Shown: positions 1 to 64,000, counted from the first letter of the stretch. The stretch: 64,000 nucleotides of DNA from an archaeon (GCA_027343665.1 DAHWKL010000002.1:173386-237385); one strand, 5' to 3'. Made by a program: numbers and translations. The notes: generated from the sequence alone by a model not told the origin.

Positions 1-900
1 TGGAACTGTAAAAAATTCATTTGAACCCATAGTCATCCCTACTTCCACTTTTGCAAAGTGCCTCAAGGGTTTTAGTCTTGGGTCATGTAAGAATTTTTCT
101 AAAAAGTCAATTTCTTTTTGGTCAAGGAAATAAAAAGTCCATTTGCTATTTTTGAAATCTATTTTTTTCTTTGGAGCTTTTAATTTGGATACATCTAACT
201 TTTCCAAGTCACTTGCATCATTGACCTCCAAGTGTTCTATAAGATGGTTTTTTTCAAGATGGTTTTTTTCACATAAAAGGAGAACAACTTCTTGTTGTAT
301 CTTTGGAAAAACTAATTTTTTGAAAGAAACTATGCTAATCTTATTATAAAAATGTGCTAAAAATTCTCTTAATTGCTTTGCATAAGAGACTTGAAGAATC
401 TCTGCGGGGAGAACAAATCCAATCTTCCCCTTTTCTTTTAGAAGTAAACTTGAACCAACGACAAATGGCACCCAAATGTTTGTTAATTTGGAATATTTTA
501 GTCCTGCCTTTTTGAAAATCTTTTCAGCCTCTTCTCTTTGATTTTTGTCAAAATATTGGTATCTTATATAAGGAGGGTTTCCAATTACCAAATCAAATTT
601 CTGATTTGTTGAATTACAATATGACAAAAAATCTCCAGTTATAATTTTAGAATTTTTTACCTTTATTTTTTTACATTTTTCTGCTTCTTCGGGTACAAGC
701 TCAATAGAAGTTACTGATTCATGCTCAAAATTATTTTCTTTAATCTGTTCTAGGAAAACGCCATCCCCTGCACTTGGTTCAAGAATGTCATAATTTTTAT
801 TTCCATTAACTGCCCATTTCAAGATGAATGCTGCAATGTTCTCTGGAGTATAAAATCCTCCTCTTAATTTCTCTTTTGAAGCATCTTCAATAAATTTCAT
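1..900 (-). CDS. N6-adenine DNA methyltransferase, truncated by the window edge
   Basis: The frame is open from a start codon at 900 down to base 1, so the C-terminal end lies outside the window; 300 residues are visible. It carries the SAM-binding motif EPSAGDGVFL (residues 41-50) and the catalytic NPPY motif (residues 108-111, within VIGNPPYIRYQ). This identifies an amino-methyltransferase of the Eco57I/TaqI class that makes N6-methyladenine. The last visible stretch, VGMTMGSNEFFTV, resembles the start of a target-recognition region. Its start overlaps the stop of the upstream winged-helix gene by four bases (ATGA), so the two are translationally coupled. It could be a lone modification enzyme or the modification part of a restriction system; no nuclease is visible here. 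Confidence 0.9.
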   Translation of the reverse strand, partial: MKFIEDASKEKLRGGFYTPENIAAFILKWAVNGNKNYDILEPSAGDGVFLEQIKENNFEHESVTSIELVPEEAEKCKKIKVKNSKIITGDFLSYCNSTNQKFDLVIGNPPYIRYQYFDKNQREEAEKIFKKAGLKYSKLTNIWVPFVVGSSLLLKEKGKIGFVLPAEILQVSYAKQLREFLAHFYNKISIVSFKKLVFPKIQQEVVLLLCEKNHLEKNHLIEHLEVNDASDLEKLDVSKLKAPKKKIDFKNSKWTFYFLDQKEIDFLEKFLHDPRLKPLRHFAKVEVGMTMGSNEFFTVP

Positions 901-1172
901 TCCGTTAGCTCCAAATTTAAAATTGCTTTCTCTGGGCTAATAAGTTTAAAAGTTTTTTTTCGTTTATCTTCTTTGTCTTGCTTGACTTCAACCCAGCCTC
1001 TTTTATGAAGTTCTGAAAAAAAAGTATTGGTCAGCTTTTCATCATCTTTCAGACCATGTTTTTTTATTGCATCCTGGGCTTCTTTTCTTGAAAAAATCCT
1101 GTTACTCCGAAAATCTCTGAACAAAGCAGAATACCTTAACATCACCCAGTTAGGAATAGAATTTATAGCCAT
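897..1172 (-). CDS. Small winged-helix protein coupled to the methyltransferase
   Basis: This is a 91-residue protein. Its helical N-terminal half (RYSALFRDFRSNRIFSRKEA) is followed by a helix-turn-helix-like stretch and a basic wing (VEVKQDKEDKRKKTF), the usual layout of a winged-helix DNA-binding domain. The stop overlaps the methyltransferase start by four bases, so the two probably act together, perhaps as specificity or control partner of the modification enzyme. I do not recognise a named family. Function is inferred from fold pattern and position only. Confidence 0.65.
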   Translation of the reverse strand: MAINSIPNWVMLRYSALFRDFRSNRIFSRKEAQDAIKKHGLKDDEKLTNTFFSELHKRGWVEVKQDKEDKRKKTFKLISPEKAILNLELTE

Positions 1173-1206
1173 ATACTTATGTAAAGTTTAGACTATATAA
1201 ATATAA

Positions 1207-1407
1207 CTATGTCCGATTGAGATATATTTTTATCCACTCTTCAAGTGTTTCCCAGACATTTTTCTTTGTTTCTTTCTTCCTTTTTCTAACTTCATTTACG
1301 AAATCTATCCAGAGTTTTTTATTTCCTCTGACAGTGACCCTTATTGAAATAGTCTCATCTTCTCCCTTCTTCTTTACTTTTTCACTATTATTTGGCATAA
1401 TTGTCAT
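1207..1407 (-). CDS. Ribbon-helix-helix (CopG/Arc-like) regulator
   Basis: This is a 66-residue protein with a beta-strand segment (ETISIRVTVRG) followed by two predicted helices rich in Lys, Glu and Trp. That is the beta-alpha-alpha pattern of a ribbon-helix-helix DNA-binding protein, which acts as a dimer. It lies upstream of and on the same strand as the winged-helix and methyltransferase genes. A perfect 19-bp palindrome sits 21 bases in front of its start, a likely binding site. It could be an autoregulator of the methyltransferase operon or an antitoxin-type protein. No toxin gene is recognised beside it. Confidence 0.6.
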   Translation of the reverse strand: MTIMPNNSEKVKKKGEDETISIRVTVRGNKKLWIDFVNEVRKRKKETKKNVWETLEEWIKIYLNRT

Positions 1408-1427
1408 AACTTTTTGGTATATTTAAA

Positions 1428-1446
1428 ATGTATGACTGTCATACAT
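1428..1446. promoter_or_regulatory. Perfect 19-bp palindromic operator in a divergent promoter
   Basis: Two 9-base arms (ATGTATGAC and GTCATACAT) flank a single central T, with complete symmetry. The site lies between the divergent starts at 1407 and 1502, among AT-rich TATA-like sequence. A symmetric site of this size in front of a ribbon-helix-helix gene fits an autoregulatory operator controlling both directions. Binding is inferred. Confidence 0.6.
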
Positions 1447-1501
1447 ATATTTATAATAATAAACCAACATCTTATCCAAGATAAACCAAATTTAGGTTAA
1501 A

Positions 1502-2356
1502 ATGGATGAAGAACAGGATAAATCAATAGAAAAGAAATCTAAGCAAGAAAGGGGAGGGAAAAGAAACTACCCTCTTATTAATTTAGATGATTCACTTAAA
1601 ATTGCGGAGGTTGTCAAAGAGATGAAAGGTAATGCAACAATTGATGACATCTCAAAAGGAACTGGCAATAAAGGAGGAGGTCTTCTAAAAAAAATAGCTT
1701 CTGCAAGAAGATGGGGGCTTATTGATGGGCAAGGAAATATGACTATCACTCCCTTAGCAATGGATATTCTTCATCCTGAAAAAGATGAGGATGTTCTTCA
1801 AGCAAAACTTAAAGCTTACTTTAATGTTCCAATTTTTAAAACAATATATGAAACTTATGGGTGGTCCTTGCCAAGAAAAGAACTTCTCACCAATGTATTA
1901 ATTAGGCAAGGAGTTCCAGAGAAGGATGCAACTACACTTACAAATTTGATTTATTTATACAAGACCCTTTTTGATGAGCAGGTTTTGGAGATTGAAGTTG
2001 AACCTGAGGATAAGAATATATTTCATCCTTCAAATGGACCAAAAGTCATACATGGAGTTGAGGAATTTAAAAAATTGACAAGAGGAGGGGAGAGATTAAC
2101 TGAAAATAGGTTTAATCTGATTCTCTGTTTAGGATCATTAAGAGAAAGCATCAAAAATTTTGATAAGGATAACGTTGAAAATCTTCTTGGAACACTTGAA
2201 GAACTGATTTCAGAATCTCCGATTATCAAAGGTCAAGTAGAAATTTTGAAATCTGATATTTCAATTCTTGATGAAGAGAGTATAAAAAAAGTAATGCCAC
2301 AGAGAATTAATACTTTAATTCAAGCAGTTATGCACATATTGGGGGTTAACTTATGA
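1502..2356 (+). CDS. Uncharacterised protein with N-terminal winged-helix region
   Basis: This is a 284-residue protein without signal peptide or membrane segment. A charged N-terminus (about 20 residues) is followed by a winged-helix-like segment: KIAEVVKEMKGNATIDDIS, then a second helix pair, then WGLIDGQGNMTITPLA resembling the recognition helix and wing. The remainder is mostly helical. The overall layout resembles DUF5343-type proteins, but I am not sure. It is transcribed divergently from the RHH/methyltransferase operon across a palindromic operator, so it may be co-regulated with that cluster. Function unknown. Confidence 0.65.
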   Translation: MDEEQDKSIEKKSKQERGGKRNYPLINLDDSLKIAEVVKEMKGNATIDDISKGTGNKGGGLLKKIASARRWGLIDGQGNMTITPLAMDILHPEKDEDVLQAKLKAYFNVPIFKTIYETYGWSLPRKELLTNVLIRQGVPEKDATTLTNLIYLYKTLFDEQVLEIEVEPEDKNIFHPSNGPKVIHGVEEFKKLTRGGERLTENRFNLILCLGSLRESIKNFDKDNVENLLGTLEELISESPIIKGQVEILKSDISILDEESIKKVMPQRINTLIQAVMHILGVNL

Positions 2357-2367
2357 AAATAATTTAT

Positions 2368-2516
2368 AGTCAAGTAGGTCTCATAGCAAGCGAGACAAAA
2401 CTAAACTTAGGTAGTAAGTCTTGCTGGGATAATTCAGAATTAGCACACTGAAGAAGACGGGTTATAACACCAAGAATATTCGTGCCGACGAGTTATTTTT
2501 GGGCGCCTATTTGACT
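2368..2516 (+). ncRNA. Candidate structured RNA closed by an 11-bp helix
   Basis: The space between the preceding gene and the transposase contains complementary ends: AGTCAAGTAGG (2368-2378) and CCTATTTGACT (2506-2516) form 11 consecutive pairs with one G-U. Inside are several short hairpins: TCTC/GAGA, ACTTA/TAAGT, GCT/AGC capped by AATT/AATT, and ATAAC/GTTAT enclosing CGT/ACG. A T-rich stretch follows immediately, as at a terminator. No open frame fits. I recognise no known RNA family. Strand is assumed from the poly-T. It could be an independent RNA, a 3' UTR structure, or part of the neighbouring insertion element. Confidence 0.4.
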
Positions 2517-2659
2517 GGTTTTTAATATGCTAAAATAAATAAGGCTAACCCCCTTATAAAACTATCCTTTCTAATAAAGTCATTTACTTACCCAATAGAA
2601 ACATTTATATAGTTATTTATTTACGTAAATATATCACTATGTCACTTTAAAATTACAAA

Positions 2660-3661
2660 ATGGAACAACAAACAATACTGGCTGATTATGACAGGCAATT
2701 CAGCTGGCATAACTACAATGAATCTCAAACTAAAGAGAAAGCTCTATTCGTGAATATACTAAATGACCTTTGTTCTTTACTTGAAGAACCAGAACACTAT
2801 AAAGTAGGAAGAAAACCGACGAGAACAAGAGATGTAATCTTCTCACTTGTTCTAAAACAATATCTCAATATTTCATCAAGAAGAGTTCAGTCCGATTTGA
2901 AACTATTTAAAGAAGCAGGCTTTCTTGAATCCGAAATTCCATTTAATACTCTCCTTGACCATCTTGAGAGAAGAGACTTAAAACATATCTTCAAGGAATT
3001 AATTGAAATCTCTGCTTTACCATTGAAAGAAATTGAGCTTGACTTTGCAATAGACTCAACTGGATTTTCAACTTCAAGATATAAAACCTTCTTTAATATG
3101 AAGCATGGTGGAGAAGGAAAGTGGAGACAATATAGAAAGTGTCATGCAGTTTGCGGAGTTCAAACAAATGTCATTACTTCTGTTGAAATTACCGAAGGTT
3201 ATGTGAATGACCAAAAACAATTTATTCCGTTAGCAAATGATACTGCAAGAAATTTTAAAATAAGAGACTTTTGTGCGGATAAAGGATATTTGTCAAGCAA
3301 AAATTTTGCTTTGATTAAAGAACTTGGAGGACAAGCATATATTCCATTTAAGAAAAACTCCTCGGGAAAATGTTCTGACAATCAAAGAAGCTACTTTAAA
3401 TCTGCTTTCAAATTTTTCAAAGCACATAAAGAAGAATACCTGACTCATTACCACAAAAGAAGCAATATTGAGTCAGCTTTCTCAATGATAAAAAGACGTT
3501 TCGGAAATAATGTGAAATGTAAAAAGGAAACTTCACAGGATAATGAGATTTATGCAAAAGTTCTGGCACATAATATTTGTGTTCTTGTTCAAGAAATTTT
3601 TCTAAATAAGATAAATATAGATTTCAAATTTCGTGCAGAGAACTATGTTGCACGAGAATAA
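2660..3661 (+). CDS. IS4-like DDE transposase
   Basis: This is a 333-residue transposase with the three acidic residues of the RNase H-like core: Asp in DFAIDSTGF, Asp in CADKGYLS, and Glu in RSNIESAFSMIKRRF. The last falls in the Y-2-R-3-E-6-K pattern (YHKRSNIESAFSMIK) characteristic of the IS4 group. The N-terminal part (GRKPTRTRDVIFSL) is the usual helical DNA-binding region. Length and motifs look intact, so the enzyme may be active. I could not define terminal inverted repeats with confidence, so the ends of the element are unknown. Confidence 0.88.
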   Translation: MEQQTILADYDRQFSWHNYNESQTKEKALFVNILNDLCSLLEEPEHYKVGRKPTRTRDVIFSLVLKQYLNISSRRVQSDLKLFKEAGFLESEIPFNTLLDHLERRDLKHIFKELIEISALPLKEIELDFAIDSTGFSTSRYKTFFNMKHGGEGKWRQYRKCHAVCGVQTNVITSVEITEGYVNDQKQFIPLANDTARNFKIRDFCADKGYLSSKNFALIKELGGQAYIPFKKNSSGKCSDNQRSYFKSAFKFFKAHKEEYLTHYHKRSNIESAFSMIKRRFGNNVKCKKETSQDNEIYAKVLAHNICVLVQEIFLNKINIDFKFRAENYVARE

Positions 3662-3700
3662 GATTTAATTTCGTGCAAAGCCTATCCATGATTTCCTGAT

Positions 3701-4747
3701 TCAATCATCTTCTAATACCCTTTTTTTGAATATCTCGACATCTTCGATTTTCACTTGGGCAGCAGCAGCGGGGACATGTCCTCCGCCGTTCGCATCTTCA
3801 AGACCTTCAATGCCTTTTTTCATAAGTTCACCCATATCCATCCCGCCATTAGAGCTCCTTGCACTGAACCTGACCGAATTTTTCATCTTCATCATGAAAA
3901 TCATGGTCTTATCAGGATCAGCTCCGCCTATGAGTGTGGCTACATAACTCAAGATATCGAAGGGGGACTTGATTTCATAAAAATATATCCCTTTCTTTGG
4001 ATAATATTTCCTGTTTTTAGGGAAATCATCAACAGCTCTGTAAACTTCTTTTTCTATTATCTCATGTGTCTCTGAAATCTCTTCAAGGTTTTTTTCCTTA
4101 AGAAGGCTAAATACATATTTTGGATCATTTTTGTAATAAATAAGAGCAGAAGAGATCTTTCTTGCATTTATCCCGGGAACTGATGAAGATATTGTTTCAG
4201 GTTCAACTTCCGGATAAAAAGACTTTAGAAATTTCAGGTTTTTCTCTGATCTGAAAGAGTAGTCGGCAAATATTGCAGCACATACGAGCCACCCCCACTC
4301 TTCGGAGTCAATTAAATCTTCTCCCAAAATAAAAACAATCAGGCAGGTGCAGTCTTGGGAAACCGCTTTTATTATATTTGATTTGTCTATCAATTTTTCA
4401 CCTATAGGGTGATGATCGATCAAAAAAACACCCATTTCATTCCTCATTTCCTCAAACCCTTCATAATCAATCCCTTCAAGATTCAGATCTGCGATTATAA
4501 CTTTAGTCACTCCATTGTCTTTCAGTTTAACAAGAACCTCTTTTGCCATATCCGATTTTATCTCAAGAAATTCCACATAATCTGCTTTGATTCTTTTAGC
4601 TCCCAGGATTTTCTCCAAGAGAAGAGTCGAAGAAATCCCATCAAGATCATTATGTGCTAAAATAGCAACTTTATCCTGAAGACTTATGGTCTCTAAAAAT
4701 CTAAAAAAATCCTCTTTTGAGCCAAGGACATAGTCAATATTCATCAA
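3701..4747 (-). CDS. DHH/DHHA1 family phosphoesterase
   Basis: This is a 348-residue protein with the DHH-superfamily motifs in order: AHNDLDGISS (residues ~31-40), DLN, the signature DHHP, and the C-terminal DHHA1 motif NGGGHVPAAAA. These residues bind two metal ions for phosphodiester hydrolysis. Relatives include RecJ-type exonucleases and oligoribonuclease/cyclic-dinucleotide hydrolases; which one applies cannot be settled from sequence alone. It is one of three DHH proteins in the window (also at 27224 and 49043). A degrader of short RNA or of c-di-AMP-derived linear dinucleotide would fit the disA gene nearby, but that is inference. Confidence 0.85.
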   Translation of the reverse strand: MMNIDYVLGSKEDFFRFLETISLQDKVAILAHNDLDGISSTLLLEKILGAKRIKADYVEFLEIKSDMAKEVLVKLKDNGVTKVIIADLNLEGIDYEGFEEMRNEMGVFLIDHHPIGEKLIDKSNIIKAVSQDCTCLIVFILGEDLIDSEEWGWLVCAAIFADYSFRSEKNLKFLKSFYPEVEPETISSSVPGINARKISSALIYYKNDPKYVFSLLKEKNLEEISETHEIIEKEVYRAVDDFPKNRKYYPKKGIYFYEIKSPFDILSYVATLIGGADPDKTMIFMMKMKNSVRFSARSSNGGMDMGELMKKGIEGLEDANGGGHVPAAAAQVKIEDVEIFKKRVLEDD

Positions 4748-4835
4748 GATATCAAGCTAAGCTCCCTTTTTAAAATTTAGTAATATTATAAAATAGAATA
4801 ATTAAGTTTATAATCCTTTAATTTCTTAATTTGCC

Positions 4836-5072
4836 ATGGCAATAATAGAATCCGAAAATTACATCAACGCCCTGAAAAGAAGCAAGATGAAAGAAAACAT
4901 CAAAATTGCCTCTTACGGAGGTCACGCGCTTCTAAAAGATCAAGATAATAAATGCTCAAAGTGCAAAAAAGACCTTAGAGCTGGCTATTACAAAATTGTT
5001 GTCGACCCAAAGACAAAAGAGAAAAAAGCTGTGTGCTCCGATTGCCTTGTTCAGATACCTGAAAGAAGATAG
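4836..5072 (+). CDS. Small zinc-ribbon-like protein
   Basis: This is a 78-residue protein with two cysteine pairs, CSKCKK (residues ~40-45) and CSDC (~67-70), spaced as in a zinc ribbon. The N-terminal half is helical and the C-terminal half carries the cysteines and basic residues. The start is preceded by an AT-rich archaeal-type promoter region, and the gene stands alone between oppositely oriented neighbours. Function unknown; nucleic-acid binding is likely. Confidence 0.6.
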   Translation: MAIIESENYINALKRSKMKENIKIASYGGHALLKDQDNKCSKCKKDLRAGYYKIVVDPKTKEKKAVCSDCLVQIPERR

Positions 5073-5116
5073 TTCAAATCGGAAATCACTTTCTGGCTTA
5101 ATTCCTGTTTACCTTC

Positions 5117-5158
5117 TTTAATCAATCTAAAAAAAGATTAAACATGAAAAATTTCATG
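5117..5158. terminator. Two adjacent hairpins in the 5.1-5.2 kb gap
   Basis: TTTAATC (5117-5123) and GATTAAA (5136-5142) form a 7-bp stem, directly followed by a perfect palindrome CATGAAA-AA-TTTCATG (5143-5158). They lie between the convergent ends of the genes at 4836-5072 and 5216-5326, a plausible place for transcription termination. Otherwise the gap shows nothing. Confidence 0.35.
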
Positions 5159-5215
5159 AAAGCAAAGCTATCTTCAATAGAATAAATAAAATTAAATTAG
5201 ATATTAGAAGGAAAT

Positions 5216-5326
5216 TTAATAATCCCCTTCATCACTATCCCAGTTGTCACCATCATCGGCGTTGGAGTTCTCTTCTTCTTCAAACTCACTTTCTTCTGGT
5301 TCCTGCTTCTTTTTTGGTTTAGGCAT
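5216..5326 (-). CDS. 36-residue highly acidic protein
   Basis: A short frame starts at ATG 5324-5326, preceded by a strong ribosome-binding site (GGAGGT, 8 bases upstream), which is notable in a genome where few genes show one. The product begins with a basic MPKPKKKQEP and then becomes strongly acidic (ESEFEEEE, DDGDNWDSDEGDY). The RBS and biased composition argue that it is real. Function unknown; the acidic tail could bind basic proteins or nucleic-acid-binding partners. Confidence 0.6.
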   Translation of the reverse strand: MPKPKKKQEPEESEFEEEENSNADDGDNWDSDEGDY

Positions 5327-5432
5327 TTAAAATACCTCCAATTTAGTTAACCCTAATTTATAGCCGGAGTTTTTAAAGTTTATTGCACAAGCCCAAGTGA
5401 CAGAAAACTAGAGAAAAATTTATAAGGGAAAA

Positions 5433-6299
5433 TTAACGGATTTTGTGGAATTTTATTGACTTTATCTTGCTCTTGGGGCCATCAATATCTATGACTGCAA
5501 ATTCCCCATGATGAACCGATCCGGAATTGACAGAAGTAGTTTTTCTGATTTTTTGAACGCCTTTGCTTTCTTCAATATGACCACAAAGATGCAAGATTGG
5601 CTGGTATTTTTCTACAATTCTTCTGAAAAGTTTACTCCCATAATGTTTTCCCCTGGCTTTTTCATGAGCATCTTTTGCAGTAATCAGATCAAGTTTGGTT
5701 TTGTAAAGAGGGACATGTGTGACAAGGATAACCTTACCTTGTTTATTCTCTTTTGAAAAGTTCCTGAAAAGTTCCTCCAGTTTCCTCCTTGAACGAGCAT
5801 AAGCTTTGCTTTTTACCCTGCCGGGAAAGCTATGTCCTCTTGCACCGACAAAAATATAATCTCCCAACTTAAAAGAAGAGTAATCAATTTTATGAACATT
5901 CTCCAGATTATCAATGAATTTTGAAAAATGCCATGTTCTATTCCAATCCCAATTCCAATCTTTTTTTGACTTTTTTAAATCCATAACATCATCTGCATGA
6001 GGGTAATCATGATTCCCCAAAGCACTAATAACCGGAACAGGAAGTTCATTCAATTGTTTCAGAACATTCTCGCCTCGCTTGATATCTTTTAAAACAAGCT
6101 GTTTATATCTCTCTTTTCCTACAAAGTCCCATAGATAGGCATTCTTCTTCCCATAAACATACTTGAAAAAAAGTTTCCCAAGAGAGAAAGTAGGATAATC
6201 CCCTACTGAAACAACTACATCAATGTTGTTCTTTTTTATTATTGATTTCAGTTCATTAGGAAATTTTCCGTGAAAATCCCCTAAGGCTAATATTTTCAT
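5433..6299 (-). CDS. Calcineurin-like metallophosphoesterase
   Basis: This is a 288-residue protein with the metallophosphoesterase motifs in order: GDFHG near the N-terminus, VGDYP, GNHDYPHAD, VTHVPLY and CGHIEES. These ligate two metal ions in a phosphoesterase active site. No signal peptide is seen, so it is cytoplasmic. The substrate (nucleotide, nucleic acid or phosphoprotein) is not predictable from this. The C-terminal NSGSVHHGEFAVIDID is the typical final strand pair of the family. Confidence 0.88.
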   Translation of the reverse strand: MKILALGDFHGKFPNELKSIIKKNNIDVVVSVGDYPTFSLGKLFFKYVYGKKNAYLWDFVGKERYKQLVLKDIKRGENVLKQLNELPVPVISALGNHDYPHADDVMDLKKSKKDWNWDWNRTWHFSKFIDNLENVHKIDYSSFKLGDYIFVGARGHSFPGRVKSKAYARSRRKLEELFRNFSKENKQGKVILVTHVPLYKTKLDLITAKDAHEKARGKHYGSKLFRRIVEKYQPILHLCGHIEESKGVQKIRKTTSVNSGSVHHGEFAVIDIDGPKSKIKSIKFHKIR

Positions 6300-6329
6300 T
6301 TTTCAAAAAATCATTCTAAATTTAAAAAT

Positions 6330-6764
6330 TTACTTGTCCTCGACATGGAAGGTAAATCGATATCTGTCTTTTCCGACGCGTTTTATCTTGTCAACTATGA
6401 ATTTCCCGATTTCAGAGGTGTTTTTAACATGAGGATCTCCGCACGGGCGTGAATCAAAATCCCCGATAGAGACTATCCTTACATTTTGTGTACCTTCAGG
6501 AATCCTTAGATCTTCCACATTTTCCATTTCTCCACGATCATAAATCTTTATGTTGACGTCCATATCTCTCCCTATGATATTATTAACTTCAAGATTCAGC
6601 CCGTTTATATCCATCTCCCTCAGGTCTTGTGAAGATAATAATTCTATCTCGCCATAATCATCAAAAAATTTCGCGATCCTTACAGTGATATCTGAGATTT
6701 TGTTTTGTATGAATCTTGTCATTATATGCTCTCCACTTTGAAGTCTTCCTTCTTTTGGTTTCAT
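6330..6764 (-). CDS. AlaX-like alanyl-tRNA editing (SAD) domain protein
   Basis: This is a 144-residue free-standing domain resembling the second additional domain of AlaRS/ThrRS. It has QSGEHIMTRF, corresponding to the HxxxH zinc motif, and RPCGDPHVKNTSEIG, corresponding to the CxxxH motif. Such trans-editing factors hydrolyse mischarged Ser- or Gly-tRNA(Ala). The first zinc histidine appears to be replaced by Gln, so metal binding may be altered. The start overlaps the gatA stop by four bases (6761-6764), placing it last in the gatC-gatA transcript with other tRNA-charging genes. Confidence 0.7.
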   Translation of the reverse strand: MKPKEGRLQSGEHIMTRFIQNKISDITVRIAKFFDDYGEIELLSSQDLREMDINGLNLEVNNIIGRDMDVNIKIYDRGEMENVEDLRIPEGTQNVRIVSIGDFDSRPCGDPHVKNTSEIGKFIVDKIKRVGKDRYRFTFHVEDK

Positions 6765-8080
6765 TTCAAATTCTCCACAAGAGCTGCTGCTTCAAGCATT
6801 TTTTGTTCATTGAACTTATCTGCCATTATCTGCATACCTACAGGAATTCCGTTTATTTTACCTGCTGGGATGCTCATACAGCAGTTTCCTGCCAAGTTCG
6901 ATGGGATAGTCAGAGAGTCATATGAATACATCTCCTCAACTGAGATCTTTCCTCCGATATTATGTGGAAGCCGCGGAACAGTAGGAGAGACAATAACATC
7001 AAATTCTCTAAAAGCTTTTGAATATTCTTCTTCAATGAGCTTTTTCACACGAAGAGCAAGATGATAATTTCTTCCTTCGTGCTCCGCTTTGGTTATCTCC
7101 GCTCCGCCGATGATTCTTCTTAAAACTTCAGGTCCGCAAGATTCTTCAATTTTCTTCCCATAGCGCCTGCCATCGAATTTCCTTGTTGCCGAGAAAAATT
7201 CTGTATAAACTAAAGGATAATAAGTCTCTATTGCAAGGTCGACATAGGGGATCTTTATTTTTTTTAGGGCCCATCCATAATTGTCAGAAGCTTCTTTTAC
7301 CTTTCTGTCAACTAGGTCTTGTATTCTTTGATCCTGAATCTTCAGGTCAAGCAAACCAACTTTTAGTTTTTTCATCTTCCCCAATTCTGCAAGATTCAAA
7401 TTTTGGCTTTCAACACTTATTGGGTCATTCGAATCTTTTCCTTTTATTATATCTAATAACAATGCTGCGTCACGGACATTTTTTGCAAGAGGACCAATCT
7501 GATCAAGACTCATTGATAAATCAATAAGCCCATATCTTGAAACAGAAGAATAAGTTGGTTTTATTCCGACAACTCCGCAATGTGACGCGGGATTCCTTAT
7601 TGAACCGCCAGTATCAGAACCCAAGGCCATATCACAAAATCCCGCGGCAACAGCCGCCGCCGAGCCGGAAGACGAACCACCGGGAATCAATTCAGGATTA
7701 GTGGGATTTTTTACAGGACCGAAAGCCGAAGTCTCACCTGATGAACCACATGCAAATTCATCAGAGTTAACCATTCCAATTATAAGACCATCTTCACTCT
7801 TAATCTTCTTGATTACAGTCGCATCGTAAGTCGAAAGATAACCTTCCAAGACCTTTGAAGAACACGATGCATGAAGCCCGATGGCGTTTATGTTCGGCTT
7901 AACCGCAAGAGTATAACCTGCAAGCCTTCCTGCTTTCCCTTTTTTTATTTTATCATCTATCCTCTTTGCCTCTTCAAGCAACTCCTTCTCCGGACGAATC
8001 TCAAGGAAGATATTAAGCTCTTTATTCTTCTTTTTTATCAATTCAAGATAATCTTTGAGTTTTTCTACAGTGGTTACCAT
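6761..8080 (-). CDS. gatA: Asp/Glu-tRNA amidotransferase subunit A
   Basis: This 439-residue amidase-signature enzyme is the glutaminase subunit of GatCAB; it releases ammonia from glutamine for conversion of Asp-tRNA(Asn) or Glu-tRNA(Gln). The Ser-cisSer-Lys triad is visible: Lys in AVKPNINAIG, the glycine/serine-rich GGSSSGSAAAVAAG, and GSDTGGSIRNPASHCG. Length is slightly shorter than most bacterial GatA. It overlaps gatC by 7 bases upstream and the AlaX-like gene by 4 bases downstream, in one operon downstream of aspS. Confidence 0.95.
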   Translation of the reverse strand: MVTTVEKLKDYLELIKKKNKELNIFLEIRPEKELLEEAKRIDDKIKKGKAGRLAGYTLAVKPNINAIGLHASCSSKVLEGYLSTYDATVIKKIKSEDGLIIGMVNSDEFACGSSGETSAFGPVKNPTNPELIPGGSSSGSAAAVAAGFCDMALGSDTGGSIRNPASHCGVVGIKPTYSSVSRYGLIDLSMSLDQIGPLAKNVRDAALLLDIIKGKDSNDPISVESQNLNLAELGKMKKLKVGLLDLKIQDQRIQDLVDRKVKEASDNYGWALKKIKIPYVDLAIETYYPLVYTEFFSATRKFDGRRYGKKIEESCGPEVLRRIIGGAEITKAEHEGRNYHLALRVKKLIEEEYSKAFREFDVIVSPTVPRLPHNIGGKISVEEMYSYDSLTIPSNLAGNCCMSIPAGKINGIPVGMQIMADKFNEQKMLEAAALVENLK

Positions 8081-8334
8081 TTTTTCCTCTCCGCGATTAT
8101 GAAATCTTTGTTTTTCTTTGGAGCATTGTCAAGAATTCTCTCTTTCAGAACTTTATCAGGTAAAATTCCGTTACCTTCTTTCCTGTAACCCGTTCCTCTT
8201 TCAATATCTGCTTCCGAAGGAAGATTCTTCGCACTTTCCAGTTTTTCTCCAAAAGAACTCATTATTTTTCCCGCTTCAACTTTAATTTCTTCCCTGTCTT
8301 TATCAGAAAGTTCTCTGAATAAAAATCCTGTCAT
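8074..8334 (-). CDS. gatC: Asp/Glu-tRNA amidotransferase subunit C
   Basis: This is an 86-residue small helical subunit that wraps around GatA and bridges it to GatB. The tail PKKNKDFIIAERKKW matches the typical GatC end, where the chain binds the amidase. It lies directly upstream of gatA with a 7-base overlap and 40 bases downstream of aspS. The middle, about residues 30-60, is more divergent and contains a glycine-rich TGYRKEGNG segment. Confidence 0.85.
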   Translation of the reverse strand: MTGFLFRELSDKDREEIKVEAGKIMSSFGEKLESAKNLPSEADIERGTGYRKEGNGILPDKVLKERILDNAPKKNKDFIIAERKKW

Positions 8335-8374
8335 AAGATTAGTTAGAAGACCCGATTTATAAGAATTTTGATGA

Positions 8375-9685
8375 CTAAGGCGTGAGTCTGTCTCTGTCTC
8401 TTGGGAAGAGAACTACTTCACGTATATTTGCAAGCCCAAGCATAAGCATGGTCAATCTTTCGAGACCCATTCCCCATCCTGCGTGAGGAGGTGCTCCATA
8501 TCTGAAAGAGTCTATGTAACTTTTAAAATCGGCAGGGTCAAGTCCTCTTTCTTTCAATTGTTTTTCTAATATTTCAGGTATATGAACCCTCTGGCCACCC
8601 GAGGTTATTTCCATCCCTTGATAAATCGCATCAAAACCTCCTGAGAGTCCGTCACCTTTTGGCATTATGTAAAAAGGTTTCCCTTTTATAGGCCAGTCAT
8701 GAACAAAAACAATTGTATCTGGAAAAAGTTCCCCGAGCTTCTTTTCGGCTTCAGTAGATAAATCATCTTCACCGCAATGAGCCCCCTTGCTTTCAACAAG
8801 TTTTTTTACATCAGCAAAAGTCATATATTTTGTTTTCGGAACTTTAAGTTTCACTCCAAGAGTTTCAAGTTCCTTTGAGTTCTCTTTCATAACTTTTTTT
8901 ATTATAAACTGAACACATCTTCCCAGAATATCCATAACCACGAATTCATCTGCAAAAGCCTGCTCATAATCGAACTGCCTCGCTTCATTCAGATGTCTTA
9001 TGGTATTGTGTTTTTCTGCTCTCCATACAGTGAAAACCGTGAAAACTTTCTCCATTGAGCAGGCAAGCATCTGTTTGTAAAGCTGACAACTCTGCGAAAG
9101 GAAAGCTTTCTTATCGAAATATTTTGCTTCGAAAAGTTCTGTCCCGCCTTCAGAAGATGAACTGATTATCGAGGGGAACTGTGCTTCAATTGCACCCATA
9201 GAGACCATGAATTCCCTGAATGCCTGAAGTATTGTTGATTCGATTTTGAAAATAGACTGTATTGGCTTCCTGTGAAGATCCAAAAATCTGTAATCAAGCC
9301 TTTTTGGAAGTTCAGTTTTCGAATATTCAGAAACATCTATAGGAAGCTCATCAGCTTTTGAGATTAATTTGGTTTCTATTGGGATAATTTCTTTACCTCC
9401 TGGCGCTTGGTTTGAATCTTTCACTTTGCCTTTGACATAAACGACAGATTCTCTCGTCACTTTGTCCATAAGATCAAAAGATTCGTCATCTGCTTTACCT
9501 TTCACCGCTGTTATCTGAACAGCGCCGGTTATATCTTTAAGCATAAGAAACCTTATTTTCCCAAGAGCACGCGTGTCATAAACCCATCCTGCAAGTTCGA
9601 CCTCAGTCCCTTCTTTTAGGTTGAGAACATCAGCAACAGAAGTCCTGTTTTTGTTGAACTCTTGAAAATTCAAATCCTTTTCCAT
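8375..9685 (-). CDS. aspS: Aspartyl-tRNA synthetase, archaeal type
   Basis: This is a class II synthetase of about 436 residues. An N-terminal OB-fold (VELAGWVYDTRALGKIRFLM) binds the anticodon, and the catalytic core carries FRAEKHNTIRHLNEARQFD (motif 2) and GLERLTMLMLGLANIREV (motif 3). The compact size without a GAD insertion is the archaeal/eukaryotic form. I place the start at 9685 (MEKDLNFQ): the frame opens 29 codons earlier, at 9772, but that would run over the divergent promoter and the start of the opposite gene. Beside gatC/gatA, it may be a non-discriminating enzyme supplying Asp-tRNA(Asn) to GatCAB. Confidence 0.93.
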   Translation of the reverse strand: MEKDLNFQEFNKNRTSVADVLNLKEGTEVELAGWVYDTRALGKIRFLMLKDITGAVQITAVKGKADDESFDLMDKVTRESVVYVKGKVKDSNQAPGGKEIIPIETKLISKADELPIDVSEYSKTELPKRLDYRFLDLHRKPIQSIFKIESTILQAFREFMVSMGAIEAQFPSIISSSSEGGTELFEAKYFDKKAFLSQSCQLYKQMLACSMEKVFTVFTVWRAEKHNTIRHLNEARQFDYEQAFADEFVVMDILGRCVQFIIKKVMKENSKELETLGVKLKVPKTKYMTFADVKKLVESKGAHCGEDDLSTEAEKKLGELFPDTIVFVHDWPIKGKPFYIMPKGDGLSGGFDAIYQGMEITSGGQRVHIPEILEKQLKERGLDPADFKSYIDSFRYGAPPHAGWGMGLERLTMLMLGLANIREVVLFPRDRDRLTP

Positions 9686-9770
9686 ACCAAAAAGGATATC
9701 AGGAGATTTATAATGATTTCTATTTAAGTAAACTGAAAGATTTATATAACAAAAAGATAATCCAAAATTC

Positions 9771-10793
9771 ATGGAAAAACCTAAGGTAAAAGTGATTCTT
9801 GCGGGTGGAACAATATGCCAGAAAAAAGGTGTAGATGGTATTTTGAGGCCTTCTGATGAAAATTACCTTAGCAGGGTTGAGAAGCTTGATTCACTTGCAG
9901 ATATCTCCATTGAAACTTTGAGGGCAATTGATTCCACAAATATGGAGACAAGAGACAGAAAAGAATTTGTAAGAATAATAAAAGATTCACACAAAGAATT
10001 CGATGGATTTGTCATAGTTCAGGGAACAGATTCCATGGCGGATTCAGCATGCGCAATAAATTATATGATCCAAAATTTGGGAAAGCCCATAGTATTCACG
10101 GGATCACAGATTTCTATATATGAACCAGGAACCGATGCAAGAATAAATGTCTACAACGCAGTCAAAACCTCAACAACAAATTTGGGTGAGACCGTCATCT
10201 CTTTTGGCCAGAAGATTATAAGAGGTTCAAGGGCAATAAAAGAAGATGAAAGGGGCATAAATGCATTTGCGTCACCAAAAGCTCCTCTCATAGGAAGAAT
10301 AGGAGCAGGGATAGATTTTTCAGAGGGATACATAAAAAGGCATGGAGGAAATCCTGTTTTTTTTACAGATTTTGAAGAAGGCGTTGAATTTTTCCAGCAG
10401 ACATCCGGATCAAAGAATAATCTTCTGGAAAAAATAATAGAAGAGGAAGAGGTGAAGGGAATTGTACTAGGTGGATTCGGAGCGGGAAACGTCATGGACA
10501 AATATATTCCCTCAATAGAAAAAGCTACACAAATGGGAAAACCTATTGTAGTTATAACATCATGCCACAAAGGCTTTGCAGATATGGAGATATATGAGGT
10601 AGGTTCCAATGCGCTCAAAGCAGGAGCCATAGGGGGATACGATTTAACAAGAGAATCTGCTTCCCAAAAATTGATGTACGCTCTTGGAAAAGCAAATCAG
10701 ACCGATTTCAAAGGAAGAGACAAAGTTGAATTTGTAAGAGGGATTATTAAAAAAGAGATAGGAAAAGACATAAATTTGAATCCAACAATTTAA
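9771..10793 (+). CDS. Type I L-asparaginase-like amidohydrolase
   Basis: This is a 340-residue asparaginase-family protein. The two catalytic threonine motifs are present: ILAGGTIC near the N-terminus and VIVQGTDSMAD. The C-terminal KAGAIGGYDLTRESASQKL is typical of the family. It lacks the extra N-terminal domain of GatD, which is separately present at 20619-21896. It is 25 bases upstream of gatB in the same orientation and divergent from aspS, with a TATA-like GATTTATATAAC in front. It may be a plain asparaginase feeding the Asp/Asn pool, or an ammonia supplier for the neighbouring amidotransferase; the latter is speculation. Confidence 0.85.
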   Translation: MEKPKVKVILAGGTICQKKGVDGILRPSDENYLSRVEKLDSLADISIETLRAIDSTNMETRDRKEFVRIIKDSHKEFDGFVIVQGTDSMADSACAINYMIQNLGKPIVFTGSQISIYEPGTDARINVYNAVKTSTTNLGETVISFGQKIIRGSRAIKEDERGINAFASPKAPLIGRIGAGIDFSEGYIKRHGGNPVFFTDFEEGVEFFQQTSGSKNNLLEKIIEEEEVKGIVLGGFGAGNVMDKYIPSIEKATQMGKPIVVITSCHKGFADMEIYEVGSNALKAGAIGGYDLTRESASQKLMYALGKANQTDFKGRDKVEFVRGIIKKEIGKDINLNPTI

Positions 10794-10818
10794 TAAACTC
10801 GCTCCTTTTTTTAATTGC

Positions 10819-12174
10819 ATGGCAAAAATAGGCCTAGAAATACATGGTTACATTGATACAAAAGAGAAACTTTTCTGCACTTGCCTGTCAGACCACGGAA
10901 AAAAAGACACAAAACCAAATACCAATATCTGTCCTGTTTGCACAGGACAACCCGGATCAAAACCGCTCTTGCCAAACCAGGAAGCTATAAAAAAAGCGAC
11001 AGAAATTGCTCTTTTGTTAAAATGCAAAATAAATGAAAAAATACCATGGCAGAGAAAACATTATTCATGGCCTGATTTGCCCAAAGGTTTCCAGAGCACT
11101 TTTTCCGGACCGCATGCGATACCCAACGGAGAAAGCGGAGAGTTTATGGGAATAAGAATAAGAGAATGCCATCTTGAAGAGGATCCGGCAGCTTGGAATC
11201 CGGATACAGGAGAGATAGATTACAATCGCTCAGGAAGCCCATTGATAGAAATTGTAACAGAACCGGATTTCAAAGAAAGTGAAGAAGTGGCAGAGTGGGT
11301 GAAAAATTTGATAGTTGCATTAAGTTACATAAAAGCCATAGACAAGAATTCCGGAGTGAAAGCCGATGTCAATGTCTCAATCCCCGGCGGAAAAAGAGTC
11401 GAGATGAAAAATATAAATTCCATAAAAAAGATAAAAGAAGCGATCGAAGTCGAGATTGAAAGACAGAAAAAAGATATCCCTAAATATGAAGAGACAAGGA
11501 TGTACGATGAAAAATCAAAATCGACAAAACTCATGAGGACAAAAGAAAACGCGCAGGATTACAGATTTATAACTGACCCAGACCTTCCTGTTGTGAAAAT
11601 ATCAAAAGAAGAATTGTCAAAAATAAAAAGTTCTATTCCAGAGACTCCCCAGGAAAAACTCAAAAAACTCATAAAAGTTCACAGGATAGACAAAAAGATC
11701 GCAGAGATTCTGACAAAAAAGATAGAAATAGTTGAATTTTTCGAAGAGGTTGCAAAGAAAATTCCGCCTGAATTTGCACTTCCATGGGTGACAGTAGAAC
11801 TTCTAGGAGTCCTCAATTATAATAAGAAAGAACTTGACGAAGTTGAGATAAACCCGGAGCATTTCATTGAACTTCTCGAAGCAGTTAAAGAAAAAAAGAT
11901 AACTGAGCTTCAGGCAAAAGACATTTTAAGAAGCTGGATCCCAAAGTCATATTCACCTAAAGAAAGAATAGAGAAAAGCTCAAAAATCGATGACAAAGAC
12001 GAGATACATTCTATCGCTAAAAAAGTTATCTCAGAAAACAAAAAAGCGGTCGAAGATTTCAAAAGCGGGGAAAAGAATTCTCTGAATTTCCTCATAGGTC
12101 AGATAATGAAACTTTCAAACAAAAGAGCGGATTACAAGACTGCCAAAGAAGTTTTGGAAAAGTTATTGAGATAA
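10819..12174 (+). CDS. gatB: Asp/Glu-tRNA amidotransferase subunit B
   Basis: This 451-residue protein is the kinase-amidotransferase subunit of GatCAB. It begins with the GatB/E signature GLEIHGYIDTKEKLFC and has two cysteine pairs (CTC and CPVC) forming the zinc site, then LPKGFQSTFSGPHAIPNG. The C-terminal part is the YqeY-like helical domain that binds tRNA (ITELQAKDILRSW). It follows the asparaginase-like gene. Its last 43 bases overlap, in convergent orientation, the end of the DGR reverse transcriptase gene. Confidence 0.93.
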   Translation: MAKIGLEIHGYIDTKEKLFCTCLSDHGKKDTKPNTNICPVCTGQPGSKPLLPNQEAIKKATEIALLLKCKINEKIPWQRKHYSWPDLPKGFQSTFSGPHAIPNGESGEFMGIRIRECHLEEDPAAWNPDTGEIDYNRSGSPLIEIVTEPDFKESEEVAEWVKNLIVALSYIKAIDKNSGVKADVNVSIPGGKRVEMKNINSIKKIKEAIEVEIERQKKDIPKYEETRMYDEKSKSTKLMRTKENAQDYRFITDPDLPVVKISKEELSKIKSSIPETPQEKLKKLIKVHRIDKKIAEILTKKIEIVEFFEEVAKKIPPEFALPWVTVELLGVLNYNKKELDEVEINPEHFIELLEAVKEKKITELQAKDILRSWIPKSYSPKERIEKSSKIDDKDEIHSIAKKVISENKKAVEDFKSGEKNSLNFLIGQIMKLSNKRADYKTAKEVLEKLLR

Positions 12175-13188
12175 CTACTTAGGAAGTTTCTGCTGTTTCC
12201 CAATCTTGCATAAGCTTCCCAGCCCTGCAAAAATTCTGATAAGCTCTCTAAAGAGATATTTCCTAAGTTAAACTGTTCAAGCTTTCTGTGCATATTCCTG
12301 ATATTTCTTTTTCTCAAAAGCCTGAAACGGTAAAAATTCCTGAAGCCTACAAAATCGACTCCTCTTGAGAGATTTATTATCTTGGATTTGTCAGGATGAA
12401 GTTCCAGATCCAGATTTTTTTTTAAGAAATCCTCAATTTCCCTTTTCCATATCTCCAGCTGCTCCTTTGATTTATGCAAAATCACAAAATCATCGACATA
12501 CCTTATATAATATCTGGCTTTCAATTTATGTTTTACAAATTGATCAAGCTCATTCAGGTAAATGTTCGCGAAAAATTGGGAAGTCAGATTTCCGAGAGGC
12601 ATCCCTTTTGAAGATAATTTGACGCAGTCGCTCACCCCCCCCCGAACCGGAGCCGTTCTCAAGAATTTTCTTTGTAAGAAAAAGAACTTTTTCATCGGAA
12701 AGTTTCCTCGCTATTATCCTTAAAAGAATGTTTCGGTCTATCTCCTGAAAATAATGTTTTATATCTGCTTTGAAGCAAAATCCTCCCGAGGTGAAATTTC
12801 GGGTGACTTTCCTTTCAAAGTTCTCGAACCTCTCAAGAGCGAATAAAGTCCCTTTCCCTTTCCTGTTTGCGCAGCTGTCATAAATAAAAGTCTTGTCAAA
12901 AATCGGCTCGATTATATTGCACAATGCATGGTGGACAATCCTGTCTCGAAAGTCCGACTTTGAAATTTTGCGGGTTTTAGGGTCGCGCAAAACAAAAGTC
13001 TTCATAGGTCTTGGCATATAAGATTGGTTCTCAAGTTCATCATGCAAAATCTTCAGATTGTAAGCCAGATCTTCATTGAACTTTTTGACGTAATCCTTAT
13101 ATGTCTTTCCTTTCCTTGCCCTGCTGTAAGCAATAATCAGGTTCTTCAAAGAAATGATTTCTGAGTACAGGTTATTGCAGGTTTTCAT
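12132..13188 (-). pseudogene. DGR reverse transcriptase, frameshifted at a G9 tract
   Basis: Two overlapping frames, 12550-13188 and 12132-12695, together encode one reverse transcriptase of about 351 residues. The N-terminal part has MPRPMKTFVLRDPKTRK and the motif A segment FKADIKHYFQEID. The C-terminal part has GMPLGNLTSQFFANIYL and the catalytic RYVDDFVI. The GNLTSQ form of motif 4 is diagnostic of diversity-generating retroelement RTs, as opposed to the PQG form of group II introns. Removing one G from the tract at 12635-12643 joins the frames seamlessly. All catalytic motifs are present, so the break is recent, an assembly error, or regulated slippage. It lies just downstream of the template repeat. 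No Avd-type accessory gene is seen. Confidence 0.92.
12635..12643 (-). other. Nine-G homopolymer where the RT frame breaks
   Basis: The sense strand has nine consecutive G. With nine the N-terminal frame runs on as GGGERLRQ; with eight it reads GGVSDCVKLSSKGMPLGN straight into motif 4. This may be a sequencing or assembly length error, or a slippage-prone switch. Confidence 0.85.
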
Positions 13189-13211
13189 CTTAAAAGTCCC
13201 GGAGATAAATT

Positions 13212-13295
13212 ATTCCAAGGTCGGAATTGGCGTTAGACGGATTCCTGTTGCAATTCAGGTTAGCCCTGTCGGAATTCGCGTTGAACCTCGCGACC
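13212..13295 (-). repeat. DGR template repeat (TR)
   Basis: This 84-bp noncoding repeat lies 24 bases upstream of the RT start. It aligns without gaps to VR1 (13544-13627) and VR2 (14281-14364). On the sense strand it contains eight AAY codons in the target-protein frame; read in that frame it would encode VARFNANSDRANLNCNRNPS and continue with NANSDLG. Of 23 adenines (T on the + strand), 19 are substituted in at least one VR. None of the other 61 bases is changed. Homology ends sharply at both sides. It would be transcribed, copied with adenine errors and used to overwrite the VRs. Confidence 0.96.
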
Positions 13296-13521
13296 GCCTA
13301 GCCGAATTACCATTTGCCACCGCGGTTTCAATTTTCGCTTAAAGCTACCGATTGTCGCCGCTGAATTTTACTGGTCCGCTTTGCGGACACTAATAATCCG
13401 GCGTGTAGTCCATCTCCACATCTCCTGTTCAAAGAGACAGAAGTTTTAGGACAAAAACTCAAGTGCACATCTGTTTAAAATTTTTGCGGGTGGCTTAATT
13501 TCATGCCGGCGAGCAAAGCAT
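13296..13521 (-). ncRNA. Noncoding leader between VR1 gene and TR
   Basis: This roughly 226-bp stretch has no convincing open frame. It is more GC-rich than its surroundings and contains a strong hairpin GTCCGC-TTT-GCGGAC (13374-13388). In characterised DGRs, sequence flanking TR is part of the RNA needed for template-primed cDNA synthesis, so this probably forms the 5' part of the TR RNA. The boundaries and role are inference. Confidence 0.5.
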
Positions 13522-14217
13522 TCATAAGCGCCTGACGGCGCGTACCCCAAGGTCGGAAATGGCGCCAGACGGACCCCGGTAGCAACTCAGGAAAGCCCCG
13601 CCGGAATCCGCGTCGAACCTCGCGACCGATTTATTGTCTTTCATAGGAGCATAATAATACAGTTTTCCTTCTTTAACATCCGACTTTGGAAGCCCCTGGG
13701 GGGTATGGTTATCCAAATAATCTTCAAGGGAGATTCCTGGAGTCCTGCTCGTCATCAGAGTATCGTCGGCAAGGGCATCAGAATCCTTAGGAATAAGATT
13801 CCCTGATGAATCAAGAATATGATTGTAATTCACATATAACTGCTCCCCTTTCACCTTGAAATCGGCGTCAAGCCACTCTGCTCTCCAAGGCGATTTTACC
13901 TCTGTGATGTCGTCATATATATCTTTATGGTTTACCTTGGTGTATTTAAGGAATTCAACGAATTCCGGAATCGTGAGCATTCTGCTGTTCTCACCCAAAA
14001 GCCCCTTGTGGCAGTCAAACCAATTCTCCCCAAGAAAGCTCTTTTCTCTCGCGACATAAAGATTTACTGTAGGAACATAAATGAAACCGTCGAGATTCGG
14101 GGCATTTGCCGGAGAAGCCTGCGAATTGCTTTTTGGAGGCTCCTCACTCATGATTCTTTCATAGACTTTCCTCATTTCTTCTTCGTTGCTTCCTTCAAAC
14201 ATCTTTGGTAGTTTCAT
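13522..14217 (-). CDS. DGR variable target protein 1 (C-type-lectin-like)
   Basis: This is a 231-residue protein whose last ~35 residues are encoded by VR1 and end in SDLGVRAVRRL. The C-terminal domain (GKLYYYAPMKDNKSVARF onward) has the form of the formylglycine-generating-enzyme/C-type-lectin fold used by DGR targets. The final LGVRAVR matches the closing strand of that fold. The first 24 residues, containing GSNEEEMRKVYERIMSE, are almost identical to those of target protein 2 and may be a docking or sorting tag. No signal peptide is present, suggesting an intracellular protein. Variable residues relative to TR include N to D, G, F, S, Y and I. It lies downstream of VP2 and the ATPase. Confidence 0.9.
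   Translation of the reverse strand: MKLPKMFEGSNEEEMRKVYERIMSEEPPKSNSQASPANAPNLDGFIYVPTVNLYVAREKSFLGENWFDCHKGLLGENSRMLTIPEFVEFLKYTKVNHKDIYDDITEVKSPWRAEWLDADFKVKGEQLYVNYNHILDSSGNLIPKDSDALADDTLMTSRTPGISLEDYLDNHTPQGLPKSDVKEGKLYYYAPMKDNKSVARFDADSGGAFLSCYRGPSGAISDLGVRAVRRL
13528..13541 (-). other. Hairpin at the 3' edge of VR1
   Basis: GCGCC and GGCGC form a 5-bp GC stem around a four-base loop, immediately downstream of VR1 in the coding sense. Known DGRs need a short hairpin or cruciform just after the VR for efficient target recognition. An identical one follows VR2. The same bases also encode the last residues of the protein. Confidence 0.65.
13544..13627 (-). repeat. DGR variable repeat VR1
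   Basis: Ungapped 84-bp match to TR with 16 differences, every one at a TR adenine on the sense strand. Changes are to G, C or T. It encodes the target residues VARFDADSGGAFLSCYRGPS and the following GAISDLG. The two differences next to its 3' end (13545, 13546) are shared with VR2 and may belong to the initiation (IMH) boundary rather than mutagenesis. Confidence 0.95.
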
Positions 14218-14258
14218 TTTGTTTTGTCCTTATTTTATTTGCCAGCGAGCAAATCCTT

Positions 14259-15002
14259 TTACAAGCGCCTGACGGCGCGTACCCCAAGGTCGGAATTGGC
14301 GTCAGACGGATACCTGATGCAATTCAGGCCAGCCCCGCCGGAACTCGCGCCGAACCTCGCGACCCTTCCATCTATTGGGTGCCAAAAGTAGATCTTTTCT
14401 CCTTTATTATAACTTTGAGTTGAAGAAGTGCTCGTCGGGATTCCCTGGGTGCTCAGTTTGGAAAAATCAACCCATCCGTCTTGCGTCAGGCAAGATTCAA
14501 GGTCTTCTTTCTTGGTTACAAGATTATCATTATTGTCAAAACCTGTGACATACTCGATTGATTTTTTCTTTCTTGAAATGTCAAATTTCGCATTCAGCCA
14601 TGTCCAGCAGTCCGAAGTGAGCTGCTTGTATAAGTCTTCTCTTGTTGCATCGCTTAGGAGATTTCCATTCGCGTCAAAAATGGTCTTCCCATTCTTGTAA
14701 GAATCAATAATGTGATTATGAAAAGCCATGAACTCTTTTATTGTCGGAACATAAAGATTCCTTTTCATCACAGCCAGATTTGCCCTGTTGTAGTCAAGCC
14801 CCTTGTCTGTTTCTCCTATCGCGATAACGAATTTCTCTCCGGGAATCTGAACATAATCTGAACCTGTTATATTGGACGGGATTGTTATTGGATTAGGGAG
14901 AGGATCCTGCTTTGGAAGCTCATTCTTTTCGCTCATGATTCTTTCATAGACTTTCCTCATTTCCTCTTCGTTGCTTCCGTCGAATGTCTTTGGGAGTTTC
15001 AT
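14259..15002 (-). CDS. DGR variable target protein 2 (C-type-lectin-like)
   Basis: This is a 247-residue paralogue of target protein 1. It shares the N-terminal 24 residues (GSNEEEMRKVYERIMSE) and the C-terminal lectin-like domain, ending in the identical SDLGVRAVRRL. The central part differs strongly (for example YVQIPGEKFVIAIGETDKG and YVPTIKEFMAFHNHII), so the two may have different frameworks around a similar variable face. VR2 encodes its last ~35 residues. It starts three bases downstream of the AAA+ ATPase stop, so they form one transcript. No signal peptide is visible. Confidence 0.9.
   Translation of the reverse strand: MKLPKTFDGSNEEEMRKVYERIMSEKNELPKQDPLPNPITIPSNITGSDYVQIPGEKFVIAIGETDKGLDYNRANLAVMKRNLYVPTIKEFMAFHNHIIDSYKNGKTIFDANGNLLSDATREDLYKQLTSDCWTWLNAKFDISRKKKSIEYVTGFDNNDNLVTKKEDLESCLTQDGWVDFSKLSTQGIPTSTSSTQSYNKGEKIYFWHPIDGRVARFGASSGGAGLNCIRYPSDANSDLGVRAVRRL
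14265..14278 (-). other. Hairpin at the 3' edge of VR2
   Basis: Same GCGCC-loop-GGCGC hairpin as after VR1, two bases from the repeat edge. Its conservation contrasts with the differing sequence just beyond the stop codons, which supports a role in retrohoming as well as in coding. Confidence 0.65.
14281..14364 (-). repeat. DGR variable repeat VR2
   Basis: Ungapped 84-bp match to TR with 12 differences, all at TR adenines on the sense strand. It encodes VARFGASSGGAGLNCIRYPS and the following DANSDLG. It differs from VR1 at many of the same codons, so the two repeats have been diversified independently. Confidence 0.95.
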
Positions 15003-15005
15003 TTC

Positions 15006-16232
15006 TTATTTGCCTCCTGAATTTTCCTCAACTGCTTTTTCTAGGAAATTTCTCATAAATCCCCACCTTCCCGTGAATCTATCAAGGATTTTCTTTGATT
15101 TCTTGCCCTCTTCAGCCATGATTATCCCTGCCTTAATGTTCTCTTTTTGGGATTCATACTGCGCTCTTGTTGCCTGCACTACTGCGTCCATAGTTGAATA
15201 TTTGTCATTTTGATAAACTTCCCTAACTGCCATGTCATTGAGGATTCCGGAATAAGCCCCAACGAACTTGAAAGCCTGCATCATAGAATCAAAATAATTT
15301 TCCCTGATCTTATCCTCTGAAACTCCTTTTCCCTTCAGGACATGGTCAAAAGACTGGGACAATCTTAATATGGATTTTGCCGCCCTTGGAGAAACTGGCA
15401 AAACCAAAGCCTCGTCAGAGCCCTGCCCGTGATTTGTGACCTGATTTGGCCAGGCGTCTTTCATCTTGGTCTTGCTGTAAGGCCTTCCTCCGACCTCGAC
15501 ATAATCAAGCCCGTGAATTAGGTAATTTGCCACGACCATTTTTTCAAAAGGAATCTCAGACGATACAACTTCATTGTGAGCCTTAAGGACTTCCTTCTCC
15601 AGGCCCCCGTCTTCTGATTGTTTTGAGAAATCAACTCTTGGGTTCGTGTTCCCGGAAAGAATGTTGAAAGTGTCCCAGGCCGTGGGCTTGAAATAATCAG
15701 TGTCTATCGTGACATGCATCCTGTCTTTAAGGGCTCTTCCAAGATCGTTGTTTGATTCCGTGAATTTCTGGCCGATATTCCCTGTTGCGATTCCGACCGA
15801 ATAGCCGTTTCCTATCGGAAAAGTTTTCCCGTTTATCTCGACAAATCCATCGAAAAGATTGAATAGCTGAGCTCTTACTGCAGGAACACAATTCGGGAGT
15901 TCATCTACTACAAAAAGATTGTAATTGATCTTGTCAGTCAGTTCTTTTAGCTCCTGGCTTGAAGAGGCTGTCTTTATCTTCCCAAGGTTTATCTGTTGGA
16001 ACAATTCCCTTGTATCCATATCATTTCTTCCAAGAACGAACATCGATTTTCCAGGGAAATAATCCATCGCATCTTTGGCAAGCTGTGTCTTACCGGAGCC
16101 TGTGTCTCCCTGTAAGAATAAATTCAGTCTGCCGTAGAGGCAGGCATCGACAAAATCATTCATATGCAAAGGCTTTCCCGCGATGTTCGCGAGTTCCGTT
16201 GAATTCTGATAGACTCCTTTATGCCCTTCCAT
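15006..16232 (-). CDS. MoxR-like AAA+ ATPase of the DGR operon
   Basis: This is a 408-residue AAA+ protein. Walker A is GDTGSGKTQLAKD (residues ~42-54), Walker B is LFVVDELPNCVP, followed by a MoxR-like sensor 1 region (GIATGNIGQKF) and an arginine-containing segment (LGRALKDRMHVTID). The C-terminal ~150 residues are helical. MoxR-type ATPases act as chaperones that remodel partner proteins. It overlaps the RHH gene upstream by 14 bases and is three bases from target protein 2. That arrangement suggests the ATPase handles or is controlled by the variable proteins. AAA+ ATPases next to DGR targets are known in predicted conflict systems; the assignment here is inference. Confidence 0.88.
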   Translation of the reverse strand: MEGHKGVYQNSTELANIAGKPLHMNDFVDACLYGRLNLFLQGDTGSGKTQLAKDAMDYFPGKSMFVLGRNDMDTRELFQQINLGKIKTASSSQELKELTDKINYNLFVVDELPNCVPAVRAQLFNLFDGFVEINGKTFPIGNGYSVGIATGNIGQKFTESNNDLGRALKDRMHVTIDTDYFKPTAWDTFNILSGNTNPRVDFSKQSEDGGLEKEVLKAHNEVVSSEIPFEKMVVANYLIHGLDYVEVGGRPYSKTKMKDAWPNQVTNHGQGSDEALVLPVSPRAAKSILRLSQSFDHVLKGKGVSEDKIRENYFDSMMQAFKFVGAYSGILNDMAVREVYQNDKYSTMDAVVQATRAQYESQKENIKAGIIMAEEGKKSKKILDRFTGRWGFMRNFLEKAVEENSGGK

Positions 16233-16365
16233 CTTCTCCCTCCAAAAATTTAGTGAGCGCGAATTCCAGGATATGAGACTTGTTCCTGAAAAATCCTCTT
16301 TTCAGTATTACTTCTATTCTTTTGACTTTCTCTTCGTCAACAGTTATGCTGAGTTTTTGTTTCAT
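16219..16365 (-). CDS. 48-residue ribbon-helix-helix regulator, first gene of the DGR operon
   Basis: This short frame starts at ATG 16363-16365. The sequence begins MKQKLSITVDEEKVKRIEVI and continues through FRNKSHILEFALTKFLEGE, the complete beta-alpha-alpha pattern of a CopG/Arc protein with the usual N-K-S-H turn between helices. Its stop overlaps the ATPase start by 14 bases, which implies translational coupling. An inverted repeat sits over its start region. It most likely represses the operon, limiting both diversification and target expression. Confidence 0.8.
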   Translation of the reverse strand: MKQKLSITVDEEKVKRIEVILKRGFFRNKSHILEFALTKFLEGEDGRA

Positions 16366-16428
16366 AGTATCTTTTGTTTTTTTATACTACTTTTTAGTTG
16401 TAAATAAGATAATATCCGGCTTTATAAA
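16365..16428 (-). promoter_or_regulatory. Promoter and probable operator of the DGR operon
   Basis: A TATA-like TTTATAAA lies at 16421-16428, placing a start site near 16397. Between it and the RHH start codon is an inverted repeat, TAGTAT (16365-16370) and ATACTA (16384-16389). An RHH dimer bound there would block transcription or early elongation. This rests on position and symmetry only. Confidence 0.45.
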
Positions 16429-16469
16429 TCTTTCGAATTAGTTATTACTTAATAATTACAAACAATTAA

Positions 16470-17909
16470 TTATTTCAAAAATTTCTTTATGGCGCTCATC
16501 GCTTCCTCGCCCGTTATCGCGCCCCTGAACTCTTTCATCACAAGACCCATGTAAGCGTTTGGTGAAAGACCGGGTTTTTCTTTCATTATGTTCATTATTT
16601 TCTCTTCGACATCTGCGAAATCTTTTTTCTCAAGCTTAACAGCTTCCTTCACAGGAACGCCTGAAAGAACTTTTTCCAGAACAATCTTGACATCTTTTTC
16701 CTGTATTTTCTCTTTGTATACAGACTCAAGGACGAAAATAAGGACATCCTTTGATAAGATTTTTTCCATTTCTTCTTGGGATTTCCCGCTTTTTTTCCCA
16801 AATTCCTTAGGGAAAGTTATAAGAAGTTTTGATATCAGCTGGGGATTTCCGCTTATTTCATAGAGCTCTTTATAATCTTCAAGTTTCCCCTCTTTTAAGA
16901 TCATCTTTACCATATCTTCTGAAAGCCCATGATTTTTCAATTCCCCTTCTATTTCACTCCTGAGTTTCGGAAGATTTTTCTTGACTTCATTGACAAAGTC
17001 TCTGGATATCTCTAAAAGAGGCAAGTCTGTTTCAGGATACATCCTTGCGGCTCCCGGCATAGGCCTAAGAAATTCTGTTGTTCCGTCAGGAAGAGCATTT
17101 CTGACTTCACTAAGGTTCTTCTTTCCTTTCTTCAGAGATTCCTGTTGTCTTTCCACTTCGAGTTCCAGACATTTCTCCATCATTTTAGGATCCTGGAATC
17201 CTTTTATTTCTACACGACTGGATCCTTTGACTGAAACATTAAGATCCTGCCTTATCGTTCCAATCCCTCTTCTGACTCTTGTGCTCCTCAAGATGTCACC
17301 AATTTTCAAAGCAGCTTCCTTTACTTGAGAAGGTGTCTTCAGATCCGGTCTTGTTGATATTTCAACTAAAGGTATTCCCAATCTGTCAAGCCTGTAAACA
17401 ACTTTAGTTTCATCTTTTTCCATGGGCCTGGCTGAATCCTCTTCAAGATATATAGAATCAATACCGACTTTCCCTTCTGAAGTCTCTATGAAACCATCTC
17501 TTGCTATCATTACTGTCCTTTGAAATCCAGAAGTATTGGATCCGTTCACGATAGTTTTCCTCATTATCTGAGAAAGCGGAACAATCCTGCAATTCATCAA
17601 AAGAGCAATCTCTAGAGCGATTCTAAGGGCGTCTTGATTTATCTCATGAGGGGGCTCTTCATCAAGCTCGACAAGACAAGTGGTGTCATAAGTTTGATAG
17701 AAATAATCTTTTCCGCTCTCTGCCTGGAATTTAGCGGCTTCATCGACTTCTCCCGATTCACCTGCAACAAAATGAAGTTTCCTTTTCACAACTTTCAAAG
17801 GTTCATCAGTCCTCAAGACCGAGGGGCATTCACAATAAAGTTTATGGGTGTCCAACTGCTGGTGAATTTCAAGCCCGGATTTGAATCCTATCTCCTTGTA
17901 GTTTATCAT
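16470..17909 (-). CDS. gatE: Glu-tRNA(Gln) amidotransferase subunit E, short form
   Basis: This 479-residue protein is the tRNA-binding kinase subunit of archaeal GatDE, which converts Glu-tRNA(Gln) to Gln-tRNA(Gln). It has GLEIHQQLDTHKLYCECPS, the conserved YLEEDSARP, and DGTTEFLRPMPGAARMYPET. Typical archaeal GatE is about 620 residues, with an AspRS-like (GAD) insertion before the last motif. Here the core continues directly from the ELEVERQQESL helix to that motif, so the insertion is absent. The C-terminal helical YqeY-like part is present. Its partner gatD lies 2.7 kb away on the same strand. It is just upstream of the DGR operon. Confidence 0.92.
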   Translation of the reverse strand: MINYKEIGFKSGLEIHQQLDTHKLYCECPSVLRTDEPLKVVKRKLHFVAGESGEVDEAAKFQAESGKDYFYQTYDTTCLVELDEEPPHEINQDALRIALEIALLMNCRIVPLSQIMRKTIVNGSNTSGFQRTVMIARDGFIETSEGKVGIDSIYLEEDSARPMEKDETKVVYRLDRLGIPLVEISTRPDLKTPSQVKEAALKIGDILRSTRVRRGIGTIRQDLNVSVKGSSRVEIKGFQDPKMMEKCLELEVERQQESLKKGKKNLSEVRNALPDGTTEFLRPMPGAARMYPETDLPLLEISRDFVNEVKKNLPKLRSEIEGELKNHGLSEDMVKMILKEGKLEDYKELYEISGNPQLISKLLITFPKEFGKKSGKSQEEMEKILSKDVLIFVLESVYKEKIQEKDVKIVLEKVLSGVPVKEAVKLEKKDFADVEEKIMNIMKEKPGLSPNAYMGLVMKEFRGAITGEEAMSAIKKFLK

Positions 17910-17943
17910 TAAGGAAAAAGCAAGTGCCCGTTTATTAAACTTA

Positions 17944-18474
17944 TTAATGAAAATCCTTGCATTGAACCCAATTGTAAATCATTGAATCAAACATCTGTTT
18001 AGAGACCTCAAAAAGAGGTTTTTTTCTTAGAAGAACGGCATCATAAAGTATTTCAGCGATTGTCTCTCTTCTTGAAACCAAATCGGCAGTCAAGACTTTT
18101 GAATTGGAAGGCCATTTAATTTTATCGAATTTTTCTCCGCCAACACAAGAATCAAGGATTACACATTTTTTACCATGAAATCTGGAAAGGTCCTTGGAGA
18201 GGTCTTCTATTTGGTAATGCTGCCCTACACCATTCCACATAGTTGACTTATTCGGATTAGAATGCCCCCAAAAATAAAAGATCACATTGGAATCTTCTTT
18301 TTGAACTTCCAATTCGGTTTTCAAGCCATCCAATCCCGCAATTTTTGGACGATATCCTTCTTTTGCGGCTATTGATTTCATGATATCTAAATCCCTTCTC
18401 ATGTCCAAATTGAATTTTTCATAATCTTCCCCGACATTTGGAACTCCTTTGACTAAATATGCAATATTTTCCAT
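17944..18474 (-). CDS. Caspase-like (clan CD) cysteine peptidase candidate
   Basis: This is a 176-residue protein with a hydrophobic strand ending in a Gly-His pair (VIFYFWGHS, His71) and a second strand ending in Asp-x-Cys (CVILDSCVGG, Cys110). That order and spacing is the catalytic dyad of caspase/metacaspase-fold peptidases. The N-terminal LVKGVPNVGEDYEKF resembles the opening strand and loop of the fold. No signal peptide or extra domain is present, so it is a minimal, cytoplasmic form. It lies 35 bases upstream of gatE on the same strand. Its substrate and regulation are unknown. Similar folds act in cell-death and defence pathways. Confidence 0.65.
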   Translation of the reverse strand: MENIAYLVKGVPNVGEDYEKFNLDMRRDLDIMKSIAAKEGYRPKIAGLDGLKTELEVQKEDSNVIFYFWGHSNPNKSTMWNGVGQHYQIEDLSKDLSRFHGKKCVILDSCVGGEKFDKIKWPSNSKVLTADLVSRRETIAEILYDAVLLRKKPLFEVSKQMFDSMIYNWVQCKDFH

Positions 18475-18608
18475 ATTAAAACCAGAATATTCTTATATAT
18501 AAATCTTCCTCTTGTAATCACTGACCAAAGACAACTAAATTAAAAAATATTTTATTTCCAGCATGTTGGGAGAAGAGAATTTATAACTAAAAAAATTCAT
18601 TATAATTC

Positions 18609-19943
18609 ATGCCAAAAAAAGAGGAGAATAAGGTTACTCTTGAAGCTGCACTTGGAAGAACAAAAATAAAAAAATCTCCGAAACAAAAGGTAAAAAAATT
18701 ATTCAACAGCTTAGGCCCGGGTTTTATAACAGGAGCTTCAGATGATGACCCTTCAGGAATCCAAACTTATTCTCAGACGGGAGCACAATTCGGCTACGGC
18801 CAACTTTGGGCAGCACTTTTCTCTTTCCCTTTCATGGCTGCAATCCAGGAGATGTGCGGAAGAATTGGACTTGTCACGGGAAGAGGCCTTGCAGGTGTTA
18901 TAAAGAAGAATTATTCGAAAAAAATATTATATTTCTCTGTTATCATACTTCTTATTGCAAACACCATAAACATAGGAGCAGATCTTGGTGCAATGGCTTC
19001 ATCAGGCCAACTTGTTTTTGGGATAAACTTCATCTATTGGCTCCTAGGCATAACTGTAATAACATTGACTCTTGAAATTTTTGTCTCTTACAAGACTTAT
19101 GCAAAGATACTGAAATATTTTGCATTCACACTCCTTTCATATGTTATTGTAGCTTTCATAGTGAATCAGAATTGGCTCCAGATATTAATATCGACTTTCG
19201 TTCCTAGTTTCTCATTTTCAAAAGAATATCTCCTTAATATTGTTGCAATTTTGGGAACCACAATATCCCCTTATTTATTTTTCTGGCAGGCCAATGAAGA
19301 AGTTGAAGAGGAAGTCGAAAAAAGAGAACTCAAAAGTATGGGTGCTGGCATCCCTAAATTTAAGAAAAGGGATATAAACGATTTAAAAACCGACACCATA
19401 AGCGGAATGTTCTTTTCAAATTTAATAATGTTTTTTATAATAATTGCAACCGCTTCAACTCTTGGAATCCACGGGATAATGAATATTCAGACAGCAGATC
19501 AGGCAGCACAGGCATTGAAGCCTATTGCAGGAGATTTTGCTTATTTGCTTTTCGCACTTGGCATAATCGGAACAGGACTTCTTGCCGTCCCTGTTCTTGC
19601 AGGTTCAGCATCATATGCACTTTCAGAATCTTTCAGTATGAAAGAAGGGCTTTACAAGAAATTCAGGCAAGCTCATGGATTTTACGGAGTCATAACTATT
19701 GCAACAATGATCGGGCTTGTTGTAAATTTTATAGGCATTCCACCATTCAGGATGCTTTATTATACTGCAGTTCTGAATGGGATAGCAGCGCCCCCTCTTA
19801 TGTTCATAATAATGAAGATCTCGAATAATAGGAAAATACTCGGAAAGTATACAAATAGAAAAGTCTCAAACATCCTCGGATGGACAATAACAACAATAAT
19901 GTCCCTGTGTGCTATAGCACTTTTAGTGAGCTTGCTCTTGTAA
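18609..19943 (+). CDS. NRAMP-family divalent metal transporter
   Basis: This 444-residue membrane protein has about eleven hydrophobic segments after a basic 30-residue N-terminus. The first segment carries GPGFITGASDDDPSGI, the metal-binding helix 1 motif of NRAMP proteins (Asp-Pro-Ser/Gly). In helix 6 the usual MPH triplet is replaced by ISPYLFFWQ, as in NRAMP-related transporters whose substrate may be Mg or another divalent ion. It is probably driven by protons. It stands alone between opposite-strand neighbours. Confidence 0.88.
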   Translation: MPKKEENKVTLEAALGRTKIKKSPKQKVKKLFNSLGPGFITGASDDDPSGIQTYSQTGAQFGYGQLWAALFSFPFMAAIQEMCGRIGLVTGRGLAGVIKKNYSKKILYFSVIILLIANTINIGADLGAMASSGQLVFGINFIYWLLGITVITLTLEIFVSYKTYAKILKYFAFTLLSYVIVAFIVNQNWLQILISTFVPSFSFSKEYLLNIVAILGTTISPYLFFWQANEEVEEEVEKRELKSMGAGIPKFKKRDINDLKTDTISGMFFSNLIMFFIIIATASTLGIHGIMNIQTADQAAQALKPIAGDFAYLLFALGIIGTGLLAVPVLAGSASYALSESFSMKEGLYKKFRQAHGFYGVITIATMIGLVVNFIGIPPFRMLYYTAVLNGIAAPPLMFIIMKISNNRKILGKYTNRKVSNILGWTITTIMSLCAIALLVSLLL

Positions 19944-19969
19944 AATAAGAGTAGATAGAAATTACAAAG

Positions 19970-20593
19970 TTATTTTCTCTCAAAGAATTTCCACACTTCA
20001 AAAACATCTTCACCAAACATTTTTGACGGCACCGGAAGGATTATTCTTTTCTCACTGAAAATTCCAGATTGAACATCTTCTATACTCTCAAGTGTCTGAT
20101 AGCTTCTTATCCCGCCTGTTTCTTCAATTGGATTTTTATCTTTTTTTGAAGAATAAAAGAAACCGCTCACAAGCCCTGCCATTATCGAAGGAACCTCATT
20201 GAAAACTTTTTCATAAAAGGTATAATTGTTAAAAGTTGGGGCTGTAATTTCGGAGGAGAAAAGACTCACAAAAGCTGAAGGTTTGAATCTGTGCAACAAT
20301 TCTCTCAGGTTTCTTACACTACGATAATCTGCTTTCAGGAGCTTTATCATAACGGCCGTACGTTCATTGGCATTCGTATCAATTCCCAAGTAACCGTAAG
20401 GCTTCGGGATCCTGAAATGGTAGAGCTCATTGGATTGTCCACACCCAAAATCAATCACACTATTAAAATTTTTATCTGAAGTTGTTATAGCTAAAACAGA
20501 ATCATGAGCTTTCCTAACCGACGGTTCCAGGAGATAATCCTCGTACTGCTTGTAGAAATCATTGTTATATGCCATATGAAATTCAAAAATCAA
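19970..20593 (-). CDS. SAM-dependent methyltransferase-like protein
   Basis: This is a protein of about 200 residues with a class I methyltransferase motif I, NSVIDFGCGQSNE (residues ~43-55), followed by GYLGIDTNANE, the expected acidic end of strand 2. No substrate-specific motif is recognised. The start may be the Met at residue 7 (MAYNND). It follows the gatD gene by 25 bases on the same strand and could be cotranscribed. Confidence 0.65.
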   Translation of the reverse strand: MIFEFHMAYNNDFYKQYEDYLLEPSVRKAHDSVLAITTSDKNFNSVIDFGCGQSNELYHFRIPKPYGYLGIDTNANERTAVMIKLLKADYRSVRNLRELLHRFKPSAFVSLFSSEITAPTFNNYTFYEKVFNEVPSIMAGLVSGFFYSSKKDKNPIEETGGIRSYQTLESIEDVQSGIFSEKRIILPVPSKMFGEDVFEVWKFFERK

Positions 20594-20618
20594 AGATTTA
20601 TAAAAATTTATATGATCC

Positions 20619-21896
20619 TTACTCTACCAGTCTCTTATTCAATTCACCTGCGAAATTTTCGAGCATTTTTTCTTTCACAGTCGCCGGAGATGAAGCCCAT
20701 TCATTATGCCCAAGAACCCAACCAAGTTTTACATAAGCAGTCTCAGGAAGCATATCTTCAAGGTAGATTATTCCTGTATCAAGGAGTTCTCTTCCATTTG
20801 TATAAACAAGAGGATCAAGTCTTCCATATATAGTTTGCGGAGCAGCACATATTATGAGACCTTTTTTCTGGACTTCAGCAAGTTTTTTTGTCCAACCTTT
20901 TCTCGCTCTTGAAGTGGGAGCATGCCCAAGCCCAGACAATTCCAAAACAATTCCCTTGTATCCTTTATCAAGATAATAATCCAGTATTTCCGGATCTTGC
21001 CCGGGATAAACCTGAACCAAAGCAACTTTCTCTTCAAATTTTGTATCCGTTTCGACTTTATCCTTGTTTCTCATTCGATGAGAAGAGACCTTTTGGAGTT
21101 TGTCAGGAAATATCTTGGCGTAAGGTTCCGCATTTATTATCCTGAAGGCATCTCTTCTTGAGGAATGCATCTTTCTCACTTTAGTTCCCGGCATTGCATA
21201 ACAGAAATCATCATTTGTTGTCGCGTGACCGACAAGCATCACTTCAGCCATATCCGAAATCGCTGCAAGGGCAGATGCCTGAAGATTCAAATTAGCATCA
21301 GAACTTCCCCTGTCTATGCTTCTCTGGGAATAAGTCAAAACAACAGGTTTATTCAAATTCCTAAGGAAAAAAGACAATGCCGCTGAAGTGTAATGCAAAA
21401 AATCAGTTCCGTGGGTGATAATAAGTCCGTTTATTGAAGGGTCATTCAAAATTTCCGCCGCAACCTTGGCTATTTTCTGCCAATCCTTGTAATCCATGTC
21501 TTCAGACGCTTTCATAAAAGGCACTTCAACTTTTTTCACATTGACTTTTTTAAAAAATTCGGGATAAAACCTGAAAAGCATATCCGGCGAAGTGAGCCAG
21601 TCAACACCGCCTTTCTGAGGATTCAGTCTTGCAGCGATAGTCCCTCCGGTAATTATCATAGCAACGTCGGGCTTTCCATCTGAACTTCCAAGCGTGAACT
21701 CTTTTTTCTCTTCATTTATTTTTTTCACAAGTTTAATCTTCAGGACATCTTTTTTGTTAAATCCTATATCATAACCATTCTCGAGTTTTAATAGGAAAGT
21801 TCCCGCTTTGGGACTCGGCAGAAGCGTTCCTTCATAAGTTTCTTTTCCCATTTCCACCTCAACAATATTCCCAAAATTATCCTCTATTTCCATCAA
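20619..21896 (-). CDS. gatD: Glu-tRNA(Gln) amidotransferase subunit D
   Basis: This 425-residue protein is the glutaminase subunit of GatDE. It has an N-terminal beta-barrel domain of ~75 residues (ETYEGTLLPSPKAGTFLLKL) that distinguishes it from plain asparaginases. The asparaginase fold follows, with catalytic threonines in IITGGTIAARLNP and IITHGTDFLHYTSAA. The conserved GLGHAPTSRARKGW and LPETAYVKLGWVLGH are typical of GatD. It supplies ammonia to GatE, which lies downstream on the same strand at 16470-17909 but is not adjacent. Confidence 0.95.
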   Translation of the reverse strand: MMEIEDNFGNIVEVEMGKETYEGTLLPSPKAGTFLLKLENGYDIGFNKKDVLKIKLVKKINEEKKEFTLGSSDGKPDVAMIITGGTIAARLNPQKGGVDWLTSPDMLFRFYPEFFKKVNVKKVEVPFMKASEDMDYKDWQKIAKVAAEILNDPSINGLIITHGTDFLHYTSAALSFFLRNLNKPVVLTYSQRSIDRGSSDANLNLQASALAAISDMAEVMLVGHATTNDDFCYAMPGTKVRKMHSSRRDAFRIINAEPYAKIFPDKLQKVSSHRMRNKDKVETDTKFEEKVALVQVYPGQDPEILDYYLDKGYKGIVLELSGLGHAPTSRARKGWTKKLAEVQKKGLIICAAPQTIYGRLDPLVYTNGRELLDTGIIYLEDMLPETAYVKLGWVLGHNEWASSPATVKEKMLENFAGELNKRLVE

Positions 21897-21932
21897 AAAT
21901 TAAAACCTTGCAGGGTTAAAAAGATTTGGGAA

Positions 21933-22268
21933 TTAAAGTTCAATTAATATCATGCTTAAGACGCCCAATCCTATCCCAATTTTATTAACTAAAGATAGTT
22001 TATCACCGAAGTACAAAACCCCAACAAGAGCGATGATCACAAGATTTAAAATAGTGAAAATAGAAATTGCTTTGGATAAGTATTCGTATTTCAATGAAAA
22101 AACCTAAAAAAAAACAGTTCCTACAATGTAAAGAAATATTCTCATATAAAAAAGAATATTTTTCCCGTTGATAGACCATTCTTTGAAGAAAATATCTCCT
22201 GCAATTTCAAGAAGAACTGCAAAAATAACTGAGCCGAAAAATAGTATTTTTATAGTCATAGGATTCAT
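21933..22268 (-). pseudogene. SMR-family (EmrE-like) transporter, frameshifted
   Basis: An ATG at 22266-22268 opens a frame with TM1 containing the conserved membrane glutamate (FAVLLEIAGDIFFKEW), then TM2 (RIFLYIVGTVFFLGF). The reading then has to shift by one base in a T6 run to continue as SLKYEYLSKAISIFTILNLV and a final TM to the stop at 21933. Rejoined it gives about 111 residues and four membrane segments, the normal size of a small multidrug resistance protein. The defect may be a real pseudogene or a homopolymer error. Confidence 0.7.
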
Positions 22269-22313
22269 ACATGGAAGAGATGATTATAATTATTAAAGAT
22301 TATTAAAATATGC

Positions 22314-23456
22314 TTACAGTCCGATAATTCCGATTAGAAATTCCCAAAAAACTCCGATTATAAAAACAAACGAAATGGAAATTATTATGAACCAGTTTAT
22401 AGTAACGGAATATTCAGGTTTTAGTTCACCTTTTCCTTTTGCACCTCTTATTATAAAAAGGCTCAGGATGCTGATTATACCCCCTGAGACAATCCCGCCT
22501 ATCGAAAGTATCTTTGTAAATGAAAAGAAACTGAAGAAACTTATAAAAATATAAATTAAGATTGGAACTGCTGAAACTAAAACCCAAGATTTGAATTTCT
22601 TGAACCTGTCATCAAGTTCAAAATTTTCTTCAAGAGCATTCCCAAGAGAAAAATGGGCGCTGAACATCGTGAATATACCCAAAGTTACGAAGATTGATCC
22701 CAAGGCGAACGTCGCTATCTCGGGGGCATCCCTTCCGGTTATACCAATAACAATGAATGTAAATATCAAGTATATAACAAAAGACACGAGTGAGCCGGAG
22801 ATTATTACTTTTTTCATCAGACTTTTGTCTTTCCTTAGCACAAGCGAAATTTCAGGTATCGCTTGAGCAGATTCAAGAGCAAAAAGAACAATCCCAAAAG
22901 GAAGAAGTGCATTAGAAAAATTAAAATAAGTAAAATTCGAATAATCAACCTTTCCAACAAAAAAAATGAATATCAACGAAACTAAGAGTAGTACAATCAT
23001 CACACCGTATTTTTCATATTTTTTAAGTGCCCTCGTGCCTTTCCAGAGTAAAGAAGACATGAAGATTCCAAAAGCTACTCCGAAAAAGATCCCATAAGAG
23101 GCACTTCCGGTTACAAGAAAACTAAAACTGTCCCCCACACCTTTTAGATAAGCGACAATCGCGGCATAGATGCCAAAAACAAGAGCAAAATCCATCCATT
23201 TTTCAGCCCATTTTCCGACGTATTTTCTGGCGTATCCGGAAAGCTGATGTTTTTCTTTTGTCCTTAGGACAACTTCCCCGATATAGAGATTTATCAGCAA
23301 GATTATCCCTCCTAAAAAGACAAGATAAAATAATGTTATGAAAAAACCGGAAAGTGAAGTTATATGGGGAATCCCGAGAATTCCTGCACCGACACATGTC
23401 CCGACAAGGATCGCTGACGCTGAAAGATATTTTCTTGTTTTCGGATCCATATTCAC
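22314..23456 (-). CDS. Amino-acid permease (AAAP/APC superfamily)
   Basis: This is a 380-residue membrane protein with about eleven hydrophobic segments. The first holds VGTCVGAGILGIPHI, the glycine-rich unwound helix 1 motif that binds the amino-acid backbone in APC-type carriers. The fifth to sixth region contains LFALESAQAIPEI. It resembles aromatic amino-acid permeases of the AAAP branch; the exact substrate is not predictable. It ends 46 bases from the start of the SMR pseudogene on the same strand, and lies next to tRNA-Arg. Confidence 0.82.
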   Translation of the reverse strand: MNMDPKTRKYLSASAILVGTCVGAGILGIPHITSLSGFFITLFYLVFLGGIILLINLYIGEVVLRTKEKHQLSGYARKYVGKWAEKWMDFALVFGIYAAIVAYLKGVGDSFSFLVTGSASYGIFFGVAFGIFMSSLLWKGTRALKKYEKYGVMIVLLLVSLIFIFFVGKVDYSNFTYFNFSNALLPFGIVLFALESAQAIPEISLVLRKDKSLMKKVIISGSLVSFVIYLIFTFIVIGITGRDAPEIATFALGSIFVTLGIFTMFSAHFSLGNALEENFELDDRFKKFKSWVLVSAVPILIYIFISFFSFFSFTKILSIGGIVSGGIISILSLFIIRGAKGKGELKPEYSVTINWFIIISISFVFIIGVFWEFLIGIIGL

Positions 23457-23461
23457 CTCTA

Positions 23462-23534
23462 CGAGCCTACTAGGAATCGAACCTAGATCTTCGGGGCCGA
23501 AACCCGATATTCTGATCCATTAAACTATAGGCCC
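23462..23534 (-). tRNA. tRNA-Arg (anticodon UCG)
   Basis: This 73-nt cloverleaf has acceptor GGGCCTA/TAGGCTC (one G-U), anticodon stem TCGGG/CCCGA around loop TTTCGGC, and T arm CTAGG-TTCGATT-CCTAG. The discriminator is G. CCA is not encoded and there is no intron. The D stem is weak with wobble pairs. Confidence 0.95.
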
Positions 23535-23560
23535 TTTTCTCATTTTGTCTGCCCACAGTT

Positions 23561-23583
23561 TTCAGAAGTTGCTTCCTTCTGAA
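23561..23583. terminator. 8-bp inverted repeat between tRNA-Arg and the protease gene
   Basis: TTCAGAAG and CTTCTGAA pair perfectly around a seven-base loop. It lies between divergent genes, so it is either a regulatory element of the protease promoter or a processing signal. Weak evidence. Confidence 0.3.
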
Positions 23584-23652
23584 CTATGAGCCATTTTCTG
23601 ATTAAATAAAATGCTCGGGTAGATTTAAATAATTTGAGATTTTGATAAGAAA

Positions 23653-24534
23653 ATGAAAAGGCATCATAAGATAATTTTAGGGGGATTTTCAACACTTATA
23701 ATAGTTTCAATAATTGTCATAGCGATACTCCTTAATGGAATTATAATAAAGCAAAATATAGAAAATGCGGCACTTAGCCAGCAGGTTTCGGAGTTACAAA
23801 GCAGCACAAATGGGAAAATAAATGAACTCGCTACAAGCCTCATTGAAACAAAACAATCATTGAATAATCAGCTTGAAGGGATAAATCAGAATTTGAATTC
23901 AACAAATACAAAGCTAAGTGAACTGAAAGTTCAGTCAGGATCAGATTTTTCTGGTATAATAAAAGAAGACCTTGGTTCTATTGTAATAATTAGGACATTG
24001 ACAGAACAGGGTTCAGGATTCTTTATTGCAAACGGTTATGTTGTGACAAATGAACATGTCATAGCGTCTCCAAACGGAAATGTGTCTGAAGTCATTCAGG
24101 TCGTTACAAGCGATAATAGAGTACATACAGGAACATTAATCGGTTATATAAAAGATCTTGACATAGCCCTTATAAAAACCGATGGTGGATATAGCTCTCT
24201 GAAACTCCAGAATTCAAGTGCGGTAAATGTAGGGGAAAAAGTTGTGGCAATAGGAACTCCTGAAGGATTAAGCTTCTCGGCTACGGACGGAATCGTGTCA
24301 GCAATCGGAAGAACAATCCCCGGAACAGTCGGGACTTATATCCAAACAAATGCTCAGCTTAACCCCGGAAACTCTGGAGGGCCATTAATTGACGAGAATG
24401 GCGAAGTTGTGGGGATGAATAATTTCAAGCTTAACAATTCAGAAGGCATAGGATTCGCCCTTGAGTCTGATAAAATAAAATTAGGGGTAAACACTATAAG
24501 CCAAGAACTTATGAATGAGACTCTAATAAGTTAA
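23653..24534 (+). CDS. Membrane-anchored trypsin-like serine protease (HtrA-like, no PDZ)
   Basis: This is a 293-residue protein. An N-terminal membrane anchor (residues ~7-32) is followed by a coiled-coil stretch (~38-92), then a chymotrypsin-fold domain. The catalytic triad is His in VTNEHVI, Asp in DLDIALIK and Ser in NPGNSGGPL. This matches DegP/HtrA-type proteases, but no PDZ domain follows. It probably faces outside the cell and cuts misfolded or foreign proteins. The coiled coil may drive oligomerisation. Confidence 0.9.
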   Translation: MKRHHKIILGGFSTLIIVSIIVIAILLNGIIIKQNIENAALSQQVSELQSSTNGKINELATSLIETKQSLNNQLEGINQNLNSTNTKLSELKVQSGSDFSGIIKEDLGSIVIIRTLTEQGSGFFIANGYVVTNEHVIASPNGNVSEVIQVVTSDNRVHTGTLIGYIKDLDIALIKTDGGYSSLKLQNSSAVNVGEKVVAIGTPEGLSFSATDGIVSAIGRTIPGTVGTYIQTNAQLNPGNSGGPLIDENGEVVGMNNFKLNNSEGIGFALESDKIKLGVNTISQELMNETLIS

Positions 24535-24574
24535 CAACTAAATTAATTTAAATCAATAAAATTTCAGATTAAAC

Positions 24575-26032
24575 ATGAAAGAAACTAAATCAGAGGAAGG
24601 GCTGACTGTGAAAAAAGATGAAAATTTTTCGGATTGGTTCAGTGAAGTAATAGAAAAAGCAGAGATTGTTGATCTAAGACTCGGGATAAAAGGATTCATT
24701 GTCATAAGACCATGGGGAGCTCAGATTATAGAGAATATGTTTGAGCATCTTGAAAATGAACTCCAGAGAAAAGGACACAAGCCGACATTCATGCCTTCGG
24801 TCATCCCAAAAGAAAATCTTACAAAAGAAAGCGAACACATCAAAGGATTCACTCCTGAAGTCTTTTGGCTCAAGGGAATTGGCGAAAATCAGGAACTTGC
24901 ATTAAGACCCACATCTGAAACTGTTTACACTCCTATGTTCAAACTTTGGGTAAGAAGTTGGAGAGATTTGCCACTCAAGCTCTATCAAAGAGCACATGTT
25001 TTCAGACTTGACACGAAAGCTACTAGACCTCTTATCAGGGGAAGAGAATTTATCTGGATTGAGTGCCATGATGCTTTTGAATCGAAAGAAGACGCTGAGA
25101 AACAGGTGCAGGAGGATATAGATACAACAGAAAAAGTGATGCATCAGATTTATGGAATCCCGTTTTTTCCTATGAAAAGGCCTGAATGGGATAAGTTTGC
25201 AGGAGCAGAATATACTGTCGGATCTGATTGCTTCATGCCAGACGGAAAACTAATACAACAACCTTCAACACACCTGATGGGCCAAAAATTCTCTAAAGCT
25301 TTCAGTGCAAAATTCAAAAATAGAAATGAAAAAGAAGAATATCTCTGGACAACAGCTTACGGTCCAGCAGTCTCAAGAATCCTCGCTTCAGTAATCGCAA
25401 CCCATGGTGATGATTCAGGGTTAATAATCCCTTTTTCAATATCCCCCGTACAAACAGTCATAGTCCCGATATTCACTGCTAAGAACAAAAATGAAATATT
25501 GAAAAAAGCTGAAGAGATAAAAAACATTCTTGAAAAAAAAGATATAAAATCTTATGTTGATGCTGATCCTGAAAAAAGGCCGGGAGAAAAATATCACGTG
25601 TGGGAATTAAAGGGCGTCCCGTTCAGGATAGAATTAGGGGAAAAAGAGATAAAAGAAAATGAAATAACTTTGTTCACAAGGGACACAAAAAAGAAAGATA
25701 AAATGAAGATCAGTGAACTCGGAGAGATAAAAAAATTGGGTGAAGAGTTTGACAAGAGACTCCGTGAAAAAGCCGACAAGTTCTCGGGAGGAAGGATAGT
25801 TGATTGCAATGACAGAAAGAATATCAAAAAAATAATAGAATCCGGAAAGATGGCAAGAGTAAATTTTTGCTCAACTGAAAAAGAAGGCGTGAAGTGCGCA
25901 GAGATTGTGGAAACTGAAATGGGTGGTGATGTGAGAGGAACTCTTGCAAACAAGAATGAGATTCCAAAAGGAAATTGTGTGATATGCGGCAAAACTGCAT
26001 CAAAAGTGGTTTATATCGGGAAAAGCTATTGA
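24575..26032 (+). CDS. proS: Prolyl-tRNA synthetase, archaeal/eukaryotic type
   Basis: This is a 485-residue class II synthetase. It has motif 2-like RPTSETVYTPMF, the HGDDSGLIIPFSISP segment leading into the anticodon domain, and a C-terminal zinc-binding region with four cysteines (NFCSTEK, KCAE, NCVICGK). It ends in the tyrosine (KSY) typical of this subgroup. It lacks the editing insertion of bacterial ProRS. It stands in a two-gene run after the membrane protease, 40 bases apart. Confidence 0.96.
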   Translation: MKETKSEEGLTVKKDENFSDWFSEVIEKAEIVDLRLGIKGFIVIRPWGAQIIENMFEHLENELQRKGHKPTFMPSVIPKENLTKESEHIKGFTPEVFWLKGIGENQELALRPTSETVYTPMFKLWVRSWRDLPLKLYQRAHVFRLDTKATRPLIRGREFIWIECHDAFESKEDAEKQVQEDIDTTEKVMHQIYGIPFFPMKRPEWDKFAGAEYTVGSDCFMPDGKLIQQPSTHLMGQKFSKAFSAKFKNRNEKEEYLWTTAYGPAVSRILASVIATHGDDSGLIIPFSISPVQTVIVPIFTAKNKNEILKKAEEIKNILEKKDIKSYVDADPEKRPGEKYHVWELKGVPFRIELGEKEIKENEITLFTRDTKKKDKMKISELGEIKKLGEEFDKRLREKADKFSGGRIVDCNDRKNIKKIIESGKMARVNFCSTEKEGVKCAEIVETEMGGDVRGTLANKNEIPKGNCVICGKTASKVVYIGKSY

Positions 26033-26140
26033 TTTCTCCGTGAGAACCATCGGGAGAATTCATCATTAATTTAAGAGCAACAAAAGAATTTTTAAGCCGT
26101 CATCGAGAGTTCACCCTATCAAAAAAGTCTCAGGATCGGT

Positions 26141-26251
26141 CTAGTCCTCTTCTAGAAAGATCGAATTGAGTTCATCTTCCATCGCCAAGGTTCTTTCATA
26201 TAATGAACCCAACTCTTTTTCCAATTCCATTTTTTCGACTTCCTTTTTCAT
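26141..26251 (-). CDS. Possible 36-residue coiled-coil peptide
   Basis: A short frame from ATG 26249-26251 encodes an acidic, heptad-like helix (KEVEKMELEKELGSLYERTL). The open frame extends 16 codons upstream without a standard start, so it could also be a remnant of a longer gene. It is the only coding candidate in the 455-bp space 26033-26488. Apart from a small hairpin after proS (TTCTC/GAGAA near 26036-26048), I see nothing else there. Confidence 0.35.
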   Translation of the reverse strand: MKKEVEKMELEKELGSLYERTLAMEDELNSIFLEED

Positions 26252-26488
26252 TTTTCGCGTTATTATCCACGCGATCTGAATTAAACAAGAATCATATGCT
26301 TAATTTAACTCAGCCGTGTGAATTAAATCAAGCTCAGTTTAGGAGAGTAATAACTGGCTTAAAACAATAATTCCATTTTATGGATGCTCTAAGCTTTTTA
26401 CTCATAAAATCTGCAGGACAATTTACTTTTTAACCTTTTTGCTTCACGAGAAGATAAAAAAATTCTAAAAAGGTTTAGATAAAATCTC

Positions 26489-27199
26489 TTAACTTCTTAT
26501 GGCTATAAAAGCAAGAATGAGAGAAGCAAGAAAGATTATGATTCCCACAGCATTATTTGAAGCTGAACCAAGTGTTCCGATGGCATTACCATTCAGGTTC
26601 GACGATAAAAAGTACAAACTGAAAACAAAACCCGTGACAGCTCCTATCCCCATGACTGTTTTCTCAATACCCTTTCTCTTTTCTTGATTTTTCATCTTGC
26701 CAGCTAAAAGATAAAGATCCGTAGCGTGATCACGATCTGCCATTCTGTTAAAAAATTTAGCTAAAAGAGCCAACCCATTCGCGTCTTTTCCTTTCCTGAA
26801 ATAATTTTCTGCATCCTTTAAATTATCATCTGCAGGATTATAAGATTGATGCTCACTAACCTGCTTATAAGCATTCCGATATTTTACTACACTTAATCCA
26901 AAAAGACCATTAAGGTCATGAATCAATTCATATCCTGCTTTTGAAAAATATTTGTGTGCAAGCTCTTCTTCCCCTGCTGCCTCATAATGATAAGCTGCTT
27001 CAGCCCAATATTTCATTTTAGCTGACAAATCACCAAAAACTTCATCAAAATTTTTTCTTGTTCTTGGATTGAATAATAAATCTCTCCTTGAATTCAACTT
27101 CTTAAGGTAATGATGCTTTGCATCATTTCCATCAAAAGAATTAAGCTTCTCTTTTATCTTTTCAACACTCATGCCAAATTTGGCTTTATGCCCAACCAT
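26489..27199 (-). CDS. TPR-like protein with C-terminal membrane anchor
   Basis: This is a 236-residue protein. The central part consists of helical repeats resembling tetratricopeptides (YWAEAAYHYEAAGEEELAHK, ALLAKFFNRMADRDHATDLY). The C-terminus has two hydrophobic segments separated by SNLNGNAIGTLGSASNNAVG. A hydrophobic-GNxIG-hydrophobic-basic ending like this recurs in DPANN secreted or surface proteins; here it may fix the protein in the membrane. The function is unknown. It lies upstream-adjacent to no clear operon; the DHH gene on the same strand is 24 bases upstream. Confidence 0.65.
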   Translation of the reverse strand: MVGHKAKFGMSVEKIKEKLNSFDGNDAKHHYLKKLNSRRDLLFNPRTRKNFDEVFGDLSAKMKYWAEAAYHYEAAGEEELAHKYFSKAGYELIHDLNGLFGLSVVKYRNAYKQVSEHQSYNPADDNLKDAENYFRKGKDANGLALLAKFFNRMADRDHATDLYLLAGKMKNQEKRKGIEKTVMGIGAVTGFVFSLYFLSSNLNGNAIGTLGSASNNAVGIIIFLASLILAFIAIRS

Positions 27200-27223
27200 C
27201 TCTTTTTTAGGGTCAGGGGCTAT

Positions 27224-28270
27224 TTAATCTTTTTTATCTTCAAGTATCTTGCCCAAGTTCTCCTCGAAAAGATCAAGCTGGTCCTCATTCATCTGAGCTC
27301 CCACAGCATCTTTATGGCCCCCGTGAGTTGCGAGTGGAATATTTTCAAGCGCCTTTTCGACTATATCACGCGCGTCTTTTCCGCGTATTGAGACATTGAC
27401 GCGCGCTCCTTTAAGGAATGCTACAACGATAAGTTTTTTAGGAAATGCAAAGTTCAGTTTATTTGAAAGATCTGCACTCATACTTATCTCACCCGAGTAT
27501 CTGAAAAAAAGAAGCTTTCCGGGAGAGGATTTTTTCTTGGCCTTTTGGTACAAAACATTCATCTTTTTATCTATTACTTCAAACCTTCTGTGAAAAGAAA
27601 GATTTTCCGGGTTTTCTTCAAGTACTTCATAAGGAGTTTTTACATTCACCAGAAATTTTATCATTTTTTTCACGAGGCTTGTCCTGTCTTTTAATCCGGC
27701 ACCCATCATCCTGGATATCTTTCCTATCTCAGAAAAATAAAAAATCTCAAACGGTTCTGTGGATTTTATACATAGTTCTGGATAATCTTTCATAAAATTT
27801 TCGTATTCTTTTGGAAAAAACTTATCAGCAAGGCAGCCGGCAATGAGAATCCATAAATCAGATTTATTCCTTGTAACTTCATAACAAATTTTGGTCACAG
27901 GTTCTGAATTTCCGTCTGAAAAAAGAGGGTTATAATAATAAACTTCTCTTGGAATTTTTTCCTTGTCGCTTTCATGATGATCCACCCACACGACAGGAAT
28001 ATTTTTTTCTTTTGAAAGAGAGAAAAATTCATCTGAAACCCGGGGCTGGTCAAGTATGAAAATATAATCCGGGTTTATTTCATCAGTCTTACTAAAATAT
28101 TCTTTTCCAAGCGGAGAAGTTTTAACCGGAACACCATAACCTTTTTTATAAAATCTGCGAAGCAGAAGATATCCGCAAAGGCCATCCTGATCGTTGTCGA
28201 AATAAAAAAGCGGATTCTGGGCTCTCTCAAGATGCTCTTTTAATTCATCAATTTCATTATTATTTAACAT
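27224..28270 (-). CDS. DHH family phosphoesterase
   Basis: This is a 348-residue protein with DHH motifs: FDNDQDGLCG, LDQP, WVDHHES and the DHHA1-like ATHGGHKDAVGAQ. It is distinct in sequence from the DHH proteins at 3701 and 49043. Two-metal hydrolysis of phosphodiesters is expected. It lies directly downstream of disA on the same strand (about 100 bases away). A role in breaking down c-di-AMP or its linear form pApA is therefore an attractive but unproved possibility; small-RNA or ssDNA degradation are alternatives. Confidence 0.85.
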   Translation of the reverse strand: MLNNNEIDELKEHLERAQNPLFYFDNDQDGLCGYLLLRRFYKKGYGVPVKTSPLGKEYFSKTDEINPDYIFILDQPRVSDEFFSLSKEKNIPVVWVDHHESDKEKIPREVYYYNPLFSDGNSEPVTKICYEVTRNKSDLWILIAGCLADKFFPKEYENFMKDYPELCIKSTEPFEIFYFSEIGKISRMMGAGLKDRTSLVKKMIKFLVNVKTPYEVLEENPENLSFHRRFEVIDKKMNVLYQKAKKKSSPGKLLFFRYSGEISMSADLSNKLNFAFPKKLIVVAFLKGARVNVSIRGKDARDIVEKALENIPLATHGGHKDAVGAQMNEDQLDLFEENLGKILEDKKD

Positions 28271-28305
28271 TAAAAATAGAGCAAACTTCAGTATAAAAAT
28301 CTAAT

Positions 28306-28405
28306 TTACAATCCTTTCCCTAAGTTAACTTTTTCCTTTCGGTTTTGTTTGAAGAAGAAAATCGCAGAAAAGTTACAATCCTTTCCCTAAGTTAACTTTT
28401 TCCTT
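28306..28405 (-). repeat. Duplicated 33-bp end of disA
   Basis: A 33-bp sequence at 28306-28338 is repeated exactly at 28373-28405, 67 bp apart. The second copy is the 3' end of disA, coding KEKVNLGKGL and the stop. The first copy lies in the space downstream and encodes nothing now. It looks like a small tandem duplication or the scar of a gene-end rearrangement. Confidence 0.85.
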
Positions 28406-29467
28406 AAGATTGTAAATCTCTTCCCTAAAAAAGGAAAGCATGGATTCACTGCCTAAGACTTCAAGTAACTCCTCATTGCCTGCAGCAAGTATTGCCGACA
28501 AATCATGGAAATTTCCTATCAAGAGATCTACATATCTGTCGAGCAAATTTGTTTTACCGAGAAGTCTGAGTCCTTTGGGAGAGATATTTTTATCATGAAG
28601 CTCTTCAAATAAAAGCCTTGAAATATTCATTGGCTCAAGGAGGAAATCAAAGTCCATTTTCTCAAGAATTTCCAAAGATGATGAATGGTTCGGTCCAAAA
28701 TAGTCCTTCAAGATCATTTCCTCTTCTTTTTGAAGCCCCCCCATAAGCTCTTTGAGTCTCATCTTCACAATTATTCCCTCCTGACCAAGCTCGATTAAAT
28801 ATCTCTGAACAAGCTCCGATATTCTTTTCATGATTTCGACTCTTTGAAGAACAGAGCATACATCATTTATCGTCGAATGCCTTCTGAGTTCTAAAGAGTT
28901 GAGTTCAGAGAGAAGTTCATCAAAAACATCCCTTTGCTTTTCCAGTATCTGAAGAGTTTCAGAAGCCCTTCTCAAAATTTCAGAACTCCTCTGAAGCTGA
29001 TAACTTGAATTTCCATAATAAATTGAAATTTTATTTTTCCTCTCGGATACAGCGACAACAATTGAATTTGTCTGTTTAGCTGTCCTCTCCGCTGCCTTGT
29101 GCCTTGTTCCGGTCTCCTTTGTGGGTATTGACACATCAGGAGAAAGAAGAGTGTTCGCATAAAGGATGTCTTTGGCATCTTTTGAAAGAATTATAGCCCC
29201 GTCCATCTTGGCAAGCTCAACAAGCTTCTGGGCACTGAATTTGGTATTTACTCTGAATCCTCCATCAATTAAGGGCTCAACATTTCCGTTGTCCAAAACT
29301 ATAAGTGCCCCCATTTTTGCATTTAGGAAGTCATCAAGGGCTATCCTTAAACTCGTTCCTGGTGCAACCATCTTCAAAACATCCATAAAATCTTTCTCGG
29401 GAATTTCTTCCGGATTTTCCTTTGAAAAAGGAAGAAAGATTTCTTCGGGATTTTGAATTTCAGCCAT
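28373..29467 (-). CDS. disA: DisA-type diadenylate cyclase (c-di-AMP synthase)
   Basis: This is a 364-residue protein with the complete bacterial DisA architecture. The N-terminal diadenylate-cyclase domain has the substrate-binding DGA (KMDGAIILS) and GTRHKAAER motifs. A long helical linker follows, then a C-terminal helix-hairpin-helix DNA-binding domain (LGKTNLLDRYVDLLIG, LLEVLGSES). The usual RHR triplet is RHK. It makes c-di-AMP from two ATP and in bacteria scans DNA for branches. Most characterised archaeal c-di-AMP synthases are of the DacZ type, so a DisA form here points to gene exchange with bacteria. Confidence 0.9.
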   Translation of the reverse strand: MAEIQNPEEIFLPFSKENPEEIPEKDFMDVLKMVAPGTSLRIALDDFLNAKMGALIVLDNGNVEPLIDGGFRVNTKFSAQKLVELAKMDGAIILSKDAKDILYANTLLSPDVSIPTKETGTRHKAAERTAKQTNSIVVAVSERKNKISIYYGNSSYQLQRSSEILRRASETLQILEKQRDVFDELLSELNSLELRRHSTINDVCSVLQRVEIMKRISELVQRYLIELGQEGIIVKMRLKELMGGLQKEEEMILKDYFGPNHSSSLEILEKMDFDFLLEPMNISRLLFEELHDKNISPKGLRLLGKTNLLDRYVDLLIGNFHDLSAILAAGNEELLEVLGSESMLSFFREEIYNLKEKVNLGKGL

Positions 29468-29583
29468 TTTTAATCACTACTTTTTTATTCTGAAAATTAA
29501 TTTTTCAGTTCTATGACAGAAAAAATCTTCACTTCTATTTAAATATTTATCTGAAAAATGTGATAATTTGAAGAAGAATAAAA

Positions 29584-30507
29584 TTATTTGATTTTGCCAA
29601 AAGAATAACAGCCAACAGTTATATCTCTGATAGAAGGAACAGCCACACACACAAGTGAAGACCCATAAGGGTTTCCTGATTCAAAAGCTGAAACATAATT
29701 TCCGTCCTTTCTGGGAGCTAAATAATAAAGATCCCCCTCTTCAACATTATTACTTGGCAAGCCTTGAGAAGTCGATCCTCCTTTGAGAAAGCTTTGAAGT
29801 GAAATTCCGGGTGCTCTATCTTGTTTTAAGGTATTGTTATCAAGTTCTTTCTTGTATGTCGGAAGCAAATGTCCCTCTTTTATTATGCAATTTTTCTTTA
29901 GTGTCAAAATCCCCTTGGAAAAATCAAAATAGTCTTCAAGAAAAGTAGACCTTGTTTTTGCAACTGTATGCGTTTTGGAAAAGTCAAACAGGACTTTTTG
30001 CATGTATTCTGTCTTCAGACGTTCTCCGCCGACTGTGTAAATCTCCTTCCCATTAAGACCTTCAAACAGAACTTTCATGAATTCTCTGGCTTCTTTTATT
30101 GAAGGGACCTTTTTCCCAAGATAAAGGTTAAGCTTCATAAATTCTTCCCAATTTCCTGCAAGACCAGAATCATTATCTCCTCCTATGAACCACCTTCCCA
30201 TAGAATCTTGGGAAGTGTTGCGGAATTTTACTCCCATATATTTTGCAATCTCTTCAAGAGCCCTGTTATTTGGAGAGTCTTTTTTCGTAAACCTTAATCT
30301 GGCAGGACTCATGCAATAACCATTACCGAGATTTATCCAATGCTCTATGCTCGGTTCTGCAATCAGATAAGAATGATCAGGCAACCATGCCTCTTGAGGA
30401 TCAACAACCTCGCTATCGCCCCCTCCGGGGTTACCAAAGCTAAACAAGCTCACAAGGGATTTAGAAACATCCTGATTATAAACCTTTTGAAAAGGTTTTT
30501 GCAACAA
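29584..30507 (-). CDS. DGR target-like protein without a template-derived repeat
   Basis: This 307-residue protein's last ~80 residues align with DGR target protein 1: APGISLQSFL against TPGISLEDYL, QGLPSNNVEEGDLYYLAP against QGLPKSDVKEGKLYYYAP, and KDGNYVSAF against KDNKSVARF. In place of the variable repeat and the LGVRAVRRL end it has ITVGCYSFGKIK, with no match to TR. It is thus a lectin-fold relative that is not, or no longer, diversified by this element. It overlaps the end of the deoxyhypusine synthase gene by 32 bases, so the true start may be slightly further in. Confidence 0.7.
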   Translation of the reverse strand: MLQKPFQKVYNQDVSKSLVSLFSFGNPGGGDSEVVDPQEAWLPDHSYLIAEPSIEHWINLGNGYCMSPARLRFTKKDSPNNRALEEIAKYMGVKFRNTSQDSMGRWFIGGDNDSGLAGNWEEFMKLNLYLGKKVPSIKEAREFMKVLFEGLNGKEIYTVGGERLKTEYMQKVLFDFSKTHTVAKTRSTFLEDYFDFSKGILTLKKNCIIKEGHLLPTYKKELDNNTLKQDRAPGISLQSFLKGGSTSQGLPSNNVEEGDLYYLAPRKDGNYVSAFESGNPYGSSLVCVAVPSIRDITVGCYSFGKIK

Positions 30508-31471
30508 TTAATGGGAAGATTATAGAAGCATCGCCATAGACCTTCACATGCTTTGCTTCAGGCGCAATTTTCCCCCAACTCACAGCTTCTTCAGGAAGAG
30601 CTCCGGAATCAGATCCGTCGAACTCCTGAGCAGTATTAATATAAACTGCATAATTAGCACCATTCCTGAACATATTGGCATTGCACAAGTGATGCTTAAC
30701 AATTCCTCCGCCCAGAACGATTATCCCCGTCTTTTCAGGACCTAGAGTAGTGTTATTAATCTTCCAGATATCTTCAGTTACATCAACTACAAAATCTGGA
30801 TGATTTGATTTGAAAAAATAGATCATATCTCCAAGACTTCCATCAGTTATAGCAGGGCAAAAAACATCTATCTTGTTTTTGTTCGCCCAATAATAGATAG
30901 AGGATTTATCGTTTATCTTTTCGCCTAACTTCCATATGAGCTCAGAGGGCGTAACGATTTTTCCGGTCTCTTTCTGCCTTTTGTAGAACTCTTCAAAAAT
31001 TGGCATTATAAAATCCTCGAAATCACAATACCTTGAATTAGGAATGAAAATATTTCCCGCACGGTTTATTCCTTTTTCACGGAGAACTCTCCCGTCAGCT
31101 CTGAAATCTCCAAGCTTGAAGTCTCCCAAGCATTTTATTATGTCTTCTTCAATTCCTCCTGCGGTCGTCACAAAAACATTGACTTTTTTGTGTTCTGCAA
31201 GAAACCTTATAACCTCTCTCACACCGGAAGTCACCATATTTGAAGTATATCCCAAATATATGAAGGCCTTGTCGCTTATCATCCCGTTTATTATCTCCAC
31301 AGCTTTTGAGAAGTTGCTCGCCTGAATCCCTGTAGTAGCAAAACTGTCAAGTATCTCACTATAATCGACTCCATGATTAAAGTCATATCCTTTTATCGGA
31401 ACACCTGTTGCTTCCTCCGACTTTCTGAGGATATTACCTCTTGCAGTTTTCTCTTTCTCGCGGTTATTCAT
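30476..31471 (-). CDS. dys: Deoxyhypusine synthase
   Basis: This 331-residue NAD-dependent enzyme transfers the butylamine group of spermidine to a lysine of aIF5A, the first step of hypusine formation. The active-site lysine motif GGGIVKHHLCNANMFRNG is intact. YLGYTSNMVTSGVRE and VTTAGGIEEDIIKC form the NAD and spermidine pocket. Length is normal. It is an archaeal/eukaryal marker. Confidence 0.95.
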   Translation of the reverse strand: MNNREKEKTARGNILRKSEEATGVPIKGYDFNHGVDYSEILDSFATTGIQASNFSKAVEIINGMISDKAFIYLGYTSNMVTSGVREVIRFLAEHKKVNVFVTTAGGIEEDIIKCLGDFKLGDFRADGRVLREKGINRAGNIFIPNSRYCDFEDFIMPIFEEFYKRQKETGKIVTPSELIWKLGEKINDKSSIYYWANKNKIDVFCPAITDGSLGDMIYFFKSNHPDFVVDVTEDIWKINNTTLGPEKTGIIVLGGGIVKHHLCNANMFRNGANYAVYINTAQEFDGSDSGALPEEAVSWGKIAPEAKHVKVYGDASIIFPLIVAKTFSKGL

Positions 31472-31554
31472 TGAATTGAAACACCCACCCTGTTTTTAAA
31501 ATTATTCTTTAGAACCACAATAATATTTTTAAAACCTCCAATCATCAAAGTCGC

Positions 31555-31746
31555 ATGGATAAATGGTTGAAAATAACTTTAGGCTTGGCAGTCTTGGTAA
31601 TTTCTCTTTATCTTATCCTGCCCGGAATGCCACTTTCTTCCTGGGGGCAAGCAGCATTGGAGCTTGTTAAAGGCGGAATCACGATAGGCATTATTTTGAC
31701 AGGAATTGCATTGATAGTTCTTGGTATAAGTGAGCTCAAAAATTAG
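31555..31746 (+). CDS. 63-residue membrane protein
   Basis: This is a small protein with two hydrophobic segments (residues ~7-26 and ~38-59) joined by a short loop, of a type frequent in DPANN genomes. A TATA-like AATATTTTTAAA precedes it. No function is recognisable. Confidence 0.55.
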   Translation: MDKWLKITLGLAVLVISLYLILPGMPLSSWGQAALELVKGGITIGIILTGIALIVLGISELKN

Positions 31747-31782
31747 CTGATCAGGATAAAAAATCAATAGAGATTTCTAATT

Positions 31783-32433
31783 TTATTTGACAACCCCGAA
31801 AGTGTACCCGTCGCCGCCGACGTCCAACCTGCCGCCGCCGAAGTCGAAGACCAACGCGGACACTTTTGCAACATCCATACTAACAGAACCAAAACTCCAA
31901 AGATAAGGATTAGGATTATAATTTGAAGCAATTTCTGCGATTTTCTCGGCACCCTCTTCCCCATACCTTGCGACAATGTAAGGATTTTTCTCGAGCTCTT
32001 TTGGAGTCTGGCTTTCAATCTTGTAACCGAAAGGCACGAACTTCACTTTAGGGTCATTTTCATTTAATCTTTTCACGAGAGAATTTTTGTCCATAGACAA
32101 CATTCCGTTGATTATTTTTGGGTCATATTCGATTATGACTCCGTTATTGATTTCATCCTTTGATTTTGGAAGATAAAGATTCCCAGTGAATTCCCAAAGC
32201 CCGTTATTCCTTAGTATGTCGAGTATTTCCAATTCGAAATTTCCTTTAGGATTTTTCCAGGCATCATAAACCAATGATGCGACCTCAGGAGAAGTCGGCC
32301 TTTTGAGCCCGTCTTTGTCGATTTGCTTAGCGACGCTTCCAAAAGTTCCCCTGAATGCAGGATACTGGAAAGTAATTTCCCCTTTTTCATGAGGGATTTT
32401 TGTCAAATAAGATTTTCCAATTTTCGCTTCCAT
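31783..32433 (-). CDS. Putative DGR-type variable protein of a second kind
   Basis: This is a 216-residue protein unrelated at the N-terminus to the DGR targets. Conserved-looking parts are RPTSPEVASLVYDAW, GNLYLPKSKDE, KFVPFGYKIESQ and NPYIVARYGEEGAEKIAEIA. The C-terminus SALVFDFGGGRLDVGGDGYT, ending FGVVK, is encoded by a GC-rich stretch full of GGC and GAC codons in an otherwise AT-rich gene. That pattern is expected if AAC codons of a template were mutated by A-to-G. It does not match the template repeat at 13212-13295, so it would need another template. I recall similar families in DPANN genomes. Function unknown. Confidence 0.6.
   Translation of the reverse strand: MEAKIGKSYLTKIPHEKGEITFQYPAFRGTFGSVAKQIDKDGLKRPTSPEVASLVYDAWKNPKGNFELEILDILRNNGLWEFTGNLYLPKSKDEINNGVIIEYDPKIINGMLSMDKNSLVKRLNENDPKVKFVPFGYKIESQTPKELEKNPYIVARYGEEGAEKIAEIASNYNPNPYLWSFGSVSMDVAKVSALVFDFGGGRLDVGGDGYTFGVVK
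31786..31858 (-). repeat. Candidate variable region (unmatched)
   Basis: This 73-bp GC-rich tail of the preceding gene has codons GAC, GGC, GGC, GGC, GAC, GGC, GGC, GAC at positions that would be AAC in a DGR template. No matching template is seen in the window. The call rests on codon pattern alone. Confidence 0.35.
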
Positions 32434-32497
32434 AGCAATTCCAAAAGGCTGAACTTTAAAAATCTTCCTAATTGTTACTTTTACAAAATTAAGACAT

Positions 32498-33121
32498 TTA
32501 AATCCCCAGAAAAATCAGTGTCCCTTCTATTATTGCAGCAATTACAAGAAGAGGTATCACAATGAATATATACACCGATATTGACTTCTCAAAATATTCT
32601 ACAAACTTTTTCCATTTATGCTTTTCAGAGATGAAAGTTGAAAATTTTATCCCGATTCCAAAGGAGATGAATATTGCTGGTAGCTCAAAGATCCCGTGAG
32701 GCAAAAGTCTCCACAAAGATAAGATCCCTTCCTGGGAAGCACTTAAATTTGAAGCGAACCCGAGCACGAATCCGTTAAATACTGCCGAGAAAAAAGGAAA
32801 TATCCCTAAGATGAAGCCAAAAAAAATCCCCATAAATCCTGACAGGGCGTTGTTGCTGAATATGAAAGATATAAGGTCTATGAGACCCATGCCTCTTGTC
32901 TGCCCGACAAGATTTTTAAAATAATCTATCAATTGTGAGCGAAAAGGTTCCGGAACCTGAACAAAAAATCCGATTAAAGTAAATGCAAAAAAAAGTATTA
33001 TGACCAGATAGATATAATTTCTTGACTCTTTCACATAACTCCATGCGATTTTGTACTGCTCACCAACTGATTCTGTAAGAGTTTCTTTCTTTTTGCTTTT
33101 TTTGACAGCTCTCTTTTTCAT
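32498..33121 (-). CDS. SpoIIM-like (DUF95) membrane protein
   Basis: This is a 207-residue membrane protein. It has a lysine-rich N-terminal cytoplasmic region and about five membrane segments. The motifs NNALSGFMGIFFGFILGIFP and LLPHGIFELPAIFISFG are characteristic of the stage II sporulation protein M family. In archaea this family has no sporulation role; membrane remodelling or partnership with a transport or protease system is suspected. It overlaps the rhomboid gene by four bases, so they are cotranscribed. Confidence 0.85.
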   Translation of the reverse strand: MKKRAVKKSKKKETLTESVGEQYKIAWSYVKESRNYIYLVIILFFAFTLIGFFVQVPEPFRSQLIDYFKNLVGQTRGMGLIDLISFIFSNNALSGFMGIFFGFILGIFPFFSAVFNGFVLGFASNLSASQEGILSLWRLLPHGIFELPAIFISFGIGIKFSTFISEKHKWKKFVEYFEKSISVYIFIVIPLLVIAAIIEGTLIFLGI

Positions 33122-33972
33122 ATAAGTACCTGCCTTGAAAGCAGATCGATTTTGTTTGGATATCTCTTCCTTAGATAATAACCATAAGCTAAGCCGATTA
33201 TGAGTCCTCCGAAATGTGCAGAATTTCCTATGGGAAGAGGGATGAAAAGCCCGACTATAACAAGAGGGATTATTGCAAGTAGAGGTATTGCCCAGAAAGG
33301 CATTTCTATAGGAAGGGATATTCTGTACAACCGGGGATTAAAGGAAAATATTGCAAAAATTGAAACAAAAATGTAGATTGTGAAGAAAAGACCTAAGGAT
33401 GCCACAAGATTAGAATTTGGATATGCACTTCCTAAAAAAGATTCAAGAATTATCACAAACAAAGGACCTGCAATAAGGCTTATTTTTTTATTTGGAATCA
33501 GAACTGCTAGAACACCGACAAGCCCGAAGATAGCCCCCGATGCGCCAACCCCGACATCAGAGGGATTTCCGAAAAGCTCAGCTCCAAGAGGACTTGATCC
33601 GAAAAATCCTGAAAGTATGGTGAAGACTATTCCCGCAAATATTCCGGCAATAAGGTAAAACCAAAAATATCTCCTCCTTCCGATTATTTTCTCCAAAAGC
33701 ATCCCTACAAAGAAAAGAGAGATCATATTGAACAGTATATGCTCAAGACCTGCATGCATGAACATGCTTGTCAGAAGGGTCCAAAGGTTCTGCCCCTGAA
33801 GGACAAGCGACGGCACAAGACCCACTTCATTCCATGAAAGAATCCCTGCAGAAATGAGTAGATAGAAGATTACAAAAAGAAGGACATTAGCAATTATAAG
33901 CCACCATGTAACGCTCAACCTTTCCAGAAAAGTTCTATTTCTGGGTCCTGAAACTTCATAGACTTGCATCAT
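33118..33972 (-). CDS. Rhomboid intramembrane serine protease
   Basis: This is a 284-residue membrane protein. The catalytic serine is in GASGAIFGLVG and the histidine in NSAHFGGLIIG. The earlier HILFNMISLFFVG motif contains the His/Asn of the oxyanion region. It has at least six membrane segments. It cleaves other membrane proteins within or near the bilayer. It precedes and overlaps the SpoIIM-like gene. Confidence 0.93.
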   Translation of the reverse strand: MMQVYEVSGPRNRTFLERLSVTWWLIIANVLLFVIFYLLISAGILSWNEVGLVPSLVLQGQNLWTLLTSMFMHAGLEHILFNMISLFFVGMLLEKIIGRRRYFWFYLIAGIFAGIVFTILSGFFGSSPLGAELFGNPSDVGVGASGAIFGLVGVLAVLIPNKKISLIAGPLFVIILESFLGSAYPNSNLVASLGLFFTIYIFVSIFAIFSFNPRLYRISLPIEMPFWAIPLLAIIPLVIVGLFIPLPIGNSAHFGGLIIGLAYGYYLRKRYPNKIDLLSRQVLI

Positions 33973-34007
33973 AAAAAAATGAGAAAGAGTTATTTAAACC
34001 TTAAGGA

Positions 34008-34778
34008 TTACTTCCTTTTTTTAGATTTGACTTTGGAAATTTTCTTTGCACTTTTTTTGGAAACTTTCCCGGAGGATTTTTTTTGGACAACTCTCTTTAT
34101 CTTTAGATTTTTTGATTTGCCTTTTTTTGCCTTCAACTCAAGTTTTTCTTTTTCCTTCTTTAGTTTATTCCTCTTCTTCTTATCTTCTTCCTTCTTCTTC
34201 TGCTTTTCTTTTTCCTCTTTTTTCATTTCAATGTCTTTTTTCTTATTAAGTTTCAGCTGTTCTTTTGCAATTTCTGCATTCACAACTTCAAGTTTTTCAT
34301 CTATTTTACCAATTGATTTTTCAAGGTCTTTTATAAGCTTGGAGTTATCCTTTATGGTAAAAACCTGCCCACATTCATCGCATGTGAAATCCATCAGTAT
34401 TGCTTGGTCTTCGCCATATTCCAATCCGCACGATTCACATACATAGAAAGTTTTAGAGTTCCTGAGTGCAATCTCACTGCGCACCTCTTTCTTTGTTTTG
34501 TCAAGATGCTCTTTTAGGAAATCCAGACATTTTAAGATTTCAAATCTCCAATAATAAGTGTACCATCCCTTCTTTTTGTCCTTTTTTCTAACTGATGAAA
34601 CAAGACCGAAATCCGAAATTCTATAAAGAATATTTCTTGTCTGATTTATTGTTATCCCAAGTTTTTTCGCGATTACAAACTCGTTAATATATTTTGGCGT
34701 GTCAAGAAGGTCAACAATCCCAACAGCAGACTTTCCAACGACAGAAAGAACTACCTCTTCTAAAAGTTTATTGAGCAT
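34008..34778 (-). CDS. tfe: Transcription factor E alpha with long basic tail
   Basis: This 256-residue protein has an N-terminal winged helix (KYINEFVIAKKLGITINQTR) and a C4 zinc ribbon (CESCGLEYG and CDECGQ), the two modules of archaeal TFE-alpha, which helps RNA polymerase open promoters. After residue ~150 comes a helix and then a lysine-rich tail of nearly 90 residues, unusually long for the family and probably able to bind DNA or RNA nonspecifically. A standalone gene. Confidence 0.9.
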   Translation of the reverse strand: MLNKLLEEVVLSVVGKSAVGIVDLLDTPKYINEFVIAKKLGITINQTRNILYRISDFGLVSSVRKKDKKKGWYTYYWRFEILKCLDFLKEHLDKTKKEVRSEIALRNSKTFYVCESCGLEYGEDQAILMDFTCDECGQVFTIKDNSKLIKDLEKSIGKIDEKLEVVNAEIAKEQLKLNKKKDIEMKKEEKEKQKKKEEDKKKRNKLKKEKEKLELKAKKGKSKNLKIKRVVQKKSSGKVSKKSAKKISKVKSKKRK

Positions 34779-34890
34779 GGAGAGATTAAAAGATATTCAT
34801 TAAAATACCTTTCGGTTATCTTCCAAGAATTCCTGTTTCAAGAACAAGATTTTTAAAGTGTATACTCCAATATATATTTAGAGGTGAAAG

Positions 34891-35451
34891 ATGGCATTAT
34901 TTTCAAAGAAAAAAGATAACAAGGAACCCACAATTCCAAAACTTCCGGATCTTCCAAGCTTGCCTTCATTGCCTTCTAGATTCCCCGATATGAATTCTTC
35001 AGAGGACAATGAAATTCCCGAATTGCCCAGTTTCCCCACGGGGGGGGTCGGGGACAAATTCTCAAGAGACACTATAAAAAATGCAATTTCGGGGGATGAT
35101 GATGACGAACCGATAATATCTCCGGAAGAACTAGTTCCGAAACCAGCCATGATTCCTCAAAAACCAATGTCAATGGAGAGGATGAAAAAAATCACCCCCA
35201 TGGAAAGACCTGAAGAAAGAGCAATTCCCAAGGAAACAGGACCGGTTTTCATAAGGATAGACAAATTTGAAGAGGCGCTTAATATATTCAAGGAAACAAG
35301 GAAAAAGATAGAAGAGATTGAAAGTCTTCTTGGTGAGACTAAAGAAATAAAACAGAAGGAAGAAGAGGAATTGTCAACCTGGGAAGAAGAGATACAAGAG
35401 ATGAAACAGCAAATAGAAAAGGTTGACAGAGATATTTTCTCAAGAATATAA
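34891..35451 (+). CDS. Proline-rich/coiled-coil protein, first of a pair
   Basis: This is a 186-residue protein. The N-terminal half is disordered and rich in Pro, Leu and Ser (IPKLPDLPSLPSLPSRFPD); the C-terminal half (residues ~110-186) is a charged coiled coil. It overlaps the next gene by one base (TAATG), so the two are produced together and may form a complex. No family recognised. A GGTG motif upstream may serve as ribosome-binding site. Confidence 0.65.
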   Translation: MALFSKKKDNKEPTIPKLPDLPSLPSLPSRFPDMNSSEDNEIPELPSFPTGGVGDKFSRDTIKNAISGDDDDEPIISPEELVPKPAMIPQKPMSMERMKKITPMERPEERAIPKETGPVFIRIDKFEEALNIFKETRKKIEEIESLLGETKEIKQKEEEELSTWEEEIQEMKQQIEKVDRDIFSRI

Positions 35452-35870
35452 TGGGAAAAAACAGAATTTCTAAAAAGGCGGATGAAGATAAAAAAAGTTC
35501 CGTTTATATAAAACTCGAAAAAGATGAGGCAATTTCAAGCAAAAAGGATATCCTTTCCTCTGAGATGAACCTTTTAAAAATAATCCAGAGCATTCAGAAT
35601 TATCAGAACCTGAGGAAGGATGAACTCAAGAAAAAAAGACTCATACAGAAAAAAGCCAGGGAGGCAAGGCTAAACATCGCAAAAATTCAGATGACAATGC
35701 CTGCGCTCAAAGTTCCAAAAATGTTCAAGAGGGAAATTTCAGGGCCTGCAGAACCTGAAAATGCAGAGGAAAAAATTCATATAGATCTCTCAAGAAAAAA
35801 AGGCACTATTGAAAATCAGCTTCTTGAAATACAGGAAAAGCTAAATGAACTTCAGGGAATGGGAGAATAA
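35451..35870 (+). CDS. Coiled-coil protein, second of a pair
   Basis: This is a 139-residue, strongly charged helical protein. One helix of about 60 residues (SEMNLLKIIQSIQNYQNLRK onward) is followed by a linker and a second helix (KGTIENQLLEIQEKLNELQG), the layout of a coiled-coil hairpin. It is translationally coupled to the preceding gene, and the alaS gene follows 53 bases later. No function assigned. Confidence 0.65.
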   Translation: MGKNRISKKADEDKKSSVYIKLEKDEAISSKKDILSSEMNLLKIIQSIQNYQNLRKDELKKKRLIQKKAREARLNIAKIQMTMPALKVPKMFKREISGPAEPENAEEKIHIDLSRKKGTIENQLLEIQEKLNELQGMGE

Positions 35871-35923
35871 CCCTGATTCTCACCCATCAAAACTCTTTAA
35901 AACCTGAAGTTTCTATAATTTTC

Positions 35924-37681
35924 ATGAACCGAACAGAACTTATCAGAAAGTATATTGAATTTTTTAAGGGAAAAGATCATCTCGAAATTCCGGGAGCTTC
36001 TCTGATACCCGAAAATGACCCGACAGTTCTTTTCACAACAGCAGGTATGCACCCTTTAGTTCCGTTTTTAACGGGACAGAAGCATCCTCTTGGAAAAAGA
36101 CTTGTTGATGTGCAAAGATGTATAAGAACAGGGGATATTGAAGATGTCGGGGATACTACCCATCACACATTTTTTGAGATGCTGGGAAACTGGTCTTTGG
36201 GAGATTATTTCAAAGAAGAAGCGATAGAATATTCTTTTGAATTCCTGACAAAAATTTTGAAAATTCCGAAAGAACGCCTTGCAGTCAGTGTCTTTGCCGG
36301 GGATAATGATGCGCCAAGAGATGAACTTTCCGCAAAAGAATGGGAAAGACTGGGCATCCCAAAAAAAAGAATTGCTTATCTTCCAAAAAAAAATAACTGG
36401 TGGGGACCGGCCGGAGAGACTGGCCCATGCGGTCCTGATACTGAAATGTTTTATTGGAAAATCAATTCAAAAAAAGCCCCGGAAAGATTCAACCCTGAAG
36501 ATGAAAACTGGGTGGAGATATGGAATGATGTATTGATGCAATACCACAAAGACAAAAACGGGAGATATAATGAAGCAGAACAGAAAAATATAGACACGGG
36601 AATGGGAGTCGAAAGGACTGTTGCCGTCCTGAGCGGGCTTGAAGATAATTATCTTGCTGATATGTGGAAGCCGATAATAGAAAGAATAGAAAAATTATCC
36701 GGGAAAGAGTATGTTGAAAATGAAAAAACTATGAGAATAATCGCGGATCATATAAAAGCGGCCGTATTCATGATTTCTGATGGAGTTTCACCATCCAACA
36801 CTGAAAGAGGATATGTCCTTAGAAGGATTATAAGAAGAGCGATAAGATACGGAAAAAAACTGGAACTTAAAGAGTTCACTTCAAAGATTGCGGAGCCTGT
36901 TTTCAGGATTTATTCGGACTACAAGATAGCTGAAAAAAGAGTTTTAGAAGAGTTGGAAGAGGAAGAGAAAAAATTCAATGAAACACTAGAAAACGGAATA
37001 AATATTTTCAACAAACTGACAAAAGACAAAAAGGAACTTTCAGGCAAAGATGGATTCTTGCTTTACCAGTCATATGGATTCCCGTTAGAGATGATTGTTG
37101 AGGAAGCGAAAGATAAGAAGATAAGATTTGACCCGAAGGATTTTGAAGCTGAATATGAAAAGCACCAGGAACTTTCAAGAAGCCTTTCGGCAGGAAAGTT
37201 TAAATCTGGACTCATAGACAATTCTGCCGAAACAACACGACTTCACACAGCTACCCATCTTTTGAACGAAGCTTTAAGGCAGGTTTTGGGTGACAAAACA
37301 ATAGCACAAAGAGGTTCTAATATAACCCCAGAAAGATTAAGATTCGATTTTAATTTCGGAAGAAGGCTTACAGATGAAGAGATAAAAAAAATTGAGGATT
37401 GGGTAAATGACAAGATAAAGAAAGACCTTTCAGTCAGAAGGGAGGAGATGGGATTAGAAGAGGCAATGAAATCAGAGGCACAGCATGAGTTTGGAGCAAA
37501 ATATCCAAAAAAGGTTTCTGTTTATACGGTGTATGATGAAAAAGATCCGGAACACTTTGTGAGCAGAGAAATTTGCACTGGTCCGCACGTAAAAAAAACT
37601 TCTGAAATAGGGAGATTCAGGATAACAAAAGAAGAATCATCATCTGCAGGCATCAGAAGAATCAAAGCTGTTGTTGAGTAA
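35924..37681 (+). CDS. alaS: Alanyl-tRNA synthetase, short bacterial-like form
   Basis: This 585-residue class II synthetase has TTAGMHPLVPFLTGQKHP and CIRTGDIEDVGDTTHHTFFE in the catalytic core, and NTERGYVLRRIIRRAIRYG before the editing domain. The editing domain has HTATHLLNEAL and CTGPHV zinc motifs. The chain stops right after the editing domain, so the C-terminal C-Ala oligomerisation domain of the usual ~870-residue enzyme is missing. The sequence is of bacterial type and resembles the short forms of Patescibacteria, so a transfer from bacteria is likely. Confidence 0.93.
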   Translation: MNRTELIRKYIEFFKGKDHLEIPGASLIPENDPTVLFTTAGMHPLVPFLTGQKHPLGKRLVDVQRCIRTGDIEDVGDTTHHTFFEMLGNWSLGDYFKEEAIEYSFEFLTKILKIPKERLAVSVFAGDNDAPRDELSAKEWERLGIPKKRIAYLPKKNNWWGPAGETGPCGPDTEMFYWKINSKKAPERFNPEDENWVEIWNDVLMQYHKDKNGRYNEAEQKNIDTGMGVERTVAVLSGLEDNYLADMWKPIIERIEKLSGKEYVENEKTMRIIADHIKAAVFMISDGVSPSNTERGYVLRRIIRRAIRYGKKLELKEFTSKIAEPVFRIYSDYKIAEKRVLEELEEEEKKFNETLENGINIFNKLTKDKKELSGKDGFLLYQSYGFPLEMIVEEAKDKKIRFDPKDFEAEYEKHQELSRSLSAGKFKSGLIDNSAETTRLHTATHLLNEALRQVLGDKTIAQRGSNITPERLRFDFNFGRRLTDEEIKKIEDWVNDKIKKDLSVRREEMGLEEAMKSEAQHEFGAKYPKKVSVYTVYDEKDPEHFVSREICTGPHVKKTSEIGRFRITKEESSSAGIRRIKAVVE

Positions 37682-37682
37682 A

Positions 37683-38765
37683 TTAATAGTTCAGATTATA
37701 TTTTTTTCTTAAGCCATTCATCTGCGATTCCTGCAAGGGGTTTAAAGAACCTGAACTTTCAATCTGATTTGAAAGGCTATCAAGCAATTTTGCATCACCA
37801 TAATCCGGAAGATTTCCAGAAAGGGATATTCCGTTTGAGACCATTATTATTTCGGGGGTACTTGATATCCTTTGCACAACCCCGTTATCGCCAAGATAAA
37901 GCCCCTCACTGAAAGAAATTGGGCTAGGCATAGTCGTCTCAACAAAACAATAACCTGTTCCCAGATAGCTATACTCAACAGGACATTTTATCCCAACAGC
38001 CTCATGATCTTCAGCAGGAAAATAGAAAAGAACAACTCCAAATCCCATCTGTTTTAACATATATGCAAGAAGTTCCGATTTCCCTTCGCAAGATCCCTGA
38101 TCTTCACCCAAGACTTGGTAAGGATATCTCCCTATTCTGACCTTAGTCCCAAAAAAGTCCGTGAATCCTGATTCATTATAGGGAATATTTTGAACCATGC
38201 TTACCGCTGCTTCAGCCTGTAAATCTTTTGAGTTAGGATAAACATTTTCTATTTTGACAACAAGCGGGCTAAGAAAACTTGCCTGTACGGGATTATTTAC
38301 TTTAGCAAGTTTTATATCACTAAGCCTTGGAGTTTGATTTATTGCATAAATAGTATACTGCGGAAGGCTCAAAAGGTAATTAAGAACTTGTTTGAAAAAA
38401 CTAAAGTTGATGGAATTATTAACTCCATAAAGAGTATAATTAAAGGTTATAATTTTCGAAGAGTTTCCGTATTTTGACACACATGAAACCCCGTTAAACT
38501 GGAAATTATCCGGACACCCGCAAAAAGAGTCATTCTCTATAAGAGTCTGGTTTTCACATAAATAAGGCTTTGTTAAAGAACATTGACCAGAGAAAGTACC
38601 ATCTCCACAAAATTGATAATGATATTTTTGCGGGGATGGGGAATAAGAAAGCAGGGAAAGGATTATAACAGCTATAATCACAACAATTCCAAGGATTATA
38701 TAAAAAAGTTTTGAAGAGAGAATTTTTTTAAAAAAATTTGGCTTGTCCAAAACAACTTCTTCCAT
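37683..38765 (-). CDS. Membrane-anchored transglutaminase-like protein
   Basis: This is a 360-residue protein. A cytoplasmic N-terminal tail is followed by a membrane segment (residues ~20-43), a cysteine-rich extracellular region (FCGDGTFSGQCSLT, CGCPDNFQFNGVSCV), and a transglutaminase-like core. In the core, GSCEGKSELLAYMLKQMGFG carries the nucleophilic Cys and EDHEAVGIKC the His. Such domains often act as cysteine proteases or peptide-bond-modifying enzymes outside the cell. The final ~50 residues are polar. It is convergent with alaS, one base apart. Confidence 0.75.
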   Translation of the reverse strand: MEEVVLDKPNFFKKILSSKLFYIILGIVVIIAVIILSLLSYSPSPQKYHYQFCGDGTFSGQCSLTKPYLCENQTLIENDSFCGCPDNFQFNGVSCVSKYGNSSKIITFNYTLYGVNNSINFSFFKQVLNYLLSLPQYTIYAINQTPRLSDIKLAKVNNPVQASFLSPLVVKIENVYPNSKDLQAEAAVSMVQNIPYNESGFTDFFGTKVRIGRYPYQVLGEDQGSCEGKSELLAYMLKQMGFGVVLFYFPAEDHEAVGIKCPVEYSYLGTGYCFVETTMPSPISFSEGLYLGDNGVVQRISSTPEIIMVSNGISLSGNLPDYGDAKLLDSLSNQIESSGSLNPLQESQMNGLRKKYNLNY

Positions 38766-38821
38766 AATTAAATGAAGGGAAGTTCGTATAAAAAAGTATT
38801 GATAAATAAAAGTGCAAAAGA

Positions 38822-39298
38822 TTATTCCTTATTCCAGCCACCATTGACTTTCTCAAGGAGATATAAAAGTCCAGGCTTGAATTTTCCAACCCACTCGCTG
38901 TAAGATTCATCAATGAATTTCTTCTCTCTTTCCTTATCAGCTTCAAGTCCTATTATTGAATGCACACTTGAGAATTTCATTGCCAAGGTTATAAGCTTCC
39001 AAATTGCGTTTCTATCTTCAGTTGAATTAAAAAGTTTCGCTTCCGTCTGACCGGCAAAAAAAGATGGATTTGGCATAAGGAGGTTATTCAGGTACCCATG
39101 CCAGTCCCTGTAATGGTCGACTATTCTAGCACACAATTGCCTTGAGAATTTTTCTGATACGAAACCCGATGAGAGCACAAAATCTTTTATCGAAAATTCT
39201 GCTTCCAATTCATCGAAAGTAGGTTTGAATCCCAATTCTTTTCTGGACCTGGAAAATTCCTGATCAAGCTCCTTCAAAATTTCTTTTTTGTCTATCAT
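38822..39298 (-). CDS. Uncharacterised helical protein
   Basis: This is a 158-residue soluble protein predicted to be all-helical, with conserved-looking aromatic residues (HYRDWHGYLNNLLMPNP, YSEWVGKFKPG). No domain recognised. It lies between the transglutaminase-like gene and leuS on the same strand. Its normal start is preceded by AT-rich sequence only. Confidence 0.55.
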   Translation of the reverse strand: MIDKKEILKELDQEFSRSRKELGFKPTFDELEAEFSIKDFVLSSGFVSEKFSRQLCARIVDHYRDWHGYLNNLLMPNPSFFAGQTEAKLFNSTEDRNAIWKLITLAMKFSSVHSIIGLEADKEREKKFIDESYSEWVGKFKPGLLYLLEKVNGGWNKE

Positions 39299-39377
39299 GA
39301 AATTTCTTGGAAACCAAGGTTTTTAAAATTAAGGGATGACAAATGATAAGATCTTCCAAATCTTAGGTATTTCTAAC

Positions 39378-41840
39378 TCATTCAAACCAAATCCCGGGCA
39401 TTCCGGGTTTTGCTTTCTTAGCGCGATCTTCGGGATCAAGTTTCATTGAATCCTTAACTGAATAAATAAAAACTTCTTTTCCAAGACCCTTTTCAAGTTT
39501 CTTTTTATCAAGTTCCCCTATTTCAAAAGGCAGAACATAAAGGTGAACTTTTGAAATTTTTTCCCCCCGATCTTCGAGTCTTTTCATTAAAGGAAGAACA
39601 TTCTCTATAACTTTTTCGTTCATATTGATCCCAGTCCCCTTACTGAGTTCTATTTCTTTAAATTCCGGCCATGAAGAAGTTGAAACCAGTCCCTTACCCC
39701 CAAGTTTTTCCCAAAGCTCTTCAGCAGTATGTGGACAAAATGGGGCTAAAAGCTTCAGAAAATCCTCAAGAACTTTTTTTCCGAGCTCATTTCCTTTTGA
39801 CATTTCTTCGAAAAGCTCACGAAGCTCTATTGTAGCTTTCCTGTAATCGAAATTTTCGATATATTCTCCTATATCCTTTATCGATTTATTAAGCTTTATC
39901 TCAATTTCCAATGGAGTTTTTCCGGTTTTAGTGTTCATGAAAAAGTCATAAACTTTTCTTATAAATCTAAAACTTCCTTGGATGCCTTTTTCACTCCAGT
40001 CAAAATCTTTATCCGGAGAAGCGACTGATACCAGAAACAGCCTGAGTGAATCAGCGCCATATTTTTCTATAGTGTCAAGAGGATTAACAACATTTCCCTT
40101 GGATTTACTCATCTTATCGCCATCTTCACCATGAAGCATCCCTTGATGGAAAAGTCTAAGGGCAGGTTCATCAAAATTTACAAGTTCAATGTCCCGCAAA
40201 AACTTCACATAATATCTCGAGTATATAAGATGCATGCACGCATGTTCTGCTCCACCGATGTAGACATCGGTTGGACACCAATACAAAACTTTTTTCTTAT
40301 CAAATATTTCCTTATCATTATTTGGATCAGCATAGCGCAGGAAATACCATGAAGAATTCACAAAAGTATCCATCGTGTCTGTTTCTCTTTTGGCTTTTCC
40401 CATGCACCTAGGACATTTCACATTTATCCATTTCTCATTTGTCAAAAGAGGATTTCCTTCGCCAAATTTCACATCTTTGGGAAGTTTGATAGGAAGATCT
40501 TCATAATTAACTGGGACCACACCACATTTTTCACAGTGAATGATTGGAATTGGAGTTCCCCAATATCTTTGCCTTGAAATCCCCCAATCTTTCAGTCTGA
40601 ATTGAACAGACTTTTTACCAAGACCTTTTTCTTTGAGAAAATTTGTAACTTCTTCTTTTGCTTTTTCATTTTCCATACCATTAAATTTTTCGGAATTTAT
40701 CAGTGTTCCCTCACCTGTATAAGCTTCGGTAAGACTTCTATCATCAAGTTCAAAATCAACCGGGTCTATCACAATTTTCATAGGAATATCATATTTTTTT
40801 GCAAATTCGTAATCCCTTTTATCATGTGCAGGCACAGCCATAACCATCCCACTCCCGTAATCAGCTACGACAAAATTACCAATATAGATAGGAACCTTCT
40901 CGTGATTAATTGGATTCAGTGCATAAGATCCTGTAAAAGCACCTTCTTTTTCCAATTCTATAAGGTCTTTCTCCGAAACGGACTTAAGCTTTTTCAAAAA
41001 ATTATCCACTTCTGTTTTATGCTCCGCAGTCACTAATCTTTTCAGCTCTTTATGGTAAGGAGAAATAACCACAAAAGTCACCCCATAGATTGTATCTGGT
41101 CTTGTTGTGAAGACAGGCCACTTTTTCCCATCCACTTCAAAATCAATTTCCGTTCCGTAACTTTTTCCTATCCAGTGTTTTTGCATCTGTTTTGTTGTCT
41201 CGGGCCAATTCATATTGTCAAGGTTGTCAAGAAGTTCATCAGCATAATTTGTAAGTTTGAAAAACCATTGTTTGAGATATTTTGATTCAACCGATGTCTT
41301 TTCATGTCTCCAGCATTTGCCGTCCACAACTTGTTCATTGGCTAAAACTGTTTTACATTCTGGACACCAGTTCACGAGAGACTCTTTCTGGTAAGCAAGT
41401 CCTGCTTCAAGCATCTTCAAGAACAACCATTGATCCCATTTATAATATGAAGGGTCTGAGGTGTCAACAACCCTTGCCCAGTCGTAAGTGAGACCCAATC
41501 TCTTCTGTTGCATAACAAAATTTTTGATTGAATTTCTTGTGTAATCCTGCGGATGCGTCCCTTCCTTTATTGCAGCATTCTCGGCAGGAAGTCCTAAAGC
41601 ATCAAAGCCGATAGGATGCAAAACATTGTAACCCTGCATGATTTTATATCTAGCAATTATATCCCCGATTGTATAATTCAATGCATGACCCATGTGAAGC
41701 CCATATCCAGAGGGATAAGGAAACATCTCGAGGGAATAGAATTTCTTTTTTTTTGAATCTTCAGAAACATAGAAAGTTTTTTCATCAGCCCATCTTTTCT
41801 GCCATTTTTTCTCGATCTTACCAAAATTGAAATCTGCCAT
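39378..41840 (-). CDS. leuS: Leucyl-tRNA synthetase, bacterial type
   Basis: This 820-residue class I synthetase has the HIGH-like HMGHALNY, the zinc region NWCPECKTVLANEQVVDG, the editing-domain TTRPDTIYGVTF and the KMSKS loop (DGDKMSKSKGNVVNP). These features and their order are of bacterial LeuRS, whose editing domain is inserted after the zinc domain, unlike the longer archaeal/eukaryotic form. The ending differs from standard bacterial enzymes (PGMPGIWFE). Another tRNA synthetase of bacterial origin in an archaeal context. Confidence 0.95.
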   Translation of the reverse strand: MADFNFGKIEKKWQKRWADEKTFYVSEDSKKKKFYSLEMFPYPSGYGLHMGHALNYTIGDIIARYKIMQGYNVLHPIGFDALGLPAENAAIKEGTHPQDYTRNSIKNFVMQQKRLGLTYDWARVVDTSDPSYYKWDQWLFLKMLEAGLAYQKESLVNWCPECKTVLANEQVVDGKCWRHEKTSVESKYLKQWFFKLTNYADELLDNLDNMNWPETTKQMQKHWIGKSYGTEIDFEVDGKKWPVFTTRPDTIYGVTFVVISPYHKELKRLVTAEHKTEVDNFLKKLKSVSEKDLIELEKEGAFTGSYALNPINHEKVPIYIGNFVVADYGSGMVMAVPAHDKRDYEFAKKYDIPMKIVIDPVDFELDDRSLTEAYTGEGTLINSEKFNGMENEKAKEEVTNFLKEKGLGKKSVQFRLKDWGISRQRYWGTPIPIIHCEKCGVVPVNYEDLPIKLPKDVKFGEGNPLLTNEKWINVKCPRCMGKAKRETDTMDTFVNSSWYFLRYADPNNDKEIFDKKKVLYWCPTDVYIGGAEHACMHLIYSRYYVKFLRDIELVNFDEPALRLFHQGMLHGEDGDKMSKSKGNVVNPLDTIEKYGADSLRLFLVSVASPDKDFDWSEKGIQGSFRFIRKVYDFFMNTKTGKTPLEIEIKLNKSIKDIGEYIENFDYRKATIELRELFEEMSKGNELGKKVLEDFLKLLAPFCPHTAEELWEKLGGKGLVSTSSWPEFKEIELSKGTGINMNEKVIENVLPLMKRLEDRGEKISKVHLYVLPFEIGELDKKKLEKGLGKEVFIYSVKDSMKLDPEDRAKKAKPGMPGIWFE

Positions 41841-41893
41841 TATTTAGCTAAATAAAAAGGGTTTAATAGATTTTTGATGGAAAAACATTGGTT

Positions 41894-42934
41894 TCATTTT
41901 CCTTTCTTAATGAATTCCTTGACAATCTTCTCAGCAGGTTTTCCGAATATGCTGTATCCCTTGGGCAATGGGTCTGAGATATCCTCCCCGAAATCTGGCC
42001 TGTCTGAAGACCATACAAAAACTCCCCTTATCGTCTGAGATTTACCGTTTATTTCCGAAATTGCCTCAAGAAAATCTTTATAGACCTTGGCCTGAAGATG
42101 ACTGTCTTGTATGCTCCAAGGTATATTCTTAAAAGGTAGTATGCCTCCGAACGTTTCACTTGGCACACCGAACTCAGTTATGAAAATGGGTTTCGGATGC
42201 AAGGTTTCATAGATTTTCTTCACAAAATAAAAAGGTATTTTATTTCCAAAAGGTATTGAAGGCATAGCAGGTGCATAAAAATCTATTCCCACAATATCAA
42301 TGGAAGTTTCTTTGAGCTTTTTTATGCGATCTAGATCACTCAAACTCATAAAATCAGCAGCATAAATTGTCTTCCCTTTAAACCCTGAATCCTTAAGTGA
42401 AGATGATACCATATCGAAAAAAGAGGGATTTCGATCAAGTATTTTCTCAAGCTCAGATCCGACAATGAAATAATCAACGCTGTCATCTATCGCGACGCGG
42501 GAAAGATTATTTATGATTTTCATGTAAGACTCCGCCCATTTATTAAAATTAGAAGGATAGAAAGCCATCCTAGACCCGTTATCTCTTGAATCTATCAAGG
42601 GCTTCAATGCTGTTTTCATTCCGAGAGATCGGCTTTCTTTTATGACTTCTTCAAGGTTTCTTATACTAAAACTTGAACTATCCTCTATAATAGAGGAATT
42701 CGCAGAGTTCTGATAATATACCGGATTGAGAGCAATTGTTTTATATCCTGATTTCGCAAGAAACTCGAGAGCACTTAGATCAGAGGAATCTACCGAGCCC
42801 CCGTTAAATTTCGTCAGATTTATGCCGATAGGAGGAAGATTACCTGAGAAAGAAGGCTTCAAAGATTGCTCCGAAGACACCAATGATAATGCGGCAAGAA
42901 GTATCATCACGGTATCCGTAAAACGCTCTTTCAT
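41894..42934 (-). CDS. Secreted TIM-barrel glycoside hydrolase (GH113-like)
   Basis: This is a 346-residue protein with an N-terminal hydrophobic segment (signal or anchor, residues ~7-20) and a TIM-barrel glycosidase body. The two catalytic glutamates are placed as in clan A glycosidases: FIVGSELEKI (acid/base) and PIFITEFGVPS (nucleophile). The pattern resembles beta-mannanases of family GH113. The substrate is uncertain; a role on host or self surface sugars is possible for a DPANN cell. Confidence 0.75.
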   Translation of the reverse strand: MKERFTDTVMILLAALSLVSSEQSLKPSFSGNLPPIGINLTKFNGGSVDSSDLSALEFLAKSGYKTIALNPVYYQNSANSSIIEDSSSFSIRNLEEVIKESRSLGMKTALKPLIDSRDNGSRMAFYPSNFNKWAESYMKIINNLSRVAIDDSVDYFIVGSELEKILDRNPSFFDMVSSSLKDSGFKGKTIYAADFMSLSDLDRIKKLKETSIDIVGIDFYAPAMPSIPFGNKIPFYFVKKIYETLHPKPIFITEFGVPSETFGGILPFKNIPWSIQDSHLQAKVYKDFLEAISEINGKSQTIRGVFVWSSDRPDFGEDISDPLPKGYSIFGKPAEKIVKEFIKKGK

Positions 42935-43020
42935 CTGTTTTATAAATTTTACATTGTTTAATTATTTTTTTAAAATAAAACACCACAAATAAACTTAAAG
43001 AAAATACGCATGAATTAGAA

Positions 43021-44502
43021 TTAAAGCATTCTTCTAGTGATTTTTCTCGCAAGATATGTCAAAATGGCAAACACTACAAAGAATATCCCAAATGTTGTTA
43101 ATTCAGAGGTTATTGAAGAAAATCCCAAACCAAAAAGTATGACTTTTTTGAAAGCTGAATCTAAAGCTATTAAAGGATTGAATATGGAAAGGCTCATGAA
43201 TGTGGAAGAGATATTCTCTATAGGGAATAATGTGTTCGAGAAGAAAAGAAAAACTCCTGCCGCAATCATAGAAGCAAAAATAACTGATTCCTCAGACCTG
43301 AAGACGTATCCTATGAACATGCCGACAAAAATGAAAGCTGTAAGGGATGCAAAAAGCACGGCGGCAAGTTCAAGCGGAACAGCAAAGAGATTTACATGAA
43401 GTATAAGGTACACTCCTGCAAAAACTAGTATGAATTGTATAAGAAGTATTATTAAGCAGGTCACATAAGTCGAAATTATGAACACCGGATCTTTCGAGGG
43501 GGTCATAAAATTCCTAAAGTAAGCTTTTGTCTTTTTCTCTTTCAAAACAAATGCCGATGAAAGAAGTATTGCACCAAAAAGTGCAATCAAAGCAAGAAGA
43601 ACAGGGGTCATATAATCAATTGTACTTGAGTTCTGGTTAAGGGGTCTGACACTTATTCCTATTGGTGAAACAATGTTTTGTGCGCTTGAAATGTTTTTTG
43701 ATTGGACTTTAGTCAAGATGGCATTGATGTTCCTTAAGGCAGAGGCTAAATCTCCTGAGACCCCTCCCTGGAATGAAGCAACATTTCCAAGAACAATAGA
43801 AACATTCTCATTATTGCTCTTCATTGAAGACAAGAGTGCAATTGTATTATTTATGTAAGATTTCTCATTGGAACTGTTTGCAAGAGAATAAGCAGTATTA
43901 AGATAGCTTATTGCGGTATCAAAATCGCTTACAGGGATGTTTAAACCAATAAGGGAACTCTGACTTTGGCTTAGATCTGAAGAGGCAGAATTCAGACTTA
44001 TCCTAGCTGAAGGAAGAACTGATTTAGTGAGATCTATAAGACTGATCAAATCCTGAACCGAAGCTTCACCTTCTTTTACGGATTGGTTATATACACTATT
44101 CTCCGCATTGTTTATGAGCGTTCCTGCAAGATTAAGTCTTGAATAATCCGCATAAAAAACGACGGAATCCCTGGTGAAATTCCCTGAAGAAGAGTTTGAA
44201 AAGATTGCACATATCTGTGATTCATCCAATTCGACAGAGTTTATGCAATCCGAAGACGAGGAATAATTCTTTATAATAAATCCGTTTTGCGAAAAGCCTG
44301 AGGCTATATTTTGAGAAAGGGTTGAAGAAGAATTGAAATGAACCCCAACGTAAACGCTAGAAAGCTGTGAAGAACTGAAAGCATATCCCGCAGCCAATAT
44401 TATAATAAGAGGTATCAGGATAATTATGACTGATGAGATTTTAGATCTGAAAAACATAAGAAGATCTTTCTTCACAAGAGCAGAAAAATTTCCGAAGATC
44501 AT
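43021..44502 (-). CDS. ABC-2 type exporter permease
   Basis: This is a 493-residue membrane protein with one N-terminal membrane segment (residues ~16-42), a large extracellular domain of about 270 residues rich in Ser and Asn, and five C-terminal segments. This is the ABC-2/ABCB-like layout of YhgE-type or drug-export permeases. The start overlaps the ATPase stop by four bases, so they are one transport system. The substrate is unknown. Confidence 0.85.
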   Translation of the reverse strand: MIFGNFSALVKKDLLMFFRSKISSVIIILIPLIIILAAGYAFSSSQLSSVYVGVHFNSSSTLSQNIASGFSQNGFIIKNYSSSSDCINSVELDESQICAIFSNSSSGNFTRDSVVFYADYSRLNLAGTLINNAENSVYNQSVKEGEASVQDLISLIDLTKSVLPSARISLNSASSDLSQSQSSLIGLNIPVSDFDTAISYLNTAYSLANSSNEKSYINNTIALLSSMKSNNENVSIVLGNVASFQGGVSGDLASALRNINAILTKVQSKNISSAQNIVSPIGISVRPLNQNSSTIDYMTPVLLALIALFGAILLSSAFVLKEKKTKAYFRNFMTPSKDPVFIISTYVTCLIILLIQFILVFAGVYLILHVNLFAVPLELAAVLFASLTAFIFVGMFIGYVFRSEESVIFASMIAAGVFLFFSNTLFPIENISSTFMSLSIFNPLIALDSAFKKVILFGLGFSSITSELTTFGIFFVVFAILTYLARKITRRML

Positions 44503-45404
44503 TTTTTCCTATCGGAAGAGTAGAACTCCTCAAGTTCCTCCTTAGTAATCATATCCTTTATGTTATCATCATCGCTCCAAAAAGTCTTGTTCGAGAATTC
44601 CTCCTCTTTCTTTTCCTGTTTTTCATTTTTTATTTCAGTTTTTTTCTCGACTGACTCTTGATATGTCTTTCTCCCTTTTTTGGAGAATATTTTCCTAAAA
44701 GCTCCGTCCAAATCCCCTACATGGTATTTGTCTTTTATATCGGAGGGGGAACCATGTTCAATGATTTTCTCATTGTATAGTATAGCGACCTTATCACATA
44801 TTTCTTCTGCTTCCTCAAGAAGTTGTGTTGTGAAAATTATGGTTGTTCCGTGTGAATTAATTTTCTTTATTAGTTTTATTATCTGATACCTCAAAAGCGG
44901 ATCAAGATCTGCAGTGGGCTCATCTAAGATAAGAACGCTTGGTTTATGAATAAGGGAACACGCAATATCAAGTCTTTTTTTCATGCCAAGGGATAAGTTT
45001 TTCGAAAGGATATCCTTCGCATCTATTAGATCAACGAAATGCATGAGGCCTTTTACGCGGGGTATGAGAACACCTTCCTTGACACTATAAAGATGCCCAA
45101 AATAGAAAAGATTCTCCTCCACTGTCAGGTTTTCATAAAAAGAGCCATCTTCTATTGCGAGCCCGAAAGATTTTTTTATGTTTTGTATATCCTTGAAAAT
45201 GCTCCTGTTGAAATAAAGAACTTTCCCAGCAGTCGGTTTATAAAAAGAAGCTATAATCTTCAGAATCGTCGATTTACCCTCTCCAGAAGCTCCTATTATT
45301 CCCGTGATTTTTCCCTCAGGGATTTCAAGGTTAACCGAGTCAAGAACGGTATTTTTGCCGAATCTTTTTGTCACCCCATTAAGTTGTATGAGCTTATCGT
45401 TCAT
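44499..45404 (-). CDS. ABC transporter ATP-binding protein
   Basis: This is a 301-residue ATPase with Walker A GASGEGKST, a signature-like LSLGMKKRL, Walker B SVLILDEPTADLDP, and a conserved His later. The C-terminal ~70 residues are a charged extension (IKNEKQEKKEEEFS) not found in standard ABC proteins. It pairs with the permease immediately downstream, forming an ABC-2 exporter. Confidence 0.92.
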   Translation of the reverse strand: MNDKLIQLNGVTKRFGKNTVLDSVNLEIPEGKITGIIGASGEGKSTILKIIASFYKPTAGKVLYFNRSIFKDIQNIKKSFGLAIEDGSFYENLTVEENLFYFGHLYSVKEGVLIPRVKGLMHFVDLIDAKDILSKNLSLGMKKRLDIACSLIHKPSVLILDEPTADLDPLLRYQIIKLIKKINSHGTTIIFTTQLLEEAEEICDKVAILYNEKIIEHGSPSDIKDKYHVGDLDGAFRKIFSKKGRKTYQESVEKKTEIKNEKQEKKEEEFSNKTFWSDDDNIKDMITKEELEEFYSSDRKK

Positions 45405-45493
45405 GAATTATTCAGGAAAAAAGCCTTTAATAGATTTTTGATAAAGCATCCGGTTCAGGAAGATTTTAAATATATTGTTCCCTAAATCTTTAA

Positions 45494-46021
45494 ATGGAAA
45501 AAAATGAAGAATTCACTGCACACCTCCTTGGAAATAGCCTATCAAGTAACTCAAAAAAAGCTTACACCTTCCTGAAAGATAATTTCTTAGGAGAGATGAG
45601 GAACGATAAAGTGTTTTATTCAGTTTATGAAGGACTTTTCATGCTGAGAAAAAAAGGGATGAAGATAGTCTGTGGGAAAAAACAATTGAATGAAAACGAA
45701 GCTATTCAGAAGTTCTCAAGAATAGAGAAAAATTTCCTGTTAAAGTCTAAGATTTATGAAGATCTCAGATTGAAAGGAATGGTTCTTAAATCGGGAATGA
45801 AATACGGGGCTGATTTCTCAGTATATGAAAAAGGGAAAAAACCCGGAAGAGATCATTCGTCATGGCTGCTTTCTGCAGAAAAAAGTTCGGATCAGCTAAA
45901 GATAAAAGATTTCATACTGAAGAACAGAGTAGCCAATTCAACTAAAAAAAAGACAATCCTTGCCATAGAAAATGGGGAAGGGGACATGATTTATTATGAA
46001 GTGATTTGGAAAAGATTCTGA
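45494..46021 (+). CDS. endA: tRNA-splicing endonuclease
   Basis: This is a 175-residue archaeal EndA of the short homodimer/homotetramer type. The catalytic triad is visible as Tyr in GMKYGADFSVY, His in RDHSSWLL and Lys in VANSTKKKTILAI. It cleaves the bulge-helix-bulge of intron-containing tRNA. It starts a run of information-processing genes on the + strand. None of the four tRNAs in this window shows an intron. Confidence 0.93.
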   Translation: MEKNEEFTAHLLGNSLSSNSKKAYTFLKDNFLGEMRNDKVFYSVYEGLFMLRKKGMKIVCGKKQLNENEAIQKFSRIEKNFLLKSKIYEDLRLKGMVLKSGMKYGADFSVYEKGKKPGRDHSSWLLSAEKSSDQLKIKDFILKNRVANSTKKKTILAIENGEGDMIYYEVIWKRF

Positions 46022-46062
46022 ATCTTAAAAACATTTATAATTGAACATAAATTATTCTTTTT

Positions 46063-46983
46063 ATGCCCATAAATGATGCTGAAGCCGTTAAAAAAAGAAT
46101 CTTAAATTTCCTTGAAAGGAATGGGGCTAGCCTTCCGGTCCATATAGCAAAAGAAGCCGGGATGGACATGATTTTTACATCAGCTTTCCTTTCTGAATTA
46201 ATTTCCCATGATAAAATAAAAGTTTCCGATATGAAAATTGGGACAAGCCCTCTTTACTTCATTCCCGGAAATGAATCCGGACTTGAAAAATTCTCGGATT
46301 ATCTTAAAGGAAAGGAAAGAGAAGCTTTTAATATACTAAAAAAAGAAAATTTTCTTGAAGATCAAAGGCAAGAGCCAGCAATAAGAATCGCTCTGAGAAG
46401 TCTTAAGGATTTTGCAAAACCATTCGAAAAAGATGGGAAACTCATTTGGAGATATTATCTAATCAACGAGGATAAATATATTACCTCACAGGAAAAAGTT
46501 TTGGGAGCAAAACCCGATATTTCAATCAAGAAAGAAGAGGTAATTAAAGAGGAAATTGAAATACCCGAGGTGTATAGGCTGGAGATTGAGGGGCCAAAAG
46601 CAGAAATTCATGAAGAAGAAATCCGCCCAAAGAAAAAAGTCCAGAAGAAGAAATCAATACCAAAAAAAGCAAGCAAGGAAAAAAGTGATAAATTTTTCAA
46701 TAAAGTTAAAGAGTTCATTATCAAAAATGGGTTTGAGATACTAGATATATTGAGTTTCAACAAGAAAGATCTTTTATTAAAAGTGAAAAAGGATGAAAAC
46801 GAAAGCATAATTGTGGCTTATAATAAAAAGAAAATAAGTGAAAAAGATCTCCTTGATGCTTACAAAAAAGCCGCAACTTACGGGCTGAATTATTCAGTAT
46901 TCTCTCTTGGTGAAACGCCTAAAAAAATGAAAGGTTTGATTGACGCCATGAAGAAGATGGATTCATTCGAAAAGATTGAATAA
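46063..46983 (+). CDS. Winged-helix and nuclease-fold-like protein
   Basis: This is a 306-residue protein. An N-terminal winged-helix domain (residues 1-75, MPINDAEAVKKRILNFLERN) is followed by a second helical part, a lysine/glutamate-rich linker (~160-210), and a C-terminal alpha/beta domain (EILDILSFNKKDLLLKVKK) resembling a restriction-endonuclease-like fold without clear catalytic motif. It follows endA by 41 bases and precedes eS17, suggesting a link to RNA or DNA processing. Exact role unknown. Confidence 0.6.
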   Translation: MPINDAEAVKKRILNFLERNGASLPVHIAKEAGMDMIFTSAFLSELISHDKIKVSDMKIGTSPLYFIPGNESGLEKFSDYLKGKEREAFNILKKENFLEDQRQEPAIRIALRSLKDFAKPFEKDGKLIWRYYLINEDKYITSQEKVLGAKPDISIKKEEVIKEEIEIPEVYRLEIEGPKAEIHEEEIRPKKKVQKKKSIPKKASKEKSDKFFNKVKEFIIKNGFEILDILSFNKKDLLLKVKKDENESIIVAYNKKKISEKDLLDAYKKAATYGLNYSVFSLGETPKKMKGLIDAMKKMDSFEKIE

Positions 46984-47028
46984 TCGGCCAACAACAAGGT
47001 TTAAAAAAGGAGTTTTGTAATTCTAATT

Positions 47029-47235
47029 ATGGGAAAGATAAAATCAAAGCAGGTCAAAAGGGCTTCACACGAGCTTATGGAAAACGGGATAGAATTTCAC
47101 GAAGATTTTGAAAAAAACAAGATAATTCTGGGTAAAGAGATGCCCTCAAAGAAGATGAGGAACAAGATGGCCGGTTATTTATCTAGATTTGTAAAGCACA
47201 AGAATAAAGAAGCGGAAAAATTAGAAGTCAAATAA
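47029..47235 (+). CDS. rps17e: Small ribosomal subunit protein eS17
   Basis: This is a 68-residue ribosomal protein of archaeal/eukaryotic type. It has the family's opening MGKIKSKQVKRASHELMENG and the conserved PSKKMRNKMAGYLSRFVKH. Length is normal for archaea. It is followed by tRNA-Met. Confidence 0.93.
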   Translation: MGKIKSKQVKRASHELMENGIEFHEDFEKNKIILGKEMPSKKMRNKMAGYLSRFVKHKNKEAEKLEVK

Positions 47236-47307
47236 GGCTGCACTCTTTTTGAAAATCCTTTTAAACTAATTGCTTTTCATAAGTTTATTAAAACAGAAAG
47301 ATGTTTT

Positions 47308-47379
47308 GGCTCTGTAGCTCAGTGTCAGAGCGCTGCTCTCATGAGGCAGAGGTCGGGAGTTAAATTCTCCTCAGAGCCA
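47308..47379 (+). tRNA. tRNA-Met (anticodon CAU), elongator or Ile2 type
   Basis: This 72-nt cloverleaf has acceptor GGCTCTG/CAGAGCC, anticodon stem CTGCT/GGCAG around CTCATGA, and discriminator A. It lacks the three G-C pairs in the anticodon stem and the A1-U72 pair of archaeal initiators, so it is an elongator or a CAU isoleucine tRNA. The T loop is TTAAATT instead of the TTC form, and the D loop is AGTGTCA, with U at 19. Confidence 0.92.
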
Positions 47380-47487
47380 TTTTTGATAACCATTTTTGCA
47401 AGAATAGATCACAAAACACTGATAAAAAATTAAAAACAAAAATTAAATCTCTCCAACCAAAAAGATTCTTTAAGTTATTTTAGAAGT

Positions 47488-47691
47488 TTACTTTTTCTTC
47501 TTTTTAGTTGTTTTCTTTTTAGTCATTCTTCTAGCTTTTTTAACGGGCTTCATTCGAGCTGTTTTCCTTTTTACAGTCCTTCTGGACCTTGAAGACCCAG
47601 AAATTTTTTTAGATTTCATGACTGATTTTTTCTTAACAGCCCTGCCTTTCCTTACCACTATTTTTAAACCTCTTTTTAATTTTCTTACCAA
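47488..47691 (-). CDS. Lysine/arginine-rich basic protein
   Basis: This is a 67-residue protein, more than half Lys, Arg, Ser and Thr, ending in a run of lysines. The composition resembles histone H1-like or ribosomal-tail-like proteins and suggests nonspecific nucleic-acid binding. The gene is followed by a long AT-rich space. No family can be named. Confidence 0.55.
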   Translation of the reverse strand: MVRKLKRGLKIVVRKGRAVKKKSVMKSKKISGSSRSRRTVKRKTARMKPVKKARRMTKKKTTKKKKK

Positions 47692-47851
47692 ACTACGTTT
47701 GGTTCAGCTTGAAAAATCCATTTTTCCAAACTGTTGCAAAAATAATGATGAATTTATTTAAATATCTTTTTATTTTTCAAAAAATTCCATGGAAAAATTC
47801 AAAGGAAATTTATTTTGTCGACGGAAAAATAATTTTTTATTAATTTGATAA

Positions 47852-47882
47852 TTACACAAAATTTTTCAAAAAATTTGTGTAA
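47852..47882. terminator. Long AT-rich inverted repeat near the YjbQ gene end
   Basis: TTACACAAAATTTTT and its near-perfect reverse complement surround a single-base centre (14 of 15 pairs). It lies 9 bases before the 3' end of the YjbQ-type gene (minus strand) and probably terminates its transcript. The rest of 47692-47891 is AT-rich without a recognisable gene. Confidence 0.5.
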
Positions 47883-47891
47883 AAAGTGTGA

Positions 47892-48305
47892 TCACTCGCC
47901 CAAAACTTTTATCAAAATGTTTTTACTCCTTTCACCGTCGAACTCTGCATAGAAGATTTCTTCCCATCTGCCTAGTTCAAGCTCAAAGTTCTGGACAGAA
48001 ACAACTACTTCACGCCCCATAATGGTTCTCCATAAGTGGGAAAATCCGTTATCTTCACCAGTCAAGTGATGATGATAATTAAAATCTCGTGGTGCAAGTT
48101 TCTCTAAGAACTCTTTAAAGTCATCTATTAACCCTTGTTCATTGTCATTTATATAAACAGATGATGTTACATGCATTGGATTAACAAGAACTATTCCGTC
48201 TTGGACTCCGGATTCCTTCACGGCTTGCCTTACCAAATCAGTAATCCTCACAAAATCTAGTTTCTTCTTGGTTTTGATGGTTATTTTTTTTGAGTATACT
48301 ACCAT
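47892..48305 (-). CDS. YjbQ family protein (UPF0047)
   Basis: This is a 137-residue protein with NPMHVTSSVYINDNEQGL, FNYHHHLTGEDNGFSHLW and the closing GRWEEIFYAEFDGERS. All are conserved in the YjbQ family, whose members form trimers and show secondary thiamine-phosphate synthase activity. The histidines are metal or phosphate ligands. It is downstream of a tRNA-Cys gene on the same strand. Confidence 0.92.
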   Translation of the reverse strand: MVVYSKKITIKTKKKLDFVRITDLVRQAVKESGVQDGIVLVNPMHVTSSVYINDNEQGLIDDFKEFLEKLAPRDFNYHHHLTGEDNGFSHLWRTIMGREVVVSVQNFELELGRWEEIFYAEFDGERSKNILIKVLGE

Positions 48306-48464
48306 TTTTTGTTAAATGACCGGCACAGCCGTGATCCGTGCCGGTCTGCCATTTCTACAAATCGAAATGACTATGAACCGGATAAACCTCCATGATTTCA
48401 TCCGCACTTGTGAACTCAGTTTTTCTTCTGCAGTATATATTTTCTTCTGAAAAGAAAATTCTGA

Positions 48465-48536
48465 AGCGGAGGGCGGGAGTCGAACCCGCACAAATTCGCT
48501 CTGCAGGCGAACGCAGTGCCGTTGTGCCACCTCCGC
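48465..48536 (-). tRNA. tRNA-Cys (anticodon GCA)
   Basis: This 72-nt cloverleaf has acceptor GCGGAGG/CCTCCGC, anticodon stem TTCGC/GCGAA around CTGCAGA, T arm GCGGG-TTCGACT-CCCGC, and discriminator U, the identity base for cysteine. There is no encoded CCA or intron. Confidence 0.95.
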
Positions 48537-48645
48537 ATGAAAAAATGATAAGTAAAATCTATTTAAAGATTGTCCTAAGAAAAGTTAGCAACTCCGAATT
48601 TTCTCAAAGCACAAGCTTTAAAAAAGAGCCTCACAAATAAATAAC

Positions 48646-49014
48646 ATGGCAAAAAAATCCAACAGTGGAATTGAAAAACCAAAAGAAAAAGCTGAAAAAC
48701 CGAAAGAAAAGATATCCCAGCCAGAATACGAGAAAAAAGTCAAGGAACTTGGAAAATCGGGTTTAACCTCTGAAAAAATAGGCCAAAAACTCAAAGATGA
48801 AGGGATACATCCAAAGGAATATTCAGGGAAAATTTCAGAAATTTTGGGAGAAACACACACAAACCCTGACCTGAAAAATGTAGAGAAAAAACTGGAAAGA
48901 ATTGAAAATCACTATAAAAAGAATCCGCAGGATAAGAGAGCCAAAAGAGAAAAAGACAGGGTCTTCTCTCAGGCCAGAAGAATAAAAAAATATCTAGGCA
49001 TGGACTTGAAATAA
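48646..49014 (+). CDS. rps15: Small ribosomal subunit protein uS15
   Basis: This is a 122-residue protein. A basic N-terminal extension of ~24 residues precedes the uS15 core: EKKVKELGKSGLTSEKIG, GIHPKEYSGKISEILGE and the helical KKLERIENHYKKNPQDKRAK. The C-terminal part is shorter and more divergent than in most archaea. The recJ gene follows 28 bases later, a pairing conserved in archaea, which supports the call. Confidence 0.85.
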   Translation: MAKKSNSGIEKPKEKAEKPKEKISQPEYEKKVKELGKSGLTSEKIGQKLKDEGIHPKEYSGKISEILGETHTNPDLKNVEKKLERIENHYKKNPQDKRAKREKDRVFSQARRIKKYLGMDLK

Positions 49015-49042
49015 CGCGGATCCTTCTTTTGAAAATTGAAAA

Positions 49043-50416
49043 ATGAGGAGTGAGAATCTTGATTTGCTTTTGAAAGAAACTGTTGAGTCTTTTCTCGAAA
49101 AAATAAAAGGGGAAAATATTGAGGTTATAAGCCATTTTGACAGCGATGGTATAACCTCTGCTGCAATAATGGCCCAATCGCTAAAAAGACTCGATCAGAA
49201 ATTCTCACTCAAAATAATAAAAAGCCTGACGGGAGAATTTATACATTCACTTGAAAAAGACAGGATAATCGTTTTTTTGGATCTGGCTTCCGGAAGTTTA
49301 AAAAATATCAAGGAAGCTAGACTCAAGAAAGTCTTCATAATTGACCATCATGAAATCAAAGCAGAAGACATTCCGGAAAACGTAGAAATTGTAAATCCTG
49401 AACTTTGCGAAAAACAAAAGATTTCTTCAGCTGGGCTCACTTACCTTTTTTGCAAGAAAATTGATGAAAGAAATAAGGAATTTGCAAAACTGGCTGTCGT
49501 TGGTATGATAGGAGATATGCTTGACAAAGAGATAGGCGAGTTAAACTACGGAATACTTGAGGATGGAGAGATACAGAAAAAAAGAGGTCTTTTGATATAC
49601 CCCTCCACCAGACCCATAAATAAAGTCCTTGAGTTTTCTTCAAGCCCCATAATACCGGGAGTCACGGGAGACTCAATCGGGGTGTCTGAATTGTTAAGAG
49701 AATCCGGATTAAAACCAGAAAATGGAAAATATAAAAATCTGGTGGATTTGACTGAAGAGGAAATGGAAAGACTTGTGACTTCTATAATTCTCAGAAATCC
49801 AAAAAAGAAACACAAAGATCTCATAGGAGATCTTTTTTTAATTAAGATTTTTGGAAAATTAGAAGATGCAAGGGAAATTTCAGCAAAAATAAATGCTTGT
49901 TCAAGGAATGGTAGACCGGATGTATCTTTGGGTTTTTGTTTAGAAAATCTTGAGGCAAAAAAGAAAGCCGAATCTATTCACACAAAGTATAGACAGCAAC
50001 TGATAGCGGGAATAAAGTATGCACAGACTGGAGATAAGATAAGCGGAAAAGGATATGTAATAATTAATGCAAAAGACAAAATAAAAGATACAATGATAGG
50101 AACAGTATCAAGTATAATTGCAAATTCCCCGGGTTATGAAGAGGGAACTGTTATAATAGGAATGAGCTATGATGGGGGTAGGAAAATAAAGGTCTCGGCA
50201 AGAAATGTCGGAAAAGAAGGCAGAAATCTTAAAGAACTTCTTTCAGAGGTTATGGAATCATTCGAAGGAGAAGTGGGTGGACACCACTCAGCGGCAGGAT
50301 GCATAATTGATATGGATGACGAAGAAGAGTTCATAGAAAATATAAAAAAACATCTTGAGATCGAAGTTGTGAGAGTTGGGAGGGAAACAATTCCTTCTCC
50401 AGATCCCGACATTTAA
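49043..50416 (+). CDS. Archaeal RecJ-like DHH/DHHA1 exonuclease
   Basis: This 457-residue protein has DHH motifs ISHFDSDGITSA, LDLASG, IIDHHEI and the DHHA1 motif GEVGGHHSAAGC. It resembles archaeal RecJ/GAN, which degrades ssDNA or RNA and associates with the replicative complex or tRNA processing. It is located directly after uS15. It is the longest of the three DHH proteins in the window. Confidence 0.88.
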   Translation: MRSENLDLLLKETVESFLEKIKGENIEVISHFDSDGITSAAIMAQSLKRLDQKFSLKIIKSLTGEFIHSLEKDRIIVFLDLASGSLKNIKEARLKKVFIIDHHEIKAEDIPENVEIVNPELCEKQKISSAGLTYLFCKKIDERNKEFAKLAVVGMIGDMLDKEIGELNYGILEDGEIQKKRGLLIYPSTRPINKVLEFSSSPIIPGVTGDSIGVSELLRESGLKPENGKYKNLVDLTEEEMERLVTSIILRNPKKKHKDLIGDLFLIKIFGKLEDAREISAKINACSRNGRPDVSLGFCLENLEAKKKAESIHTKYRQQLIAGIKYAQTGDKISGKGYVIINAKDKIKDTMIGTVSSIIANSPGYEEGTVIIGMSYDGGRKIKVSARNVGKEGRNLKELLSEVMESFEGEVGGHHSAAGCIIDMDDEEEFIENIKKHLEIEVVRVGRETIPSPDPDI

Positions 50417-50421
50417 AAAGC

Positions 50422-50946
50422 TCAAGCGCACCCTGAAGCTATATCTGATGTACAGATTGGAAGATTATTTATTGTATCAACAGCACCACACTGAACATTA
50501 GATATCTTTGGAGCTATCTGAACCTCCGTCGGAGTTTCTAAAAAACCATTAAAGCAATAAGTCCTTTCGGACTCATTTCCCGGAGCCGCAACCCCTGAAT
50601 TCAGATTTTTTGAGTTATAATAAGAAACATTTGTAATATTCTTGGTTGTACTAAACAGATAAAAAGATTTGGAAGACGTCGTGCTGGAAACTGAAACTAG
50701 GATAGAATCAAGAGGAAGATCGTTTCTCGAAATAGAGATTATCGTTTCATTTGTCCATGGATAATAACAGGTATACTCAGAATTCAGGGTAAGTTTTCCT
50801 TCAAGATTGTTGCATGAACCTGCATTGTTGAGATTAGTTCGGGTAAAATTTATTACTGCGGCCCCGATCGCCGAAGCTGCGCCAACAGTCAGTAAAATCA
50901 AAAGAACTGTGCTCACCACCTGACTTAAACCATTTTTTTGGACCAT
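50422..50946 (-). CDS. Archaeal type IV pilin-like protein
   Basis: This 174-residue protein starts with a short basic segment and a long hydrophobic helix (GLSQVVSTVLLILLTVGAAS), the class III signal/pilin form processed by a prepilin peptidase. The rest is Ser/Thr/Asn-rich with several cysteines, which is typical of an exported subunit. The downstream neighbour is a similar pilin, one base away, so they are a pair, probably parts of one pilus or surface filament. Confidence 0.8.
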   Translation of the reverse strand: MVQKNGLSQVVSTVLLILLTVGAASAIGAAVINFTRTNLNNAGSCNNLEGKLTLNSEYTCYYPWTNETIISISRNDLPLDSILVSVSSTTSSKSFYLFSTTKNITNVSYYNSKNLNSGVAAPGNESERTYCFNGFLETPTEVQIAPKISNVQCGAVDTINNLPICTSDIASGCA

Positions 50947-50947
50947 C

Positions 50948-51415
50948 TTAACTCAAGGAAACTTCTTTACCTTGATTTTGACATGTATAAGTTTGGTCGC
51001 CGTTTGATTTAGTTTGCCCAATCAAAACAGGGATTATTGTAAGACTTGTAGAACTGCCCAAGTCCAAAGATCCGCTATAAGTCTTGCCGGAATTCAAACC
51101 GTATTTAGGCCAATTGGAATCATTTGAACCAACAACAATTGTATCCGAAGTTCCGGCTCCGGAAAGCTGAGCTTTGAATTGATATATTGCAACATTGCCA
51201 GTATTGGAAAGATAAATCTCTCCGGGGCTTCCTGAAGAATAAGTTGCATCAAATTGAACATTATTACAGACCAGTTCGACATTTTGCCCGTTGAATTTGG
51301 TTATGGCTTCTTGGGTTATACCTTTGAGCCATAAAAAAACTATAAGTCCCAAAACAATGACAATAGCAACTAAAAGAACAGTAGCAATTACAGGTGACAA
51401 TCCCTCTTTTTTCAT
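50948..51415 (-). CDS. Archaeal type IV pilin-like protein
   Basis: This 155-residue protein has the archaeal pilin opening GLSPVIATVLLVAIVIVLGL. The remaining domain is beta-rich, with NTGNVAIYQFKAQLSG typical of such subunits and two cysteines near the end. It is encoded immediately upstream of the second pilin on the same transcript. Confidence 0.87.
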   Translation of the reverse strand: MKKEGLSPVIATVLLVAIVIVLGLIVFLWLKGITQEAITKFNGQNVELVCNNVQFDATYSSGSPGEIYLSNTGNVAIYQFKAQLSGAGTSDTIVVGSNDSNWPKYGLNSGKTYSGSLDLGSSTSLTIIPVLIGQTKSNGDQTYTCQNQGKEVSLS

Positions 51416-51492
51416 TTCATTTAAAGGTAATCCGCATTTTTAAATTTAGCCCCGATAAAAATTCTAGTTCAAACTATAAGATGGCGATTCTT

Positions 51493-52014
51493 TCAACCAC
51501 TAAGAACAAATGACTGGGATCCATCATTATATCTGATAAGATAGTATAGATTTTCACCGGGGTAAAAAGTGAAATTGTATGAGATATTATCCACTGTTAA
51601 AGTCACATTATTTGTTCCGGAAAAGAGATAGCCTTTCTGGAAAATGCCGATGTTTTCAACAGGAGAATTCCCTGAACCAGTATTAACACTGAGGGTTGTA
51701 CCCGAAACTAGATTTCCTGATAATATAACGGCTGATGAATTTCCATAAAGGAAGAAAGTATTTTTATCAAGTCCGGTCTCATTTATGTAATATTTGGAAA
51801 AATTCAGGAATATCTCAGTCTGATTATAAGATGAGATCTGGTTGCGGGAAAAATAATCCATCAAACTGGCGATTTCTGTATTAATACTCCCTTGTTCTTC
51901 TGAGAGTTTTGGAGCTGAAGTATAAGAAATATTATTTGACAAAGTGATAAAACTTATGAAAATCGTCGCAAGGATGATCACTGCAATAAAATAAAATTGG
52001 CCTTTTTTGCTCAT
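51493..52014 (-). CDS. Exported pilin-related or surface protein
   Basis: This is a 173-residue protein with a hydrophobic N-terminus (KKGQFYFIAVIILATIFISF) followed by a polar, Ser/Asn/Thr-rich extracellular domain. The KKGQ start is frequent in archaeal pseudopilin-like proteins. It lies upstream of the two pilins on the same strand, and all three may belong to one filament or surface assembly. No catalytic motif. Confidence 0.65.
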   Translation of the reverse strand: MSKKGQFYFIAVIILATIFISFITLSNNISYTSAPKLSEEQGSINTEIASLMDYFSRNQISSYNQTEIFLNFSKYYINETGLDKNTFFLYGNSSAVILSGNLVSGTTLSVNTGSGNSPVENIGIFQKGYLFSGTNNVTLTVDNISYNFTFYPGENLYYLIRYNDGSQSFVLSG

Positions 52015-52089
52015 ATTAACTTAATGATAAAAAGGATTTGGACTTATATAATTATTGAATTGCAGGCAAGACAAATTGCAAAGAAAATC

Positions 52090-52322
52090 TTAAGAAAAGC
52101 TCCCTTTGAAATCCCTCAGCTTTGCGACCCGCTAAGCACCCAAGCAAATGTTTAGGGCTGCTCCGATCAAGGCCTGACCCGATTCGCAAATGCAGGATCA
52201 AAGCGGACAAAGTGTCAATGGAAAGTCAAAGACCTTTCATAAGACCTCAAAACTTTTTGTCCGTCGTCTGCCATAAAGCCCGTTTGCATATGGGAAGGGG
52301 CTGGCTTCCCGACCAAGCCTGC
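52090..52322 (-). ncRNA. Signal recognition particle RNA (7S)
   Basis: The region contains the universally conserved SRP RNA helix 8 pattern on the minus strand: GGGTCAGG (52173-52180) and AGCAGCCC (52155-52162), which form the asymmetric/symmetric loops bound by SRP54. Surrounding sequence has long complementary stretches suited to helix 5, and the 350-bp space has no open frame. A TATA box lies at the expected distance upstream. The 5' and 3' ends given are approximate. The apical loop is unusual: CC-TTGATC-GG instead of CCC-GGAA-GGG. Confidence 0.75.
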
Positions 52323-52343
52323 AAAAATAAAGATTAAGGAGAG

Positions 52344-52350
52344 TATATAA
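52344..52350 (-). promoter_or_regulatory. TATA box of the SRP RNA gene
   Basis: TATATAA is about 22-28 bases upstream of the predicted 5' end at 52322, the normal archaeal spacing, and follows AT-rich sequence. No gene start lies nearer. Confidence 0.5.
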
Positions 52351-52374
52351 AATTTTCTTTCATCAATCCAAAAA

Positions 52375-53112
52375 TTAATAAGTATTCCAATAAACAAGCT
52401 TCCCGTAACTGTCCCTTACAAATATTGAATCTCCAGTATCTGTCCAGATGTAAGGCTCATTCCAATCTGAAGGGACAAGAAAGACTTCCTCCCCGGGCAA
52501 GAGGATTTTTTCAGAGAAAATATAATTCTTTCGTCCTTCATCTTTTACTGACCATCCAGTCACATTCAGATTGAAATAGCAAATATTTTTCAGAACAACA
52601 AGTTGTCCTTTTGTATCCCACTTTTCAACTTCTAAACATGTATTATTTGATTTCTCACATAAATTTATATTTTTTTCAAGGCAATCCCGCCATGCTGATG
52701 CGAACGGGTCGTAGAAAGAATCTTTTCCCACCGGGAAATAAGTGTTGGAATACCCTGATTCAACTGACTCTAAGTTTATATTTTCATTACCCAAAAAGAT
52801 ATATGCAAGTTCACGTCCATAAAGATCAGTCCTCTCACTCCCAAAAACAAGTGTGACATTCTTTCCCTCAATTTTATTTTTTAAGAAGTTCATAGCAATG
52901 TCATGCCCCTTTTCACCAACTTCAGGCGAGTTTATCCCAAGAAATCGCACAGATTTTCCGTTTATTATCGCGGTATCCCCATCAATAACACGACTTACAA
53001 ATCCTTCGTTTGGATTTTGGAAAGAATCGCTCAAAAAAGAGTCTATGATCGGATAATCAACAGTTACAACCATCAAAAATAGAATAACAAATATGAGATA
53101 TTCTCTTCGCAT
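52375..53112 (-). CDS. Membrane-anchored thermonuclease with lamin-tail domain
   Basis: This is a protein of about 245 residues. An N-terminal membrane segment (RREYLIFVILFLMVVTV) precedes a staphylococcal-nuclease-like domain with VIDGDTAIINGKSVRFLGIN, ERTDLYGRELAYIFLG and LVESGYS-type ending. The C-terminal ~90 residues form an immunoglobulin-like lamin-tail domain (NVTGWSVKDEGRKNYIF). It could degrade external DNA or RNA for scavenging. I place the start at 53112; the frame opens at 53157, but that would leave only three bases to the divergent ogt gene. Confidence 0.85.
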   Translation of the reverse strand: MRREYLIFVILFLMVVTVDYPIIDSFLSDSFQNPNEGFVSRVIDGDTAIINGKSVRFLGINSPEVGEKGHDIAMNFLKNKIEGKNVTLVFGSERTDLYGRELAYIFLGNENINLESVESGYSNTYFPVGKDSFYDPFASAWRDCLEKNINLCEKSNNTCLEVEKWDTKGQLVVLKNICYFNLNVTGWSVKDEGRKNYIFSEKILLPGEEVFLVPSDWNEPYIWTDTGDSIFVRDSYGKLVYWNTY

Positions 53113-53160
53113 GATGGAATGTAGGAAAAAACTTTTATAATCTTTATTCTGATACAATAC

Positions 53161-53463
53161 ATGAATGAAGATTCTTTCTATGAAAAATGCTATAAAATTC
53201 TAAGGAAAGTTCCTCCAGGTAAAGTTACGACTTACAAAGATATTGCAAAATGTCTGAACTCAAAAGCTTATCGTGCTGTCGGGACTGCAATGAACAAAAA
53301 TCCTTATGCGCCTTCTGTTCCCTGCCATAGGGTTATAAATTCCGATGGAAAAGTTGGAAATTTTGCAAGTGGACAGGGAAAGAAAATTATAATGCTTAAA
53401 AAAGAAGGAATAGAGATAAAGAACGGAAAAATCAACCTGAAAAAATTCGGATATAAATTCTAA
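53161..53463 (+). CDS. ogt: Methylated-DNA-protein cysteine methyltransferase, minimal
   Basis: This 100-residue repair protein consists only of the DNA-binding/active-site domain. The PCHRVI motif (SVPCHRVINSDG) holds the acceptor cysteine, and the helix-turn-helix is KVTTYKDIAKCLNSKAYRAV. It removes O6-alkyl groups from guanine once per molecule. The N-terminal domain of longer relatives is absent. It is followed 60 bases later by apbE. Confidence 0.92.
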   Translation: MNEDSFYEKCYKILRKVPPGKVTTYKDIAKCLNSKAYRAVGTAMNKNPYAPSVPCHRVINSDGKVGNFASGQGKKIIMLKKEGIEIKNGKINLKKFGYKF

Positions 53464-53523
53464 AGAACCAAAGTTCCATAACCTTTTTAAGGAAAAAATG
53501 AATCTAAACCTTATTCTTTAAAA

Positions 53524-54369
53524 ATGGATGGAATATTATTTGAGGGGGAACTCTTTGGAAAAAAAGTAAGGATTGTTCTTTATAATTTAGATCATAAAAA
53601 AGCCAAAAGAATTTTCTTCAAAGCATATAAAGAAGGGTTAAGGCTTCAAAAGATTTTCAATTTTTTTGACAAAGAGAGTGAACTCTCAGATTTAAATTTA
53701 AGAAGAAAGAGAAAAGTCTCTAAAGAACTTCTTGAGGTGATAAGAAATTCAATCAGATTTTCCGGTATGACTGAGGGGGCATATGATGTAACCCTCGGCA
53801 AAAAAATATTGAACAGAAAGATGGGAAAAGGAGAGATCCAGGTTTCATCTTCATACAAAGATGTTGATATAAAAGAAAATCTTATCCTGCTTAAAAATGA
53901 TGAAGCGTTAGTTGATTTGGGAAGCATTGCAAAAGGATTTATTACAGACAAGATGGCAGAGATTTTGAAAAAAGAAGGAGTAAAAGATTTTATTATAGAT
54001 TCGAGGGGAGATATCCTTTTTTCAGGAAATATTGAACACATAATAGGAATCGCTAACCCCAGAGACAAAGGGAAAGATATTAAAAAAATAAAGATGAAAA
54101 ACAAAGCTGTGGCGACTTCGGGAGATTATAATCAATATTACGGAGACTACAAAAACTCACATATAGTGAATTCAAAAAGCATAATCTCTGCCACCATAAT
54201 AGCAGATACCCTCCAAGAAGCAGATGCATTCTCAACTGCACTTTTCGTTTCTGAAGAGGCAATAAGAAAAAAGTTAATTCATGAAAATCCACAGATAAAA
54301 GTTTTTTTAATTAAAGATGACCTCGAAGCAGAGACTTACAATGGATTTGAAGAGGTGATTTATGAATAA
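53524..54369 (+). CDS. apbE: FAD:protein FMN transferase (ApbE)
   Basis: This 281-residue enzyme attaches FMN covalently to Ser/Thr of partner proteins. It has VDLGSIAKGFITDKMAE, SRGDILFSG, ATSGDYNQYYGDY and ISATIIADTLQEADAFSTA, all family motifs. It lacks a signal peptide. It overlaps the membrane oxidoreductase gene by 8 bases, so they are one operon; the partner flavoprotein may be encoded nearby or elsewhere. Confidence 0.92.
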   Translation: MDGILFEGELFGKKVRIVLYNLDHKKAKRIFFKAYKEGLRLQKIFNFFDKESELSDLNLRRKRKVSKELLEVIRNSIRFSGMTEGAYDVTLGKKILNRKMGKGEIQVSSSYKDVDIKENLILLKNDEALVDLGSIAKGFITDKMAEILKKEGVKDFIIDSRGDILFSGNIEHIIGIANPRDKGKDIKKIKMKNKAVATSGDYNQYYGDYKNSHIVNSKSIISATIIADTLQEADAFSTALFVSEEAIRKKLIHENPQIKVFLIKDDLEAETYNGFEEVIYE

Positions 54370-55678
54370 AGAGGTCAGGAAAACCTTTGGTTGGTCCGCA
54401 ATAATATTCATTTCATTGATCCCCGTGTTCCTTTTGTTTTTTGCGGGTCCTGAAACTACAGATTTTGCAGGATATTCTGGAATAACCCAGGGACTCGGAG
54501 AGATTGCAGGACTCGTAGGAATAACCATGTTTGCTCTCACATTTGTCCTTTCGACCAGAATAAAATGGATCGAAGACATTTTTGGAGGACTTGACAAAGT
54601 GTATATTGTGCACGGAATTCTTGGCGGAACAGCCCTCATATTGATTCTTTCACATCCCATATTCTTAGTATTAAAGTATGTCCCAATATATCTTCCGTTA
54701 GCTGCAACTTATCTTCTCCCGAGCTTATACTGGGCTGTCAACTTTGGTATAATTGCAGTTTTAGGATTAATAGCCCTTCTTTTTATAACTCTTTTCACAA
54801 AAGTGAAATATCATACATGGAAATTCACTCACGAATTTTTGGGATTGGTATTTATATTCGCCGCATTGCATGCCTTTCTCGTAAGAGGAAGTATTTCAAA
54901 AGATTACATTTTTCATGGATATTATTTGTATATTGCAGTTATTTCTGCAATCGGAATTCTTGCTTTTTCATACAGTCTTTTCTTGAAAAATCGGCTTATG
55001 AAAAATGCTGTGTACTCTATATTAAAGATTGAACATAAAAAAGACATGTGGACTATAGAAATGTCCCCGGAACATAAGCCAATTGATTATAAATCCGGAC
55101 AGTTTATTTTCGTAAGATTTTACAATGAAAAACTTTCAAAGGAAGCTCATCCGTTTTCTATTGCCTCAAAATCCGGCTCAAAAAATATCAGAATAATTGT
55201 AAAGGCTCTGGGAGATTTCACAAAAGATTTAGAGGAGCTAAAAGTCGGAGATAAAGTTTCCGTAGAAGGACCATATGGAAGATTCAATTTCAAAAATCAA
55301 GAAAACAAAAACCAGGTGTGGATAGCTGCAGGTATAGGTATAACTCCCTTTTTGGGAATGGTTGAGGAACTTGAAAGTTCACCTAATTTTAAGATAGAGT
55401 TGTATCATACTGCAAAAGATCAGTCTGAATTGATAGGATATGATTTTTTATCTTTATTATCTTCAAAATTAAAGAGCTTCAGATACATCCCTTGGAACTC
55501 AAAAGAAAAAGGAAGAAGGATAGACACAAAGGACATTTCACAAGTAAGTGGAAATCTTAAAGAGAAGGATTTTTTTCTTTGCGGACCTGAAAATTTTAAA
55601 GAAGATATGATTGAACAACTGACAAATAGAGGAATAAAAAAATCCCATATACATGAGGAGGCATTCAATTTCAGATGA
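54362..55678 (+). CDS. Ferric-reductase-like membrane flavoprotein
   Basis: This is a 438-residue protein. The N-terminal half has six membrane segments with paired histidines for heme (VHGILGGTALILILSHP, THEFLGLVFIFAALHAFL). The C-terminal half is a ferredoxin-reductase-type FAD/NAD(P)H domain: HPFSIASKSG (FAD), GIGITPFLGM and FFLCGPENFKED. It moves electrons from cytoplasmic NAD(P)H across the membrane to an outside acceptor such as ferric iron. It is coupled to apbE upstream and a small membrane protein downstream by overlaps. Confidence 0.9.
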   Translation: MNKEVRKTFGWSAIIFISLIPVFLLFFAGPETTDFAGYSGITQGLGEIAGLVGITMFALTFVLSTRIKWIEDIFGGLDKVYIVHGILGGTALILILSHPIFLVLKYVPIYLPLAATYLLPSLYWAVNFGIIAVLGLIALLFITLFTKVKYHTWKFTHEFLGLVFIFAALHAFLVRGSISKDYIFHGYYLYIAVISAIGILAFSYSLFLKNRLMKNAVYSILKIEHKKDMWTIEMSPEHKPIDYKSGQFIFVRFYNEKLSKEAHPFSIASKSGSKNIRIIVKALGDFTKDLEELKVGDKVSVEGPYGRFNFKNQENKNQVWIAAGIGITPFLGMVEELESSPNFKIELYHTAKDQSELIGYDFLSLLSSKLKSFRYIPWNSKEKGRRIDTKDISQVSGNLKEKDFFLCGPENFKEDMIEQLTNRGIKKSHIHEEAFNFR

Positions 55679-55935
55679 GATTCAAGAAGTTAAAAACCAC
55701 TGTTGCAATAGCTCTCATTATATTCATCCTTGTTATTGGGAGTATTGTTATAATTGGGCTTGTTCAAGCTGCAAAAAATCAAAATCATACCCCACAACGA
55801 TTAACTGTCACAAATGTGAATCAGGCAAATTCTCCACAGGTTAATAAAAACACAAATAACGTCCAGACACAAGTACAAACTCAGCAACAATCCCAAATTA
55901 TTTTTCATCCCATGATAAGGACAATGGCTTCCTAA
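55675..55935 (+). CDS. Small membrane-anchored Asn/Gln-rich protein
   Basis: This is an 86-residue protein with one N-terminal membrane segment (residues ~7-32) and an exposed Gln/Asn/Thr-rich tail. It overlaps the stop of the ferric-reductase-like gene by four bases (ATGA), so it is part of the apbE-oxidoreductase operon. It may be a partner of the electron chain, but no heme- or flavin-binding motif is visible. The flavin-transfer motif of ApbE substrates is not apparent. Confidence 0.6.
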   Translation: MRFKKLKTTVAIALIIFILVIGSIVIIGLVQAAKNQNHTPQRLTVTNVNQANSPQVNKNTNNVQTQVQTQQQSQIIFHPMIRTMAS

Positions 55936-55936
55936 T

Positions 55937-56728
55937 CTAAACTTTATGGAAAGTTTCCACTGAACCGAAATATTCTTTCCAATCACCTATCGATTCAGGT
56001 TTTTTGGAAAAAAGATGTTGTACACAGGGGGAAGTTCTGCCATCTGGATAGACCCACGCAGCTTTTAGTGTTATGCATTTTCTGTTACAGTCTGAACATC
56101 CGATCCCCCTATTTTCTTGGTGTCCGGTATATCTTCCAGATATGCTTCCCTCAGGAAATGCTTTTTCAGCATCATTAAGAAGATTTTGGTATTTGGAATA
56201 GTCTTTATCGAAAAAGTCCGGGAAGATTTTGACCTTCAGCCCTGCGGAAATATAAAAATCAAGGAAGTCCATATCTACATAAGTATTATTCGATGAATAA
56301 ACACTTTGAATATCTGCGCCCATCCTGACTGCCCTGTCTCTTAATCTCCTATCTTTACTGTATGCACTTATATGCATACAATCGACAATATCAATAAGCT
56401 GATTCTCAAGTTTTTTCTGGAAATACCCATTAGAAATAAGGGTAGTTCTGCAATCATTTTCTTTGGCAAATTGAAGATACGGAACAATTCCCCTGTGAAG
56501 GGTGGGCTCTCCTCCGCTGAAGTAGACCTGCAGAGGATATTTTCCCGCAAAAAACTCTGAATATGCAGTTATTGCCTTGGAAACAGTTTCATCTTCTATA
56601 AAATGAAAATCTTTATGTACTTTTTCCTGAAAGTCATTCAAACAAAAAGAGCAGGCTAGATTGCATTTATCAGTGACAAGAATCCTTAGTTTCAATTCAT
56701 CTCTGTGAATCTGCTTATCAAGCTCCAT
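55937..56728 (-). CDS. Radical SAM protein with second cysteine cluster
   Basis: This is a 263-residue radical SAM enzyme. The first cluster motif CNLACSFC follows KLRILVTDK, and the SAM-binding YFSGGEPTLH is intact. C-terminal cysteines (GCSDCNRKC, SPCVQHLF) suggest a second, SPASM-like iron-sulfur site, as in peptide- or MoaA-type maturases. I place the start at 56728 (MELDKQIH), since the longer frame (from 56836) would run into tRNA-Leu. The reaction is unknown. Confidence 0.85.
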   Translation of the reverse strand: MELDKQIHRDELKLRILVTDKCNLACSFCLNDFQEKVHKDFHFIEDETVSKAITAYSEFFAGKYPLQVYFSGGEPTLHRGIVPYLQFAKENDCRTTLISNGYFQKKLENQLIDIVDCMHISAYSKDRRLRDRAVRMGADIQSVYSSNNTYVDMDFLDFYISAGLKVKIFPDFFDKDYSKYQNLLNDAEKAFPEGSISGRYTGHQENRGIGCSDCNRKCITLKAAWVYPDGRTSPCVQHLFSKKPESIGDWKEYFGSVETFHKV

Positions 56729-56795
56729 CTTAATTTGCAAATCCAGAATCCTGCGACTTATAAATATTCTTGTGATGAGATCCTCTTTATAAAAA

Positions 56796-56879
56796 TGTGA
56801 GGGACAGGATTCGAACCTGCGTAAGGCAAAAGCCACAGGATCTTAAGTCCTGCCCGTTTGACCACTCCGGCACCCCCAC
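56796..56879 (-). tRNA. tRNA-Leu (anticodon UAA)
   Basis: This 84-nt class II tRNA has acceptor GTGGGGG/CCCTCAC (one G-U), anticodon stem CAGGA/TCCTG around CTTAAGA, a long variable arm, T arm with TTCGAAT, and discriminator A. No intron or encoded CCA. Confidence 0.95.
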
Positions 56880-57014
56880 ATTATTTAAGTGCGGATCGGC
56901 ACAAGACCGTCCGGCATACCCTTATAGACAAAAAAGTTAACAAGAATGAACTTAAAAATTTACCTATTGATGAATATGAAATGTCTTTCAGATAATAAAA
57001 AATTTTAAAATGGG

Positions 57015-57815
57015 ATGGGGCTTCAAAATAAAATGAAAAATATGAGAAATCTTTTTTATGCTCTTCTTGGATCATCAATGATCATTTCAGGATGCGCTTC
57101 AAGCAATCTTATCATGGGTATTTATAATCCAAAAAATGGATTATTTGAATCAAAGAATACAAGATTGGATGAAAAGGTAATAAACAGGCACATAGAAGAT
57201 TTCAGCATAAAAGATCTGCAATTGTACGCTTATGCTGATTTTCTCGAAGGAATCACCAGGTTTTCAAGATTAAGGATGGGTCCTGCGGTTTATTGGGATA
57301 GTCTGATCACAGAGAGGATTGAGAATAATCTGAAACTAATAGCAAAAGTTGACACCTCAAAAGATCTATTAATAGAAAAACAATATCCCGCAATAAAGAA
57401 GGTCACATCTGAACTTGACTCTTTGTATAATGAAGATCCAAATCCAGATTATGAAAGATTTGAAAACACTTATATCCATATCGGTAAGAACATAGATGAT
57501 ATGAGGGATAACACAAACCTCACACTTGAAGAAGTTCTTTCAGGTAAAGGGGGGGTCTGCTTAGATATGGTCTCAACTTATTGCCCGTTCCTTCTGTATT
57601 ATGGATTCGATGCGGGATTTGAAGCAGACAGCATAATAGGCGATAAAGATTATCACACATGGATAAATATGAAAAACGATGAGAACGAATTTGATTTGGA
57701 TCCCACCTGGTATGATAACGAACCAATTCCTCTTAAAGTAAGACTACCAAAAACAGTAATCAATATTCCAGAAAGGCAATTAATAACAAGAAAAGAAATT
57801 CTAAAAGAAAAATAA
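57015..57815 (+). CDS. Lipoprotein with transglutaminase-like fold
   Basis: This is a 266-residue protein. A signal sequence ends in a lipobox (MIISGCASS), so it is likely lipid-anchored outside the cell. The body holds a transglutaminase core with the Cys-His-Asp order: GKGGVCLDMVSTYC (Cys), DYHTWINM (His) and NEFDLDPTWYD (Asp). These domains commonly act as cysteine proteases or cross-linkers. The start could be any of the Met residues 1, 7 or 10. A bacterial-style lipobox in an archaeon is not rare but is notable. Confidence 0.78.
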   Translation: MGLQNKMKNMRNLFYALLGSSMIISGCASSNLIMGIYNPKNGLFESKNTRLDEKVINRHIEDFSIKDLQLYAYADFLEGITRFSRLRMGPAVYWDSLITERIENNLKLIAKVDTSKDLLIEKQYPAIKKVTSELDSLYNEDPNPDYERFENTYIHIGKNIDDMRDNTNLTLEEVLSGKGGVCLDMVSTYCPFLLYYGFDAGFEADSIIGDKDYHTWINMKNDENEFDLDPTWYDNEPIPLKVRLPKTVINIPERQLITRKEILKEK

Positions 57816-57818
57816 TAA

Positions 57819-58052
57819 TCACTTCTTCTCTTCAAAATTCACGCCAAGCTCACTGAGTCTTGAAAGATGCAATTGCATTATTTTCTCCACATTTTGTACA
57901 ATCCTCAATAGTTCTGTCCTTTCCGCCGCTAAGGTATTTAGTGCCCCTTCATGAAAACTTATCTCTGATTCCTTACTCTTTGTTAAGATCTCTCCCTTTT
58001 CACTTCCCTTTTTTGAAAGCGCCTTTTCAAGATTATCTTTATTTACTTCCAT
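57819..58052 (-). CDS. Small coiled-coil protein
   Basis: This is a 77-residue charged helical protein with repeated Lys/Glu/Leu (NTLAAERTELLRIVQNVEKI). It overlaps the upstream gene (58043-58321) by ten bases, suggesting co-expression. No family recognised; a partner-binding role is likely. Confidence 0.5.
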   Translation of the reverse strand: MEVNKDNLEKALSKKGSEKGEILTKSKESEISFHEGALNTLAAERTELLRIVQNVEKIMQLHLSRLSELGVNFEEKK

Positions 58053-58321
58053 TTTCCAGTTCCTCCTTTCAACCTTCTCTCAAGATTTATGTGCCTTCCG
58101 TATCTATTGCCTAAAGCCATCTTGGAAGATTTGGAATAAGCAGGGAAAAAATCTTTTCTTGAATAGTTCTCTCCGGAATAGGTCATATTGTAATTCAAGC
58201 GGTCCTTCTCATTGAAGAATCTTTTTTGGGATCCCACAAGATTGAAATTGAACAAAAACTGAAAATCGCTTCTCCCAAGAACAGCCATAAACAGATAATA
58301 AATCGAAGGGAAGTTTTCCAT
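58043..58321 (-). CDS. Uncharacterised 92-residue protein
   Basis: This is a protein with aromatic-rich N-terminal half (YYLFMAVLGRSDFQFLFNF) and basic, Gly-rich C-terminus (RLKGGTGKWK). It has no clear membrane segment. It overlaps the coiled-coil gene and probably shares its transcript. Function unknown. Confidence 0.45.
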   Translation of the reverse strand: MENFPSIYYLFMAVLGRSDFQFLFNFNLVGSQKRFFNEKDRLNYNMTYSGENYSRKDFFPAYSKSSKMALGNRYGRHINLERRLKGGTGKWK

Positions 58322-58357
58322 ATTCTGGATAAAAAACTATGATTTTTAAAATTAATG

Positions 58358-58570
58358 CTATTTTCCTTTTTGTAGTGAGCTATAGATTAAATAGAAAAAT
58401 ATTCCAAAGACAGCACCCCAGATTATATTTGCGTAAAGTGGAAGTTTTGAGTGACAACTTGTAGGATAAGTAAGAAAACAGAATATGAATACAAACTGAA
58501 GTATGAGAAACACTGCAACTGCTAAAATGGCAGAAAACGATGTCTTCAAAAAGGTAGGCTTGAAATTCAT
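58358..58570 (-). CDS. Small two-helix membrane protein
   Basis: This is a 70-residue protein with hydrophobic segments at residues ~10-34 and ~45-63 and a Cys-containing loop between them. No family recognised. It is just downstream of trxB on the same strand, so it may be cotranscribed with it. Confidence 0.5.
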   Translation of the reverse strand: MNFKPTFLKTSFSAILAVAVFLILQFVFIFCFLTYPTSCHSKLPLYANIIWGAVFGIFFYLIYSSLQKGK

Positions 58571-58597
58571 TAGTCTAGAATGAATTTGGGGTTTAAA

Positions 58598-59521
58598 TTA
58601 TTTTTTGTGGATTAATTCCTGGTAATATTTTTCAGCTTCGAGAGCTGCCTGGCAACCGGTTCCTGCTGCGGTTATTGCCTGCTTGTAAATGTGATCTTGA
58701 ACATCTCCTGCTGCAAAAACCCCTGAAAGATTTGTTCTTCTTCTTTCATCCGTCTTTACGAATCCGAATTGATCAAGTTCAATCAAACCATTAAATATAT
58801 CAACATTTGGAACATGACCTATCGCAAGAAAAACACCATCAATTTTGTGATTTGAAGTCTCACCGGTCTGCGTATTTTTGATGATAACTTCTTTTAAAGG
58901 AGGTTCTCCAACAATACCTGCAATTTCAGAATTCCACATAAAGCCTATTTTAGAGTTGGATTTTACTTTTTCCTGCATTATTTTACTTGCTTTAAGTTCA
59001 TCTCTTCTATGAACGATGGTCACTTTTTTTGCAAATTTGGTCAGGAAATTTGCCTCTTCACATGCACTATCCCCCCCTCCAACAACGAAGATCTCCTTGC
59101 CTTTATAGAAAAATCCGTCACATGTGGCACAAGTATGGAGACCGCGACCCTGAAACTTTTTTTCATTAGGTATGCCAAGCCATCTTGCAGAAGCTCCAGT
59201 AGAGATAATTACAACGGGCGAGGTATACTTCTCTTTTCCGACAGAAATTTCGTAACCCCCCTTAGACTTTTTGAATCCGGTAACACTCTTTTCAATGACT
59301 CTTGCGCCGAATTTTTCAGCCTGTTTTTTCATATTTTGAACCAGTTCCGGACCCATTATCCCATCGGGAAAACCGGGAAAATTTTCAACAGTTGTGGTCA
59401 ACATAAGTTGCCCCCCTTCTTCAGCTCCAGTAAAAATAAGAGGTTCGAGTTCAGCTCTTGCGGCATAGATTGCTGCTGTCCATCCCGAGACTCCTGCGCC
59501 TATAATAATCAATTTTTCCAT
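58598..59521 (-). CDS. trxB: Thioredoxin reductase
   Basis: This 307-residue flavoenzyme has the FAD-binding GAGVSGWTAAIYAARAE start, the redox CATC motif (HTCATCDGFFYKGKE), the NADPH-binding GGGDSACEEANFL and the C-terminal GVFAAGDVQDHIYKQA. It transfers electrons from NADPH to thioredoxin and is of bacterial low-molecular-weight type. Length is normal. Confidence 0.95.
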   Translation of the reverse strand: MEKLIIIGAGVSGWTAAIYAARAELEPLIFTGAEEGGQLMLTTTVENFPGFPDGIMGPELVQNMKKQAEKFGARVIEKSVTGFKKSKGGYEISVGKEKYTSPVVIISTGASARWLGIPNEKKFQGRGLHTCATCDGFFYKGKEIFVVGGGDSACEEANFLTKFAKKVTIVHRRDELKASKIMQEKVKSNSKIGFMWNSEIAGIVGEPPLKEVIIKNTQTGETSNHKIDGVFLAIGHVPNVDIFNGLIELDQFGFVKTDERRRTNLSGVFAAGDVQDHIYKQAITAAGTGCQAALEAEKYYQELIHKK

Positions 59522-59600
59522 TCCAATCCAACGGAAAAATCATTTAAATATTTTTGTTAGTATTGAAGAAAACTGCTGAATTTTTGCAGTTGCGCTAAGT

Positions 59601-60134
59601 TCATGGATTGCAGCTGACATCCTCCAAAACCTGGGCGCTGCTGCAAAGAGCAAAATTTTCAGAGCTTCCCTGTGTCTCAAGTCTTGCGGGTATAATTTCA
59701 ACTGAATAAATCTTTGTCCCGGCAGAAAGATTAAATATGTTGAGGGATTGCTTTCCAAGATCAAGCCCTACATTCAGATACCTTTTATTGAAAAGTATAT
59801 AACTCTGCACAGTCATGCCGCTTTGATTGGCATTTTTGGCATAATAATTTGAGAGATCATAGGTTGCAAGCGTCTGGCTTGCATTCGTAGTTGCATGAAT
59901 AGTATACCCGCTTACATAGAATTTTCCGTTGTTTTCAAGAGTTATATTAAATTGGTTTGAAGTACAGTTATATGAATAACTTTTTATGAGGAGGGAAATA
60001 CCATCTGGACATGAGACCGTATCGGAAGGGACATAAGTTTTAAGATAATTATACACCAAAACGCTCAAGATTATTCCAAAAGTGATAAGAAGGACATATC
60101 CTACTACTACACTTACACCTCTCTTATTTGCCAT
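59601..60134 (-). CDS. Archaeal pilin-like exported protein
   Basis: This is a 177-residue protein with a short basic start and a hydrophobic helix (GVSVVVGYVLLITFGIILSV), the archaeal type IV pilin form. The rest is a beta-rich domain with two cysteine-bearing regions. It resembles the pilins at 50.4-51.4 kb but stands alone, so it may be a minor subunit of the same system. Confidence 0.78.
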   Translation of the reverse strand: MANKRGVSVVVGYVLLITFGIILSVLVYNYLKTYVPSDTVSCPDGISLLIKSYSYNCTSNQFNITLENNGKFYVSGYTIHATTNASQTLATYDLSNYYAKNANQSGMTVQSYILFNKRYLNVGLDLGKQSLNIFNLSAGTKIYSVEIIPARLETQGSSENFALCSSAQVLEDVSCNP

Positions 60135-60212
60135 AATGAGAAAAAGCTCCCCAATTTTATAAACTTATTTGGCGGATGTAGAAACTCTTATAAGGGAAGC
60201 CGGAGTTTAAAA

Positions 60213-60917
60213 TTGATGGAGATAGAACCAGGAGATATCCTTGTATGCACTGTTGACAAAATAGTTGGTACAGTCGTTTTTGTGGATATAGAGGGTACTG
60301 ATAAAAAAGGAACAATAATTTTTAGTGAAGTTGCCGCAGGGAGGATAAGAAATCTCCGAGATTATGTAGTCCCAAAAAAAGTAATAATATGCAAAGTTCT
60401 GAGGGTAATAAATGATCATGTAGAATTGTCTTTGAGAAGGGTACGCGACAAAGAGAAAAAAGAAGCGCTCGAAAGAAGTAAATTGGAAAAAAGTTCATTA
60501 AGCATATTAAAATCAATCTTAAAGGACAGGACAATAGAATTGATAAAAAAGATAGAAGAGAAAACTTCGATACATGAATTCCTCGAAGAAGCGAAGAATG
60601 ATCCAAAGGACTTGAAAAAGATTGTTGGAGAGGAAGACGCAAAGAAGATAATGGAAATTATCATGAAACAAAAAGAGAAGAAAGTCTATCTAAAAAAAGA
60701 GATTCATTTAGTCTCAAAGAGTCCAGAAGGACTTAAAATCATAAAAGAAGTCTTATCTGAAGACGGAAAAGTCACAATAAAATATCTCGCAGCAGGAAGG
60801 TATTCAATCAATTCGGAAGGAGAGAGTTTAAAAAAAGCTGATCAGAGGATAAGAGAGACCATTGATAGGATAGAAAAGTCCGCAAAAAAGAAAGATTTGG
60901 AATTTTCGTATGATTAA
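60213..60917 (+). CDS. Translation initiation factor aIF2 alpha subunit
   Basis: This 234-residue protein has an N-terminal S1/OB domain (PGDILVCTVDKIVGTVVFVD ending in the conserved ELSLRRV), a central helical domain and a C-terminal alpha/beta domain (EGLKIIKEVLSEDG, KYLAAGRYSI). As part of aIF2 it helps deliver initiator tRNA to the small subunit. Position before nop10 matches the conserved archaeal gene order. The first Met pair allows a start one codon later. Confidence 0.93.
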   Translation: MMEIEPGDILVCTVDKIVGTVVFVDIEGTDKKGTIIFSEVAAGRIRNLRDYVVPKKVIICKVLRVINDHVELSLRRVRDKEKKEALERSKLEKSSLSILKSILKDRTIELIKKIEEKTSIHEFLEEAKNDPKDLKKIVGEEDAKKIMEIIMKQKEKKVYLKKEIHLVSKSPEGLKIIKEVLSEDGKVTIKYLAAGRYSINSEGESLKKADQRIRETIDRIEKSAKKKDLEFSYD

Positions 60918-60976
60918 GCAAATATCACTAAAAAAAGATAAGAAATACTTAAATACCCTAATTTTTATAAAGAGTC

Positions 60977-61369
60977 ATGGAAAGCGCTAAGTTTAAAGTG
61001 AAGATAGTTGGAGTCATTTTTGATCCAAAAAAGAGAAAGATACTTATTGGGAAAGGAAAAGGAGAGAAAAGATACTCTTTCCTTGAAGGAAACCTTGTTC
61101 CTGAAGAAGAAATAGATAAGGAATTAAAAAGATTAACAAAGGAAAAGACAGGTTTCATAATACACAATCTCGGAACCATTTACTCTGAGAATGCCCTTCC
61201 GGATAAAGAAGAAATTAAAATCTATTTCCTGTGCGAAGCGACTGAAGGAGAAGAAAAAAAAGGTCAAAATGTAGAAGAGCTCGTGTGGATAAAACCTTCA
61301 GAAGCAGAGAAAAAACTTGAAGTGAAATTCCCCACAAGATTAAGGGAATTCGTGACAGGATTACAATAA
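60977..61369 (+). CDS. Nudix-fold protein with degenerate catalytic box
   Basis: This 130-residue protein shows the overall Nudix layout, with FDPKKRKILIGKGKG as the first strands and GNLVPEEEIDKELKRLTKEK in the position of the Nudix box. The REUxEE core reads RLTKEK, so at least two of the metal-binding acidic residues are missing and catalysis is doubtful. It sits between aIF2-alpha and nop10, so it may have become a regulatory or RNA-binding factor. Confidence 0.7.
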   Translation: MESAKFKVKIVGVIFDPKKRKILIGKGKGEKRYSFLEGNLVPEEEIDKELKRLTKEKTGFIIHNLGTIYSENALPDKEEIKIYFLCEATEGEEKKGQNVEELVWIKPSEAEKKLEVKFPTRLREFVTGLQ

Positions 61370-61373
61370 TCTC

Positions 61374-61505
61374 ATGAAACTGAAAAAGTGCAAGAATTGT
61401 TCTTCATACACCTTAAAAGAAGAATGCGGGAAGTGCAGCGGAAAAACTAGCGATGCTCATTACAAATTTATAAAGCCTGGAATGAAAAGAATTTTTACTG
61501 AATGA
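61374..61505 (+). CDS. nop10: H/ACA RNP protein Nop10
   Basis: This 43-residue frame starts at ATG 61374. It opens KLKKCKNCSSYTLKEECGKC, with the two cysteine pairs that bind zinc in archaeal Nop10, then AHYKFIKPGMKR, corresponding to the linker and helix that contact Cbf5. It is part of the pseudouridylation complex. It is slightly shorter than the usual ~55-60 residues at the C-terminal end. Position right after aIF2-alpha and the Nudix gene supports the call. Confidence 0.88.
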   Translation: MKLKKCKNCSSYTLKEECGKCSGKTSDAHYKFIKPGMKRIFTE

Positions 61506-61548
61506 AGCCCGGGAAAACTTATATAGAGTAGTATATTGAATTTTATGT

Positions 61549-63399
61549 ATGGATTCAGAAGACAAAAAGAGCATATTTTCGCTCCTGCAAAAAAGCAGAT
61601 ATTCTGAAGGTCAGACCGATCTTATAAAAAAAACTCTTGCTTATCTTGATGAGAAAAATTCAAAAAACGTAAAGGCGATTTCTGAAATATTAAAATATCT
61701 CACTGGAATGGAAGTAGACAAAAGCGGGATCATTGCAGGACTCCTCGTTATGGATTATGAAGATGCAGACAAAAAAAAGATAAAAGAGGATTTTGGTGAA
61801 GAAGTTCTGGAAATTCTTGAAGAAAAAACGAAGCTATCTAATATCATATCTAAATCAAAAGAAAAAAACGAGTTTACCAGGGAAGTCATTATTTCATCAG
61901 CGGATTATATAGAGTCTATAATTCTTGAACTGATAACTAAACTTGTCTTGCTAAAAGATTCATCAGACAAAGAACTAGCAAAACTCGCTATGGAAGATTA
62001 TGCACCTCTTGCTAACAGGCTTGGTTTTGAAAAGATAAAGAAAGAGATAATAAATAATTCATTCAGGATCCTTAATCCAAAGAAATATGAAGAGATCTCT
62101 AAATTTTTAAAAATGTCCGAAAAGGAAAGAGAGAATTATATAAAAAAGACCATCGAAGAATTGAAATATTATATAGGAAAAAGCATAAAGAGCTTTGAGA
62201 TAAAAGGGAGAGAGAAACAGATTTACAGCATTTACGAAAAGATAACAAAAAGGAAAGTTCCATTAAATGAACAAAAAGACCAATTTGGGATAAGGATTAT
62301 AACGAATTCGGCCGAAGATTGTTATAAAGCTTTTGAAATTCTCGGGGAGAGGTACCCCGTACTTGAAGAGACGGTGAAAGACTATATAAAAGAACCAAAA
62401 AAAAATGGATATCAGTCCCTGCATTTTTGCATAAGGAAAAATGACAAAATCATTGAAGTGCAGGTAAGGACAAAAGAGATGGATGAAATAGCGGAAGAAG
62501 GTGCCGCATCACATTGGGCTTACAAAAAAATTAGCGGAGATATAAAATTTGAGAAGAAAACTGCATGGTACAAAGAACTGCTTAAGCTCAAAGACAAAAA
62601 AAGTTCGATGCTAGACGGTCTTAAGATAGGACTTTTCAAAGACAAGATTTATTGCTATACTCCAAAAGGGAAAATGATTCAGCTCCCGATTGGTTCGACT
62701 GCTCTTGACTTCGCTTATAGCATCCATGCCCAGATAGGAAATAGTTCTGTCGGAGCAAAAGTTAATGACAAATTTGCCCCGTTAAAAACTGAATTGAAAA
62801 ATGGAGACAGTGTGGAGATTTTGACAAACAAATTTCAAAGACCAAGGAGGGATTGGCTCAAATTCGTAAAGACAAAATATGCAAAAAAGATTATAGCTAA
62901 GGAAATCAAAAAAATAGAAAATATCCCGGTCCCGAATATAAAAAATAGAGAAGAAGAAAATGAAGAGGGAATTGAAATTCCTGCGGTAATACCTGATTTC
63001 CCAAGCCATATATTAAACTTCGCAAAATGCTGCAACCCTCTCCCGGGAGATGAAATTACGGGGATATTAAGATCTTATAAAAGGGCACTCGTGCACAAAA
63101 AAAAGTGTGAAAGAATAGGCGATGCAAGAAAAAATGAAGTAAAGGCTGAATGGAAGGATAAATTTGAAGATCCGATAAAAGTTTTCGTCGCGACATCAGA
63201 CAGATCCGGTATTCTCGCTGATATAATAAACACAATCTCAAGGAAAGGGTTCAAAATAACAGAAGCCAATGGGAAGCTCACAGGAAATAACACTGCAGAA
63301 TGCTATTTCGTGGTGTCCATTAATGAGCTTAAAGATTTAAAAGAAGTCATATCAGGAATAAAAAAAATAAAAGATGTGAGAAAAATATGGCTTGATTGA
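61549..63399 (+). CDS. RelA/SpoT homologue ((p)ppGpp synthetase)
   Basis: This 616-residue protein has the long bacterial RSH architecture. The N-terminal HD-type domain has lost the metal-binding His-Asp: the expected position reads AGLLVMDYEDAD, so hydrolase activity is probably absent, as in RelA. The synthetase domain is intact (GREKQIYSIYEK, KDQFGIRII, KKNGYQSLH, IEVQVRTKEMDEIAEEGAASHW). A TGS domain (IYCYTPKGKMIQLPIGST), a zinc-finger-like stretch (FAKCCNPLPGDEITG) and a C-terminal ACT domain follow. Archaea rarely have RSH enzymes, so it was probably acquired from bacteria. The TGS and ACT domains suggest regulation by ribosome/tRNA state. Confidence 0.92.
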   Translation: MDSEDKKSIFSLLQKSRYSEGQTDLIKKTLAYLDEKNSKNVKAISEILKYLTGMEVDKSGIIAGLLVMDYEDADKKKIKEDFGEEVLEILEEKTKLSNIISKSKEKNEFTREVIISSADYIESIILELITKLVLLKDSSDKELAKLAMEDYAPLANRLGFEKIKKEIINNSFRILNPKKYEEISKFLKMSEKERENYIKKTIEELKYYIGKSIKSFEIKGREKQIYSIYEKITKRKVPLNEQKDQFGIRIITNSAEDCYKAFEILGERYPVLEETVKDYIKEPKKNGYQSLHFCIRKNDKIIEVQVRTKEMDEIAEEGAASHWAYKKISGDIKFEKKTAWYKELLKLKDKKSSMLDGLKIGLFKDKIYCYTPKGKMIQLPIGSTALDFAYSIHAQIGNSSVGAKVNDKFAPLKTELKNGDSVEILTNKFQRPRRDWLKFVKTKYAKKIIAKEIKKIENIPVPNIKNREEENEEGIEIPAVIPDFPSHILNFAKCCNPLPGDEITGILRSYKRALVHKKKCERIGDARKNEVKAEWKDKFEDPIKVFVATSDRSGILADIINTISRKGFKITEANGKLTGNNTAECYFVVSINELKDLKEVISGIKKIKDVRKIWLD

Positions 63400-63448
63400 T
63401 TGTTTTCCGATGTAATTAATTATAAATTAAAAAAATGAATACTTCAAT

Positions 63449-63856
63449 ATGATTGCAAAAAAACCGGTAATTTATGTGAAAGAATTCACCTCTGAAACGC
63501 ACTGCAATGACACATCCTTTCACGGAAGCCCTAATATAAGATCATCTCAGGGAATAAGCAAAGAAGATAAAGAATTAAGGAAAGCAATCATTTCAAAATA
63601 TTCTTTTAATGTTAAGAATTACTCAAAATGTAATGAGGAACATGAAGGGTTTGATGGAAGAGAACAATATACCTTCAGGATTTTTTCTGAATTTCCTGAA
63701 GGAACACAAGACAATCCTGGGACCAATGTAAAGTATAAAACTCTATTTTCAATAACCAAGTGTGGAAGCCCGCAGGATGTCAGATTAAATCGGGTTTCTG
63801 ATCTTGAAGAAGAACTTTTATCAAATAAATTTGAAAAAGTGAAACTCGAAGATTAA
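63449..63856 (+). CDS. Uncharacterised soluble protein
   Basis: This is a 135-residue protein with a mix of charged and polar residues, no membrane segment and no recognised motif. Cysteines at NDTSFHGS-flanking and KCNEEH positions are not arranged as a known metal site. It overlaps the convergent uracil-DNA glycosylase end by three bases. Confidence 0.5.
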   Translation: MIAKKPVIYVKEFTSETHCNDTSFHGSPNIRSSQGISKEDKELRKAIISKYSFNVKNYSKCNEEHEGFDGREQYTFRIFSEFPEGTQDNPGTNVKYKTLFSITKCGSPQDVRLNRVSDLEEELLSNKFEKVKLED

Positions 63857-64000
63857 AACAATGTTTTCTGCACTGAATTTTCTTTTATCTCTTTTTTAAC
63901 AATTTCCATATCTTTTTCCCACAAAGGAAGAAGAGACTGTTTGTAGATTATAGCCGCAGGATGGAAAAGAGGAATGAGCTTAACTTCCATACCATTTATC
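63853..64000 (-). CDS. Uracil-DNA glycosylase (family 4-like), C-terminal end only
   Basis: The last 49 codons of a gene continuing past the window end. The visible part has LIPLFHPAAIIY, corresponding to the C-terminal His-Pro-Ala-Ala motif of family 4/5 uracil-DNA glycosylases, then a helix with KDMEIVKKEI. Only the end is visible, so the family number is inferred from this motif. Confidence 0.7.
   Translation of the reverse strand, partial: INGMEVKLIPLFHPAAIIYKQSLLPLWEKDMEIVKKEIKENSVQKTLF

Follow-up and report, generated by a model that had tools for sequence, protein, structure and literature searches.

Recurrent slippery repeats at the break of the reverse transcriptase gene suggest that DNA slippage toggles targeted self-mutation in DPANN archaea

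Is a diversity-generating retroelement (DGR) whose reverse transcriptase (RT) gene is interrupted by a run of guanines a decaying element, or could the interruption itself serve as a means of control? The question is raised by a cassette found in the window, i.e., the whole 64,000-nt stretch of archaeal DNA that was analysed (GCA_027343665.1 DAHWKL010000002.1:173386-237385). The parts of the cassette are listed in Table 1. To our knowledge, little has been learned about the regulation of DGRs.

Table 1. Parts of the DGR cassette, with coordinates counted from the first nucleotide of the window.
Feature	Position	Strand	Evidence or remark
RT 3' part (motif B GMPLGNLTSQ, YVDD, thumb)	12132..12695	-	PF00078 E=7e-15; phrog_1423 E=6e-58
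RT 5' part (fingers to motif A)	12550..13188	-	phrog_1423 E=7e-59; group II RT/maturase model E=7e-20
G9 tract (C9 on +), candidate contingency locus	12635..12643	-	same loop in relatives: poly-G or (GA)n
Template repeat (TR)	13212..13295	-	alignment to VR1 and VR2
RT-16 structured RNA (Rfam RF03019), putative TR RNA leader	13293..13441	-	76.2 bits; covariation
Target gene 1, 231 aa, 3' end = VR1	13522..14217	-	homologues at other DGR loci
Variable repeat VR1, 16 A-only differences from TR	13544..13627	-	gapless alignment
Hairpin GCGCC-GTCA-GGCGC directly past VR1	13528..13541	-	sequence
Target gene 2, 247 aa, 3' end = VR2	14259..15002	-	N-terminal 25 aa in common with target 1
Variable repeat VR2, 12 A-only differences from TR	14281..14364	-	gapless alignment
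Hairpin GCGCC-GTCA-GGCGC directly past VR2	14265..14278	-	identical to VR1 hairpin
MoxR-like AAA+ ATPase (AAA_5)	15006..16232	-	PF07728 E=1e-9
48-aa ORF, cassette start	16219..16365	-	ribbon-helix-helix-like by eye

The template repeat aligns without gaps to both variable repeats, and each of the 28 differences is located at a TR adenine. Taking VR1 and VR2 together, 19 of the 23 adenines were changed and none of the 61 other bases, the changes being A>G (21), A>T (6) and A>C (1). By chance, all changes would be confined to adenines with a probability of 4e-12 (VR1) or 1e-8 (VR2). Two of the altered adenines, both at the 3' end (GGAAT to GGGGT), have the same replacement in VR1 and VR2 and probably represent a fixed TR/VR boundary difference, so that the informative changes fall to 14 in VR1 and 10 in VR2. 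Both the adenine-only signature and the eight AAY codons of TR read in the target frame had been pointed out in a preliminary description of the locus, and both were confirmed. A search of the 812-kb genome for further VRs found none, which leaves three copies in all (TR, VR1 and VR2).

The RT contains the GNLTSQ and YVDD motifs that had been ascribed to it, and its joined frame matches the PDB 8ub7 series (E=2e-43; the entries carry only the database name 'Reverse transcriptase', and we take them to be the DGR RT of Bordetella phage BPP-1) ahead of the best group II intron RT (E=3e-22). The RTs of its nearest relatives adjoin A-only TR/VR pairs. RTs of this type occur in 69 of the 180 genomes of the window's family, and a Pfam RVT_1 search of the 812-kb genome gave no second RT. 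In 80 related loci, nearly all from DPANN archaea, the usual order is a target with VR, the RT-16 RNA, TR and RT, with the TR ending about 20-50 nt ahead of the RT; in the window this gap is about 24 nt. The A-only repeats, the DGR-type RT and the matching layout of the relatives all agree with the earlier claim that the locus is a DGR with a past of mutagenesis, and there is good support for reading it as a DGR of DPANN archaea by which two targets have been mutagenised.

The claim that the element is complete fared worse, as the RT of the sequence as given is frameshifted at the G9 tract and its halves had been joined without comment. The gene is split between two ORFs in different frames; the 5' frame runs on out of frame past the G tract, and the removal of one G fuses the halves into a 351-aa RT. 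The window element is thus a DGR by its other features, with an RT whose putative switch reads OFF in this assembly. In the predicted structure of an in-frame relative (locus L103; pLDDT 87 overall), the tract is placed between the helix that follows motif A and motif B, at about residues 178-192. This stretch is among the least confident of the model, and a solved relative has a short loop there. Poly-G encodes glycine and (GA)n encodes glutamate and arginine in every frame, and since the coding is of the same kind in each of them, the tract itself is never a stop.

Besides the repeat-based frameshift, which is the surprising feature of the locus, the preliminary description missed a structured RNA. 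Immediately 5' of TR, a stretch of 149 nt matches the Rfam family RT-16 with a score well above its gathering score of 50. Matches above the cut-off were found in 13 of 14 related loci tested, nearly all of them stopping at the 5' edge of TR, and in 76 of 279 genomes of the phylum as against 0 of 14 controls. Conversely, when 1.5-kb flanks of 20 fetched RT-16 loci were examined, 17 had an RT of the window type beside them. Compensatory changes at 17 of 18 predicted pairs (33 sequences) support the fold. We propose that RT-16 is the 5' leader of the template RNA in these DGRs, which would add a placement to what is shared with the Rfam family and give that family a defined position within a defined element.

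The cassette shares its RT motifs, the hairpin past VR and adenine mutagenesis with the BPP-1 DGR; it differs in having its structured RNA located 5' of TR, a TR-RT gap of only about 24 nt, and no ORF in an Avd-like position. The sole ORF of at least 40 aa on the same strand between VR1 and TR is a 46-aa GTG frame lying mostly within RT-16. The accessory protein Avd is not universal among DGRs, and we infer that RT-16 replaces the role played in BPP-1 by Avd and the 3' spacer RNA. An identical hairpin terminates VR1 and VR2, and its DNA doubles as coding sequence for the C-terminus of the targets; its loop is GTCA, whereas GRNA loops have been reported from phages (PMC3240598). GC-rich hairpins just 3' of VR are present in 73 of 117 relatives and in 5 cases of a shuffled control.

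The cassette had also been called unusual. This does not hold, as DGRs of Nanoarchaeota and other DPANN archaea were published by Paul et al. in 2015 (PMC4372165), appear as clade 5F in a further study (PMC10907252), and are common in the window's family; the cassette is an ordinary example of an already described type. RT kinship, A-specific TR/VR pairs, VRs in orphan targets and the presence of several DGRs per genome (seen here in relatives) are shared with those DGRs; the accessible parts of the two papers make no mention of a frameshifting repeat tract in the loop of the RT.

It is this repeat that sets the RT gene apart. In about half of the family's RTs, the loop directly before GMPLGNLTSQ contains a simple-sequence repeat, either poly-G (up to G14) or (GA)n (up to 54 nt). 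The comparison set comprised 173 RT genes (171 kb) and included most of the RTs listed for the family. Defining a long repeat as at least seven G or C or at least five dinucleotide units, 46 of 54 long repeats (locus L130 being counted twice among the 46) lie in the loop, which makes up 6.7% of the sequence (p=8e-46). At the base composition of these genes, 0.1 runs of eight or more G would be expected in 171 kb, and 27 are found in the loop. Eight long repeats lie elsewhere, five of them G10-12 tracts just past YVDD; the RTs with such tracts (L060, of which L208 is a second copy, L067, L218 and L220) have no long loop repeat and are frameshifted. RTs without a repeat are in frame in 105 of 110 cases. 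When viral contigs were scanned for RTs nearly identical to these but differing in tract length, the best match had 43% identity, and the matches were used as controls: 71 viral and bacterial DGR RTs showed no frameshift and one C8 run. Likewise, the comparison set held no pair of RTs near-identical except for tract length.

On the RT tree, RTs with and without a repeat, and those with G and GA tracts, are interleaved; parsimony gives 28 changes between repeat and none, of which at least 10 are forced by well supported branches. The neighbour of the window RT on the tree (L003) has a short in-frame GA tract at the site of G9. The loop thus appears to evolve fast and to regain tracts of 1- or 2-nt units repeatedly. 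In 164 genomes of the family the string G9CGAA was counted 27 times, as against one in a reversed control, and 17 of the copies lie in the RT loop; five of the six copies of (GA)8CGCG are placed in the loop by their coordinates.

The length of the tract separates two states. Short tracts (G up to 7, GA up to 13 nt) are in frame in 15 of 15 RTs, while among 41 longer ones 8 are in frame and 33 out (Fisher p=5e-22 when compared with RTs that have no tract or a short one). Both wrong frames are occupied (G, 9 and 12; GA, 3 and 10). In the fetched family set, 36 of 73 RTs have a long loop tract, 6 in frame and 30 out, and this OFF share exceeds the two thirds expected of random frames (p=0.03). 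All 13 GA tracts of 14-54 nt are out of frame. It follows that some tracts may be locked off; the excess could reflect either long GA tracts in that condition or an ON state that is costly and kept rare.

The loci with an out-of-frame RT do not look abandoned. Among relatives with a repeat and an out-of-frame RT, 489 of 865 A sites are changed (57%) versus 28 of 1887 other sites (1.5%); the corresponding values are 155 of 268 versus 2 of 599 for a repeat with an in-frame RT, and 899 of 1801 (50%) versus 69 of 4236 (1.6%) for in-frame RTs without a repeat. Internal stops in the halves of out-of-frame RTs were limited to one locus (L146), apart from an artefactual pairing (L130b954). The A-only VRs and the open RT halves argue that the out-of-frame RTs were functional until a short time ago, or that they remain so in some of the cells.

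We consider it probable that the RT is a simple-sequence-repeat contingency locus and that these DGRs are phase-variable. Several lines point to this reading: the clustering of repeats in one loop far above chance, the recurrence of 1- and 2-nt units at one place interleaved on the tree, the length threshold between in-frame and frame-variable tracts, the occurrence of both wrong frames, the A-only signature and scarcity of other stops at out-of-frame loci, the G10-12 tracts past YVDD that frameshift RTs lacking a loop repeat, the overrepresentation of G9CGAA, the absence of frameshifts from the viral and bacterial controls, and the position of the tract in one of the least certain stretches of the model. 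As in the contingency loci of Neisseria, Haemophilus, Campylobacter and Helicobacter, a poly-G or dinucleotide tract with a unit not divisible by three lies inside the coding frame, in frame when short and frame-variable when long, with ON and OFF lengths both found among relatives. In contrast to those loci, where a surface structure or a modification enzyme is switched, the gene affected here is the DGR mutator, the case is archaeal, and the length states are compared between assemblies of relatives only.

By the established mechanism of DGRs, to which the adenine signature points here, the TR RNA with its RT-16 leader would be reverse-transcribed with its adenines miscopied, and the resulting cDNA would take the place of the 3'-terminal VR in each target gene. 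Starting from the repeats, their position, frames and recurrence, and the intact RT halves as observed, we suppose that replication slippage would reversibly alter the repeat length in a disordered loop between motif A and motif B. With the repeat in frame, RT would be made and the targets diversified; out of frame, RT would end ahead of the catalytic YVDD and the targets would be frozen. The G9 allele of the window would be OFF, and G8 would restore the frame. We therefore read the repeats as the control of a targeted hypermutator that is mostly OFF in these archaea. With somewhat less assurance, we favour a clade-wide two-tier mutator, in which the slippery repeat would activate the hypermutator in a small fraction of cells.

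The strongest rival explanation, unlikely in our estimation, is programmed ribosomal frameshifting or transcriptional slippage that yields a steady fraction of full-length RT, so that out of frame would not mean OFF. It would account for the clean A-only VRs at out-of-frame loci and for the predominance of this state among long tracts. Nevertheless, such a mechanism needs a single direction, yet +1, +2 and in-frame states occur for both repeat types, and the stop of the upstream frame is scattered between -41 and +58 nt relative to the motif. Only the length of the tract might instead be wrong, the RT being intact: homopolymer errors in assemblies grow with run length, and the window frameshift amounts to exactly one G within a G9 run. 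The repeats themselves are real, recurring in dozens of independent assemblies; the long dinucleotide repeats are out of frame without exception, and RTs without a repeat are nearly always in frame, so sequencing or assembly error appears a still poorer explanation.

Decay must also be considered, as frameshifts in bacterial DGR RTs are on record and were interpreted as recent inactivation (PMC3521204). A dying pseudogene with a loop that tolerates low-complexity sequence is, in our judgement, quite improbable for the window RT. Among out-of-frame repeat RTs almost all have two stop-free halves, and their terminal branches are long (median, 0.26 changes per site). No excess of decay is seen in their VRs, and decay is not expected to give repeats of 1- and 2-nt units at one site in many lineages. 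A stable two-subunit RT, with the 3' half beginning at the conserved Met of GMPLGN, can be given hardly any credence; an ATG does follow the loop in nearly all RTs, but this Met is equally conserved among unsplit RTs, the scatter of the upstream stop leaves no coupling of the halves conserved, and in many cases the 3' frame offers no alternative start.

Should the repeat act as a switch, as we favour, broken-looking RT genes would be OFF alleles of working systems, and annotation would score many DPANN DGR RTs as broken. Repeat-based phase variation would be extended to DPANN archaea, and two modes of localised hypermutation would be joined in one locus. Under a two-tier mutator, most cells would keep fixed receptors and a few would explore, amounting to phase variation of the diversifier itself. 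DGR regulation in uncultured archaea could then be tested from existing metagenome reads. We found no report joining DGRs with phase variation, simple-sequence repeats, contingency loci or frameshifts in the open-access literature searched, and an earlier mention may exist elsewhere.

As to a C-type lectin-like domain around the VR, the targets gave no Pfam match, and the low-confidence predicted structure of target 2 (pLDDT about 30 over VR) matched no fold. An AAA+ protein 59% identical to that of the window is located upstream of the DGR in locus L008. In L008 and L070 the AAA+ gene and the DGR targets are grouped with a protein having an HExxH motif and a vWA-like DxSxS motif (both read by eye; no Pfam match), and a protein of this kind is grouped with DGR targets in L007. 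A search for this vWA-metallopeptidase-like protein in the window's genome did not find it. The grouping in L008 and L070 resembles MoxR-vWA conflict systems, and it contrasts with the statement that clade 5F DGRs are devoid of conflict-system domains (PMC10907252).

Not all G tracts are switches: of the two G9 tracts in the 812-kb genome, one lies in the RT loop and the other in frame within a gene that is ROK-kinase-like by motif. Several of the 10 G9CGAA copies outside the RT loop lie at or adjoin the 5' ends of genes for secreted-looking proteins. CGAA comes after most of the G tracts and CGCG after many of the GA tracts, a feature that plain slippage does not explain.

In the RT loops compared, the stretches just before motif B, CGAA directly follows the poly-G tract in 21 of 29 cases and CGCG directly follows many of the (GA)n tracts. 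The 3′ flank of the RT-loop repeat tracts is conserved. The VR hairpin loop is GAA in 39 of 73 hairpins.

The RT loop's repeat and flank recur in locus L263, where (GA)22 followed by CGCGGAAG lies within a short ORF reading RRGEYWSGSERERER and, further on, DAEESFNFVFGWGRG; by eye, its product looks like a lectin/DUF1566-type C-terminus. Genes with G9 and CGAA at their 5′ ends or slightly upstream, found in three loci, are possibly phase-variable surface genes in these archaea. The window also contains a G8 run away from the DGR.

At three related loci, the DGR targets are clustered with a protein of about 570–600 aa carrying HExxH and vWA-like DxSxS motifs. These clusters resemble MoxR-vWA conflict systems; PMC10907252 reports DGRs of this group to be without conflict-system domains. 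C-terminal extensions of roughly 100–200 residues are present on some DPANN DGR RTs (L021, L025, L124, L126 and L129).

In the window, a 79-nt spacer separates target 1 from the RT-16 RNA, and the RT 3′ end overlaps a convergent gatB-like gene by 43 nt.

Repeat tracts, gene clusters and DGR edges in the window and related loci (L-numbers)
Feature	Locus	Position	Remark
(GA)22 and flank	L263	721-768	
G9+CGAA	L245	1500	at/just upstream of 5′ end of secreted-looking protein (hydrophobic N-terminus)
G9+CGAA	L253	1500	as L245
G9+CGAA	L248	1499	as L245
G8	window	35040-35047	
Cluster	L008	1196-5679	with AAA+ gene
Cluster	L070	14-5092	with AAA+ gene
Cluster	L007	167-3419	targets and HExxH/vWA-like protein
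Spacer	window	13442-13520	
RT/gatB-like overlap	window	12132-12174	
gatB-like gene	window	10819-12174
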